Assembly: GCA_026225295.1 (NCBI GenBank)
Contig: JAMFSN010000208.1
Location: 1-46,199, forward strand
Direction of reading: 5' to 3'
DNA: 46,199 nt
DNA from: Frankia alni
GTDB lineage: Bacteria; Actinomycetota; Actinomycetes; Frankiales; Frankiaceae
In this document: piece by piece, positions 1 to 46,199 of the stretch
Numbering within the stretch: position 1 is the first letter of the stretch
Layout of the letters: each line of letters opens with the position of its first letter
The notes under the pieces: model-generated
Seen by the model: only the letters and a program-made list of their open reading frames with translations
Databases searched by the model: none
What the model was told of the DNA's origin: nothing
Made by a program: the position numbers and the translations under genes

Positions 1-5
1 CCGCT

Positions 6-50
6 GGCCGCCGCGCACTGAAGCAGCGCGCGGCTCTTCAGCGGGCGGCC
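6..50 (-). terminator. hairpin just downstream of guaA
   Basis: Two nested inverted arms: GGCCGCC (6-12) with GGCGGCC (44-50), and CTGAAG (18-23) with CTTCAG (36-41). It lies directly after the guaA stop codon (52-54) and has no T-tract, as is usual for actinobacterial terminators. Termination is inferred from position. Confidence 0.55.
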
Positions 51-51
51 G

Positions 52-1635
52 TCACTCCCATTCGATGGTGCCGGGGGGCTTCGAGGTGATGTCGTAGACA
101 ACCCGGTTGACCTGCGATACCCCGTTGACCACCCGGTTGGAGATGCGTTCGAGCAGGTCGTAGGGCAGCCGGGCCCAGTCGGCGGTCATCGCGTCCTCGC
201 TGGTGACCGCGCGCAGCACGATCGGATGGCCGTAGGTCCGCTCGTCGCCCTGCACCCCGACCGACCGGACGTCGGCCAACAGCACCGCGAAGACCTGCCA
301 GATCTCCCGGTCGAGCCCGGCCCGGCGGATCTCGTCCCGGACGATCGCGTCGGCCTCCCGCAACAGCTCGAGCCGCTCCGGGGTCACGTCGCCGATGATG
401 CGGACCGCGAGCCCGGGACCGGGGAACGGTTGCCGCCAGACGATCTCGCTCGGCAGCCCGAGTTCCTCGCCGACCCGGCGGACCTCGTCCTTGAACAGCG
501 TGCGCAACGGCTCGACCAGGCTGAACTGCAGGTCATCGGGCAACCCGCCGACGTTGTGGTGCGACTTGATCTTCGCCGCGGTGGGTGAGCCGGATTCGAT
601 CACGTCCGGGTAGAGCGTGCCCTGGACCAGGAAGTCGATGGTCTGCCCGGCGGCCGAGGCCCGGGCCTCCAGATCGTGGGCCGCTTCCTCGAAGACCCGG
701 ATGAACTCCCGGCCGATGATCTTGCGCTTCTGCTCCGGCTCGCTGACCCCGCGCAGCGCGGCGGCGAACCGGTCGGCCGCCTTGACGTGGACCAGATCGA
801 CCCCGGTGGAGGCGACGAAATCCTCCTCCACCTGCGTCGCCTCGTCCTTTCGGAGCAGGCCGTGGTCGACGAAGACGCAGGTCAACTGGTCGCCCACCGC
901 CCGCGAGACCAGGGCGGCGGCGACCGCCGAGTCGACCCCCCCGGACAGGCCGCAGATCACCCGGCCCGACCCGACCTGGGCCCGGATCGCGGCCACGGCC
1001 TCGTCCACGATGTTGACCATCGTCCAGGTCGGGCGGCAGCCGGCCCCGTGGTAGAGGAACTGCCGCAGGACGTCGAGACCGCGCTCGGAGTGCACGACCT
1101 CCGGATGGAACTGGACCCCGAACAAGCCGCGGGCCGGATCCTCGAACCCGGCCACCGGGGTGGCGTCGGTCGCCGCGGTCACGGTGAACCCGGGCGGCGC
1201 GGCGGTCACGGTGTCGCCGTGCGACATCCACACCTGCCAGGCCGCCGGGCTGCCCGCGAACAGGACGCCGGGGGTGGCGACGGCCAACCGGGTCGCGCCG
1301 TACTCGGCGAGCCCGGTCCGCTCGACCACCCCGCCGAGCGCCCGGGCCATCACCTGATGGCCATAGCAGATGCCCAGGGTGGGAACACCCGCCGTCAGCA
1401 GGCCGGGATCGAGGGCCGGGGCACCGGGCGAGTACACCGATTTCGGTCCCCCGGACAGGATCACCGCCCGGGGCCGCTTGGCGAGCATCTCGGCGAGCGG
1501 CATGTCCCAGGGCACGATCTCGGAGTACACGTGGCACTCCCGGACCCGGCGCGCGATGAGCTGGGCGTACTGCGCCCCGAAGTCGACGACCAGGACCGTG
1601 TCGTAGCCGGGATGGTCGGTGCCGGAGGCGCTCAT
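52..1635 (-). CDS. guaA: GMP synthase (glutamine-hydrolysing)
   Basis: Converts XMP to GMP using ATP and glutamine, the last step of guanine nucleotide synthesis, in the cytosol. The 527-residue protein has the full class-I amidotransferase domain (nucleophile Cys in GICYGHQ, His-Pro-Glu in [10 protein letters not shown]), then the ATP pyrophosphatase P-loop ([14 protein letters not shown]) and the dimerisation domain ([11 protein letters not shown]) ending in IEWE. Length is normal for the family. The ATG at 1635 has no Shine-Dalgarno sequence but has a TAAAGT box ending six bases upstream, so the mRNA may be leaderless. The gene is divergent from the IclR-like gene. guaB and guaB3 are 13 kb away on the same strand. 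Confidence 0.98.
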
Positions 1636-1641
1636 CGGGCC

Positions 1642-1647
1642 ACTTTA
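1642..1647 (-). promoter_or_regulatory. -10 box of guaA, leaderless type
   Basis: TAAAGT on the minus strand (TAnnnT consensus) is followed by exactly six bases and then the guaA ATG. This would place transcription start at or next to the A of ATG. No clear -35 is seen. Confidence 0.5.
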
Positions 1648-1715
1648 CGGGCGGGTGCGGCGACCGGGGCGACCCGCGCCCGCCCCACGGCGGGGGATAT
1701 GCACCGACCTGTGCG

Positions 1716-1737
1716 GCTTGTCGCCTGCCCGACAAGC
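1716..1737. promoter_or_regulatory. perfect inverted repeat between guaA and the IclR-like gene
   Basis: GCTTGTCG (1716-1723), six-base loop, CGACAAGC (1730-1737). It sits between two divergent genes, about 80 bp from the guaA start and 87 bp from the IclR-like start. It could be an operator for the neighbouring HTH protein or a hairpin in the leader. Function is inferred only from position. Confidence 0.4.
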
Positions 1738-1823
1738 GCCCGGCAACCGCCCCGCTGACCGTTAGCGTCACATCCCGTTACGGCGGCCGGTACCGGCGCC
1801 GTGGCCCACGAGAGGGGACGCGG

Positions 1824-2252
1824 GTGGGGACCCAGGAACGGGGCGTCGGTTCGGCCCGCAACGGCCCGGAAGCGGGCGGCGAAAACGCGCGGGACTTTGT
1901 TCAGTCCTTCGCCCGTGGTCTGTCCGTGATCCGCGCCTTCCCCGCCGACGGCACCGGGCTGACCCTGTCGGACGTGGCGCGCTCGACCGGCCTGCCCCGG
2001 GCGGCGGCCCGCCGCTTCCTGCTCACTCTGGAAACGCTCGGCTACGTGCGGTGCACGGGACGCATCTTCAGCCTGACCCCGCAGGTGCTCGAACTGAGCC
2101 ACGGCTACCTGGCCGGCTCCGGTCGGACGGACCTTCTCGAGGCCATCAACACCAGCATCCCGAATGCCCGGATAAACGATGCCGACCTGCGACAACTGGT
2201 GATTCCACGACTGATGGCGCCCGGCCGGGCCGACGCGGCGGAGCTGGGCTGA
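1824..2252 (+). CDS. IclR-type HTH protein lacking the effector domain
   Basis: A 142-residue protein. Residues about 25-97 match the N-terminal winged-helix domain of IclR regulators of the PcaR/PobR kind (FVQSFARGLSVIRAF, then LTLSDVARSTGLPRAAARRF, then YVRCTGRIFSLTPQVLEL). In full-length IclR proteins (about 250 residues) a GAF-like effector domain follows. Here the reading frame leaves the family after residue about 97 and ends in an unrelated tail (INDADLRQLVIPRL). I see no remnant of the effector domain in other frames downstream. The GTG start has a good RBS (GAGAGGGG, 1810-1817). It may be a functional DNA-binding-only protein or the remains of a truncated regulator. The target is unknown. 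Confidence 0.7.
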   Translation: MGTQERGVGSARNGPEAGGENARDFVQSFARGLSVIRAFPADGTGLTLSDVARSTGLPRAAARRFLLTLETLGYVRCTGRIFSLTPQVLELSHGYLAGSGRTDLLEAINTSIPNARINDADLRQLVIPRLMAPGRADAAELG

Positions 2253-2392
2253 CCGTCGGCGCGTCGAGCGGCCGGGCCGCCCGCGACCAACGTCGGTAGT
2301 CGCCGCCGGGCAGTACGGGGGGTGACGCGAACCGGTGTCAATGCCGCCCGGACGGGGCCCGCGCGCCGAGCGGCGGTGGTCGGCGGGTAGCC

Positions 2393-2425
2393 CTTGTGGG
2401 CCGACCCGACGGGCCCTGCCACAAG
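2393..2425 (+). terminator. possible terminator of the IclR-like gene
   Basis: Arms CTTGTGG (2393-2399) and CCACAAG (2419-2425), with GGGCC/GGCCC pairing available inside. It lies about 140 bp after the stop codon, so the link to that gene is weak. Confidence 0.3.
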
Positions 2426-2492
2426 CACCCCGAACCGGACACCTACGCTACGACGGACACCTATCGGCAAAGGTCGTCCTGCCGCTAAGGTG

Positions 2493-2540
2493 CCTCACGA
2501 GATACATCCCTCACGAGACACATCCCTTACGAGACGCACC
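2493..2540 (+). repeat. three 16-bp tandem direct repeats upstream of cvnA
   Basis: Copies at 2493-2508, 2509-2524 and 2525-2540 follow CCTCACGAGAYACATC, with one or two changes in the third. They end 71 bp before the cvnA start. A 16-bp period is about one and a half helical turns. They could be an operator array or a leader element. Confidence 0.75.
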
Positions 2541-2611
2541 CCCGGGGCCTGAAACGCGGGCCACTCTGGTACGACGATACCCCGGTAGCCGGCGGAGAGG
2601 TTGCGAAGGAA

Positions 2612-5600
2612 GTGCGCACACAACCGGTTGGCACCACCGACATCGATGCCGGTGGGGGTGCGACGGCGGTCGCGCCCGCCCCCTACCCGGAGGACGAGCG
2701 CCGACACCGCTCCGCCGGACCTTTCGATGCGGAACCGACCGCACTGCGCCGCACGCTGTCCACGCTGCGCGACCCGACGGGCTGGCGCGTCCGGACCAAG
2801 CTGATCGCCATCCTGGTGGTGCCGGTCATCGCCATCCTGGTGTTCGCGGGCAACGGGGCGGCCTCCCTGCTGACCAGCACCCGCGACGTGAACCGGATCG
2901 ACCGCCTCGACAACCTCAGCCAGCAGGCGCTGACCCTGTCGCTGGCCTTGGCGTACGAGCGCACCTACACGGTCGGGGCGATCGCGGCGGCCGACGCCAA
3001 GAACTCCGGGGTCACGAGTGCGTCCTCCAGCACCGGTACCGACACCAGTGTCATCAAGCAGCGCCGGGCTGACGTCGACCGCCTGATCGGTCCGTTCGAG
3101 GCGAAACTGAGGGCCGACGAGGGCTCCCTGTCGCCGGCCGCCCGGGCGATCGCCCTGTCCGCCCAGGACCGGCTGGACCGACTTTCCGGCCTGCGCGCGG
3201 CCGTCCTGACGATGCGTTCGATGGACTCGGCCCAACAGGCCTACACGACCGTCATCGACGGACTCACCAACCTGATCGGCGAGATCCCCCAGGGCAACGA
3301 CGACCGGACCTTGAACGCGTCCGTCCAGGCCGCGAGCGCGTTGGCTCAGGGTGGCGAGCTGGTGGCCCAGGAGTGGAGCCAGATCTACGGCCAGCTGCAG
3401 GCGCAGGCGGCCAACCCGACCGGCGTCACTTTCACCGCGGCCAACTTCCGCGCGTTCCTGAGCCTGGACACCCAGAAGGACAACGCGTTCGGGATCTTCC
3501 AGGACGCCGCCACCCCGAGCCAGACCGACCAGTACCGGGCGTTGCTGGCCAACGACGACGTCGCCCTGTCGAGCGACTACATCGAGGCCGTCCTCACCGC
3601 CCCGACCGGCCAGCCGCTTCCGACCAGCGTCCCAGCGGACAAGTGGGCGCAGTCGATGCACGTCTACGTCCAGCAGGTCGACAACCTCGCCTCGGACGTC
3701 CTGCTGCAGGCCAGCCACGGCCGGATCGACCAGCTGCGCAGCAACCTGCAGCGCCGCGCGTTGATCACCAGCCTACTGATCGTCCTGGTGCTCGGCGCGG
3801 CCCTGATCACCGCGGTGATCGTCGCCCGCTCGCTGGTCCGACCGCTGTTCGCGCTGCGGGGGGCGGCCCTGGACGTCGCCGGTCGACGCCTACCCGAGGC
3901 GGTCCGGCGATTGCGGGACTCTACCGATCAACGCATCGACGCCGACATCGAATCGGTGGGTATCGACACCGACGAGGAGATCGGCGAAGTCGCCCGGGCC
4001 TTCGACGAGGTGCACCGCGAAGCGGTCCGGCTGGCCTCCGAGCAGGCCGTCCTGCGAAACAACGTCAACGCGATGTTCGTGAACCTCTCCCGCCGCAGCC
4101 AGGGGCTGGTCGAGCGCCAGCTCCGGCTCATCGACGATCTGGAGAACCGCGAGCAGGACCCCGACCAGCTGTCCAACCTGTTCAAGCTCGACCACCTGGC
4201 CACCCGTATGCGGCGGAACAACGAGAGCCTGCTGGTGCTGGCGGGCACCGACACGGCCCGGCGCTGGAGCCACCCGGTGCCCATCAACGAAGTCGTGCTG
4301 GCCGCGGTCTCCGAGGTGGAGCAGTACACCCGGGTCAAGCAGACCGGCGCCGCCAGCCTGTCGATCGCCGGCCACGCCGTCAGCGACGTCGTCCACCTCA
4401 TCGCCGAGCTGCTCGAGAACGCGACCGCCTACTCGCCGCCGGCCACCGAGGTCTCGGTGATGAGTCACTCCCTCGGCCCCGGCGCCGGGGCGATGATCGA
4501 GATCGTCGACCACGGCATCGGCATGCCGGCCAAGGACCTGGAGCGGGTCAACGAGCGGCTGGCCAGCCCGCCGGTCATCGACGTGACCGTCTCCCGGACG
4601 ATGGGCCTGTTCGCGGTCGGCCGGCTCGCCGGCCGGCACGGCATCCGCGCCCAGCTCCGGGAATCCGACACGGGCGGCATCACCGCGCTCGTCCGGCTGC
4701 CGGCCCGCGTCGTCACCGGGGAGGACCCCGCCGACGGCCACGAGCTGGAGAACGAGACCACCGTCAACACCCGGGCGCTGCCCCGGGGCAACGCTCCGGA
4801 CCTCGGCCGCCCGGCCCTGGGGGCCGGCGACTCCGGGGCATTCCCCCTGGTCGGAGCGGGTACGAACGGAAACGGAGCCGGCTACGGAGCCAGCCTGAAC
4901 GGCAACCACGGCCCCGACCAGGACGACGATCTGGCCGATCTCGGTGAGATCACCGCCAACAGCTTCCTCGACGCCGATGCGGACGAGACGGCCGGGCGGC
5001 GCGACGACCGGGGCGCCTTCGAGCCGTTCAACGGTGGCGACCGCGATGACGACCGTCGCCGGCCGAACCCGGCTCCGGCCCGCTCGTCGTTCGAACCCCG
5101 CACCGCCGAGGATCCGCCGACCGGACCCGTCCGGCCCTTCACCGGACCGCAGCGGATACCGTCCGACGACGACCTGGCCGGGGCGGCCGGGTCCCGCAAC
5201 GGCTACCTGTCCAACGGTTTCGGCCCGAACGGGTACAGCCCCGACGTCCGCGAGGCCCAGCCCGGTCCGGACGCCCCGCCCCTGCCGCGCCGCGACCTGG
5301 GTGGTCGGTACCAGGGCCCGTCGGATCGCCCGAACCAGGGCTACACCGAGCCGGACCCCTCGATGACCGGCCCGATCGTGACCGGCCCGAGCTTCGTCCC
5401 GGGGACGGACCGGACCGACTACACCGGCTCCGACCTGACCGGCCCGATCCCGACCGGAACCGGTCCGCAGTTCCGCGATCCGAGCTTCACGGATCCGAAC
5501 TTCAGCGGACCGAACTTCACCGGCGCGGACTACCCGGATCCGAACTTCACGGATCCGAACCTCGTCCGACGGGACGACACCGGCCCGATCGGCCAGGCGC

Positions 5601-6325
5601 CGGCCGGTCGGACCGCGCAGCAGCCCACCCACGAGTCCGAACCGGCCGACGGTGACGCGGGCCCGGAGGAGACCGACGCGACGCCGATCTTCGACTCGGT
5701 CTCGGCCTGGTTCCAGCGCCGGACTCCGAACGACCCGCCGGCCCAGGTCGGCGCGGTCGCGGAGCCCCCGGCGGCCCCGGCCCGGCAACCGGCGCCTCCG
5801 AGCGCCCCCCCGACGCCGAAGCCGACGCCGGCTCCGGCCCAGTCCAACCGGCCCGGAATCCCGCCGGTCCGGCGCCCCGGCGTCCCGCAGACCGCCAGCA
5901 GCGCGGGCGGGGTACCGTCGTCCTTCGGGTCGGTACCGGACGCGGGTCGCTCGACGAACGGTGGTTACGCTGGCCGACCGGCCCCCGAGCGGGCCCCGGC
6001 CCCCACCCCGCAACCGGCGGTGGCGGCCGCGACGTCCGAACCGTCCTGGAGTTCGGCGGCCGATGAGGGATGGCGGGCCGCCGAGGCGGCGAGGGAGGCC
6101 GCGAACGCGGGCACGACCCGGTCGGGGCTACCGATCCGGACCCCGAAGGCCAACCTTGTACCGGGCACGGCGGAAGCCACGCCGCGCCGACCCGCCGCCG
6201 ATCCGACGTCCCGATCGCCAGAAGCGGTCGGGGGCCGGCTCGCAAGCTTCTACCAGGGAGTGCGCCAGGCACGAGAGAGCGGTACCGACAACGACGGTGG
6301 ACGCGATGCCCGGGAGAACATGTGA
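2612..6325 (+). CDS. cvnA: CvnA-type sensor histidine kinase with nitrate/nitrite-sensing-like domain
   Basis: A 1237-residue membrane histidine kinase of the conservon family, in which the kinase forms a membrane complex with the roadblock, DUF742 and GTPase partners encoded just downstream. Order: cytoplasmic N-terminus, TM1 (about 64-86), extracellular helical NIT-type sensing region (about 90-380), TM2 (about 383-408), HAMP, a dimerisation helix with LDHLATRMRRNNE, and an HATPase_c domain (about 590-705) with N-box HLIAELLENAT and G1-box DHGIGM. About 530 residues of Pro/Gly/Asp-rich disordered tail follow, containing FTDPNF-like repeats (coding 5470-5560). Streptomyces CvnA proteins have similar but often shorter tails. 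Start: GTG 2612, with GGAGAGG at 2593-2599. Its stop overlaps the cvnB start. Confidence 0.9.
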   Translation: MRTQPVGTTDIDAGGGATAVAPAPYPEDERRHRSAGPFDAEPTALRRTLSTLRDPTGWRVRTKLIAILVVPVIAILVFAGNGAASLLTSTRDVNRIDRLDNLSQQALTLSLALAYERTYTVGAIAAADAKNSGVTSASSSTGTDTSVIKQRRADVDRLIGPFEAKLRADEGSLSPAARAIALSAQDRLDRLSGLRAAVLTMRSMDSAQQAYTTVIDGLTNLIGEIPQGNDDRTLNASVQAASALAQGGELVAQEWSQIYGQLQAQAANPTGVTFTAANFRAFLSLDTQKDNAFGIFQDAATPSQTDQYRALLANDDVALSSDYIEAVLTAPTGQPLPTSVPADKWAQSMHVYVQQVDNLASDVLLQASHGRIDQLRSNLQRRALITSLLIVLVLGAALITAVIVARSLVRPLFALRGAALDVAGRRLPEAVRRLRDSTDQRIDADIESVGIDTDEEIGEVARAFDEVHREAVRLASEQAVLRNNVNAMFVNLSRRSQGLVERQLRLIDDLENREQDPDQLSNLFKLDHLATRMRRNNESLLVLAGTDTARRWSHPVPINEVVLAAVSEVEQYTRVKQTGAASLSIAGHAVSDVVHLIAELLENATAYSPPATEVSVMSHSLGPGAGAMIEIVDHGIGMPAKDLERVNERLASPPVIDVTVSRTMGLFAVGRLAGRHGIRAQLRESDTGGITALVRLPARVVTGEDPADGHELENETTVNTRALPRGNAPDLGRPALGAGDSGAFPLVGAGTNGNGAGYGASLNGNHGPDQDDDLADLGEITANSFLDADADETAGRRDDRGAFEPFNGGDRDDDRRRPNPAPARSSFEPRTAEDPPTGPVRPFTGPQRIPSDDDLAGAAGSRNGYLSNGFGPNGYSPDVREAQPGPDAPPLPRRDLGGRYQGPSDRPNQGYTEPDPSMTGPIVTGPSFVPGTDRTDYTGSDLTGPIPTGTGPQFRDPSFTDPNFSGPNFTGADYPDPNFTDPNLVRRDDTGPIGQAPAGRTAQQPTHESEPADGDAGPEETDATPIFDSVSAWFQRRTPNDPPAQVGAVAEPPAAPARQPAPPSAPPTPKPTPAPAQSNRPGIPPVRRPGVPQTASSAGGVPSSFGSVPDAGRSTNGGYAGRPAPERAPAPTPQPAVAAATSEPSWSSAADEGWRAAEAAREAANAGTTRSGLPIRTPKANLVPGTAEATPRRPAADPTSRSPEAVGGRLASFYQGVRQARESGTDNDGGRDARENM

Positions 6326-6744
6326 GCCGCTATTCCTCAGACGCCCAGAACCTCAACTGGCTGATCAACAACTTCGTCGACCGGGTCCCCGGCGTCGCCC
6401 ACACGGTGGTGGTGTCCGCTGACGGCCTCCTCCTGGCCGTTTCGGACGGTTTCCCGCGGGATAGGGCCGACCAGCTCGCCGCGGTCGCCTCCGGGCTCGT
6501 GAGCCTCACCCAGGGGGCAGCCCGCGTCTTCGAGGCGGGCACCGTGACCCAGACCGTGGTGGAGATGGAGGGCGGCTTCCTGTTCATCATGGCGATCAGT
6601 GACGGCGCCTGCATGGCCGTGCTGGCCGCGCCCTCCTGCGACATCGGTCTGGTCGGGTACGAGATGGCCCTGCTCGTCAGTCGCGCCAAGGACGTCCTGA
6701 CTCCGGCGCTGCGAGCGGAGCTCCAGGGCACCCTTCCCCGGTGA
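6322..6744 (+). CDS. cvnB: roadblock/LC7 domain protein (CvnB)
   Basis: A 140-residue roadblock/LC7 protein (LNWLINNFVDRVPGVAHTVV, ADGLLLAVSDGF, and GFLFIMAISDGACMAVLA), the expected small alpha/beta partner of the conservon GTPase. I place the start at GTG 6322, which overlaps the cvnA TGA as GTGA. An RBS (CGGGAGAA, 6311-6318) precedes it, and the encoded MSRYSSDAQNLNWL is the usual family start. Longer upstream reading in this frame is not homologous. The overlap implies translational coupling. Confidence 0.93.
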   Translation: MSRYSSDAQNLNWLINNFVDRVPGVAHTVVVSADGLLLAVSDGFPRDRADQLAAVASGLVSLTQGAARVFEAGTVTQTVVEMEGGFLFIMAISDGACMAVLAAPSCDIGLVGYEMALLVSRAKDVLTPALRAELQGTLPR

Positions 6745-6769
6745 GCGGGTTAGGGCAGGGAGAGTCAGG

Positions 6770-7129
6770 GTGAGCATCGATCCCGAGAATGCCCCGGGGC
6801 CGGTGGTCCGTCCGTACGCCATGACCGGCGGACGGGTCCGGTCCCGGTACGAGCTTGCGATCGAGGCGCTCGTCTTCACCACTCCGGTGGGCGAGGAGCG
6901 TTCCTCGGAGCTGGCCATGGAACAACAGACGATCGCCGCGATGTGCCGGTCGGTCCGGTCCATCGCCGAGATCGCCGCCGGCCTGCGCGTGCCCCTCGGT
7001 GTCGCGCGCGTGCTCGTCGGCGACATGGCGGACGAGGGGTTCGTCCGCGTCCACAAGCAGCCGGATCGCGACGATGCGCAGGATCTCGCGCTGCTCGAAA
7101 GGGTACTCAGTGGCCTTCGAAAGCTCTGA
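6770..7129 (+). CDS. cvnC: DUF742 protein (CvnC)
   Basis: A 119-residue DUF742 protein. It contains the typical VRPYAMTGGRVRSRYELAIEA opening (first 20 or so family residues) and a C-terminal winged-helix-like part (RSIAEIAAGLRVPLGVARVL, then VGDMADEGFVRVH). It is the third conservon component. The biochemical role is unknown, although family members interact with CvnB and CvnD. GTG start with RBS CAGGGAGAG (6756-6764). The 3' end overlaps cvnD by 20 bp. Confidence 0.92.
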   Translation: MSIDPENAPGPVVRPYAMTGGRVRSRYELAIEALVFTTPVGEERSSELAMEQQTIAAMCRSVRSIAEIAAGLRVPLGVARVLVGDMADEGFVRVHKQPDRDDAQDLALLERVLSGLRKL

Positions 7130-7706
7130 CCGGCGGGCGGTCGACGCCAGCGTCGCGACAACCTCGGTGAAAATCGTGGTCGCGGGCGGCTTCGGCGCGG
7201 GGAAGACGACCTTCGTCGGCTCCGTCTCCGAGATCGTTCCGCTACGGACGGAAGCGGTGATGACCGAGGCCGGCGCGCACGTGGACGACCTTGCCCATCT
7301 CACCGACAAACGCACCACCACGGTCGCGATGGACTTCGGCCGGGTCTCGCTCGACGAGGACCTGATCCTCTATCTGTTCGGGACCCCCGGCCAGTACCGC
7401 TTCTGGTTCATGTGGGACGACATCGTGCGCGGCGCCATCGGCGCCATCGTGCTGGCCGACACCCGCCGCCTCGCGGACTGCTTCGCGGCGGTCGACTACT
7501 TCGAGCAGCGGCGGTTGCCGTTCGTCGTCGGGGTGAACTGCTTCGACGGCGTCCTGCGCCACTCGGTCGATGAGGTGCGCGAAGCGCTCCAGATCGACGG
7601 GGCGGTCCCGATCATCACCTGTGACGCCCGGGACCGGGCGTCCACCAAGACCGCGCTCATCGCGGTCGTCCAGCACACGATGTCCCGGGCCACCGCCGGC
7701 ACCTGA
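7110..7706 (+). CDS. cvnD: conservon small GTPase (CvnD)
   Basis: A 198-residue Ras-like ATP/GTP-binding protein. Walker A is GGFGAGKT (about residues 26-33), the switch-II/G3 motif is GTPGQ (91-95), and the G4 position reads NCFD where classical GTPases have NKxD, as in many conservon GTPases. GTG 7110 is chosen because it lies inside the 3' end of cvnC, is preceded by GAAAGGG (7097-7103), and gives a normal family length. The longer upstream frame is only the shadow of cvnC. It is the last gene of the operon and is followed by a strong hairpin. Confidence 0.93.
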   Translation: MAFESSDRRAVDASVATTSVKIVVAGGFGAGKTTFVGSVSEIVPLRTEAVMTEAGAHVDDLAHLTDKRTTTVAMDFGRVSLDEDLILYLFGTPGQYRFWFMWDDIVRGAIGAIVLADTRRLADCFAAVDYFEQRRLPFVVGVNCFDGVLRHSVDEVREALQIDGAVPIITCDARDRASTKTALIAVVQHTMSRATAGT

Positions 7707-7731
7707 CGCGGCGCACGGAGGTCCACCCGAC

Positions 7732-7773
7732 CCCGAAACGCCGCCCCTCGGTTCCGGGGGGCGGCGTTTCGGG
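7732..7773. terminator. bidirectional terminator between cvnD and the binding-protein gene
   Basis: A perfect 15-bp stem (7732-7746 with 7759-7773, arm CCCGAAACGCCGCCC) with a 12-base loop, lying between two convergent genes. There is no T-tract. Confidence 0.85.
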
Positions 7774-7792
7774 CTGGCCGGCGTTTCCGGTT

Positions 7793-9274
7793 CTAGACGG
7801 TCGCGTACCGGATCGGCGTGTAGCTGGCGGTCATCGCGATGTCGGAATGCTGGCGGTTGCTCGTGATGTAGAGGTTGTAGGTGCTGCCGCCACTCTGACT
7901 GCTCCGCCACTGGCCACCGACCAGCGGGGTCTTGGCCACGTTGGCGGGCACCGCGTTCGTGCTGCCGCTCCCGTTGCCGAAGGACAGCGGACCGACGATG
8001 GAATTGAGGTTCCGGACGTTTCCGATCGCCTTCGCGATCGCGGCCTTGTCGTCGATGGACTGCACACTGGCCAGCGCCTTGTTCACCACTTCGAACAACG
8101 CATGGGAGAAGCCGAGCGGCTGAATCCATTCCTGACCGGACTTGTTCGAGTACGCGTTCGCGAGCTGTTTCGGGGTCTCGCCGGTGATCGAACTGCGGTA
8201 AGGGTGACTCGGCGACCACCAGATCTCGGTGCTCAGCCCGTCACCCGAGGTGCCCAGCTCGTTCAGCACGTCGTTGGGGAAGAGCAGCGCGCGGGACAGG
8301 GTCACGATCTTCGGGGCGAAGGTGTGGCCGCCGGTCTGGGGCGCGATCGTGCTCGCCTTCCAGAACGCGCTGAAGTCCTCGGCGAGCGGAACGCCGGCCA
8401 GGATGTCCACCCCGGCCGCGGCCATTTTGACCGGCAGGTCCGCAAGACCCGCCGAGTGGTCGTCATAGCGGCCGGCGATCGCCTGCGGGATCGTGAAGCC
8501 GTCGAGCGATTTGATGACGTTCGGCAGGGTGCTCGCGAACGTGTCACCGTCGGTGTCGTTGGGGACCAGCAGCCCGACCTTGCGGTCGGTCGTCTCCAGC
8601 TGCCACATGTCGCTGTAGACCTTGGCCAGATCGTCGAGGCCCCAGAACACGTGGAAGGTCCAGGCGAAGTTGCGACCGAGTTGCCCACCCCGGCCGTTGA
8701 ACCAGCTCTCCCAGGGCGCGGCCGTCGAGACACACGGAACCTGATTGGCTTCGCACTGATCGGAGACCGGATTGGTGGTGTCCGAGCTGGCGCCGACCAT
8801 CATGATGTCGACGTTGTCCTTGAAGATCAGGTCGCTCGCCGCGGCGGCGGCCGCGTCCGGGTCGGACTGGCTGTCCCGGTAGACGATCTCCAGCGGATGG
8901 TTCTGGCCACCGACCGTGATGCCCTTGGTGAAACCGGCCCGCATCGCATTGATCGTGTAGATGTCGGCGGCCGAATAGCTGCTCAGGGAGCCGGTCTGGG
9001 GGGTCACGAAACCGATCCGCACAGCCCGGGTGCCGGTGTTGGATCCCGATCCGCCGCCGCATGCGGCCAGGGCCGCGCTGGCCGGCCCGACCGCGGCGGT
9101 GAGGCCGGCCACCCGCAGGAAGCCGCGGCGGCTCAGGGACCGGGGACCAGCCGCCCGGGCCACCTCGGGGACCGGCGAACCGTCCGCAACGGGCCCGACC
9201 GGGCCGTCCGCAACGGGCCCGACCGGGCCACTGCCGACCGATCCGTCCTCACCGGACACGGGGACAGAAGTCAT
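7793..9274 (-). CDS. Tat-exported lipoprotein, branched-chain amino-acid-type ABC solute-binding protein
   Basis: A type-1 periplasmic-binding-fold protein of the Leu/Ile/Val (Peripla_BP_6) class, probably a ligand-capturing lipoprotein outside the membrane. The N-terminus is unusual: about 45 residues containing a tandem GPVADG repeat (24-bp exact DNA duplication, 9181-9228) precede the Tat motif SRRGFLRVAG, the hydrophobic stretch and the lipobox LAAC. The mature domain starts RIGFVTPQTGSLS. I choose the ATG at 9274 (MTSVPVSG) because AGGAAGG precedes it at proper spacing. An in-frame ATG 15 bp upstream lacks an RBS. No permease or ATPase genes are adjacent, so it is an orphan. The ligand cannot be told from sequence. 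Confidence 0.88.
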   Translation of the reverse strand: MTSVPVSGEDGSVGSGPVGPVADGPVGPVADGSPVPEVARAAGPRSLSRRGFLRVAGLTAAVGPASAALAACGGGSGSNTGTRAVRIGFVTPQTGSLSSYSAADIYTINAMRAGFTKGITVGGQNHPLEIVYRDSQSDPDAAAAAASDLIFKDNVDIMMVGASSDTTNPVSDQCEANQVPCVSTAAPWESWFNGRGGQLGRNFAWTFHVFWGLDDLAKVYSDMWQLETTDRKVGLLVPNDTDGDTFASTLPNVIKSLDGFTIPQAIAGRYDDHSAGLADLPVKMAAAGVDILAGVPLAEDFSAFWKASTIAPQTGGHTFAPKIVTLSRALLFPNDVLNELGTSGDGLSTEIWWSPSHPYRSSITGETPKQLANAYSNKSGQEWIQPLGFSHALFEVVNKALASVQSIDDKAAIAKAIGNVRNLNSIVGPLSFGNGSGSTNAVPANVAKTPLVGGQWRSSQSGGSTYNLYITSNRQHSDIAMTASYTPIRYATV

Positions 9275-9418
9275 CGGGCCTTCCTTCATCGATCAGTACC
9301 AGACCGGGCGTGGGCCCCGATCCTGCCGCACGCTGCGCGAAAGGTCAGAACTGGGTCCCGGGAATCGGCCCAGCATCGCATTTCCGGTCCTTTGCGACCA
9401 GATGAACGCCGGACCAGC

Positions 9419-12400
9419 TCAGGAAATCATGCAAAATCGGCTCGTTCCATCCCGGAACGTCAACGCGCCGGTGTCGCCGCCACCGTCGCCGTTGCCCACC
9501 GAGACCATGTAGCTGTCGGCCGTCGCGCTGTGCAGCGGGCCGCTGGTGAACGTGACGTCGCTGTAGACCTCGACCTTGTTGCTGTAGGCCTTGCGGCTGA
9601 TCGTGTAGGTGCCGGCGACGCCGTTCCAGGTGTAACTACCCGCCGTCCCGGAGATGATGAAATGGTCGCTGATGGTGACCATTTTGGCCGTCGTTCCGTT
9701 GAAGCAGCTGTAGGAGCCGGCCATCATCGACTTGCCCGCGATGACCGCCGCCGAGGCCTTGGTCACCGTGGCCGGCGAACCGGTCACGGTCCGGGCCGGG
9801 GTGGCGCCCCCGCCGGAGGACGATCCACTGCCCTTGGCGAAGACCAGGTAAAGCCCGACCGCGACGACCGAGAGCACGACCGCGACAAGGATCGGCGCGA
9901 ACCAGCCCCGCCGGGTACCGGGCTCGTCGTCGTCTTCGTCCTCGTCGAATTCGTCGTCCGGCTCGTCGAACGCGTCCTCGTCGTCGAACGCGTCCTCGTC
10001 CCCGTCCAACGGCTCCGGGTCGCGTCGGCGGGCCGGCGCGGCTCGGCCCGGGCCTCGGCCGCGCACGGTGCTGGAGGGCCGCCATCCGTCCTCGTCCTCG
10101 GCGGGCGCCGGGGCCGGATCCACGCGGGGTACCGCCTGGGTCCCGGCGGCGGGCGGCACGGGTCCCCGGGCGGCCGGCGGCCGCGGGCCGGCGCCGCCCG
10201 GTGCGAGCGCGGCGGCGGGGAAGGATTCGACCCGCGGGCGCCCCCAGGCGTCCGCGATGCTGGCCCGGGAATCGAGGCTGCGATCGACCGGCCGCGCGGG
10301 TACCGGCGCGGCCGCCCCGTCGGCCCCCCGGGCGCCGGACGGGCGTTCGTCAACCGGCACCGCCGGCAACGCCGCCGTCGCGCTCTGACCGAGATCGGGC
10401 GCCGCCGGCGGACGGGGCGTGGGACCGGGCGGGAGTGCCGGGCGCACCGGCGGGGCCGGATTGCGCGCGCCCAGCGAGCCCCCGCGGACCGGCGGGGTCC
10501 ACCCGCCGGTCAACGGGTCGATCGTCGTCTCGCCCGGCCGGCGCGGCAGACCCCGACCCGGGGTCAGGACGCTGCCCCCGGGCGACCCGGCCGGAGCCGG
10601 TGGGGTGGCCGGGGAACCGGAGCTGCCGGCCCCCACCGCCCGCGGCGGCTCGGCCAACCGGTCGTACAGGGAGGGTCGGCCGGGGTACTCCGGGGGCCGG
10701 GGACCAGAAGCCGTATCGACGTAGCCGCCCCGACCCGGCTCGCGGGCCGGGCTGTAGGCGCCGGGCGCCGGCGCGGGGTTTCCGGTGTTGCCCTGATAAC
10801 CGCCGGCCCGGGGATCGGCGGCACCGTAACCGGCCGCCCGCGGATCGCCGCCCCGCGGATCAGCGCTCCCGTAACCGCCGGCCCGGGGATCGGCGGCACC
10901 ATAGCCGGCCGCCCGCGGATCGCCGGCCCGGATTCCGGCCGCCCGCGGGTTCGCGACCGGGGCGTAGCCACCCGGCCCGGCCGACGGACGCTCCCGGGCG
11001 GAGCCGGCGTCGCGGCCGCCGACGCCGTTCGGGGGCGGTAGCTGGTTGGCGGTGGCCGCGCCGGGCGAGCCGCCGCCCAGGTGGCCGGGAGCCTGGCTAC
11101 CGGGGCCCCGATTGCCGGAATTGGCGTTCGGCGGGCGGTAGGTACCGCCGGACCCGCTGGACGCCATGGGTCGCCCCGCTCCGGAGCCGGTCGTCGGGTC
11201 GCTGTACCGGGCGGTCGCGCCGACGCCGCCGGCCGGTGCGCTCCGGCCGTAGTCGTTCGCGGGATAGCCGGATCCCGTGCCATTGGTGCCATACCCGCCG
11301 AGGGCACCCGCCGCCGGGTAACCGGACCCGGTCCCGTTGGGTCCGTACCCGGGCCCGGTGCCGTTCGCCGGGTAGCCGGACCCGGTGCCGTTCGCCGGGT
11401 AGCCGGACCCGGTCCCGTTCGCCGGGTAACCAGACCCGGTCCCGTTCGCGGGATAGCCGGATCCCGCGCCGTTGGGGCCGTAGCCACCCGGGACACCGGC
11501 CGCGGGCAAGCCGCCGGCCGGACCCGTCGGCGCCGATCCGCCCGCCTGACCGGTGCGTGAACCGGGGGCGTAACCACCTCGGGCGCCCGAGGTGTCGCCT
11601 CCGGCCTCCTGGCCCCCGGCCGGGCGGGGGTTGCCGTTCGGCCCACCGGTCCGGTAGCCGTTCGCCGCGTAGCCGTTTGCGCCGTACCCGTTTGCGCCGT
11701 ACCCGTTTGCGCTGCCCGTCCCGGTCCCCGGGCCGGCCGGGCGGTCCTCGCGGGGCCGGCTCGCGCCGCCCTGCAGGTAACTACCGCCGACGGGCGGCGG
11801 GGGGGCCGTGCCGTACGAGCGTTGGTCGGCGTACCCGCCGGGGTAGCCGGCCGGTTGCGAGCCGCCGTACTCCGGGCCCGAGCTGTATCCCCCGACCGGG
11901 GGATACAGCGACGACCCCTGCGGGGCGGGCGGGTCCGGCGTCACCGGAGCCGGCGTCACCGGGGCCGGCGCCGGAGGTGCCGGAGCGGGCGTGGCCGACC
12001 CGGCCGGGTCATAGCCGGCCGGCGAGCCGTAGCTCGGCCGGGGCAGGTCCCAACGGTCGAGCGACGACGAGCTGCTCTCGGCCGGTCGGGCCGCCGGGGC
12101 CGGGGCCGGGTCCGGCCGCCCGGAAGGCTGCGCGGCGGGCCGACCGGGAAAGGGGCCGCCCGGTGGCCCGAGCGAGATCGACCGCGACGGCGGATCCCAG
12201 CCGGCCGGGTCGCGACCACCGGGTTGGCTGGTCGGCGCGGGCGGCGCCGGTTGGACGCGGGCGGGCGGCGCGGAGAAGTCGGGCAGCGATTCCCAGCTCC
12301 CCGACACGTCGAACGGATCGGTGGCCGGACCGATCTCGGGGCGCGGGGCGGCCGTTGGCGCCGGCCGGGCCCGTGGGGTGTCCCAGTCGATCATCGGATC

Positions 12401-12772
12401 GTGGGTGGTCGACGCGTTCATGACCGGGTCGTGGGTGAAGCCCCCGTCATGGGCCGGCGATGCCGACCACCGCGCGTCGGACGACGCGGCCGGGTCGACG
12501 CCGTAGCCCGCGTCGTAGCCCGGATCGGAAACGTAACCCGGGTCGGGGGCGGCCGGTTCATCGAAACCGCGGCCGTCACCGTCCGGCGAGCCACCCACGG
12601 TCTCGACCGCGAAAAAGTCGTTCCCGCCCGCGGGCCGGGAACCCTGGGGGCTCACCATGCGACCGCCGACGCCGTCACCCACGCCGCCGCGGGGCAGCCA
12701 CCGGCCGGAGGGACCATCCCACGCCCACAAGCCGTCCTCGCTGAGCCAGCGACCGTACTCGTCGGTGGGCAA
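9419..12772 (-). CDS. very long low-complexity single-pass membrane protein with N-terminal Trp motif
   Basis: A 1117-residue protein of unknown function. The N-terminus (DEYGRWLSEDGLWAWD, then GRWLP) closely matches that of the adjacent upstream gene. About 890 residues of Pro/Gly/Ala-rich disorder follow, with eight 9-residue GSGYPANGT-type repeats (11249-11464) and DPRAAGYGAADPR repeats. Next come an acidic Asp/Glu stretch (about 920-950), one TM helix (about 957-979) and a roughly 135-residue C-terminal domain with two Cys (SYSCF and SRFCMIS). The predicted topology is a cytoplasmic disordered arm and an extracellular C-domain. The start is a TTG at 12772, supported by GGGGGCAGGAC upstream and by the match of the following residues to the paralogue. 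It lies 84 bp after the paralogue, so the two are probably cotranscribed. Confidence 0.8.
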   Translation of the reverse strand: MPTDEYGRWLSEDGLWAWDGPSGRWLPRGGVGDGVGGRMVSPQGSRPAGGNDFFAVETVGGSPDGDGRGFDEPAAPDPGYVSDPGYDAGYGVDPAASSDARWSASPAHDGGFTHDPVMNASTTHDPMIDWDTPRARPAPTAAPRPEIGPATDPFDVSGSWESLPDFSAPPARVQPAPPAPTSQPGGRDPAGWDPPSRSISLGPPGGPFPGRPAAQPSGRPDPAPAPAARPAESSSSSLDRWDLPRPSYGSPAGYDPAGSATPAPAPPAPAPVTPAPVTPDPPAPQGSSLYPPVGGYSSGPEYGGSQPAGYPGGYADQRSYGTAPPPPVGGSYLQGGASRPREDRPAGPGTGTGSANGYGANGYGANGYAANGYRTGGPNGNPRPAGGQEAGGDTSGARGGYAPGSRTGQAGGSAPTGPAGGLPAAGVPGGYGPNGAGSGYPANGTGSGYPANGTGSGYPANGTGSGYPANGTGPGYGPNGTGSGYPAAGALGGYGTNGTGSGYPANDYGRSAPAGGVGATARYSDPTTGSGAGRPMASSGSGGTYRPPNANSGNRGPGSQAPGHLGGGSPGAATANQLPPPNGVGGRDAGSARERPSAGPGGYAPVANPRAAGIRAGDPRAAGYGAADPRAGGYGSADPRGGDPRAAGYGAADPRAGGYQGNTGNPAPAPGAYSPAREPGRGGYVDTASGPRPPEYPGRPSLYDRLAEPPRAVGAGSSGSPATPPAPAGSPGGSVLTPGRGLPRRPGETTIDPLTGGWTPPVRGGSLGARNPAPPVRPALPPGPTPRPPAAPDLGQSATAALPAVPVDERPSGARGADGAAAPVPARPVDRSLDSRASIADAWGRPRVESFPAAALAPGGAGPRPPAARGPVPPAAGTQAVPRVDPAPAPAEDEDGWRPSSTVRGRGPGRAAPARRRDPEPLDGDEDAFDDEDAFDEPDDEFDEDEDDDEPGTRRGWFAPILVAVVLSVVAVGLYLVFAKGSGSSSGGGATPARTVTGSPATVTKASAAVIAGKSMMAGSYSCFNGTTAKMVTISDHFIISGTAGSYTWNGVAGTYTISRKAYSNKVEVYSDVTFTSGPLHSATADSYMVSVGNGDGGGDTGALTFRDGTSRFCMIS
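11249..11464 (-). repeat. eight 27-bp in-frame tandem repeats
   Basis: Eight units of 27 bp encode GSGYPANGT and variants (GPGYGPNGT, GSGYPAAGA, LGGYGTNGT, GSGYPANDY) in the disordered arm of the 1117-residue protein. This is an expandable coding minisatellite, so length is likely to vary between strains. Confidence 0.85.
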
Positions 12773-12856
12773 GTCCTGCCCCCTGGTTAACGATGGATGA
12801 ACTCAGGTTGCGGCATACGACCGGATTGCCCAACGGTACACCGATATCCGACATGA

Positions 12857-14500
12857 TCAACGCTCGTTCAGGCACTTGCTGGCGATCTGGCTGATGATCT
12901 GGTGCGACTTCGCGGAGGTCACGGTTTTGCTCAGATTGAGGAACTCGGTCTGGGAGTAGGCCTGCTCGAAGTTCTTCAGGGCGCAGCCGCAGTACGCCGT
13001 CTTGTTTCCGCTCGTCTTGAGGCACTCCGACACGAAATTCTGCTCGATCGCCGTGGAGTAGCGGGCCGTCGTGGCGATCGTGGACGGCGTCGCGGTGCCT
13101 GACGCAGCCGGGGCCACCGACGCGGGCGGGGTGACCGCCGCGGTCGGTGACGGCGACGAGCCGCCGCCCCCCATCGCCAGCACGGCCACGACCACCAGCA
13201 CGAGCACCCCCAGGACGGCCCCACCGACGATCATCCGTTGGCGGGTCAGCCAGCCGGGACGGCCGGTCCGGGTGCCGTTGCCGGGCGTCGGTTCGCTGAA
13301 CGCGTCCGCGCCGTAGCCGGCCGGCCCGCCGCCGGACGGCGTACCCCAGGCGGTGGCACCGCCCTCGGCCGCGGCCTGCTGCCGGCTCTGCCAGGTACCG
13401 AACGCGTCCGTGTCGGTCGGCGCCTGACCGCGTCCCGCGCCCCACGAGCCGGGTTGCTGGCCGGCCGGACCGAGCCCGGCCAGACTCTTGCCGCCCGGGG
13501 CCTGACCCGCGGCCGGCCCGCCGTAGCCCGGCCCGCCGGCCGCCCCCGGCGCCGCCGGATAGGACTGCGGGCCGCCGGCGGCCGGCAGGTTCTGCGTCGC
13601 GGGATAGCCCGGCGCGGCCGGGCCACCCGGGGTCCCGGGTCCGGCCCCATAGCCGCGGGGATCGCCGTAGCCGGACTGGTTCGCGTAGCCCGACGCCGCA
13701 CCGGCGCCGGGAACCTGATGGGCGTCGGTCCCGCCGCCGGTCGGCCAGCCGCCTGTGCTGTCCGCCGCCGGTTGGGCCGGCCACGAACCGGTGTTCGACT
13801 GCTGGGCCGGCCAGGAGCCCGTGTTCCCCGTCGGTTGGGCCGGCCACGAACCGGTGTCCGACTGCTGGGCGGGCCACGAACCGGTGTCCGACTGCTGGGC
13901 CGGCCAGTTGCCGCCGTGGGCGGCCGGGTCGGCCGGGTCGAGTGGCCAGGAACCGGTCTGCGAACCCGGCGCCACCGGCCAGGAGCCGGTGCCCGAGGCC
14001 GGGTCCACCGGCCAGGAGCCGGTGGCGGAACGCTCGTCGCGGCGGGCCGCGGCCGGCTGCTCGTGCGCGGCCGTCCCACCGTCGCCCCAACCGGGGGCGG
14101 CGTACGAACCGGTGTCCGACCACCCGTCCGCCGGGCCCGGGGCGGCGCCGTAGCCCGCCGGCTGGCCCGGGGCCGCGCCGCCCGCCGGCCAGGCCGCGTG
14201 CTGGCCGGTGTGCGAGCCGTCCGCCGGCCACGAGCCGGTGTCATCCCCGCGATAGGCGTCGGGCTGACGGCTGCCGCCCGCCCCCGCGCCATAACCCCAC
14301 GAGCCGGTGTCCTCGACCGCCGGCTGGTAGCCCGCGCCACCACCCGCGGCCCGGTCCACCGGGCCGGCCGCCGGATCGGCACCCGCCGACCGGCCGGCTC
14401 CGGGAATCATCTGCGACGTCGGTTGCCAGACCTGGGCACCTTCATCCCAGACGTAGGCACCATCGTCACTGACCCAGCGACCATGCTCGTCGATGCGCAT
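12857..14500 (-). CDS. low-complexity single-pass membrane protein with TGSWP repeats and a Cys-rich C-terminal domain
   Basis: A 547-residue protein of unknown function. The N-terminal motif (DEHGRWVSDDGAYVWDEGA, then VWQP) is shared with the downstream gene. The central region is disordered and carries a dozen or so TGSWPAQQSD-like repeats (coding 13750-14310). One TM helix (about 423-443) is followed by an extracytoplasmic segment with four Cys at about 493, 504, 506 and 543 (FVSECLKTSGNKTAYCGCAL, with KCLNER at the end). This F-x3-C-x10-CxC pattern resembles small bacterial secreted or lipoprotein domains. ATG 14500 has RBS GAGGGAAGAAG. With the paralogue at 9419-12772 it forms a two-gene unit downstream of guaB3. 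Confidence 0.8.
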   Translation of the reverse strand: MRIDEHGRWVSDDGAYVWDEGAQVWQPTSQMIPGAGRSAGADPAAGPVDRAAGGGAGYQPAVEDTGSWGYGAGAGGSRQPDAYRGDDTGSWPADGSHTGQHAAWPAGGAAPGQPAGYGAAPGPADGWSDTGSYAAPGWGDGGTAAHEQPAAARRDERSATGSWPVDPASGTGSWPVAPGSQTGSWPLDPADPAAHGGNWPAQQSDTGSWPAQQSDTGSWPAQPTGNTGSWPAQQSNTGSWPAQPAADSTGGWPTGGGTDAHQVPGAGAASGYANQSGYGDPRGYGAGPGTPGGPAAPGYPATQNLPAAGGPQSYPAAPGAAGGPGYGGPAAGQAPGGKSLAGLGPAGQQPGSWGAGRGQAPTDTDAFGTWQSRQQAAAEGGATAWGTPSGGGPAGYGADAFSEPTPGNGTRTGRPGWLTRQRMIVGGAVLGVLVLVVVAVLAMGGGGSSPSPTAAVTPPASVAPAASGTATPSTIATTARYSTAIEQNFVSECLKTSGNKTAYCGCALKNFEQAYSQTEFLNLSKTVTSAKSHQIISQIASKCLNER

Positions 14501-14647
14501 GCACTTCTTCCCTCGGGGGCAGAGCGGACGGCCTCCAGAGTGCCATGCCGCCCAAAGTGGTCAACGCGCACCGGTCACACAACGCTCCGTTGGCTCACGC
14601 GTGTCAGCGTGGCGCCCGGGTCGCGGATCACGTATGCAGCCAGACGA

Positions 14648-15769
14648 CTACACCAGGTAGTCGTTGGTCACCATGACTTCCGCCTTCTGAAACTCCTTGA
14701 GGGTGGCGTAGCCGGTGGTGGCCATGGCCGCCCGCAGGCAGCCGAACAGGTTACGGGTCCCGTCGTTGACCGGCGCCGGGCCGACGAGGACGTCCCGCAG
14801 CGAGGCCTCGACCGGCTGACGCACCCGCAGCCCCCGCGGCAGGTCGTCGTACAGGACGTCCATCGACCAGAACGAGCCGCGGCCGGGCGCCTCGATGGTG
14901 GCCGCCAGCGGGGTGTCGAGCATCACCGCGTCCGCCCCGCAGGCGATCGCCTTCGCGACGTCGCCACCGGTCCGGATGCCTCCGTGGGCGATCACATGGA
15001 CGTACCGACCGCCGGATTCGTCGAGGTACCGCATCCGGGCGCCGGCCGCGTCGGCGATGGCGGTCGCCATCGGCACCCCGACCCCGAGGACCGAACGGGT
15101 CGTATCGCCGCCCCCGGGGCCGACCCCCACGATGACGCCGGCCGCGCCGGTCCGCATCAGGTGCAGGGCGGTGGAGAAGGACGCGCACCCGCCGACCACG
15201 ACCGGAACGTCGAGATCACCGATGAACTGCTTGAGGTTGAGCGGCTCGCTGCGGCGCGACTGGTGTTCGGCCGACACCGCGGTGCCGTGGATGACCAGCA
15301 GGTCGACCCCCGCGTCGAGGACCGCGCCGGACAGCGAGCGCACCTTCTGCGGACGCAGGGCCGCGGCGGCGACCACCCCCGAATCCCGGATCTCGGCGAT
15401 CCGCCGCGCGATCAGCTCCGGGTCGACCGGCTCGGCGTAGAGCTGCCGCAGCCGCTTGGTCGCTTCCTCGTCCTCGAGCGTCGCGAGTTCCTCGAGGAAC
15501 GGCTCGGGCTCCTCGTACCGGGTCCACAGTCCTTCGGCGTTCAGGACCCCGAGGCCGCCGAGCGCGCCGAGGGCCATGGTGGTGGCCGGCGAGCTGACCG
15601 CGTCGGCGGGGGCCGCCACGACCGGCAGGTCGAAGCGGTAGGCGTCGATCTCCCAGGCCAGCGAGATGTCCGCCGGGTCACGGGTGCGCCGGGACGGCAC
15701 GATTCCGATCGCGTCGAAGCCGAACGCGGCGCGGCCGCTCTTTCCGATGCCGATGTCGATCCCGGGCAC
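14648..15769 (-). CDS. guaB3: GuaB3-family IMP dehydrogenase-related protein
   Basis: A 373-residue TIM-barrel protein of the actinobacterial GuaB3 family (IGIGKSGRAAFGFDAIGIVP at the N-terminus, VVVGGCASFSTALHLMRTGA, then GVIVGVGPGG and GGDVAKAIACGADAVMLDTP). It has no CBS domains and lacks the catalytic-loop GSICTTR seen in GuaB (it has GPGGGDTTR), so classical IMP dehydrogenase activity is doubtful. Cyanobacterial GuaB3 has been described as a GMP reductase. The GTG start at 15769, eight bases after the guaB stop, has an AGGCAGG RBS. It is cotranscribed with guaB, as in Streptomyces and Mycobacterium. Confidence 0.95.
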   Translation of the reverse strand: MPGIDIGIGKSGRAAFGFDAIGIVPSRRTRDPADISLAWEIDAYRFDLPVVAAPADAVSSPATTMALGALGGLGVLNAEGLWTRYEEPEPFLEELATLEDEEATKRLRQLYAEPVDPELIARRIAEIRDSGVVAAAALRPQKVRSLSGAVLDAGVDLLVIHGTAVSAEHQSRRSEPLNLKQFIGDLDVPVVVGGCASFSTALHLMRTGAAGVIVGVGPGGGDTTRSVLGVGVPMATAIADAAGARMRYLDESGGRYVHVIAHGGIRTGGDVAKAIACGADAVMLDTPLAATIEAPGRGSFWSMDVLYDDLPRGLRVRQPVEASLRDVLVGPAPVNDGTRNLFGCLRAAMATTGYATLKEFQKAEVMVTNDYLV

Positions 15770-15777
15770 GAGCCTGC

Positions 15778-17373
<1,596 letters not shown>

Positions 17374-17376
17374 CTA

Positions 17377-17382
17377 ATCCTA
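17377..17382 (-). promoter_or_regulatory. -10 box of guaB, leaderless type
   Basis: TAGGAT on the minus strand, six bases before ATG 17370. The spacing is identical to that at guaA. No -35 is obvious. Confidence 0.45.
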
Positions 17383-17570
17383 AACGCCCGACCTGGCCCG
17401 GGGTCGGCTGTCGACGGGCGGTCGGCGGCGGCGGCGTGGTCGTCGATGTGGTCGCGGACCACGCCGATCGTGGGCTCCGTCGCCGCCACCTGGACGGCCT
17501 GATTCGCGAACTCCTACAACTTCCGGGGGTTAGCACACGGGTCAGGGGTCCCAAGCGCGCCGGTCGGGCG

Positions 17571-17576
17571 TAGCGT
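17571..17576 (+). promoter_or_regulatory. -10 box of the DUF5319 gene
   Basis: TAGCGT, seven bases before GTG 17584. There is no RBS in front of either candidate start, so a leaderless mRNA beginning at 17584 fits best. Confidence 0.4.
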
Positions 17577-17583
17577 GGTCGAC

Positions 17584-17994
17584 GTGAGCGACGAGCCAAT
17601 CGATCCGTTCGCGGACGATCCGGATGATCCGGCAGCGGAGCTTGCCCGCCTCGACCCGTTCGAACCTGAGGACGAGGCCACGGAGCCGCTGTCCCTGAAC
17701 GAGCGCGAGGAAGTCATCGCCGAGCTCGGGGACCTCGACGTGTTCCGGACGCTGCTCGAACCCCGGGGGTACCGGGGTCTCGTCGTGGACTGCGAAGGCT
17801 GCAACGAGCCGCACTTTTTCGATTGGGACCTGCTGACCGGCAACCTGCGGCACCTGCTCGCCGAGGGCCGCACCCGGGTGCACGAGCCGGCGTTCGCTCC
17901 GGACCCGGCCAGCTACGTCACCTGGGACTACGCCAAGGGGTACGCGGACGGCGTGTACGAGGCGAGCGAGACCTCCGAGGCCGACTCGCGCTGA
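17584..17994 (+). CDS. DUF5319 family protein (Rv3412-like)
   Basis: A 136-residue acidic protein of unknown function, conserved divergently from guaB in actinobacteria (M. tuberculosis Rv3412 is in the same place). The recognisable core is PIDPFADDPDDP, then LDVFRTLLEPRGYRGLVVDC, CEGCNEPHFFDWDLL with a CxxC-x3-H arrangement that could bind metal, and YVTWDYAKGYADG. An in-frame GTG at 17575 is the alternative start, but a -10-like box covers it. Confidence 0.88.
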   Translation: MSDEPIDPFADDPDDPAAELARLDPFEPEDEATEPLSLNEREEVIAELGDLDVFRTLLEPRGYRGLVVDCEGCNEPHFFDWDLLTGNLRHLLAEGRTRVHEPAFAPDPASYVTWDYAKGYADGVYEASETSEADSR

Positions 17995-18052
17995 GCCCGG
18001 CCGGCTCCGGCCACCGGCCGACCGGCCCCCGGGCTGGCCGGCCGCCGGACGC

Positions 18053-19285
18053 TCACGCGCCGATGGCCGGCCGGGACAGGGCCGCGAGCGCTTCCGAAAG
18101 ATCACTGACCTGCCCGACCCGGGCCGGGAGCGTCATGCCCCGCCACCCCGGGCCGCCGACCACCGTGACGGTCGGCGGTCGGGTCGCCGGTAGCGAGCTG
18201 ATTCCCCGACCGTCGGCCGCCAGCCGCAGCTGAGCCCAGATCAGTACCGCGGCCGGCCCGGTCCGCGCGACCGCGCTGCGCAGGGCGGCGGTCGGCACCG
18301 CCGGCCCGAGCATGCGGCTCGCCACCCCCCGCTCGGCGAGCCCGGCCGCGACCGCGAACAGCGGCAGGCTGTGGCGGTCGCCCGGCCCGCAGGCCAGCAG
18401 GACCGGACGACCGGCGCCCCGGTGCCCGTGGTCGACGTGCAGGCGCAGGGCGCTGACGATGCATTCGGTCAGGAGGTGTTCGACCTCGATCCCGTCCCCG
18501 GTCGCCTCCCACCGGCGACCGGCCGCGACCAGCACCGGCCGCAGCAGCCCGTCCCAGGTCGCCACCACGCCGTCGAATTCCAGGGCCCGGGTCACGATGC
18601 GCCGCATGGCCTCGGTGTCGAGCGCCATCGCGGCCCGGGCCAGCCCCCGGGCCGGGGCCGGGGCGCCGGGCAGCGACAGGACCCGGCCGCCGGAACCACC
18701 GGGCCGGCCGGCCGGTACGCCGGCCCGGATCCCGGCGTGGGCGGCCGCGGTCCAGGGCGGTTCCCCGGGCGGCCCGTCGGCGCCCGGGGGAACGCGGTCG
18801 AGCCCGGGTCCGAGCCCGGGTCCGAGGCCGGGTCCGAGGCCGGGTCCGGGCGGCGGGACGGCCGTCAGGAGCGCCGACGGCCCGGATTCCGGGGCCGCCC
18901 GTGGGGGGCCCGGGGGGCGGGCCGCAGGAGTCCCGTCCGACGCTTCGCCGTGGGAGTCCCCGGCTGAACCCCGATCGGGTTCGAGATCTGGCCCGGACGG
19001 CCCGGGCTCCGACCCCCGCCGGGGTCGGGCCGACAGGGCGATGCGGGCCGCGTCGGCGGGGGCCACCCCGTCGAGGGTCAACCGCCGCATCAATTCGAGT
19101 CGGGCCAGGTCGTGTGGGTCGTACCGGCGGCGGGTACCGCTCTCATGTTCGGTGGGACCCAGGCCGTAGCGGCGATCCCACGTACGGAGGGTCGCGGGTG
19201 CCACTCCCAGACGACGGGCCACCGCCGCGACCGTAAAGCGCGGAGGGTGGACCGCCGGGTCAGGGGATGGGGTCACATCGCTCAT
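18053..19285 (-). CDS. MerR-family regulator with cobalamin-binding-type C-terminal domain
   Basis: A 410-residue protein. The MerR winged helix (about residues 17-85: FTVAAVARRLGVAPATLRTW, DRRYGLGP, RRYDPHDLARLELM) is followed by a long Gly/Pro linker with a GPGL repeat encoded by a 12-bp tandem repeat (four units, 18801-18848). Next come a B12-binding helical-bundle domain (WDGLLRPVLVAAGRRWE and IEVEHLLTECI) and a Rossmann-like B12-binding domain. This is the architecture of CarH/LitR light-responsive regulators, but the cobalamin-ligand motif DxHxxG reads DRHSLP: the His is kept and the Gly is replaced. ATG 19285 is preferred. A TTG nine codons upstream is possible. It is divergent from whiB. 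Confidence 0.85.
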   Translation of the reverse strand: MSDVTPSPDPAVHPPRFTVAAVARRLGVAPATLRTWDRRYGLGPTEHESGTRRRYDPHDLARLELMRRLTLDGVAPADAARIALSARPRRGSEPGPSGPDLEPDRGSAGDSHGEASDGTPAARPPGPPRAAPESGPSALLTAVPPPGPGLGPGLGPGLGPGLDRVPPGADGPPGEPPWTAAAHAGIRAGVPAGRPGGSGGRVLSLPGAPAPARGLARAAMALDTEAMRRIVTRALEFDGVVATWDGLLRPVLVAAGRRWEATGDGIEVEHLLTECIVSALRLHVDHGHRGAGRPVLLACGPGDRHSLPLFAVAAGLAERGVASRMLGPAVPTAALRSAVARTGPAAVLIWAQLRLAADGRGISSLPATRPPTVTVVGGPGWRGMTLPARVGQVSDLSEALAALSRPAIGA

Positions 19286-19360
19286 GGTGGATCGGGCGGA
19301 CCGTACCGACAACTTGGCGACGAAGTAGCGATGAACAGCCTTTTGCCGTGCGATTCGGAT

Positions 19361-19391
19361 AGTTGAACAACTTACGAAGCGGTACTAGGGT
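19361..19391 (+). promoter_or_regulatory. whiB promoter with a palindrome over the -35
   Basis: TTGAAC (19363-19368), 17-bp spacer, TAGGGT (19386-19391). The -35 lies inside the palindrome AGTTGAACAACT (19361-19372). A second ACAACTT occurs at 19309-19315 near the divergent merR start. The palindrome is a candidate operator for WhiB itself or for the MerR protein. Confidence 0.6.
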
Positions 19392-19438
19392 GCGGATGAG
19401 CGGCGTCAGCCGCCCAGGTAAAAGGGGGGCTCGAGCAC

Positions 19439-19816
19439 ATGACGGACGTACGACGACTCCCAGGTCCGGGCGCGGAGAAGTGGGAATGGCAGTTGCACGG
19501 TTCCTGCCGCGGCGAGAACACCGAGCTTTTCTTCCATCCCGAAGGTGAACGTGGCCCCGCCCGCGCCGCCCGGGAGGCCGCGGCCAAGTCCATCTGCTCG
19601 ACCTGCCCGGTGATCCTGGCCTGCGGCGAACACGCGCTGCGGACCCGCGAACCGTACGGCGTGTGGGGCGGCATGAGCGAATCCGAGCGGGAGGCGGCCA
19701 TCGCCGGCCGCGGCCGCCGGGTGCCGGCCGCCACCGCCGTCGCGCCGGCCCCGACCGGCCCGACCGGAGCCCCGGACCCGGGTGACAACGGCGGGAACCT
19801 GTTGACCGCCTGCTGA
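19439..19816 (+). CDS. WhiB-family Fe-S transcription factor (WhiB3/WhiD-like)
   Basis: A 125-residue Wbl protein that binds a redox-sensitive [4Fe-4S] cluster and acts with sigma-A-type RNA polymerase. The four ligands are Cys23, Cys53, Cys56 and Cys62 (CSTCPVILAC), followed by the GVWGGMSESER turn and a basic segment (GRGRR). The C-terminal 35 residues are Pro/Ala-rich. The neighbours guaB and groEL match M. tuberculosis whiB3 (Rv3416) and Streptomyces whiD, so it is probably that orthologue. Assignment rests on context. ATG 19439 follows AAGGGGGG. Confidence 0.93.
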   Translation: MTDVRRLPGPGAEKWEWQLHGSCRGENTELFFHPEGERGPARAAREAAAKSICSTCPVILACGEHALRTREPYGVWGGMSESEREAAIAGRGRRVPAATAVAPAPTGPTGAPDPGDNGGNLLTAC

Positions 19817-19843
19817 CCGGGCCGCCGCGCGGTGTGGACGAAC

Positions 19844-19885
19844 GAAGCCCCGGACGATCTCCTGATCGGGATCGTCCGGGGCTTC
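19844..19885. terminator. bidirectional terminator between whiB and groEL
   Basis: A perfect 15-bp stem, GAAGCCCCGGACGAT (19844-19858) with 19871-19885, and a 12-base loop, between convergent genes. Between it and the groEL stop lies a 14-bp tandem duplication (19916-19929 and 19930-19943, GGTGGTGCCGT core). Confidence 0.85.
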
Positions 19886-19967
19886 GATCGTTCAGCTACC
19901 TGGCGGTGCCGGGTCGGTGGTGCCGTACTGGTGGTGCCGTGGAGCTTTCCGAGCGGTGGAGCCGGGG

Positions 19968-21620
<1,653 letters not shown>

Positions 21621-21662
21621 TCAGGTGGGCCGGCCGCACCGCGTCAGCGCGTGGCCCGCAAC

Positions 21663-21730
21663 GACCTCCGCCCCGGAGGCCCCCCGTCACGCACGATCAC
21701 GTGACGGGGGGACCCGCCGGGGCGGAGGTC
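21663..21730 (-). other. large hairpin in the groES-groEL intergenic region
   Basis: A 14-bp outer stem (21663-21676 with 21717-21730) and an 11-bp inner stem (21680-21690 with 21701-21711), separated by a small internal loop, with a 10-base apical loop. It sits between the groES stop and the groEL RBS. It could set the groES:groEL ratio by attenuation, RNA processing or mRNA protection. I recall processing of the groESL message in M. tuberculosis, but no site can be read here. Confidence 0.7.
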
Positions 21731-21745
21731 CGGCAATACCGTCGA

Positions 21746-22051
21746 CTACTTCTCGATGATCGCGAGAACGTCGCGGGCGGAGAGGACGAGGTACTCCTCG
21801 CCGCTGTACTTGACCTCGGTGCCGCCGTACTTGCTGTACAGCACGACGTCGCCGACCTTGACGTCCAGCGGGACGCGGGCCCCGTCCTCGAAGCGGCCCG
21901 GGCCGACGGCCAGGACCGTGCCCTCCTGGGGCTTCTCCTTGACGGTGTCCGGAATCACGATGCCGGATGCGGTCGTCTGCTCCGCATCCGACGGCTGGAC
22001 AACGATGCGGTCCTCGAGAGGCTTGATGGAGACTTTGGTGGCGGTCGTCAC
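21746..22051 (-). CDS. groES: 10-kDa co-chaperonin GroES
   Basis: A 101-residue co-chaperonin forming the heptameric lid of GroEL. It contains [10 protein letters not shown], the mobile loop ([20 protein letters not shown]), [17 protein letters not shown] and the C-terminal DVLAIIEK. The start is GTG 22051 ([11 protein letters not shown]), with GGGGGAGG just upstream. The longer frame to 22150 runs through the leader and is rejected. Transcribed from a sigma70-type promoter with an overlapping CIRCE operator. Confidence 0.96.
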
Positions 22052-22137
22052 GATCGACCTCCCCCTTCCTACGTTGGACGAGAGAGCGACCCATGGCGGC
22101 CTGCCGTCGCGGGTGAACAGGCGCCCTGTCGCTGTCG

Positions 22138-22164
22138 CTGGCACTCTCATGTGCCGAGTGCCAA
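22138..22164 (-). promoter_or_regulatory. CIRCE element (HrcA operator)
   Basis: Arms CTGGCACTC (22138-22146) and GAGTGCCAA (22156-22164) with the canonical nine-base spacer. Eight of the nine arm positions pair (TGGCACTC/GAGTGCCA). The consensus is TTAGCACTC-N9-GAGTGCTAA. It overlaps the expected groES transcription start, so HrcA should repress the operon without stress. Confidence 0.92.
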
Positions 22165-22190
22165 CCTAGCACCCGTCCGGCCCGCGTCAA
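22163..22190 (-). promoter_or_regulatory. groESL promoter
   Basis: On the minus strand, TTGACG (22190-22185), a 16-bp spacer, and TAGGTT (22168-22163). The -10 abuts the CIRCE element. Confidence 0.75.
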
Positions 22191-22207
22191 CCAACGAGAT
22201 CGGAATT

Positions 22208-22253
22208 GTCAACACCCCGTGGGCGCCACGCTCCCGGCCCGCGGGGTGTTGAC
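22208..22253. other. long hairpin in the groES/hydrolase divergent region
   Basis: GTCAACACCCCG (22208-22219) pairs perfectly with 22242-22253, and GGGC/GCCC extends the stem to about 17 bp with a 12-base loop. A terminator-like hairpin in a region between divergent genes is unexpected. It may insulate the two promoters. The left arm starts with GGAATTGTC, a string also found in the dispersed repeat described at 31608 and 38272. Confidence 0.65.
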
Positions 22254-22271
22254 CGCCGGCGGCCCGGCCCG

Positions 22272-22304
22272 AACCGGACGTTCCGCAACCGGACGTTCTA
22301 CGGT
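22272..22304 (+). promoter_or_regulatory. two tandem AACCGGACGTTC boxes and a -10 before the hydrolase gene
   Basis: AACCGGACGTTC occurs at 22272-22283 and 22287-22298 (15-bp period). With the preceding base each reads [G/C]AAC-N5-GTTC, a near-palindrome. TACGGT (22299-22304) follows directly and could be the -10. This looks like an operator or activator site array. Confidence 0.5.
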
Positions 22305-22342
22305 GTGGTCACGGCGCGCCCACCGTGGAGGGAGAACTCCGG

Positions 22343-23542
22343 ATGGACCATCCACCGAATACCGCGCGATCGAATGGCGCGGGACCGGACCGCTCGCGGA
22401 CGGGCCGGGCGGCGCGCGCGTTGACCCGGACCGCGCTCACCGCGGTGCTCGGCTCCGTGGCAATGAAAGTGGTCCGCGGGCTGGACGACCGGGCCGTCAT
22501 CAATGACCCCCGGGGACGGGAGCTGGTGCCTTTGACGCCCACTGTCCGGCAGACGGTGACCGCCCCGGGTGGCCCGGATATCAATGTCGCGATCTACGGA
22601 CCGGACGGCGCGCCGACCGTCGTGCTGGCCCACGGCTGGACCTGCGCAATCGATTTCTGGACCCCGCAGATCCGGGCGCTGTCGGCCGGTCTGCGGGTCG
22701 TCGCGTACGACCAGCGGGGCCACGGTCGCAGCGGCCGACCCGGACCGGGCGGCTACACGATGGACGCCCTCGCCGACGACCTGCTGGCCGTCCTCGACGC
22801 CTGCGTCCCGGCCGGCGAGCGGGTCGTTCTCGTTGGCCACAGCATGGGCGGGTTCGCCACGCTCGCGTTCGCCGGCCGTCATCCCGCCGAGCTGCGCCGG
22901 CGGATCGCGGGGGTCGTGCTGGCCAGCACCGCGGCCACCGACACCGTGGCGGACACGCGGGTCCTGCCGGGCGGGCCGGCCGCCCTGCGGGGGGCCCGGA
23001 CCGCGGTGGCGCGGGCCGTGCTGGGGTCCACCGCCCCGACCGGGCCGGCCTCCCCGATCTCGCGGCGGGTCGTCCGCTTCGCGACCCTGGGCCCGGCCGC
23101 GAGCCCGGCCCAGGTCGCGTTCTGCGAGCGGATCGCCCTGGCCTGCCCACCGGTCGTGCGGGGCGGCTTCGCGGCGGCCATCGCCCAGCTGGACCTCGGC
23201 GCGCAGGTGGCCCAGCTCGACGTCCCGACCATCGTGGTCACCGGAACCGACGACCGGCTGCTGCCGCCCGGCCATTCCCGGCGACTCGCGGCCGGGCTGC
23301 CGGCGCTCGTCGAGCTCGTCGAACTGCCGGACGTCGGCCACATGACCCCCGTCGAGGCGCCGACGGTGGTCACCGGCCTGATCCAACGCCTGGTCGACCT
23401 CTACCTCGCGGGGGCGCCGGCCGCCCCCGACCATCGTCCGGACGGGCCGAAGGTCGCGACCCAGAGCCTGCGGTCGCCCGGGACCATGGCCGCCGGCGAC
23501 GCGGGAAGGGCCACGGTCGCGCCGCCGTTGGCCGAATCGTGA
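22343..23542 (+). CDS. alpha/beta hydrolase
   Basis: A 399-residue alpha/beta-hydrolase-fold enzyme of unknown substrate. It has the oxyanion segment VVLAHGWTC, DQRGHGRSGRP, the nucleophile elbow VGHSMGG (Ser about 167), an acid in VVTGTDDRLLPPGHS and the catalytic His in VGHMTPVEAP. About 75 N-terminal residues precede the fold and include a weakly hydrophobic stretch (ALTRTALTAVLGSVAMKVV), possibly a membrane anchor. A disordered C-terminal tail follows. ATG 22343 is chosen because GGAGGGAG lies just before it. A GTG at 22325 is upstream of that RBS. Esterase, lipase or haloperoxidase-like activity cannot be told apart. Confidence 0.88.
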   Translation: MDHPPNTARSNGAGPDRSRTGRAARALTRTALTAVLGSVAMKVVRGLDDRAVINDPRGRELVPLTPTVRQTVTAPGGPDINVAIYGPDGAPTVVLAHGWTCAIDFWTPQIRALSAGLRVVAYDQRGHGRSGRPGPGGYTMDALADDLLAVLDACVPAGERVVLVGHSMGGFATLAFAGRHPAELRRRIAGVVLASTAATDTVADTRVLPGGPAALRGARTAVARAVLGSTAPTGPASPISRRVVRFATLGPAASPAQVAFCERIALACPPVVRGGFAAAIAQLDLGAQVAQLDVPTIVVTGTDDRLLPPGHSRRLAAGLPALVELVELPDVGHMTPVEAPTVVTGLIQRLVDLYLAGAPAAPDHRPDGPKVATQSLRSPGTMAAGDAGRATVAPPLAES

Positions 23543-23615
23543 TCTGACGGATTATCCGTGCTGGCCATGGGTACTCCATGATCCGAGCGCCAGAGTGGCG
23601 TCGGAGGGAGTCACC

Positions 23616-24014
23616 ATGACGATCGGAGCCGGCATCTTCCTGCTGGCGGTGGGCGCGATCCTCGCCTTTGCGGTGCACGTCTCGCTGTCGGGTCTGAACA
23701 TCGCGGTGATCGGCGTCATTCTGATGATCGCCGGCGCCGTCGGGATCGCACTCGGTCTCACGGTGTTCGCCCCCCGGCGACGCACGAGCATCGGGTCGGC
23801 GCGGATCGGGCCGACCGGACAGCCGTACGGCGAGGGCTCCCTCGGCGAGACCGTGACGGTCGAGGACGTGCCCACCGAGGACGCCCCCATCGAGCGGGTG
23901 CCCGTCAGCGATCTGTACACCGAAGAGACGGTGCCGGTGGCGCGCGAGCGCCGCTACCGGCGCCGGACCCGTACCACCGCCCGGACCGAGGAGTACCCGC
24001 CCCGGACCCCGTGA
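23616..24014 (+). CDS. small membrane protein, DUF6458-like
   Basis: A 132-residue protein with two closely spaced TM helices at the N-terminus (IGAGIFLLAVGAILAFAVHV, then NIAVIGVILMIAGAVGIALG), followed by a charged cytoplasmic tail rich in Glu/Val/Thr and ending in Arg-rich RRYRRRTRTTAR. This matches the actinobacterial DUF6458 layout. The function is unknown. ATG 23616 has RBS GGAGGGAG (23603-23610). It is codirectional with the hydrolase 73 bp upstream. Confidence 0.8.
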   Translation: MTIGAGIFLLAVGAILAFAVHVSLSGLNIAVIGVILMIAGAVGIALGLTVFAPRRRTSIGSARIGPTGQPYGEGSLGETVTVEDVPTEDAPIERVPVSDLYTEETVPVARERRYRRRTRTTARTEEYPPRTP

Positions 24015-24031
24015 CCAGCGGCTGGTGCTCG

Positions 24032-24070
24032 ACGCGGGGCGCGCGTTCCCTCACCGGGCGCGCCCCGCGT
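24032..24070. terminator. bidirectional terminator between DUF6458 and UXS genes
   Basis: A perfect 13-bp stem, ACGCGGGGCGCGC (24032-24044) with 24058-24070, and a 13-base loop, between convergent genes. Confidence 0.82.
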
Positions 24071-24108
24071 GGTCCGGGACCGCGTTTCGTCGTCCGGCGA
24101 CGAGCCGG

Positions 24109-25050
24109 TCAGCGCACGTCCGGGTGGTCACGGAACCAGGCGATCGTGCTTTCCAGCCCGGCCCGCAGGTCGACGACCGGCTCCCAGTCCAGCGCGGCCC
24201 GGGCCAGAGTGATGTCGGGTTGGCGGACCGTCGGATCGTCGGTCGGGCGCGGCATGAAGGTGATCGGCGAGTCGCTTTTGGCGACCTCCCGGACCAGTTC
24301 GGCCAGTTCCAGGATCGACAGTTCGTAAGGGTTGCCGATGTTCATCGGGCCCGGCTGGTCGGACCGCATCAGCCGGACGATGCCCTCGACCAGATCCTTG
24401 ACGAAGATGATGGACCGGGTCTGGCTGCCGTCCCCGGCCACCGTGATGGGCTCGCCGCGCAGGGCCTGGGTCGCGAAGGCCGGAATGGCCCGGCCGTCGT
24501 TCGGTCGCATCCGCGGACCATGGGTATTGAAGATCCGCACAATCGCCGTATCGACATTGTGGCTGCGCCGGTAGGCCATGGTCAGCGCCTCGCCGAACCG
24601 CTTCGCCTCGTCGTAGACGCCGCGCGGGCCGACCGGGTTGACGTGACCCCAGTAGTCCTCGGCCTGCGGGTGCACCTGCGGGTCGCCGTACACCTCCGAC
24701 GTGGAGGCGAGCAGAAAACGCGCGCCCTTGTCCTTGGCCAGGCCGAGCGCGTGCAAAGTGCCGATCGAACCGACCTTCAACGTCTGGATAGGCAGGTGCA
24801 GGTAGTCAATGGGGCTGGCCGGGGACGCGAAATGCAGGACGTTGTCGACCGGGCCCGGGACGTGGACGTAGTCGGTGACGTCGCACCGGATCAGCTGGAA
24901 TCCGTCCTCGGCCACCAGATGGGCGACGTTGGCCGGGGTTCCGGTCACGAAATTGTCGAGACAAACGACATCGTGACCATCCCTGATCAGCCGCTCGCAC
25001 AGATGAGACCCGAGAAAGCCGGCCCCGCCGGTCACCACCGTGCGCGCCAT
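24109..25050 (-). CDS. UDP-glucuronate decarboxylase-like NAD-dependent epimerase/dehydratase
   Basis: A 313-residue extended short-chain dehydrogenase closest in motifs to UDP-xylose synthase. It has the NAD-binding [17 protein letters not shown], the catalytic Thr/Ser region [12 protein letters not shown], the active-site Tyr-Lys as [13 protein letters not shown], and the family's [21 protein letters not shown] and [15 protein letters not shown]. It would make UDP-xylose from UDP-glucuronate, a sugar donor for glycans, but other nucleotide-sugar epimerases share these motifs. ATG 25050 has GGAGG. It starts 29 bp after the small gene upstream, so they may be cotranscribed. Confidence 0.88.
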
Positions 25051-25079
25051 CTGATTACCTCCATCATTTGATGATCTGA

Positions 25080-25316
25080 TTACTCTACGCGATCGAAGAT
25101 CCAGCTTCCGGGGCGGCGGGCCGCCAGTCCTACGGGCGGCTCGGGCAGATCGGGAGGGTCGACGGAACCGACCCCGGCGGCCGGGAGCATCACGACGATG
25201 CGTTCGGCATCCTGGTCGGTGCTGCGGTAGACCTGCGCGGGCCGGCCCTCGAGCACCGCGGCGACCCAGCGCAGAAGGTCATCGCGACGGCCGTCCACGG
25301 CCCGGACCTCCCACAT
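25080..25316 (-). CDS. small hypothetical protein
   Basis: A 78-residue protein, not recognised: [20 protein letters not shown] followed by [30 protein letters not shown] and a C-terminal WIFDRVE. Amino-acid composition and third-position GC look like genuine coding sequence, and the pattern suggests a compact alpha/beta fold of about 50 residues. ATG 25316 or GTG 25322 could be the start, and neither has a strong RBS. It lies between tsaD and the epimerase gene on the same strand. Confidence 0.6.
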
Positions 25317-25404
25317 ACGCACCCGACCCACCCGGCCATTGTCACCCCGCGATCGGTCCCACCGCCCGAACGCGCGGCACGGCCCCGCGAACGACCACGT
25401 TCGG

Positions 25405-26421
25405 TCAGGCTGACAGCGGCAGCGATGAGCTGGCCGCCAGGTCCAGCTCCGAGGCGGGGGCCCCGGCCGCGACCCGCAGGCCGCCCAGCGCGGCGACCAT
25501 GGCTCCGTTATCGGTACACAGCCCGGGCCTCGGCACCCGCAGCGTGATGCCGGCCGCCTCGCAACGGGCCGCGGCCAGGGCCCGCAGCCGGCTGTTGGCG
25601 GCGACGCCACCCCCGACCACCAGGGTGTCGATGCCCCGCTCCCGGCACGCGGTGACGGCCTTGGCGGTCAGCACATCGGCCACCGCCTCCTGGAAGGACG
25701 CGGCCACGTCGGCGACCGGCACCGGCTCGCCGGCCGCCCGGCGGGCCTCCACCCAGCGGGCCACGGCCGTTTTGAGGCCCGAGAACGAGAAGTCGTAGGT
25801 GCCGTCGCCGGCCTTGCCCCGGGGAAAGGGAATGGTCGCGGCGCCCTCGCGGGCCAGCCGGTCGATGGGCGGACCGCCCGGAAAGGGCAGGCCCAGCAGG
25901 CGGGCGACCTTGTCGAACGCCTCGCCGGCGGCGTCGTCCACGGTGGCGCCGAGGCTGACCACCGGCTCGCGGGCCAGGTCCGGTACGGCCAGCAACGACG
26001 AGTGCCCGCCCGAGACGAGCAGGGCCATCGCCGGGCGGGGCAACGGGCCGTGCTCGAGCGTGTCCACCGCCACGTGAGCCTCCAGATGATGCACGCCGTA
26101 GAGCGGCACCCCGAGGGCCAACGCGTACGCCTTCGCCGCGGCCACTCCCACCAGCAGCGCGCCGGCCAGGCCGGGCCCGGCGGTGACGGCGACCGCGTCG
26201 ACGTCCGCGGGGCGCAACCGGGCGTCGGCGAGCGCCCGGTCGAGGGTCGGCACCATCGCCTCCAGATGCGCGCGCGCCGCGACCTCCGGCACGACGCCCC
26301 CGTACCGGGCGTGCTGGTCGACCGAGGAGGCGATCGCGTCGGCGAGCAGGACACCGTCGCGCACGATGCCCACGCCGGTCTCGTCGCAGGACGTCTCGAT
26401 ACCGAGCACGACCGGACTCAC
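25405..26421 (-). CDS. tsaD: tRNA N6-threonylcarbamoyltransferase TsaD
   Basis: The 338-residue catalytic subunit of the t6A37 tRNA modification complex transfers threonylcarbamoyl from TC-AMP to tRNA with TsaB and TsaE. Motifs: [16 protein letters not shown], metal-binding [32 protein letters not shown], and [14 protein letters not shown] with a nearby TDNGAM. GTG 26421 overlaps the rimI stop as GTGA. The longer frame upstream is rejected. It is the last gene of the nnrE-tsaE-tsaB-rimI-tsaD operon. Confidence 0.97.
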
Positions 26422-26990
26422 GGGGCCACCGAGCGTTCCAGGCGGTCGAGGTGGCGGCCGTAGTCTGACCGGTGCAGACCGCGCAGCACCATCACGTAGG
26501 CGTCCGCCCCCGACGGCTGGTAGTAACCCCGGCGGATCCCGATGTCGACGAATCCGAACCGCTGGTAGACCGAGCGGGCCGGGTCGTTGTCGGTCCGCAC
26601 CTCCAGGCCGCAGGCCCGCGCGCCCCGCTCCCGGGCGTAGCGCAGGATCGCCACCATCAGACGCGTGCCGAGGCCGCTGCCACGCCACCGGGACACCACC
26701 GCGATCGTCTGCACGTACGCCTCCTCGCCGTGGACCGCGAGACCGGCGTACCCGACGATCGCGTCCGCCTCGTCCCGGGCGATGAGGTAGAGCCGGGTGT
26801 CCCCCTGGGCCAGCTCAGACCAGAACAGCTCGTCGGACCAGGCGTCCTCACCGAAGACCCCCCGTTCCAGATGGCCCAGCGACTCGATGTCCCACCAGCG
26901 CATCGGATGCAGGCTGACGGTCCGGCCACGACCGCCGCGGTCGCCACCGCCGTCCGGACCGCGCCGGGCTCCGCGACTGGTGGCGGTCAC
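26418..26990 (-). CDS. rimI: ribosomal protein S18 alanine N-acetyltransferase RimI
   Basis: A 190-residue GNAT acetyltransferase with [20 protein letters not shown], acetyl-CoA-binding [15 protein letters not shown], and [20 protein letters not shown]. RimI acetylates N-terminal Ala of S18 and possibly other proteins. The start GTG 26990 overlaps the tsaB stop (GTGA). It adds about 29 Gly/Arg-rich residues before the family core, and the ATG at 26903 is a possible internal start. Its place between tsaB and tsaD is standard in actinobacteria. Confidence 0.93.
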
Positions 26991-27748
26991 GCGGTCACCG
27001 CCTTCGGCGCGGACGGGAGCGCGGCGTCCGGCCGACGCAGGTACAGCGGGACGAGCGGGGCCGGCGCCCCGCCGTCGAACAGGGCGGCCGCGACGATCCG
27101 GACGAGCGCCGCCGGGGACGGGAACACGGGTCGGGGCGGCGGCCGGAACCCCGCGAACGCCTCGGCGTACAGGGTGGCACCCGGCCCGAAGAGCGAGCCC
27201 ACCTGCGCCTCCCGCATCCGGGCGGCGGCGTCGGGCGGGCGGTCGACAGCCGGCCCGATGATCCGCTCCGGCTCGTCGGACCCACCCGTCGCGGGCCGGT
27301 AAGCCGCCCAGTAGACCTCCCGGCGCCGGGCGTCGGTGGCCACGGCCAGCGCCGACCGGCCGGCGTCCCGCGAGCCGGGGCGCTCGGCCTCGAGGAGGGC
27401 GGCCGCGTCCCCGGCCAGCGCGTCCAGGGAGCAGACCCCGTGGACGGGGATCCCGCGGGCCGCTCCGATCGCCGCGCCGGTGACCATGCCGACCCGCAGG
27501 CTCGTGAACGGGCCCGGGCCGGTGCCGACGACCACCGCGCCGAGATCGGCCGGCCGCGCGCCCGCCTCGGCGAGCACCGCGGCGATCGAGGGGGCCAGCA
27601 CCTCGCCGTGCCGGCGCGCGTCGACGGTCACCCGCCCGGCCAACGCGGTGATCACCGGACGGCTGCCCGGACCGGAAACCGCCGCGTCGACCCCGACCAG
27701 CGCGACGGAACACGCGGCGGTCGAGGTGTCGAGGGCTAGGACCAGCAC
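26987..27748 (-). CDS. tsaB: tRNA threonylcarbamoyladenosine biosynthesis protein TsaB
   Basis: A 253-residue ASKHA-fold paralogue of TsaD needed for t6A synthesis. It contains LVLALDTSTAACSVALVG, GAVVVGTGPGPFTSLRVGMV and RREVYWAAYRP. GTG 27748 starts nine bases after the tsaE stop. The TGA overlaps the rimI start. Confidence 0.95.
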   Translation of the reverse strand: MLVLALDTSTAACSVALVGVDAAVSGPGSRPVITALAGRVTVDARRHGEVLAPSIAAVLAEAGARPADLGAVVVGTGPGPFTSLRVGMVTGAAIGAARGIPVHGVCSLDALAGDAAALLEAERPGSRDAGRSALAVATDARRREVYWAAYRPATGGSDEPERIIGPAVDRPPDAAARMREAQVGSLFGPGATLYAEAFAGFRPPPRPVFPSPAALVRIVAAALFDGGAPAPLVPLYLRRPDAALPSAPKAVTA

Positions 27749-27757
27749 CGGTCCACC

Positions 27758-28321
27758 CTACGGATCAGCACGCCGGGCCCCGGGCCAGGGCGCGCGCCGC
27801 GTCGCCTCGGCCAACCGGGCGGCCCACTCGGGCCCGGACGCAACGAGCCGGACCCGCCGGATCTCACCGGCCTCGGCGCCGGTCGGGCGACTGATCTCCA
27901 CCCGCAACCAGGAGGGGGCGAGGTCCTCGACCAGACCGGTTCCCCACTCGACCGCCGTCACCGACTCGGCCAGGTCGGCGTCCAGATCAAGATCGTCGAT
28001 CTCGAGCGCGGTTCCCAGTCGGTAGGCGTCCACATGGACCAGCGGCAGCCGACCGCCGGTGTGCACCCGGGCGATGACGAACGTCGGCGAGGTGACCGCG
28101 CCGGCCACCCCGAGCCCGGCGCCGAGCCCGGCGACCAGCACGGTCTTGCCCGCCCCGAGCGGACCGGCCAGCACGATCAGGTCCCCGGCGCGCAGCGTTC
28201 CCGCGATCCGCTCGCCGAGCGCCCGCATCTGGGCCGGGGTGTCGACGGTCAGTTCCAGCCCCGCCGACCCGGCCGCATCGGCGGTCCCCGCCGGCCCGGC
28301 GGTCAGCGACCCGTCCGCCAT
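27758..28321 (-). CDS. tsaE: tRNA threonylcarbamoyladenosine biosynthesis ATPase TsaE
   Basis: A 187-residue P-loop ATPase that resets the TsaD-TsaB complex. Walker A is GPLGAGKT (53-60), with TSPTFVIARVH, LVHVDAYRLG and AVEWGTGLVEDL. An N-terminal extension of about 20 residues is Gly/Ala-rich. ATG 28321 overlaps the hydrolase TGA by one base (TGATG), so translation is coupled. Confidence 0.95.
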   Translation of the reverse strand: MADGSLTAGPAGTADAAGSAGLELTVDTPAQMRALGERIAGTLRAGDLIVLAGPLGAGKTVLVAGLGAGLGVAGAVTSPTFVIARVHTGGRLPLVHVDAYRLGTALEIDDLDLDADLAESVTAVEWGTGLVEDLAPSWLRVEISRPTGAEAGEIRRVRLVASGPEWAARLAEATRRAPWPGARRADP

Positions 28322-29526
28322 CAGGACTCCCTCGCGGTCCGGGGCCGGTCGGCGGCGCGGGACCGGGGGACGGCCGGCGGCCCGCCGGCCGCCCGGGCCC
28401 CGGCCTCGATGAGGTCGCGCAGATGGCGGTTGACCAGGTCCGGGGTTTCGAGGATGACCGCGTGGCCGGCCCCGGGCACGACGACCAGGACGGCGTCCGG
28501 CAGTTCCCGGGCGATCATCCGGCTGTGCTCGAGCGGGGTCATGAGGTCGGCGTCACCGACCAGCACCAGCGTGGGGGTCCCCCGCAGGACCTGGGCGGCG
28601 GCCAGCTTGTCGTGGTCGAGCAGGGTCGGCAGGAAGGAGGCGATCACCGGGAGCGGGGTCGAGGCGACCTCCCGCTCGAGGAACGAGACCAGGGACGGGG
28701 AGGTCGTCAGGGTGCCGAATCCGACCCGCCGGGTCAGCACCCAGCCGATGTCGCTGCCGGCCAGGCGGCGGCGTTCCAGCGCCGTCGGGACCCGGCGCAT
28801 GCCGACCGACAGTCCCGGCAGGGCCCGGCGGACGGCCGCCACCAGGACCGCCGGCAGCCCGAAGGTGACGGTGGCCAGGTCGCCGGCGCTCGTCGACAGG
28901 AGCCCCACGCCGGTGATGCGGTCCACGAACAGTTCCGGGTGTTCGGCGGCCAGCGCCAGCACGCTCATCCCGCCCATGGAGTGGCCCACCACCACCAGCG
29001 GACCGGTCGGGACCCGGTCCCGGATCACCGCGAACAGGTCTTCGCCGAGCTGGTCGATGGTGCAGGACGCCTGCTCGCTGGGGCCGGACCGGCCGTGGGC
29101 CCGCTGGTCGTAGAACACCAGCCGGACGTCGTCGCTCGCGAGGTCCCGCCGCTGGTAGTACCAGGAGTTCATGCTCACGCTGTAGCCGTGGGCGAACACC
29201 ACGGTCAGCGGGGCGGCCGGGTCGCCGACCTCCTCGACGTGCAGGGGTACCCCGTCGGAGGCGATGACCGTCGCGGGGCGCCCCTCGATCGGGCCGAAGG
29301 GTTCACCGGACGCCGGGTCGGGTTGCGCGCGCAGCTGGTGGACGACCCGCCGTTCCGCCACCGCCCCGGCCGCGACCGCTCCGGCGAGCAGGCCCGCCCA
29401 GCCGGCCGCCCGGCGCACCGACCGCGGGCCTCCGCCGGTGCCCGACCGGCCGGCGGTGACCCGGGTGGCGGTAGCCCGGGTGGCGGCCCTCCTGGAAATG
29501 GCTGCGCCTCCCGTCGCTCGCTTCAC
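28321..29526 (-). CDS. alpha/beta hydrolase in the nnrE-tsaE operon
   Basis: A 401-residue alpha/beta hydrolase. It has an N-terminal basic segment (SRRAATRATATRVTAGRSG), a hydrophobic helix (AAGWAGLLAGAVAAGAVA) that could anchor it in the membrane, then VVFAHGYSVSMNSWYYQRRD, DQRAHGRSG, the nucleophile VGHSMGG, LVLVGDADLMTPLEHS and the His of PGAGHAVILE. An alpha/beta hydrolase next to tsaE is common in actinobacteria, and its substrate is unknown. GTG 29526 overlaps the nnrE stop (GTGA). The frame further upstream is only the shadow of nnrE. Confidence 0.92.
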   Translation of the reverse strand: MKRATGGAAISRRAATRATATRVTAGRSGTGGGPRSVRRAAGWAGLLAGAVAAGAVAERRVVHQLRAQPDPASGEPFGPIEGRPATVIASDGVPLHVEEVGDPAAPLTVVFAHGYSVSMNSWYYQRRDLASDDVRLVFYDQRAHGRSGPSEQASCTIDQLGEDLFAVIRDRVPTGPLVVVGHSMGGMSVLALAAEHPELFVDRITGVGLLSTSAGDLATVTFGLPAVLVAAVRRALPGLSVGMRRVPTALERRRLAGSDIGWVLTRRVGFGTLTTSPSLVSFLEREVASTPLPVIASFLPTLLDHDKLAAAQVLRGTPTLVLVGDADLMTPLEHSRMIARELPDAVLVVVPGAGHAVILETPDLVNRHLRDLIEAGARAAGGPPAVPRSRAADRPRTARES

Positions 29527-31022
29527 GCCGCCGCGCGCGCGTCCCGGACATCCCGCACGGCGGATGCCAACGACGCTAGCAAGTCCGAGGCGGCCAGCGG
29601 CGGCGTCACCCGCTGGCCGGCGCGCCCGTGCAGGTAGGCCGCGACGCAACCGGCGTCCAGCGCGGGCAGTCCGGCGGCCAGCAGCGAACCGGCCAGACCG
29701 GTGAGCACGTCCCCGGTCCCGGCGGTCGCGAGCCAGGCCGTGCCGGTGGTGTTGACCCGGGTCCGGCCGTCGGGATCGACAATGATCGTCCGGTTGCCCT
29801 TGAGTAGCACCGTCACACCCAGGGCGGCGGCCGCGGCGCGAGCCGTGGCCAACCGGTCGGTCCGCAGCGCGTCGGTCGTGCGGTCCGGGTCCCAGCCCAG
29901 CGCGGTCGTGGTGAGGCGGGTGAACTCCCCCTCGTGCGGCGTGAGCAGGGTCGGAGCGGCCCGGCGGCGCAGTTCGGGATCGCCGGCCGCCGCCTCCAGC
30001 GCGCCGGCGTCGGCGAGGACCGGCACGTCGGTGCGCAGCAGGGCGGCGACGACCTGGTCGGTGGCCGGGCCGGGGGCCAGCCCCGATCCGACCGCCCAGG
30101 CCTGCACCCGCCCGGCGGCCAGCACCGCGTCGGCGTCGCCGGGTTCGATGGTGGTCGCCACGACCTCGGGATGCGCGGCCCGCACGGCGTCCGCCGCCCC
30201 CTGCTCGGAAACGAACCGCAGGTAGCCGGCCCCGCCCCGGAGGGCGCCGCCGGTCGCGAGCACCGCCGCGCCGGGATAGGCGGCGCTCCCGGCGACCAGG
30301 CCCAGCACACCCCGGGTGTACTTGGACGCACCGGCGTCGGGGTCCGGCAGGAGCGCGGCGACGTCGGCGTCGTCGAACGCCTCCAGCGCGGGCGGCCCCA
30401 GCTCGAGGCCGATCGGAACCAGCTCGACGGCCCCGGCGTGGACGGCGCCCGCCCCGACCAGCAGACCCGGCTTGCGCGTCCCGAACGTCACCGTGCTGCT
30501 GGCCCGCACCGCGGCACCGGTCACCGCGCCGGTGTCGGCGTCGACCCCGCTCGGCACGTCGACCGCGACGGTCCGCTCCGGACGGGCCAGGGCGGCCAGC
30601 GCGGCGTGCGGAGGCCGCAGACCACCCCGGCCGCCGATGCCGAGCAGGCCGTCGAGCACGAGATCGGCCTGGTCGAGGAGGCGGCGGGCGGCCTCATCGG
30701 GACCGTCCGGGCCGACCGAATGCCGCCGGCCGCCCGCCGCGAGCAGCGCCGCCGTCCCGGCCGGGTGGGTGGCGCCCGGCGCGAAGGCGTCGACCCGCGC
30801 CCCGCGGGCGGCCAGCCGGGCACCGGCCCACAACGCGTCCCCGCCGTTGTCACCCCCGCCGGCCAGGATCGCGACGCGCCGGCCGTACACCCGGCCGAGC
30901 CGGCGCACGACGTGGGCGACCAGCCCGGCGACCGCCCGCTGCATCAACGCGCCGTCCGGGAGGCCGACCAGCAGGGGCGCCTCCGCGGCCCGCACGTCCG
31001 CGACCGTGTGTGCGTACCTCAT
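29523..31022 (-). CDS. nnrE: bifunctional NAD(P)HX epimerase / ADP-dependent dehydratase
   Basis: A 499-residue YjeF protein that repairs hydrated NADH and NADPH. The N-terminal epimerase domain (about 1-205) has VAILAGGGDNGGDALWAGAR and VDVPSGVDADTG. The C-terminal ribokinase-like dehydratase has GVLGLVAGSAAYPGAAVLAT, LTPHEGEF, and the catalytic TAGTGDVLTGLAGSLLA. ATG 31022 (MRYAHTVADV) is the family start. There is no strong RBS. It is the first gene of the overlapped operon leading to tsaD. Alanine racemase, usually next to it in mycobacteria and streptomycetes, is absent here. Confidence 0.95.
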   Translation of the reverse strand: MRYAHTVADVRAAEAPLLVGLPDGALMQRAVAGLVAHVVRRLGRVYGRRVAILAGGGDNGGDALWAGARLAARGARVDAFAPGATHPAGTAALLAAGGRRHSVGPDGPDEAARRLLDQADLVLDGLLGIGGRGGLRPPHAALAALARPERTVAVDVPSGVDADTGAVTGAAVRASSTVTFGTRKPGLLVGAGAVHAGAVELVPIGLELGPPALEAFDDADVAALLPDPDAGASKYTRGVLGLVAGSAAYPGAAVLATGGALRGGAGYLRFVSEQGAADAVRAAHPEVVATTIEPGDADAVLAAGRVQAWAVGSGLAPGPATDQVVAALLRTDVPVLADAGALEAAAGDPELRRRAAPTLLTPHEGEFTRLTTTALGWDPDRTTDALRTDRLATARAAAAALGVTVLLKGNRTIIVDPDGRTRVNTTGTAWLATAGTGDVLTGLAGSLLAAGLPALDAGCVAAYLHGRAGQRVTPPLAASDLLASLASAVRDVRDARAAA

Positions 31023-31090
31023 CGACGATGACCCGGGGCCCAGACATCCATGGCCCCATCGTCCCCGGCCGGGACCCCTCCCACCCGTCG

Positions 31091-31138
31091 CCCGGCCCGG
31101 CGAGTCGGCGGCCGCCCGGCCCGGCGAGTCGGCGGCCG
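31091..31138. repeat. 24-bp perfect tandem duplication
   Basis: CCCGGCCCGGCGAGTCGGCG plus GCCG occurs twice without change, at 31091-31114 and 31115-31138, between acpS and nnrE. It is noncoding. Confidence 0.9.
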
Positions 31139-31153
31139 GCCGAGCGGGGCCGG

Positions 31154-31510
31154 TCAGGACTCGACGACCACGAACGCGACGGCGACGCCCCCGTCGTGGG
31201 TCAGCGAGAGGTGCAGCGACCGGACGCCGAGCCGGTCGGCCGCCGCCGCAACCGTGCCGGTGATCCGCAGTGACGGGCGCCCGGACGGTTCCGGGACCAC
31301 CTCGGCGTCGTGCCAGAGCAGGCCGGGCGGCGCGCCCAGCGCCTTGGCCAGGGCCTCCTTGGCCGCGAAGCGGGCGGCCAGCCGTTCCGGCCGGGCGACC
31401 TCCCGTTCGGCCTCGGTCAGCACCCGGGCCAGCATCGCCGGGGTCCGCTCGATCGCGGCCGCGAACCGGGCCACGTCCGCCACGTCGACCCCGATCCCGA
31501 CCACCGCCAT
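31154..31510 (-). CDS. acpS: holo-[acyl-carrier-protein] synthase
   Basis: A 118-residue AcpS-type phosphopantetheinyl transferase that activates acyl carrier protein. It contains the Mg-binding [12 protein letters not shown] (Asp) and [12 protein letters not shown] (Glu), and ends with [17 protein letters not shown] 31510 is the family start, and upstream in-frame codons are not homologous. It lies 131 bp upstream of nnrE on the same strand. Confidence 0.95.
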
Positions 31511-31607
31511 CCCGCCACTGTGCCAGCCGGACAGCAGTGGCCGGAACCGGCCGGGCCCGTGTGGCGACAGCGGCGACAAGGCCGATCGGGACCATGCGAC
31601 CGGATTG

Positions 31608-31807
31608 TCAGGGTCAGCGACGCATTCCTGGCCGTGTCAACGCACATTTAGTGCACGCTGACCATGTCACTCGCCGGAAAACCCGCCACCGTCAGCGCAC
31701 CCGCACGTCCCCACGCCCACCGACAACGACAATTCCGACGCCCCCAACAAGCGTCATCGTCCCAGGACGTAGGGACGAACGGCGACCCTGCCAAACCCAA
31801 GCCACCC
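31608..31807 (+). repeat. dispersed 200-bp repeat, copy A
   Basis: Copy A aligns without gaps to the minus strand of 38471-38272 (copy C) at about 70% identity by eye (about 141 of 200). The best-conserved parts are GGTCAGCGACGCATTC-like (31613-31628), CTGACCATG (31658-31666), CGGAAAA (31675-31681) and CGACAATTCC (31728-31737). A further 79 bp (31605-31683) aligns to 36353-36431 (copy B). It fills most of the 343-bp acpS-glmS gap and reads against both genes. Substitutions are not concentrated at third codon positions, so the small ORF inside it is probably not a gene. The rest of the gap shows nothing else. Confidence 0.75.
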
Positions 31808-31853
31808 GACCGCCCAGCCCCAGCCCCGCAACGCAATCCGGCCCGAGCGCCCG

Positions 31854-33713
31854 CTATTCGACCGTGACGGACTTGGCCAGGTTGCGGGGCTGGTCGACGT
31901 CGAGGCCGCGGGCCAGCGCGATTTCGCAGGCCAGCACCTGCAACGGCAGGGTCGTCACCAGCGGGGCCAGCAACGTCGGCGTGCGCGGCACCCGGATGAT
32001 GTGCGAGGCGTACGGCTCGACGTCGGTGTCGCCCTCCTCGGCGATGACGATGGTGCGCGCGCCCCGGGCCCGGACCTCCTGGATGTTGGACACGATCTTG
32101 CCGTGCAGGACCGACCGGCCCCGGGGTGACGGCACGATCACCACGACCGGCAGGCCGGGTTCGATCAGCGCGATCGGGCCGTGCTTGAGCTCGCCGGCCG
32201 GGAAGCCCTCGGCATGCATGTAGGCCAGTTCCTTGAGCTTCAGGGCCCCTTCCAGCGCCACCGGGTAGCCGACGTGCCGCCCCAGGAACAACACCGCCTT
32301 GGCGTCGGCCAGCTCGCGCGCGAGGGCCCGCACCGGCTCGATGGTGGCCAGCGTCTGCTCGACCAGCCCCGGCATCTGCTGGAGCATGGCGACGTTCGCG
32401 CCCACCTCGTCGCCGTAGAGCACGCCGCGCACCTGGGCCAGGAACAGCCCCACCAGCAGGCACGCCGCGACCTGGCCGAGGAAGGTCTTGGTGGCCGCGA
32501 CCCCGACCTCGGGGCCGCACCGGGTGTAGAGCACGGCGTCGGACTCACGCGGGATGGTCGATCCGTTGGTGTTGCAGATGGCCAGCACCCGGGCCTTCTG
32601 CTCCCGAGCGTGCTTGATCGCCATCAGCGTGTCGAGGGTTTCACCGCTCTGGCTGATCGCGATGACCAGCGTGGAGCGGTCCAGCACCGGGTCGCGGTAG
32701 CGGAACTCGGAGGCCATCTCGACCTCGCAGGGCAGCCGGGTCCAGTGCTCGACGGCGTACTTCGCGATCAACCCGGCGTGGTACGCCGTGCCGCAGGCGA
32801 CGATGAACACCTTGTCGACGTCGCGGAAGTCCTGCTCGGACAGCCGTTCCTCATCCAGGACGATCCCGCCGTCGTCCGACAGGCGACCGCGCAACGTGTC
32901 GGCCAGGGCCGTCGGCTGCTCGCTGATCTCCTTGAGCATGAAGTACGGGAAGCCGCCCTTTTCGGCCGCGCTCACGTCCCAGTCCACGTGGAACGGGCGT
33001 CCCTCGACCGGCGTGCCGGCGAAGTCGGTGAGCGTCACGCCCGCGCGGGTCGCCTCCACGATCTGGTTCTGGCCGATCTCCAGCGCGGCGCGGGTGTGGG
33101 CGATGAACGCCGAGACATCACTGGCCAGGAACGTCTCGCCGTCCCCGAGGCCGACCACCAGGGGGCTGTTGCGGCGGGCCGCGACGACCGTGTCCGGGCT
33201 CCCGGAGTGCGTCACGACCAGGGTGAAGGCCCCCTCGAGCCGGCCGCAGACGACCCGCAGGGCGTCCGCGATCGTCACGGTCGGCTCGGCGGCCGACAAC
33301 GCGTCCTCGATCAGGTGCGCGACGACCTCGGTGTCGGTCTCGCTGGCCAGCTGGTGGCCAGCGCGCTCCAGCTCGGCCCGGAGGGCGGCGAAGTTCTCGA
33401 TGATCCCGTTGTGGATGACCGCCACCGTGCCGGTGCAGTCGACGTGCGGGTGGGCGTTGGCGTCGGTCGGCCCGCCGTGGGTCGCCCACCGGGTGTGACC
33501 CATCCCGGTGGTGCCCGCCCAGCCGTCCGTTTCGGCCAGCACCTTCTCCAGGTTGGCCAGCTTTCCGGCCCGGCGCCGGGTCCGGAGCGAGCCGTCCGGA
33601 TCGACAACCGCGATCCCCGCCGAGTCGTAACCGCGATACTCCAGCCGTCGCAGGCCCTCGAGCGCGACCTCAACGGCTGGCTTCCCACCGACGTAGCCAA
33701 TGATCCCGCACAT
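31854..33713 (-). CDS. glmS: glutamine-fructose-6-phosphate aminotransferase (isomerising)
   Basis: A 619-residue enzyme making glucosamine-6-phosphate, the entry to UDP-GlcNAc and peptidoglycan. The N-terminal glutaminase domain starts MCGIIGYVG (Cys2 is the nucleophile), with YRGYDSAGIAV and HTRWATHG. Two SIS domains follow (VACGTAYHAGLIAKY, SQSGETLDTLMA and FLGRHVGYPVALEGALKLKE), ending in AKSVTVE. The start is fixed by Cys2. There is no RBS. A TAGGCT box ends seven bases before the ATG, so a leaderless start is likely. glmM lies 97 bp upstream. Confidence 0.98.
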   Translation of the reverse strand: MCGIIGYVGGKPAVEVALEGLRRLEYRGYDSAGIAVVDPDGSLRTRRRAGKLANLEKVLAETDGWAGTTGMGHTRWATHGGPTDANAHPHVDCTGTVAVIHNGIIENFAALRAELERAGHQLASETDTEVVAHLIEDALSAAEPTVTIADALRVVCGRLEGAFTLVVTHSGSPDTVVAARRNSPLVVGLGDGETFLASDVSAFIAHTRAALEIGQNQIVEATRAGVTLTDFAGTPVEGRPFHVDWDVSAAEKGGFPYFMLKEISEQPTALADTLRGRLSDDGGIVLDEERLSEQDFRDVDKVFIVACGTAYHAGLIAKYAVEHWTRLPCEVEMASEFRYRDPVLDRSTLVIAISQSGETLDTLMAIKHAREQKARVLAICNTNGSTIPRESDAVLYTRCGPEVGVAATKTFLGQVAACLLVGLFLAQVRGVLYGDEVGANVAMLQQMPGLVEQTLATIEPVRALARELADAKAVLFLGRHVGYPVALEGALKLKELAYMHAEGFPAGELKHGPIALIEPGLPVVVIVPSPRGRSVLHGKIVSNIQEVRARGARTIVIAEEGDTDVEPYASHIIRVPRTPTLLAPLVTTLPLQVLACEIALARGLDVDQPRNLAKSVTVE

Positions 33714-33720
33714 GGCAGCC

Positions 33721-33726
33721 AGCCTA
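33721..33726 (-). promoter_or_regulatory. -10 box of glmS, leaderless type
   Basis: TAGGCT on the minus strand, seven bases before ATG 33713. No RBS lies between. The 96-bp gap to glmM makes a separate promoter reasonable. Confidence 0.45.
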
Positions 33727-33809
33727 AACGCCGACGTCGAACCGCACGGCCGGGAAGCCAGGGATGTCGCGATGGCCGGGCGACCCGGAAGCAACCGGCC
33801 AGGGCGGCG

Positions 33810-35150
33810 TCAGCCCAGGGAACGGGAGACGGCCGCCGCCAGGGACTCGGCGACGGTCTGGGCGGCCCGCTCGGTCGGCGCCTCGACCATGACCCGGACC
33901 AGCGGTTCCGTTCCCGAGGGACGCAGCAGGACCCGGCCCTCGTCCCCGAGTTCGGCCGCGGCCGCGGCCACCGCCGTCGCGAGCTCCGGGGAGGAGTGCA
34001 CGCGGGTCCGGTCGACCCCGGTCACGTTGATCAGCACCTGGGGCAGCCGGACCATCACCTTGGCCAGCTCGTCGAGCGGCTGACCGGTCTCGGCCATCCG
34101 GCCCAGAATCTGCAGGGCGGTCAGAAGACCGTCGCCGGTGGTGGCGTGGTCGCGGAACACCACGTGCCCGCTCTGCTCGCCGCCGAGCGAGAGGTCGGCG
34201 CGGTGCATCGCCTCCAGGACGTACCGGTCCCCGACCGGCGTGGAGACCACGGCGATCCCGGCGTCGCGCATGGCGTGGTGGAAGCCCAGATTCGACATCA
34301 CCGTGACGGCCACCGTGTCGTGCTTGAGCTGGCCACGTTCGCGCAGACCGAGGGCGCACAGGGCCAGGATCTGATCCCCGTCGATGTCGGACCCGTCCGC
34401 CGCGACCGCCAGGCAGCGGTCGGCATCGCCGTCGTGGGCGATCCCGGCGTCGGCGCAGTGCTCGAGCACCGCGGCCCGCAGGCCCTCGGTGTGGGTAGCC
34501 CCGCACCCGGCGTTGATGCGGTTTCCGTCCCCGTTCGCGTGGATCGCGATGACATCGGCGCCCGCCGCCCGCAGAACCCGGGGCGCGAGGACCGATGCAG
34601 CGCCCTCCGCGCAGTCGACGACCACCCGCAGGCCGGCGAGCGGCGCGGGCAGGGCGGCCAGCAGGTGATCGATGTACGTGTCGACCAGGAGGGCGTCGTC
34701 GCGGACCCGGCCGACGTCGGCGCCGGTCGGGGGGAACGCCGGCCGCTCGTCGAGCCGGGCGGCGATCTCGTCCTCGACCTCGTCCGGCAGCTTCAGCCCA
34801 CCGGCCCCGAAAACCTTGATGCCGTTGTCGGGCATCGGGTTGTGGCTGGCCGAGAGCATCACTCCGAGGGCCGCCCCGGCGTGGGCGATCGCGTGCGCGA
34901 CGGCCGGTGTCGGGGCGACCCCCATCCGGACCACATCGGCACCGGACGCAGCCAGCCCGGCCACGACCGCCGCCTCCAGAAACTCACCGGACGGCCGGGT
35001 GTCCCGGCCGACAACGACCAAGGGACGCTCGGCCGGATCGGTGGTCCTCAGAACGCGGACGGCCGCAGCCGACAGCTTCATAGCCAGGTCGGCCGTGAGG
35101 TCGACGTTGGCTACGCCCCGTACTCCGTCAGTTCCGAAGAGTCTTCCCAT
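33810..35150 (-). CDS. glmM: phosphoglucosamine mutase
   Basis: A 446-residue enzyme converting glucosamine-6-phosphate to glucosamine-1-phosphate. It has RLFGTDGVRG at the N-terminus, the phosphoserine loop MLSASHNPMPDNGIKVFG (Ser102), the Mg-binding HDGDADRCLAV, the sugar-binding GGEQSGH and the C-terminal phosphate loop RPSGTEPLVRVMVE. Full length. ATG 35150 has GGGGAG upstream. It is cotranscribed with rpsI (57 bp away). Confidence 0.98.
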   Translation of the reverse strand: MGRLFGTDGVRGVANVDLTADLAMKLSAAAVRVLRTTDPAERPLVVVGRDTRPSGEFLEAAVVAGLAASGADVVRMGVAPTPAVAHAIAHAGAALGVMLSASHNPMPDNGIKVFGAGGLKLPDEVEDEIAARLDERPAFPPTGADVGRVRDDALLVDTYIDHLLAALPAPLAGLRVVVDCAEGAASVLAPRVLRAAGADVIAIHANGDGNRINAGCGATHTEGLRAAVLEHCADAGIAHDGDADRCLAVAADGSDIDGDQILALCALGLRERGQLKHDTVAVTVMSNLGFHHAMRDAGIAVVSTPVGDRYVLEAMHRADLSLGGEQSGHVVFRDHATTGDGLLTALQILGRMAETGQPLDELAKVMVRLPQVLINVTGVDRTRVHSSPELATAVAAAAAELGDEGRVLLRPSGTEPLVRVMVEAPTERAAQTVAESLAAAVSRSLG

Positions 35151-35179
35151 GCTGTGTTACTCCCCGGTACAGACGGATC

Positions 35180-35224
35180 AACGCTTCCGGTACTAGCGCT
35201 TCCGCTACTAGCGCTTGCTGTACT
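35180..35224 (-). repeat. three 15-bp tandem repeats over the rpsI stop codon
   Basis: Units 35210-35224, 35195-35209 and 35180-35194 in transcription order. Read in the rpsI frame they give Ser-Lys-Arg-stop, then stop-Arg-Lys-Arg-stop, then Tyr-Arg-Lys-Arg. The end of the gene, stop included, is therefore triplicated. The second and third copies lie in the rpsI-glmM gap. Confidence 0.85.
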
Positions 35225-35615
35225 GGGGCGCCTTACGGGCCTTCTTCAGGCCGTACTTCTTACGCTCCTTGACCCGGGCGTCCCGGCTCAGGAAGCCGGC
35301 CTTCTTCAGCGCCGGCCGGGAGCCTTCTTCCGACTCGGTGAGGGCCCGGGCGATGGCCAACCGCAGCGCGCCGGCCTGGCCGGAGATCCCGCCGCCCCGC
35401 AGCGTCGCGATGATGTCGTACGCGTCGACCCGCTCGACGGTCTTGAGCGGCTCGTTCACGAGCTGCTGGTGGACCTTGTTCGGGAAGTACGCCTCGAGGG
35501 TGCGCCCGTTGAGCGTCCACTGTCCGGAGCCCGGCAGCAGCCGCACCCGGACGATGGCCTCCTTGCGCCGACCGGTGGCACGGATGTTGCCCTGGGCGTC
35601 GGTCACGACAGCCAC
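35208..35615 (-). CDS. rpsI: 30S ribosomal protein S9
   Basis: A 135-residue S9, with [49 protein letters not shown], and the basic tail RKAPQYSKR whose C-terminal Arg contacts P-site tRNA. GTG 35615 has AGGAAGG about 11 bases upstream. It follows rplM by 27 bp in the standard L13-S9 pair. Confidence 0.98.
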
Positions 35616-35642
35616 GTCTTCAGTGTCCTTCCTGGACCGCGG

Positions 35643-36086
35643 CTACTGCGCGACCTGGTTGATCTCGAACTCGGCAGGCTGCTGAGCGGTGTGCGGGTGA
35701 GTGGGACCCGCGTACACCTTCAGCTTGCGCGCCTGGGCGCGGCCGAGCTTGTTCTTGGGCAGCATGCCCTTGATCGCCTTCTCGACAATGACCTGGGGCC
35801 GGGTGTCGAGCAGCGAGCCGTACGAGGTGCTGCGCAGACCACCCGGGAAGCCCGAGTGACGGTGGTAGAGCGCCTGGTCCCGCTTGTTGCCGGTCAGGGC
35901 CACCTTGCCTGCGTTGATGATGACGACGAAGTCACCGGTGTCCAGGTGCGGGGCGAAATATGCCTTGTGCTTGCCTCGCAGCAGTTTGGCGGCCTCGCTG
36001 GCCAGCCGGCCGAGCACGACGTCGGACGCGTCGATCACGTGCCAGTTGCGCTGGACGTCTGACGGCTTGGGCTGGTACGTGCGCAC
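35643..36086 (-). CDS. rplM: 50S ribosomal protein L13
   Basis: A 147-residue L13: [58 protein letters not shown], and [23 protein letters not shown] 36086 has GAAGAAGG upstream. The longer reading frame to 36530 is leader and repeat sequence, not coding. It is the first gene of rplM-rpsI-glmM. Confidence 0.98.
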
Positions 36087-36604
36087 AGGTCTGCCTTCTT
36101 CGTCGCCTTGCTCGATGGGGCCGCCCACGAGGGGCGACAGCACGGTCAATTCCCGCGCAGGGAACGTGTCACGCGCAGCAGTCTTTGAGGTTACCAGGCG
36201 ACCCACCCGGGGCGTCGTGCCGCCCGCGCGTCGCGACCCTGAGCGCTGCAGTTGACATCGCTGGCGCAGCCTACAGCGGCCGCTGACGCCGCCACTTCTC
36301 GATCCCGGCCCGGGCGCAGGCGGCACGGGTGGTGCGGGTGGTGCGGGGGAACGAGTCAGCATCAGCGCGCCTTTGGCGGCAGTGTCAACGCCTAGTCGAT
36401 CTTCTTTGACGCTGCCAATCACCGGAAAGCCGTAACTGGCAGCGTCCCGGCCCGCTATGACCGGCGCCGACCCTGACGAACTGACGCCGCCCGCTGACGA
36501 CGTGCACCGACGCCGCCGACCCACCCTCATAGTCGTCCTCAGCGGGCGCTGGTCGGCCCGTTGACACTGACGGCCGCCGCCTCTGGCCGCCAGGCGCCAG
36601 CCGA
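36087..36604. other. 518-bp gap between rplM and the ABC-F gene
   Basis: No gene is supported. The rplM-proximal part (36087-36200) is the expected leader. A TTGACC (36149-36144, minus strand) has no clear -10, so I do not call a promoter. The rest holds repeat copy B (36353-36431) and, on the minus strand at about 36576-36530, a second similar GTGTCAACG...CGCTGA arrangement that may be another fragment. Confidence 0.5.
36353..36431 (+). repeat. dispersed repeat, partial copy B
   Basis: Aligns without gaps to 31605-31683 at about 63% by eye (50 of 79), including an exact GTGTCAACGC (36382-36391) and CCGGAAAGCC (36422-36431) at the same 30-base distance as in copy A. Within it GGCAGTGTCAA (36378-36388) can pair with TTGACGCTGCC (36406-36416), giving an 11-bp stem with one G-U. 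It reads towards the ABC-F gene, opposite to copy C on its other side. Confidence 0.6.
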
Positions 36605-38203
36605 TCAGACGGCGGCAGCCGTGTCCCAGACCGGCTCGGGAGCCTCGTAGACCCGGCCGTCCGCGCCGAAGACCAGGTAACGGTCGAAGGACCGGGCGAA
36701 CCAGCGGTCGTGGGTGACGGCCAGCACGGTGCCCTCGAACGCGTCCAACCCGTCCTGCAACGCCTCGGCGCTGGCCAGGTCGAGGTTGTCGGTCGGCTCA
36801 TCGAGCAGCAGCATCGTCGAGCCGGCGATCTCCAGCAGCAGCACCTGGAACCGGGCCTGCTGGCCCCCGGAAAGGGTCTGGAACGACTGGTCGGCCTGGT
36901 GGTGCAGCTCGTAGCGACGCAGGGCGGAGATGGCCCGCCCCCGGTCGTGCGCCTCGTGCCACAGGATGTCGACCAGGGTCCGCCCGAACAGCTCGGGATG
37001 GGCATGGGTCTGGGCGAACAGCCCCGGCACGACCCGGGCGCCGAGCTTCACCCCACCGGTGTGCCGGACCGTCTCATCCCCACCCAGCAGCCGCAGGAAG
37101 TGGGACTTGCCCGACCCGTTGGCCCCCAGGACGGCCACCCGCTCGCCGAAGAAGACCTCCAGGTCGAACGGATCGGTCAACCCGTCGAAGGCCAGCCCGG
37201 TGCAGGTCAGGGCGCGCAGCCCGGTCCGTCCGCCGCGCAACCGCATCGTCACCTTCTGCTCGACCGGCCGTTCGGGCGGCGGGCCGGCCGCCTCGTAGCG
37301 GGCCAACCGGGTCTGCATCGCCCGGTACTTCTGGGCCATCGCCTCGGAAATGCTGGCCTGGATCTTCAACGTGTTGACCAGCTCCCTGAGCCGGCGGTGC
37401 TCCTCCTCCCAGCGCCGGTGCAGCTCGTCGAGGCGCTCCAGCCGGGCCCGGCGGGCCTCCGGGTAACTGGCGAAGCCCGCCCCGTGGGTCCAGGCCGAAT
37501 GGGCCTCGAGCGTGACGACCCGGGTCGCGGTGTTGGCGACCAGCTCCCGGTCGTGGGAGACGAACAGGACGGTCTTGGCGGTGGCCCGCAGCGCGCCCTC
37601 CAGCCACCGCTTACCGGGCACGTCGAGGTAGTTGTCGGGCTCGTCGAGCAGGAGCACGGCGTCCGGACCGCGCAGCAGCGCCTCCAGGACCAGCCGCTTC
37701 TGCTCGCCCCCGGACAGTGTCCGGACCTCGCGGTACTGACAGCGCTCGAACGGGAGCCCCAGCGCGGCGGTCGTGCAGGTGTCCCACAGCACCTCCGCGT
37801 CGTAGCCGCCCGCGTCGCCCCAGTCGGCCAGGGCCTGGGCGTAGCGCATGGCCACCGCGTCCTGCTCGCTCTCCATCATCGCGAGCTCGGCCGCGTCGAC
37901 CTCCGCCGCCGCGTCCCGCACGGCGGGCGAGGCGACCGAGGCCAGCAGGTCCCGGACGGAGGTCTCGTCGCGCACCGAGCCGATGAACTGCCGCATCACT
38001 CCCAGGCCGCCGTCGCGGCCGATGGCGCCGCCGGCCGGGGCCAGGTCGCCGACGATGATCCGCAGCAGGGTCGTCTTGCCGGCCCCGTTCGCGCCGACCA
38101 GGACCGCGACGGCACCCTCGCCGACCCGGAAGGAGACATCGTCGAACAGCACCTGCCCGTCGGGGAGGCGGTAGGACAGATGCGAGACGTCCAGATAACC
38201 CAC
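36605..38203 (-). CDS. ABC-F family ATPase (translation factor or antibiotic-resistance type)
   Basis: A 532-residue protein with two ABC domains and no TM segments, so it acts on ribosomes rather than in transport. First domain: Walker [13 protein letters not shown], signature [13 protein letters not shown], Walker [13 protein letters not shown]. The linker is a charged coiled coil (about 240-300). Second domain: [24 protein letters not shown] and [12 protein letters not shown]. The usual ABC-F DEPTNHLD is altered in both. The start is uncertain: GTG 38203 ([13 protein letters not shown]) fits the family, but no RBS is visible. Neighbours are ribosomal operons, yet ABC-F is not normally found between truA and rplM. 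It is flanked by inverted repeat copies. Confidence 0.88.
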
Positions 38204-38271
38204 GTACCGAGTTTGCCGACGCCCCGTCCGCCCGTCACGCGGTTTTTCGGTCCAGCGTCGGCTCCGGTCGC

Positions 38272-38471
38272 GGCCGGCATCGGTTCGGCAGAGTCGGCGT
38301 TTGTTGTGTGGCGCGGGGACCATGACACTTCCGGGGGGCCACGGAATTGTCGTGGTCGGCGGGCGCGGGGATGTGCGGGGACACTGACAGCGACGTCTTT
38401 TCCGACAACTGGCATGATCAGCGCACGGGCAACGCGCGCTGACGCAGTCAAGAACGCACCGCTGACGCTGC
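38272..38471 (-). repeat. dispersed 200-bp repeat, copy C
   Basis: The minus-strand partner of copy A (31608-31807), with no gaps over 200 bp. It contains a perfect TCAGCGC/GCGCTGA inverted repeat (38443-38418). It lies in the 405-bp truA to ABC-F gap and reads in the same direction as the ABC-F gene, ending about 70 bp before its start. An ORF starting at ATG 38415 runs through the ABC-F start in another frame. The remaining gap (38472-38608) shows CTGACGC-type motifs and nothing else I can name. Confidence 0.75.
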
Positions 38472-38608
38472 CACTCCGGCCGCTCCCACCCGATCGGGCC
38501 GGTCCACCGCGGCCGGCCCGGCCAGATCCCGTATGCGTCGCTGCCGGCGGGCTATGCAGCGCGCGAGGACACTGCCGGTCTGCTCGTCGGCCGGCGCGGG
38601 CGGCCGGC

Positions 38609-39529
38609 TCAGCCGGACGGGGTGGTGGGGACGCGCACCTTGCGGGTTTCGGCGGCCCGCGTCGCCAGATCGGTGTCCGGCGGGTAGCGGATCTCGATCA
38701 GCGTCAGGCCGTGCGCGGGCGCGACGGTGACCGCCGGGTCGCGCATCCCGCGGGCCAGCACCTCGCCCGGCCAGTCGGCGCCCTTCCGGCCTTCCCCCAC
38801 CGCGACCAGGGATCCGACCAGGCCCCGGACCATCGAATGGCAGAAGGCGTCCGCCTCGACATCGGCGATGATGACCCCTTCGGGGTCGCGGCTGACGTCC
38901 AGGCGGAGCAGGGTCCGCCGGGTGGTTGAGAACTCGCGCCGACGGCAGAACGCCGCGAAGTCGTGCTCCCCGATCAGGTGCAGCGCGGCGTGCCGCATCC
39001 GGTCGGCGTCGAGCGGCCGGGGAATGGCGTACGTGTCGTGCCTACGCAGCGGGGCCGCCCCGTACGGGGCGTCGCTGATCCGGTAGAGGTAGCGCCGGGA
39101 CAACGCCGAGAACCGCGCGTCGAAGCCGGCCGGGGCGGGACCCAGGCCGGTGATCCGCACCGAGCGGTCGAGCACGCCGTTGAGCCGGCGGGCCAGCCCG
39201 CCGAGCACAACGTCGTCGGGCAGGTCGACGTGGGCGACCTGGGCCCGGGCGTGAACGCCCGCGTCGGTGCGCCCGGCCACCGTGAGCCGGACCGCGCTCA
39301 ACCGGGTGACGCGCATGAGCCCGTCTTCGATGTCGCCCTGAACGGTGCGCTGACCCGGTTGGCGGGCCCAGCCCGCGAACCCGGTGCCGTCGTAGCCGAT
39401 GTCCAGCCGGAGCCGGACCAGACCGTCGGCGGCCCCCGGAGGCCCGGTGAAGCCTCCGGGGCCGCGCGCTTCGGTGAGGCTGCGTGCTCCGGTGACGCCG
39501 CGTACTCCGGTGAAAGAACGCCGGTTCAC
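38609..39529 (-). CDS. truA: tRNA pseudouridine(38-40) synthase TruA
   Basis: A 306-residue pseudouridine synthase modifying tRNA positions 38-40. It contains LRLDIGYDGTGFAGWARQPG, the catalytic Asp89 in AGRTDAGVHARAQVAHVDL, RYLYRI, and FCRRREFSTTRRTL. The first 37 residues are an extension made partly of degenerate hexapeptide repeats (FTGVRG, VTGARS, LTEARG) encoded by three 18-bp tandem repeats (39461-39514). GTG 39529 has no clear RBS and follows rplQ by 21 bp. Confidence 0.95.
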   Translation of the reverse strand: MNRRSFTGVRGVTGARSLTEARGPGGFTGPPGAADGLVRLRLDIGYDGTGFAGWARQPGQRTVQGDIEDGLMRVTRLSAVRLTVAGRTDAGVHARAQVAHVDLPDDVVLGGLARRLNGVLDRSVRITGLGPAPAGFDARFSALSRRYLYRISDAPYGAAPLRRHDTYAIPRPLDADRMRHAALHLIGEHDFAAFCRRREFSTTRRTLLRLDVSRDPEGVIIADVEADAFCHSMVRGLVGSLVAVGEGRKGADWPGEVLARGMRDPAVTVAPAHGLTLIEIRYPPDTDLATRAAETRKVRVPTTPSG

Positions 39530-39550
39530 CGGCGGGTGCTCATCGCGGGG

Positions 39551-40270
39551 TCAGGACGTGGAGTCCTCAGGGGCTTCATCGGCGACCGGATGAGGCGTGC
39601 CGGTCGCTTCCGGGGCCTCTTCGGTCGCGCCCTCGCCGGGGATGCCGGCGCTGGCCGTGGCGACTTCTTCGCCCGCGGCCCGGGTGGCCTCAGCGCCCTC
39701 GGCCTCGGAGACCGGGACCCCGCCCACGGCGGACTCGGCCACTTCGACCTCGGCGGCGTCAGCGGCCTCCAGGTCGGCCACCGACGCGGCGGTCGGCGAC
39801 TCGGCCGCGGCGGCCTCAGCGGCTTCGGCGGTGGCTCCGGTCGCGCGGCGGCGCGGCGCGAACCGGCTGCCCCGGGCGCGCTCCGCCTCGCCGACGGCCT
39901 CCTGGCCGACGGTCAGCCCTTCGACCAGCTCGATCCGGGCCAGCGGGGCGTTGTCGCCCTTGCGGGGGCCGAGCTTGACGATGCGGGTGTAGCCGCCGTC
40001 GCGCGTCGAGTACCGCGGGCCGATCTCGGTGAACAGGGTGTGCACGACGGACTTGTCGCGCACGACGCGCATGACCCGGCGACGGGCGTGCAGGTCCCCG
40101 CGCTTCGCGAAGGTCACCAGCCGCTCGGCGTAGGGACGCAGCCGCTTGGCCTTGGCCTCGGTCGTGGTGATTCCGCCGTGCTCGAACAGCGACGTGGCGA
40201 GGTTGGCCAGCATCAGTCGCTCGTGCGCGGGGCTACCGCCGAGCCGCGGGCCCTTGGAGGGCGTGGGCAT
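39551..40270 (-). CDS. rplQ: 50S ribosomal protein L17 with acidic C-terminal extension
   Basis: 239 residues, against about 120-130 for typical L17. The core (1-125) has [40 protein letters not shown] and [20 protein letters not shown]. The remaining 110 residues are Ala/Glu/Thr-rich and disordered ([17 protein letters not shown]), a trait of several actinobacterial L17 proteins. ATG 40270 has GAGGAG upstream. Confidence 0.97.
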
Positions 40271-40320
40271 GGGAAATGCTCCTCGATCGTGTCGCTGTCG
40301 GTGCGGCCATCGGGCGGGGC

Positions 40321-40346
40321 CGGCCGGTCACCGGGGTGACCGGCCG
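40321..40346 (-). other. strong hairpin between rpoA and rplQ
   Basis: CGGCCGGTCACC (40321-40332) and GGTGACCGGCCG (40335-40346) form a perfect palindrome with two central bases, about an 11-bp stem and 4-base loop. It could partly terminate or process the transcript ahead of rplQ. Confidence 0.65.
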
Positions 40347-40370
40347 ACTCCCGACGGACAGGTTCCGGCG

Positions 40371-40421
40371 GTGCTGGTGGTGCCGTCGTGCTGGTGGGGC
40401 TGTCGTGCTGGTGGGCCGTTA
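40371..40421 (-). repeat. three 17-bp tandem repeats ending at the rpoA stop codon
   Basis: Units 40371-40387, 40388-40404 and 40405-40421 (GTGCTGGTGG core). The last includes the rpoA TAA. A 13-mer from the first unit, CTGGTGGTGCCGT, also occurs after the groEL stop at 19928-19940. Confidence 0.85.
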
Positions 40422-41468
40422 GTACTGCTCGGTCTCCACGAACTCGGCGCCGTCGTCCGCCGGGTCCGAGAACGCCGTCGCGTACGAGTCGGTACCGTAC
40501 GTGTCGACCGCCGCCCGCGGGTCAAATCCGGGCGGGGAGTCCTTCAGCGCGAGGCCCATACCGGCGAGCTTGGTCTTGACCTCGTCGATGGACTTCTGCC
40601 CGAAGTTACGGATGTCGAGCAGGTCGGCCTCGCTGCGGGCGACCAGTTCGCCGATCGTGTGGATGCCCTCGCGCTTGAGGCAGTTGTAGGAGCGGACGGT
40701 GAGGTCCATCTCCTCGATCGGCAGGGCCAGGTCGGCCGCGAGCGCCGCGTCCGCCGCGGACGGGCCGATGTCGACCCCTTCCGCCTCGGCGTTGAGCTCC
40801 TGAGCCAACCCGAACAGGCCGACCAGGGTCTTGCCGGCGCTGGCCATCGCGTCCCGCGGAGTGATCGACTGCTTGGTCTCCACGTCGACGATCAGGCGGT
40901 CGAAGTCGGTCCGCTGCTCGACCCGGGTCGCCTCGACCTTGTAGGTGACCTTGAGGACCGGGGAGTAGATCGAGTCCACCGGGATCCGGCCGATCTCCTG
41001 GCCGGGCTGCTTGTTCTGCACCGCGCTGACGTAGCCCCGGCCCCGCTCGACGGTCAGCTCGATCTCGAGCCGACCCTTGTCGTTGAGGGTCGCCAGGGCC
41101 AGGTCGGGGCTGTGCACCTCGACGCCGGCCGGCGGCGCGATGTCGGCGGCGGTGACGGCACCGGGACCCTGCTTGCGCAGGTACATCACGGTCGGCTCGT
41201 CGTTGTCCGAGCTGACGACCAGCTCCTTGAGGTTCAGGATGACGTCGGTGACGTCCTCCTTGACCCCCGGCACCGTCGAGAACTCGTGCAGGACGCCGTC
41301 GATGCGGATGCTGGTCACGGCCGCGCCGGGGATCGACGACAGCAACGTGCGCCGCAGCGAGTTGCCGAGGGTGTAGCCGAAACCGGGCTCGAGCGGCTCG
41401 ATGATGAACTTCGAGCGGAACTCGGCGATCGGCTCCTCGACCAGGGTGGGACGCTGAGCAATAAGCAC
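40419..41468 (-). CDS. rpoA: DNA-directed RNA polymerase subunit alpha
   Basis: A 349-residue alpha subunit. The N-terminal assembly domain (about 1-230) has [38 protein letters not shown] and [20 protein letters not shown]. The C-terminal DNA- and activator-contacting domain (about 250-315) has [20 protein letters not shown] and [20 protein letters not shown]. An acidic tail ends it. GTG 41468 (MLIAQRPTL) has GGAAGGAAG upstream. The frame further upstream is leader. Confidence 0.98.
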
Positions 41469-41487
41469 TGCACTACTTCCTTCCGGT

Positions 41488-41515
41488 ACACGGCCACCGC
41501 CATATGAGGCCGTGT
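41488..41515 (-). other. hairpin in the rpsD-rpoA intergenic region
   Basis: ACACGGCC (41488-41495) and GGCCGTGT (41508-41515), 12-base loop, about 20 bp before rpoA. A CCCCCCGGGGGG palindrome follows at 41523-41534. The 206-bp gap has no gene. Confidence 0.5.
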
Positions 41516-41674
41516 CGGGTGCCCCCCGGGGGGAGCGCGGCGGGCAGGGTCTCGGTCCACCCCACCCGCCGGTCCAGATTACGCCCTGTAGTCCAGAAGC
41601 CATGGCCTCCGGACAGCGCGCAACCTGACTGTCAAGGTGCCGGTCTGCTGACCGGCGGTTACTGCCGTGCCGGT

Positions 41675-42301
41675 CTACTTGGAGTAGAACTCGACGATCA
41701 GCTGCTCCTGGACCGGGGTGTCGATGACGCCCCGCTCCGGCAGCGAGTGCACCAGGATCTTCATCTGGCTGGAGATGACCTCGAGCCAGGCCGGGATCGG
41801 CCGCTGGCCGGCGGTCTCGCGGGCGATGATGAACGGCGTCATCTCGCGGGACTTCTCCCGGATCTCGATGATGTCGTTCGACGCGACCTGGTAGCTGGGG
41901 ATGTCGACCTTGTGGCCGTTCACCAGCACGTGGCCGTGGCGGACGTACTGCCGGGCGGCGTCACGCGAGGCGGCGAAACCGGACCGGTGGATGACGTTGT
42001 CCAGGCGGGACTCCAGGATGCGCAGCAGCTCGTCACCGGTCTTGCCGGTGCGGCGGTTGGCTTCCTCGTAGTAGCCCCGGAACTGCTTCTCCAGGACGCC
42101 GTAGATACGGGCGCACTTCTGCTTCTCCCGCATCTGCAGGAGGTACTCGGAGTCCTTGGTGCGACCGCGACCGTGCTCGCCCGGCGGGTAGGGGCGGATC
42201 TCGATCGGGCACTTCGGCGACTCGCACTTGCTGCCCTTGAGGAACAGCTTCATCTTCTCGCGGCGGCAGCGCTTGCAGTCCGCGCCGGTGTAGCGGGCCA
42301 T
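41675..42301 (-). CDS. rpsD: 30S ribosomal protein S4, zinc-binding (C+) form
   Basis: A 208-residue S4, an assembly-initiating 16S rRNA binder. The N-terminus has four Cys ([10 protein letters not shown], then [12 protein letters not shown]), the Zn-binding C+ type. The S4 RNA-binding domain reads [20 protein letters not shown] and [23 protein letters not shown] 42301 has GAGAGAAGGA upstream. Confidence 0.98.
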
Positions 42302-42398
42302 ACTCGTCCTTCTCTCTCGTTACCAGGGCGCGAACGTCAGACGCGGCGGCGCGATGCCGCTCGAGGGCGCCGGAGCGCGTTGTCGCTTCGCTCCATGA

Positions 42399-42806
42399 TC
42401 ACACCCTCCGGCGCTTGGGCGGGCGGCAGCCGTTGTGCGGAGTCGGCGTGACGTCCTGAATGGCACCGACCTCGAGGCCGGCGGCCTGCAGCGACCGGAT
42501 GGCGGTCTCCCGACCGGAACCCGGGCCCTTGACGAACACGTCGACCTTGCGCATCCCGTGCTCCTGCGCCTTGCGGGCCGCGTTCTCGGCGGCCATCTGC
42601 GCGGCGAACGGGGTGGACTTACGGGAGCCCTTGAAGCCGACGTGGCCGGCGGACGCCCAGGAGATCACGTTCCCGTTGGGGTCGGTGATCGAGACGATCG
42701 TGTTGTTGAACGTGCTCTTGATGTGGGCGTGCCCGTGAGCGACGTTCTTCTTTTCCTTGCGGCGGACTTTCTTGACGCCGGCTCCGGCGCGGGTCTTGGG
42801 AGGCAT
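42399..42806 (-). CDS. rpsK: 30S ribosomal protein S11
   Basis: A 135-residue S11: [70 protein letters not shown], and the C-terminal [17 protein letters not shown]. Normal length. It is second in the rpsM-rpsK-rpsD-rpoA-rplQ cluster. Confidence 0.98.
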
Positions 42807-42875
42807 GTCTGCTGGTCTTCTCCGTCTACGAGGTCGTCGATCGCATGTCGCCGGGTGCGCCCCGGCGCGCGACTG

Positions 42876-43256
42876 CTACTTCTTGCCGGCCTTCTTCTTG
42901 CCGGCGATGGCCCGGCGCGGGCCCTTGCGGGTCCGGGCGTTGGTGTGGGTGCGCTGCCCATGCACCGGAAGGCCGCGACGGTGCCGAATGCCCTGGTAGC
43001 AACCGATCTCGATCTTCAGACGGATGTCCTGCTGGATCTCCCGCTTGAGGTCACCCTCGACGCGGTAGGTGGCGTCGATCCAGGTGCGCAGCTTGTTCAC
43101 GTCCGCGTCGGAGAGGTCCCGGACGCGGGTGTCCGGGTTGACCCCCGTCGCCGCGAGCGTCTCCAGGGCGCGGGTCCGGCCGATGCCGAAGATGTAGGTC
43201 AGGGCGACCTCGACGCGCTTTTCACGCGGCAGGTCGACGCCCGATAGGCGTGCCAT
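42876..43256 (-). CDS. rpsM: 30S ribosomal protein S13
   Basis: A 126-residue S13: [71 protein letters not shown], and a Lys-rich tail that contacts tRNA. ATG 43256 has GGAAGGAA upstream. Confidence 0.98.
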
Positions 43257-43342
43257 GAAGGGTGTTCCTTCCTTGCTACCCGGAGGTGTGGGGCGCCACC
43301 GGTCCTCGGGCGCTCCGGTGCGGCTGCTCCGGTACCACGAGG

Positions 43343-43390
43343 CCCCGGCCTCCGGGCCGGGGGTGAAGGCGACCCCGGGGGGGCCGCCTT
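43343..43390 (-). other. two hairpins in the rpmJ-rpsM gap
   Basis: CCCCGGCC (43343-43350) with GGCCGGGG (43355-43362), tetraloop, and AAGGCG (43366-43371) with CGCCTT (43385-43390). The 213-bp gap is longer than others in this operon and may separate an infA-rpmJ unit from rpsM onward. Confidence 0.5.
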
Positions 43391-43469
43391 GGTGACGCTT
43401 GATGAGGTGCCGGCCGCCGGACCGCCTCAGCCCCGGATAGGGGCGAGTGGGCGGGCGACGACCGGATGG

Positions 43470-43583
43470 TCAGCCCTGACGCTGCTTGTGACGCAGATTG
43501 TCGCAGATGACCATGACCCGCCCGTGCCGGCGGATCACCTTGCACTTGTCGCAGATTGCCTTGACGCTCGGCTTGACCTTCAC
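43470..43583 (-). CDS. rpmJ: 50S ribosomal protein L36
   Basis: A 37-residue L36 read directly from the minus strand: [20 protein letters not shown], then [17 protein letters not shown]. It has the C+ zinc pattern CxxC...C...H (CDKC, then C and H further on). GTG 43583 starts about 70 bp after infA. Confidence 0.97.
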
Positions 43584-43652
43584 GGCTACGTGCCTTTCTT
43601 GCGCAACCGCGGCCGCGCGTGCGGGATGCGATCCGCGGAACGCATCGGAGTT

Positions 43653-43874
43653 TTACTTGTAGCGGTAGACGATCCGACCGCGGGACAGGTCGTAGGGCGA
43701 CAGCTCGACCACCACCCGGTCCTCGGGAAGGATTCGGATGTAGTGCTGGCGCATTTTGCCACTGATGTGAGCGAGCACCCGGTGTCCGTTCTGCAGCTCC
43801 ACGCGAAACATCGCGTTGGGGAGCGGCTCGACGACCCGGCCCTCGATCTCGATGGCCCCGTCCTTCTTCGGCAT
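43653..43874 (-). CDS. infA: translation initiation factor IF-1
   Basis: A 73-residue OB-fold IF-1 that blocks the ribosomal A site during initiation: [60 protein letters not shown] and [15 protein letters not shown] 43874 has CGGAGGAC directly upstream. Confidence 0.98.
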
Positions 43875-43930
43875 GTCCTCCGCTGTCCTGGTCGCTGTCC
43901 TAGTCTTATTTCGTCCCGATGACGTTCTCG

Positions 43931-43960
43931 ATGCGCCCGGCCATCGACGGCCAGGCGCAT
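43931..43960 (-). terminator. hairpin after the TIR gene, before infA
   Basis: ATGCGCC (43931-43937) with GGCGCAT (43954-43960), continued by GGCC/GGCC inside (43939-43942, 43949-43952), six-base loop. It separates the TIR gene from infA. Confidence 0.7.
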
Positions 43961-44018
43961 GGAAGAACCGCCACCTGACGAGTCTACGTCATCCTTGACG
44001 GGAGCCGGCGGGGCGTGT

Positions 44019-45149
44019 CTAGTGCCCGGACGGGGCGGGCGGCCCGGACCCGGAGAGCGGGAGGACCCGGACCCCCTTCGACGCCCACGGCTCCGTGATC
44101 GACCCGGTCGCGAGCCCATCGAGCCAGTGGATCTGCCTGGCGAAATATTCGTAGTAGGGCGTTCCCTCACGGAAAATCATGATGGGACCTTCCGTCCCGC
44201 GCTGGCCGTGCCCGTAGAGCATGACGCGGCATGAGTTGTCGATCTGCTCGACGGCGAAGGAGCACGGGAAGTTGTAGAGGTACACCTTCAGGCCGGCACC
44301 CTCGCGACGCCCGCTCTGCTCCGCGGCTCGGCGCTCGAGCGTCCGGAGCGGGCCGAGGATCTCCCGCTCGGCCCGGTCCGGATCTTCGAACGCCGCTTCA
44401 ACCGGCTCGACGCGGTACCGCTCCGCCCTGGCTGAGCACGTCGGATCCATCAGGTACATCCGGACGGGGATCGTCCGCGCCTTGTGAACGAGCAGTTCCC
44501 GGACTGCGTCACGGGCGAAGAAGTTCCTGGTCAGGCCGAAAAGACTGATCTGCTCCCGCGCTTGGTCAAGCCGCTGACCGAGATCGAGTTGGGCCTCGGG
44601 GAACGTCTCCAGGAACATGCCTTCCAACGGCCCGGCGTCCCAGCGTTGGGTCCACAACGCCGGATCCACCAGCCCGGGGGACGGCACCGCCGCCGGCCGC
44701 GAGCGCCCGATCGCTTCCGTGATGGCCGCCGCGGGTGAGCCCATGGCCGACACCCAGCCCTTCTGCCCTGGTGGCGGATAGGAGATGGACTGCCCGCCGG
44801 CGAGACCGGCAAAGATCTCCGGACCACTGTCCCGGGGGACCAGGAAGAACGCACGACCCGGCCCGAGCGCCCCGAAGGCCATCCCCAGTTCGAACACAAC
44901 GTCGTCCCGGGCCGCCGCCCGGCGCCGGGACCGGCTTATCAACACATCGTCGGGAGTGAGGAGCAGGACGGCGAAGTCCGCTCCCCGGATGGCCTCGAGC
45001 ACGTTGTCGAGAATTGATCGGCTGGGCTGCATCGCGCCCTGATCCCAAAAGGCGACCTCGGCTTCGCCGTCCAGGCAGCGCCCGAGCGCCCGGGCGGCCG
45101 GTAGTCCTTCGGTGGAGCACCCGATGAAGATTCCGGGACGTTCCCCCAC
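44019..45149 (-). CDS. TIR-domain protein (PF10137-like) with uncharacterised C-terminal domain
   Basis: A 376-residue protein. Residues 5-148 match the predicted nucleotide-binding TIR-like family PF10137 (Cap12/Pycsar-effector TIR): GIFIGCSTEGLPAARALG, EVAFWDQG, DFAVLLLTPDDVL, and ARDDVVFELGMAFGALG with probable catalytic Glu87. Such domains cleave NAD+ in several anti-phage systems. Residues about 198-345 form a second domain (FGLTRNFFARDAVRELL, VRMYLMDP, YLYNFPCSFAVEQID, VMLYGHGQRGTEGP) that may be PLD-like without an HKD motif. I cannot assign it. GTG 45149 has GGCGGGAGG. A TAACAT (45178-45173) may be its own -10. No cyclase gene is adjacent. The hairpins on both sides and its position between map and infA suggest an inserted single-gene cassette. 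Confidence 0.85.
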   Translation of the reverse strand: MGERPGIFIGCSTEGLPAARALGRCLDGEAEVAFWDQGAMQPSRSILDNVLEAIRGADFAVLLLTPDDVLISRSRRRAAARDDVVFELGMAFGALGPGRAFFLVPRDSGPEIFAGLAGGQSISYPPPGQKGWVSAMGSPAAAITEAIGRSRPAAVPSPGLVDPALWTQRWDAGPLEGMFLETFPEAQLDLGQRLDQAREQISLFGLTRNFFARDAVRELLVHKARTIPVRMYLMDPTCSARAERYRVEPVEAAFEDPDRAEREILGPLRTLERRAAEQSGRREGAGLKVYLYNFPCSFAVEQIDNSCRVMLYGHGQRGTEGPIMIFREGTPYYEYFARQIHWLDGLATGSITEPWASKGVRVLPLSGSGPPAPSGH

Positions 45150-45181
45150 AGAAGCCTCCCGCCGGCCCGCAGATGTTACGA

Positions 45182-45205
45182 GGCCACCATGATCCCAGGG
45201 TGGCC
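45182..45205 (-). terminator. hairpin between map and the TIR gene
   Basis: GGCCACC (45182-45188) with GGTGGCC (45199-45205), 10-base loop, just after the map stop codon. Confidence 0.6.
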
Positions 45206-45212
45206 GCGGAGG

Positions 45213-46052
45213 TCAGACCGGCGACTGGGCCGACTCGGCCGGCTGGCCGCAAGCGACCCCCAACGCCGACAGGCGCTCGACTCCCCCGTCCAATGCCGTC
45301 AGCACCCACGGGCCGGCCGGGGTGATGGCGACGCTGTGCTCGGTGTGGGCCGCCCACGAGCCGTCGGTCGTCACCACCGTCCAGTCGTCGTCGAGCACGA
45401 ACGTGTCCGGCGAGCCGACGGTGATCATCGGCTCGATCGCGAGCGCGACCCCTTCGACCAGGCGCATGCCCCGCCCGGGCCGGCCGTAGTTGAGCACGTG
45501 CGGCGGCTGGTGCATCTCGGTGCCGATGCCGTGGCCGCCGTAGTGGTCGACGATGCCGTAGGCGTGCGGCCGGATCGCCCCTTCGACCGCCGCCGAGATA
45601 TCGGTCAGCTTGCCGTTCAGCTGGGCGGCAGCCAGGCCGGCCCACAGCGAGTCCTCGCAGACCCGGATCAGCTCGGTCAGCTCGGGGGTGATCTCACCGA
45701 CGGCGACGGTGATTGCCGAGTCACCGTGCCAGCCGTCCAGGATCGCGCCGCAGTCGATCGAGATCACGTCGCCCTCGTGCAGCACCTTCTTGCGGCGGGG
45801 GATGCCGTGTACGACCTCGGAGTTGACCGACGTGCAGATGGTGAGCGGAAAGCCCTGGTAGCCCTTGAAGGACGGCACGGCGCCTTCGCCCCGGATCGAG
45901 CGCTCGGCAATGTCGTCCAGGTCGGCCGTGGTGATGCCCGGCTCGACGGCGGCCCGCAGCTTCTCCAGCGTGCGTCCCACCACCAGGCCGGCCGCCCGCA
46001 TCTTGGTGATCTCGGCCGCGGTCTTGATCTGGACTAGCTCTCGTCGCGCCAC
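45213..46052 (-). CDS. map: methionine aminopeptidase, type I
   Basis: A 279-residue metallopeptidase removing N-terminal Met. It has ITKMRAAGLVVGRTLEKLRA, SVNSEVVHGIPRRKKVLHEG, metal ligands in DVISIDCGAILDGWHGDSA and GHGIGTEMHQPPHVLNYG, and VALAIEPMITVG with a nearby HTEHSVAITP. GTG 46052 follows AGAGGGA. It overlaps the end of the upstream partial reading frame by 19 bp. In most actinobacteria infA directly follows map, but here the TIR gene intervenes. Confidence 0.96.
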   Translation of the reverse strand: MARRELVQIKTAAEITKMRAAGLVVGRTLEKLRAAVEPGITTADLDDIAERSIRGEGAVPSFKGYQGFPLTICTSVNSEVVHGIPRRKKVLHEGDVISIDCGAILDGWHGDSAITVAVGEITPELTELIRVCEDSLWAGLAAAQLNGKLTDISAAVEGAIRPHAYGIVDHYGGHGIGTEMHQPPHVLNYGRPGRGMRLVEGVALAIEPMITVGSPDTFVLDDDWTVVTTDGSWAAHTEHSVAITPAGPWVLTALDGGVERLSALGVACGQPAESAQSPV

Positions 46053-46199
46053 GTGCGTCCCTCTGGTCGATACTCGAACCAGGCCGTGCCGGAGGGCAGT
46101 GCCTGGACCCACTCCGGGTCGGCCCCGAACGGAACGGGGCCGCCGCCTTTCCAGTGTGCATCCGCGCGGCGGTCCGCGTCATTTGCGCCGTGCCGCCCC
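46034..46199 (-). CDS. 3' end of an unidentified gene upstream of map (partial)
   Basis: An open frame enters from the right edge and stops at TAG 46036-46034, inside the map start region. The visible C-terminus is Trp-rich (DAHWKGGGPVPFGADPEWVQ, then ALPSGTAWFEYRPEGRTWRD and ES). Codon use looks coding. It does not resemble the adenylate kinase C-terminus expected before map. A small hairpin (46120-46142) lies within. Only about 54 residues are visible, so the identity is unknown. Confidence 0.4.
   Translation of the reverse strand, partial: GRHGANDADRRADAHWKGGGPVPFGADPEWVQALPSGTAWFEYRPEGRTWRDES

Follow-up and report, generated by a model that had tools for sequence, protein, structure and literature searches.

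A palindromic repeat of about 200 bp dispersed at gene ends in a Frankia genome

Three copies of the repeat in the window

The DNA analysed here, hereafter the window, is a stretch of 46,199 nucleotides from Frankia alni (GenBank assembly GCA_026225295.1, contig JAMFSN010000208.1). Three of its intergenic gaps hold copies of the same repeat. Copy A sits between acpS (31154-31510, minus strand) and glmS (31854-33713, minus strand), copy B between rplM (35643-36086, minus strand) and an ABC-F gene (36605-38203, minus strand), and copy C between the same ABC-F ATPase gene and a truA-like gene (38609-39529, minus strand). The copies and their parts are listed below; the nhmmer searches used a profile built from 37 copies of the genome, and bit scores are those of the covariance model.

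31607-31792, minus strand: copy A, full 186-bp core (nhmmer, E 5e-43; covariance model, 166.8 bits); about 31600-31798 including the conserved ends
31691-31792, minus strand: palindromic half of copy A, profile columns 1-102 (profile compared with its own reverse complement)
31636-31662, minus strand: hairpin III of copy A, GTCAACGCAC..GTGCACGCTGAC (sequence; helix 3)
36355-36477, minus strand: copy B (nhmmer, E 1e-18; pairwise alignment; covariance model, 82.4 bits)
38287-38472, plus strand: copy C, full 186-bp core (nhmmer, E 1e-45; covariance model, 175.2 bits)
38287-38388, plus strand: palindromic half of copy C, profile columns 1-102 (profile palindrome comparison)
38417-38443, plus strand: hairpin III of copy C, profile columns 131-157 (from the profile columns)
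38527-38581, plus strand: possible extra hairpin module adjoining copy C, profile columns 53-107 (weak match, E 0.004)

The first-pass annotation had aligned A and C by eye over 200 bp, with no gap and at about 70% identity. This alignment is borne out: A (31608-31807, plus strand) and C (38471-38272, minus strand) share 141 of 200 bases, the second-best 200-bp placement of A in the window reaches 84/200, and the maximum over eight base-shuffled windows is 85/200. As for copy B, first described as a third, partial copy, it is a genuine copy but more than a fragment, as pairwise alignment finds both ends kept and about 62 bp missing internally. As we read the sequence, the deletion points appear to be two GGGACG direct repeats. 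A further small fragment suggested at 22201-22227 turned out to be a chance resemblance, with no profile match there and GTGGGCG alone occurring 34 times in the window, on both strands.

The core of the element is 186 bp long, about 200 bp with its conserved ends, and aligns almost gaplessly over 37 copies, with a GC content of 69%. On the profile strand the ends read CGGTTT/GGCAGGGTC... and ...CGCTGACGCTGCC/GCTCC; both are inverted versions of GGCAGnGTCAGCG, and the element thus carries terminal inverted repeats. The short inverted repeats noted at first are real: an imperfect palindrome with its centre near column 51 spans columns 1-102 and scores 43 bits against its own reverse complement, the column-shuffled maximum being -12 +/- 8. 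A second hairpin is formed by columns 131-157 (helix 3, 88% of cells paired over 37 copies), and hairpins of this kind also lie beside some copies. Scattered conserved blocks are built on GTCAnCG/CGnTGAC. In one young subfamily the homologous stretch reaches roughly 340 bp, and its tails, where contigs break, suggest a tandem arrangement.

Two other features were seen in this part of the window. Just downstream of acpS, at 31092-31145, there is a tandem duplication of a 26-bp unit, approximate in length (GGCCCGGCGAGTCGGCGGCCG...). ARAGORN calls a tRNA-Thr (cgt) at 29902-29991, inside a predicted YjeF/NAD(P)H-hydrate dehydratase gene and on the opposite strand; it is unreported by Rfam at the gathering threshold and is probably spurious.

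Copy number, range and genomic placement

The genome-wide search proposed by the first-pass annotation returned about 50-60 further copies; an absence of such copies, which the annotation had named as refuting, did not materialise. A BLAST search of the genome with copy A gives 46 matches, of which 40 have E below 1e-6. A covariance model built from 37 oriented copies reports 97 places at E <= 0.01, a count that includes reverse-strand matches to the same copy, the element being partly palindromic. With a profile HMM run on the regions fetched by these searches, 59 non-overlapping copies score above 50 bits, which is an upper figure for this set, as a few copies at contig ends could be one locus viewed twice; weaker pieces come in addition. 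By set cut-offs, 46 of the 59 are essentially full length. All these numbers derive from sequence searches of the genome, not from a full genome scan. Twenty-four of the 59 copies lie at most 250 bp from a contig end, versus 4.9% expected. This excess is in keeping with breaks caused in the assembly by near-identical or tandem copies, and the element marks assembly breaks in this genome.

No copy was found with the covariance model in 34 other Frankiaceae, nor was any found in about 197 other genomes of the same class. An exact-match pattern that hits 27 of the 37 known copies has no match among 395 further genomes of the phylum; when two mismatches are tolerated, relatives give 0-9 scattered matches versus 54 in this genome. 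Phage and plasmid collections hold no copy, and a single match of the pattern to a viral contig was dismissed as chance. The family may be common to close relatives, this genome being the sole one of its genus searched; the closest named GlmS relative is Candidatus Frankia meridionalis, at 85%. Neither Rfam nor the literature searched contains a match or a description, and the initial view of an undescribed, diverged and dispersed repeat stands, its length being about 190-200 bp.

All 59 copies are intergenic, and none overlaps by more than 9 bases a gene called by the codon-usage gene caller, which was trained on the window and applied to every fetched region. This placement and the single-base indels found among the copies exclude a protein-coding origin, in line with the earlier proposal that the signal lies in the nucleic acid. 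Where both neighbours are known (n=35), 20 copies lie in convergent gaps, 15 in co-directional gaps and none in divergent ones. By comparison, the background gaps of at least 200 bp in 40 contigs not chosen for the element (318 kb) comprise 13 convergent, 34 co-directional and 22 divergent ones. The Fisher p values for the avoidance of divergent gaps (1e-4) and the preference for convergent gaps (4e-5) are only approximate, because their background of gaps of at least 150 bp (15 convergent, 25 divergent, 45 co-directional) includes a co-directional count estimated by hand. Neither trend is likely to have arisen by chance.

Among the 15 co-directional copies, 10 run parallel to their genes and 5 run against them. 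Orientation relative to the neighbours is thus mixed, and the opposition to flanking genes first noted in the window is no property of the family. Many convergent gaps in the genome have no copy, and therefore the element is not a general terminator of this genome. A general terminator code made of GTCAnCG was also considered and rejected, since the motif is equally frequent in genes and between them (1.2 vs 0.9-1.2 per kb).

Dispersal and column-wise constraint

One subfamily, whose members are mostly 88-98% identical, adjoins unrelated genes, including those for a thiolase, an HTH regulator, a class I tRNA synthetase, a short-chain dehydrogenase and a protein that has both nitroreductase and DBI_PRT domains. 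As this young subfamily is found at several unrelated loci, the element has spread by copying. The flanks of its members are unmatched outside the element, except for those on contigs C142 and C270. Next to the copies on these two contigs, a 369-bp flank is shared at 98% (C270 1-369 and C142 2903-3271, in coordinates of the fetched regions), possibly as the result of a larger duplication or an assembly ambiguity. The glmS locus of named relatives has no copy, and the glmS-acpS gap measures 343 bp here, including the 200-bp element, versus 85-120 bp in Blastococcus and Geodermatophilus. To judge from these gap lengths, the difference would be consistent with an insertion; closer Frankia relatives carry other genes in this interval.

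Among 42 copies we detected no target-site duplication, the best z being 2.7 among about 2000 combinations of offset and length. The RAYT transposase (Y1 transposase, PF01797) has no match in the genome itself, and matches were obtained in 5 of 14 control genomes. The proteins adjoining the youngest copies, which are the only neighbours examined in this respect, are ordinary enzymes or have no Pfam hits, and no autonomous parent was found beside these copies.

The copies diverge from their consensus by 24% on average and from one another by 33% (median), and internal branches make up 17% of the length of their tree, which is star-like. Changes are distributed unevenly along the element. Letting the rate vary among columns raises lnL by 125, and per-column divergence in one half of the copies correlates with that in the other (split-half Spearman 0.75 vs 0.00 +/- 0.08 for a neutral-star null), a correlation that persists among G/C columns taken alone. 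No more than one change is seen in 35 columns, versus 0.3 such columns expected, and 34 of the 46 full copies are free of any net indel; these counts leave out part of the strongly deleted copies, whose scores are low. Furthermore, the variable sites within groups of young copies avoid the columns that are conserved elsewhere (p 2e-6).

The simplest reading of this constraint is purifying selection on the resident copies. Alternatively, every surviving lineage may have been kept competent for transposition, an idea that the scarcity of decayed copies makes less likely. The constraint could also stem in part from the requirements of mobility instead of a host function. It is often by the near-identity of their copies that small palindromic repeats are recognised. 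In this family, copies with about 33% pairwise divergence have nevertheless kept their length and 35 near-fixed positions, and they provide a natural mutagenesis map of what the repeat needs.

Interpretation and relation to known repeats

We propose that the element is a lineage-private, non-autonomous and non-coding palindromic repeat that was dispersed by copying, with most copies now held by selection and playing a role at gene ends; we give this reading an even chance of being correct. Copying, by a putative enzyme, has dispersed the element to more than 50 intergenic sites, and selection on sequence and length would now hold most copies in place. Copies would be tolerated or retained mainly behind gene ends, in either orientation. 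The data themselves establish a repeat family, its palindromic form, its dispersal, its location at gene ends and the constraint on its columns. From this location, the orientation independence and the constraint, we infer a role in termination or DNA topology, and the benefit of the constraint to the host and the existence of a mobilising enzyme are likewise presumed. The most likely mode of action would be an orientation-independent one, in which a multi-hairpin, multi-site element closes transcription units from both sides. It might do so as a bidirectional terminator or as a 3'-end stabiliser in RNA. Alternatively, it might be a site for a DNA-binding protein that absorbs transcription-driven supercoiling, by analogy with BIMEs, which bind gyrase (PMC3733652).

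It is tempting to go further and to regard the family as an undescribed kind of bacterial element. More than 50 dispersed quasi-palindromes of about 200 bp, each selected in place at gene ends in either orientation, would then form a lineage-private, genome-wide transcript-end or DNA-topology system derived from a domesticated mobile repeat. We put this stronger version forward as a tentative possibility.

A purely selfish MITE with terminal inverted repeats GGCAGnGTCAGCG...CGCTGACGCTGCC is an unlikely but serious competitor. Copies would then be missing from genes and divergent promoter gaps because insertions there are harmful, and the constraint would reflect transposition competence. The inverted ends, the fact that one subfamily recently reached unrelated loci and the longer glmS-acpS gap relative to Blastococcus and Geodermatophilus all suit such an element. 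However, the 42 copies give no target-site duplication signal and the young copies examined have no autonomous parent beside them. Moreover, an old family of this kind should consist mostly of dead, decayed copies, whereas most of those found are full length and constrained.

Rather than a repeat with a gene-end role, the family might represent a structured RNA read from the profile strand, either a non-coding RNA gene or an RNA motif, which we consider improbable. Compared with dinucleotide shuffles, folding is moderately better for both strands (mean z -2.5 and -2.0). The column-shuffled RNAalifold control favours the profile strand (-89 vs -64 +/- 4, compared with -69 vs -52 +/- 5 for the other strand), and on that strand substitutions in stems lean towards keeping G-U (odds ratio 1.6, p 0.03). 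Yet the default RNAalifold consensus reaches only -13 kcal/mol, no conserved promoter-like sequence precedes the element, Rfam gives no match, and the copies are of mixed orientation relative to their neighbours. The covariation check suggested for a structured RNA came out negative, with 4 two-sided pair changes observed versus 4.2 +/- 1.5 in shuffles, 312 of 500 of which reach the observed value. A covarying RNA was rejected on these grounds and because pairs with mutual information do not stack into helices; the column-shuffle energy test alone had looked supportive.

It is also quite doubtful that the element is a fixed-length DNA site for a single nucleoprotein complex (gyrase, condensin or a recombinase), with the palindrome representing symmetrical half-sites. 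Its fixed length, conserved GTCAnCG/CGnTGAC blocks and orientation independence would fit, as would the same non-complementary G-T position kept inside the main stem in 37 of 37 copies, which indicates that letters are maintained, not pairing. Nevertheless, the conserved columns show no 10.5-bp helical phasing (p 0.90), and no known motif was matched. Judging from the copies themselves, the evidence says that letters are kept more than pairs, and readings in terms of RNA and of DNA would both be compatible with it.

Coming back to a dispersed palindromic repeat with a gene-end role, several known families resemble it. ERIC/IRU and similar repeats are intergenic, multi-copy, non-coding imperfect palindromes with long stem-loops (PMC2229807). 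The element shares the size class (100-200 bp), intergenic location, palindromic form, long stem-loops, copy multiplicity and non-coding nature of the group made up of ERIC/IRU, YPAL/RU-2, Correia/NEMIS, RPE and RUP. Unlike them, it is GC-rich instead of A+T-rich, has no terminal TA and no detected target-site duplication, and displays strong column-wise constraint at 24% divergence from the consensus. This comparison was made on described properties, the element's sequence having been compared only with Rfam.

REP/BIME elements lie between convergent or co-directional genes, downstream of coding regions, and consist of palindromic modules that form clusters; GTAG-REPs are the RAYT-associated class, and CGTC-REPs are reported without RAYT (PMC3733652). 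The element resembles these GTAG- or CGTC-tagged palindromes and REPINs in its gaps, its position behind genes, its palindromic modules and its clusters. In contrast to their 20-40 bp with one stem-loop, its unit is 186 bp long and has a fixed, nearly gapless architecture, and intergenic sequence at large shows no enrichment of GTCAnCG modules. Unlike RAYT-linked REPs, it has no RAYT/Y1 transposase in its genome, and a RAYT-driven REP was rejected on both the missing PF01797 match and the unit size. With the TIR-bearing MITEs of DDE transposases, including TIMEs, it has in common inverted ends and non-autonomous dispersal; it differs from them in the target-site duplication, which was sought in vain, and no autonomous parent was seen beside the young copies examined. 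Because it fails the size and RAYT tests for RAYT-REPs and the target-site duplication test for DDE-type MITEs, we regard the element as a new variant of the broad kind of small intergenic palindromic repeats. At most, it may work like BIMEs or ERICs by analogy. If the constraint serves the host, the family would clearly illustrate how a mobile repeat became, in just one lineage, a regulatory or structural element acting genome-wide.

Other hairpin repeats were encountered along the way. In the same genome, shorter and related palindromic units (about columns 58-175 of the profile) occur in clusters that look like a second, smaller repeat family and are listed here by contig:

C213, 18650-19560: cluster of shorter palindromic units
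C254, 26160-26580: cluster of shorter palindromic units
C260, 16388-16935: cluster of shorter palindromic units

In Frankia sp. QA3, hairpin repeats of a different kind (GGCGCTTCGCGGGG..., AGATCGCCTTCGGCGATCT) form a tandem array downstream of glmS (about 4975-5255 of the fetched region), and other Frankia may thus have gene-end hairpin repeats of their own.
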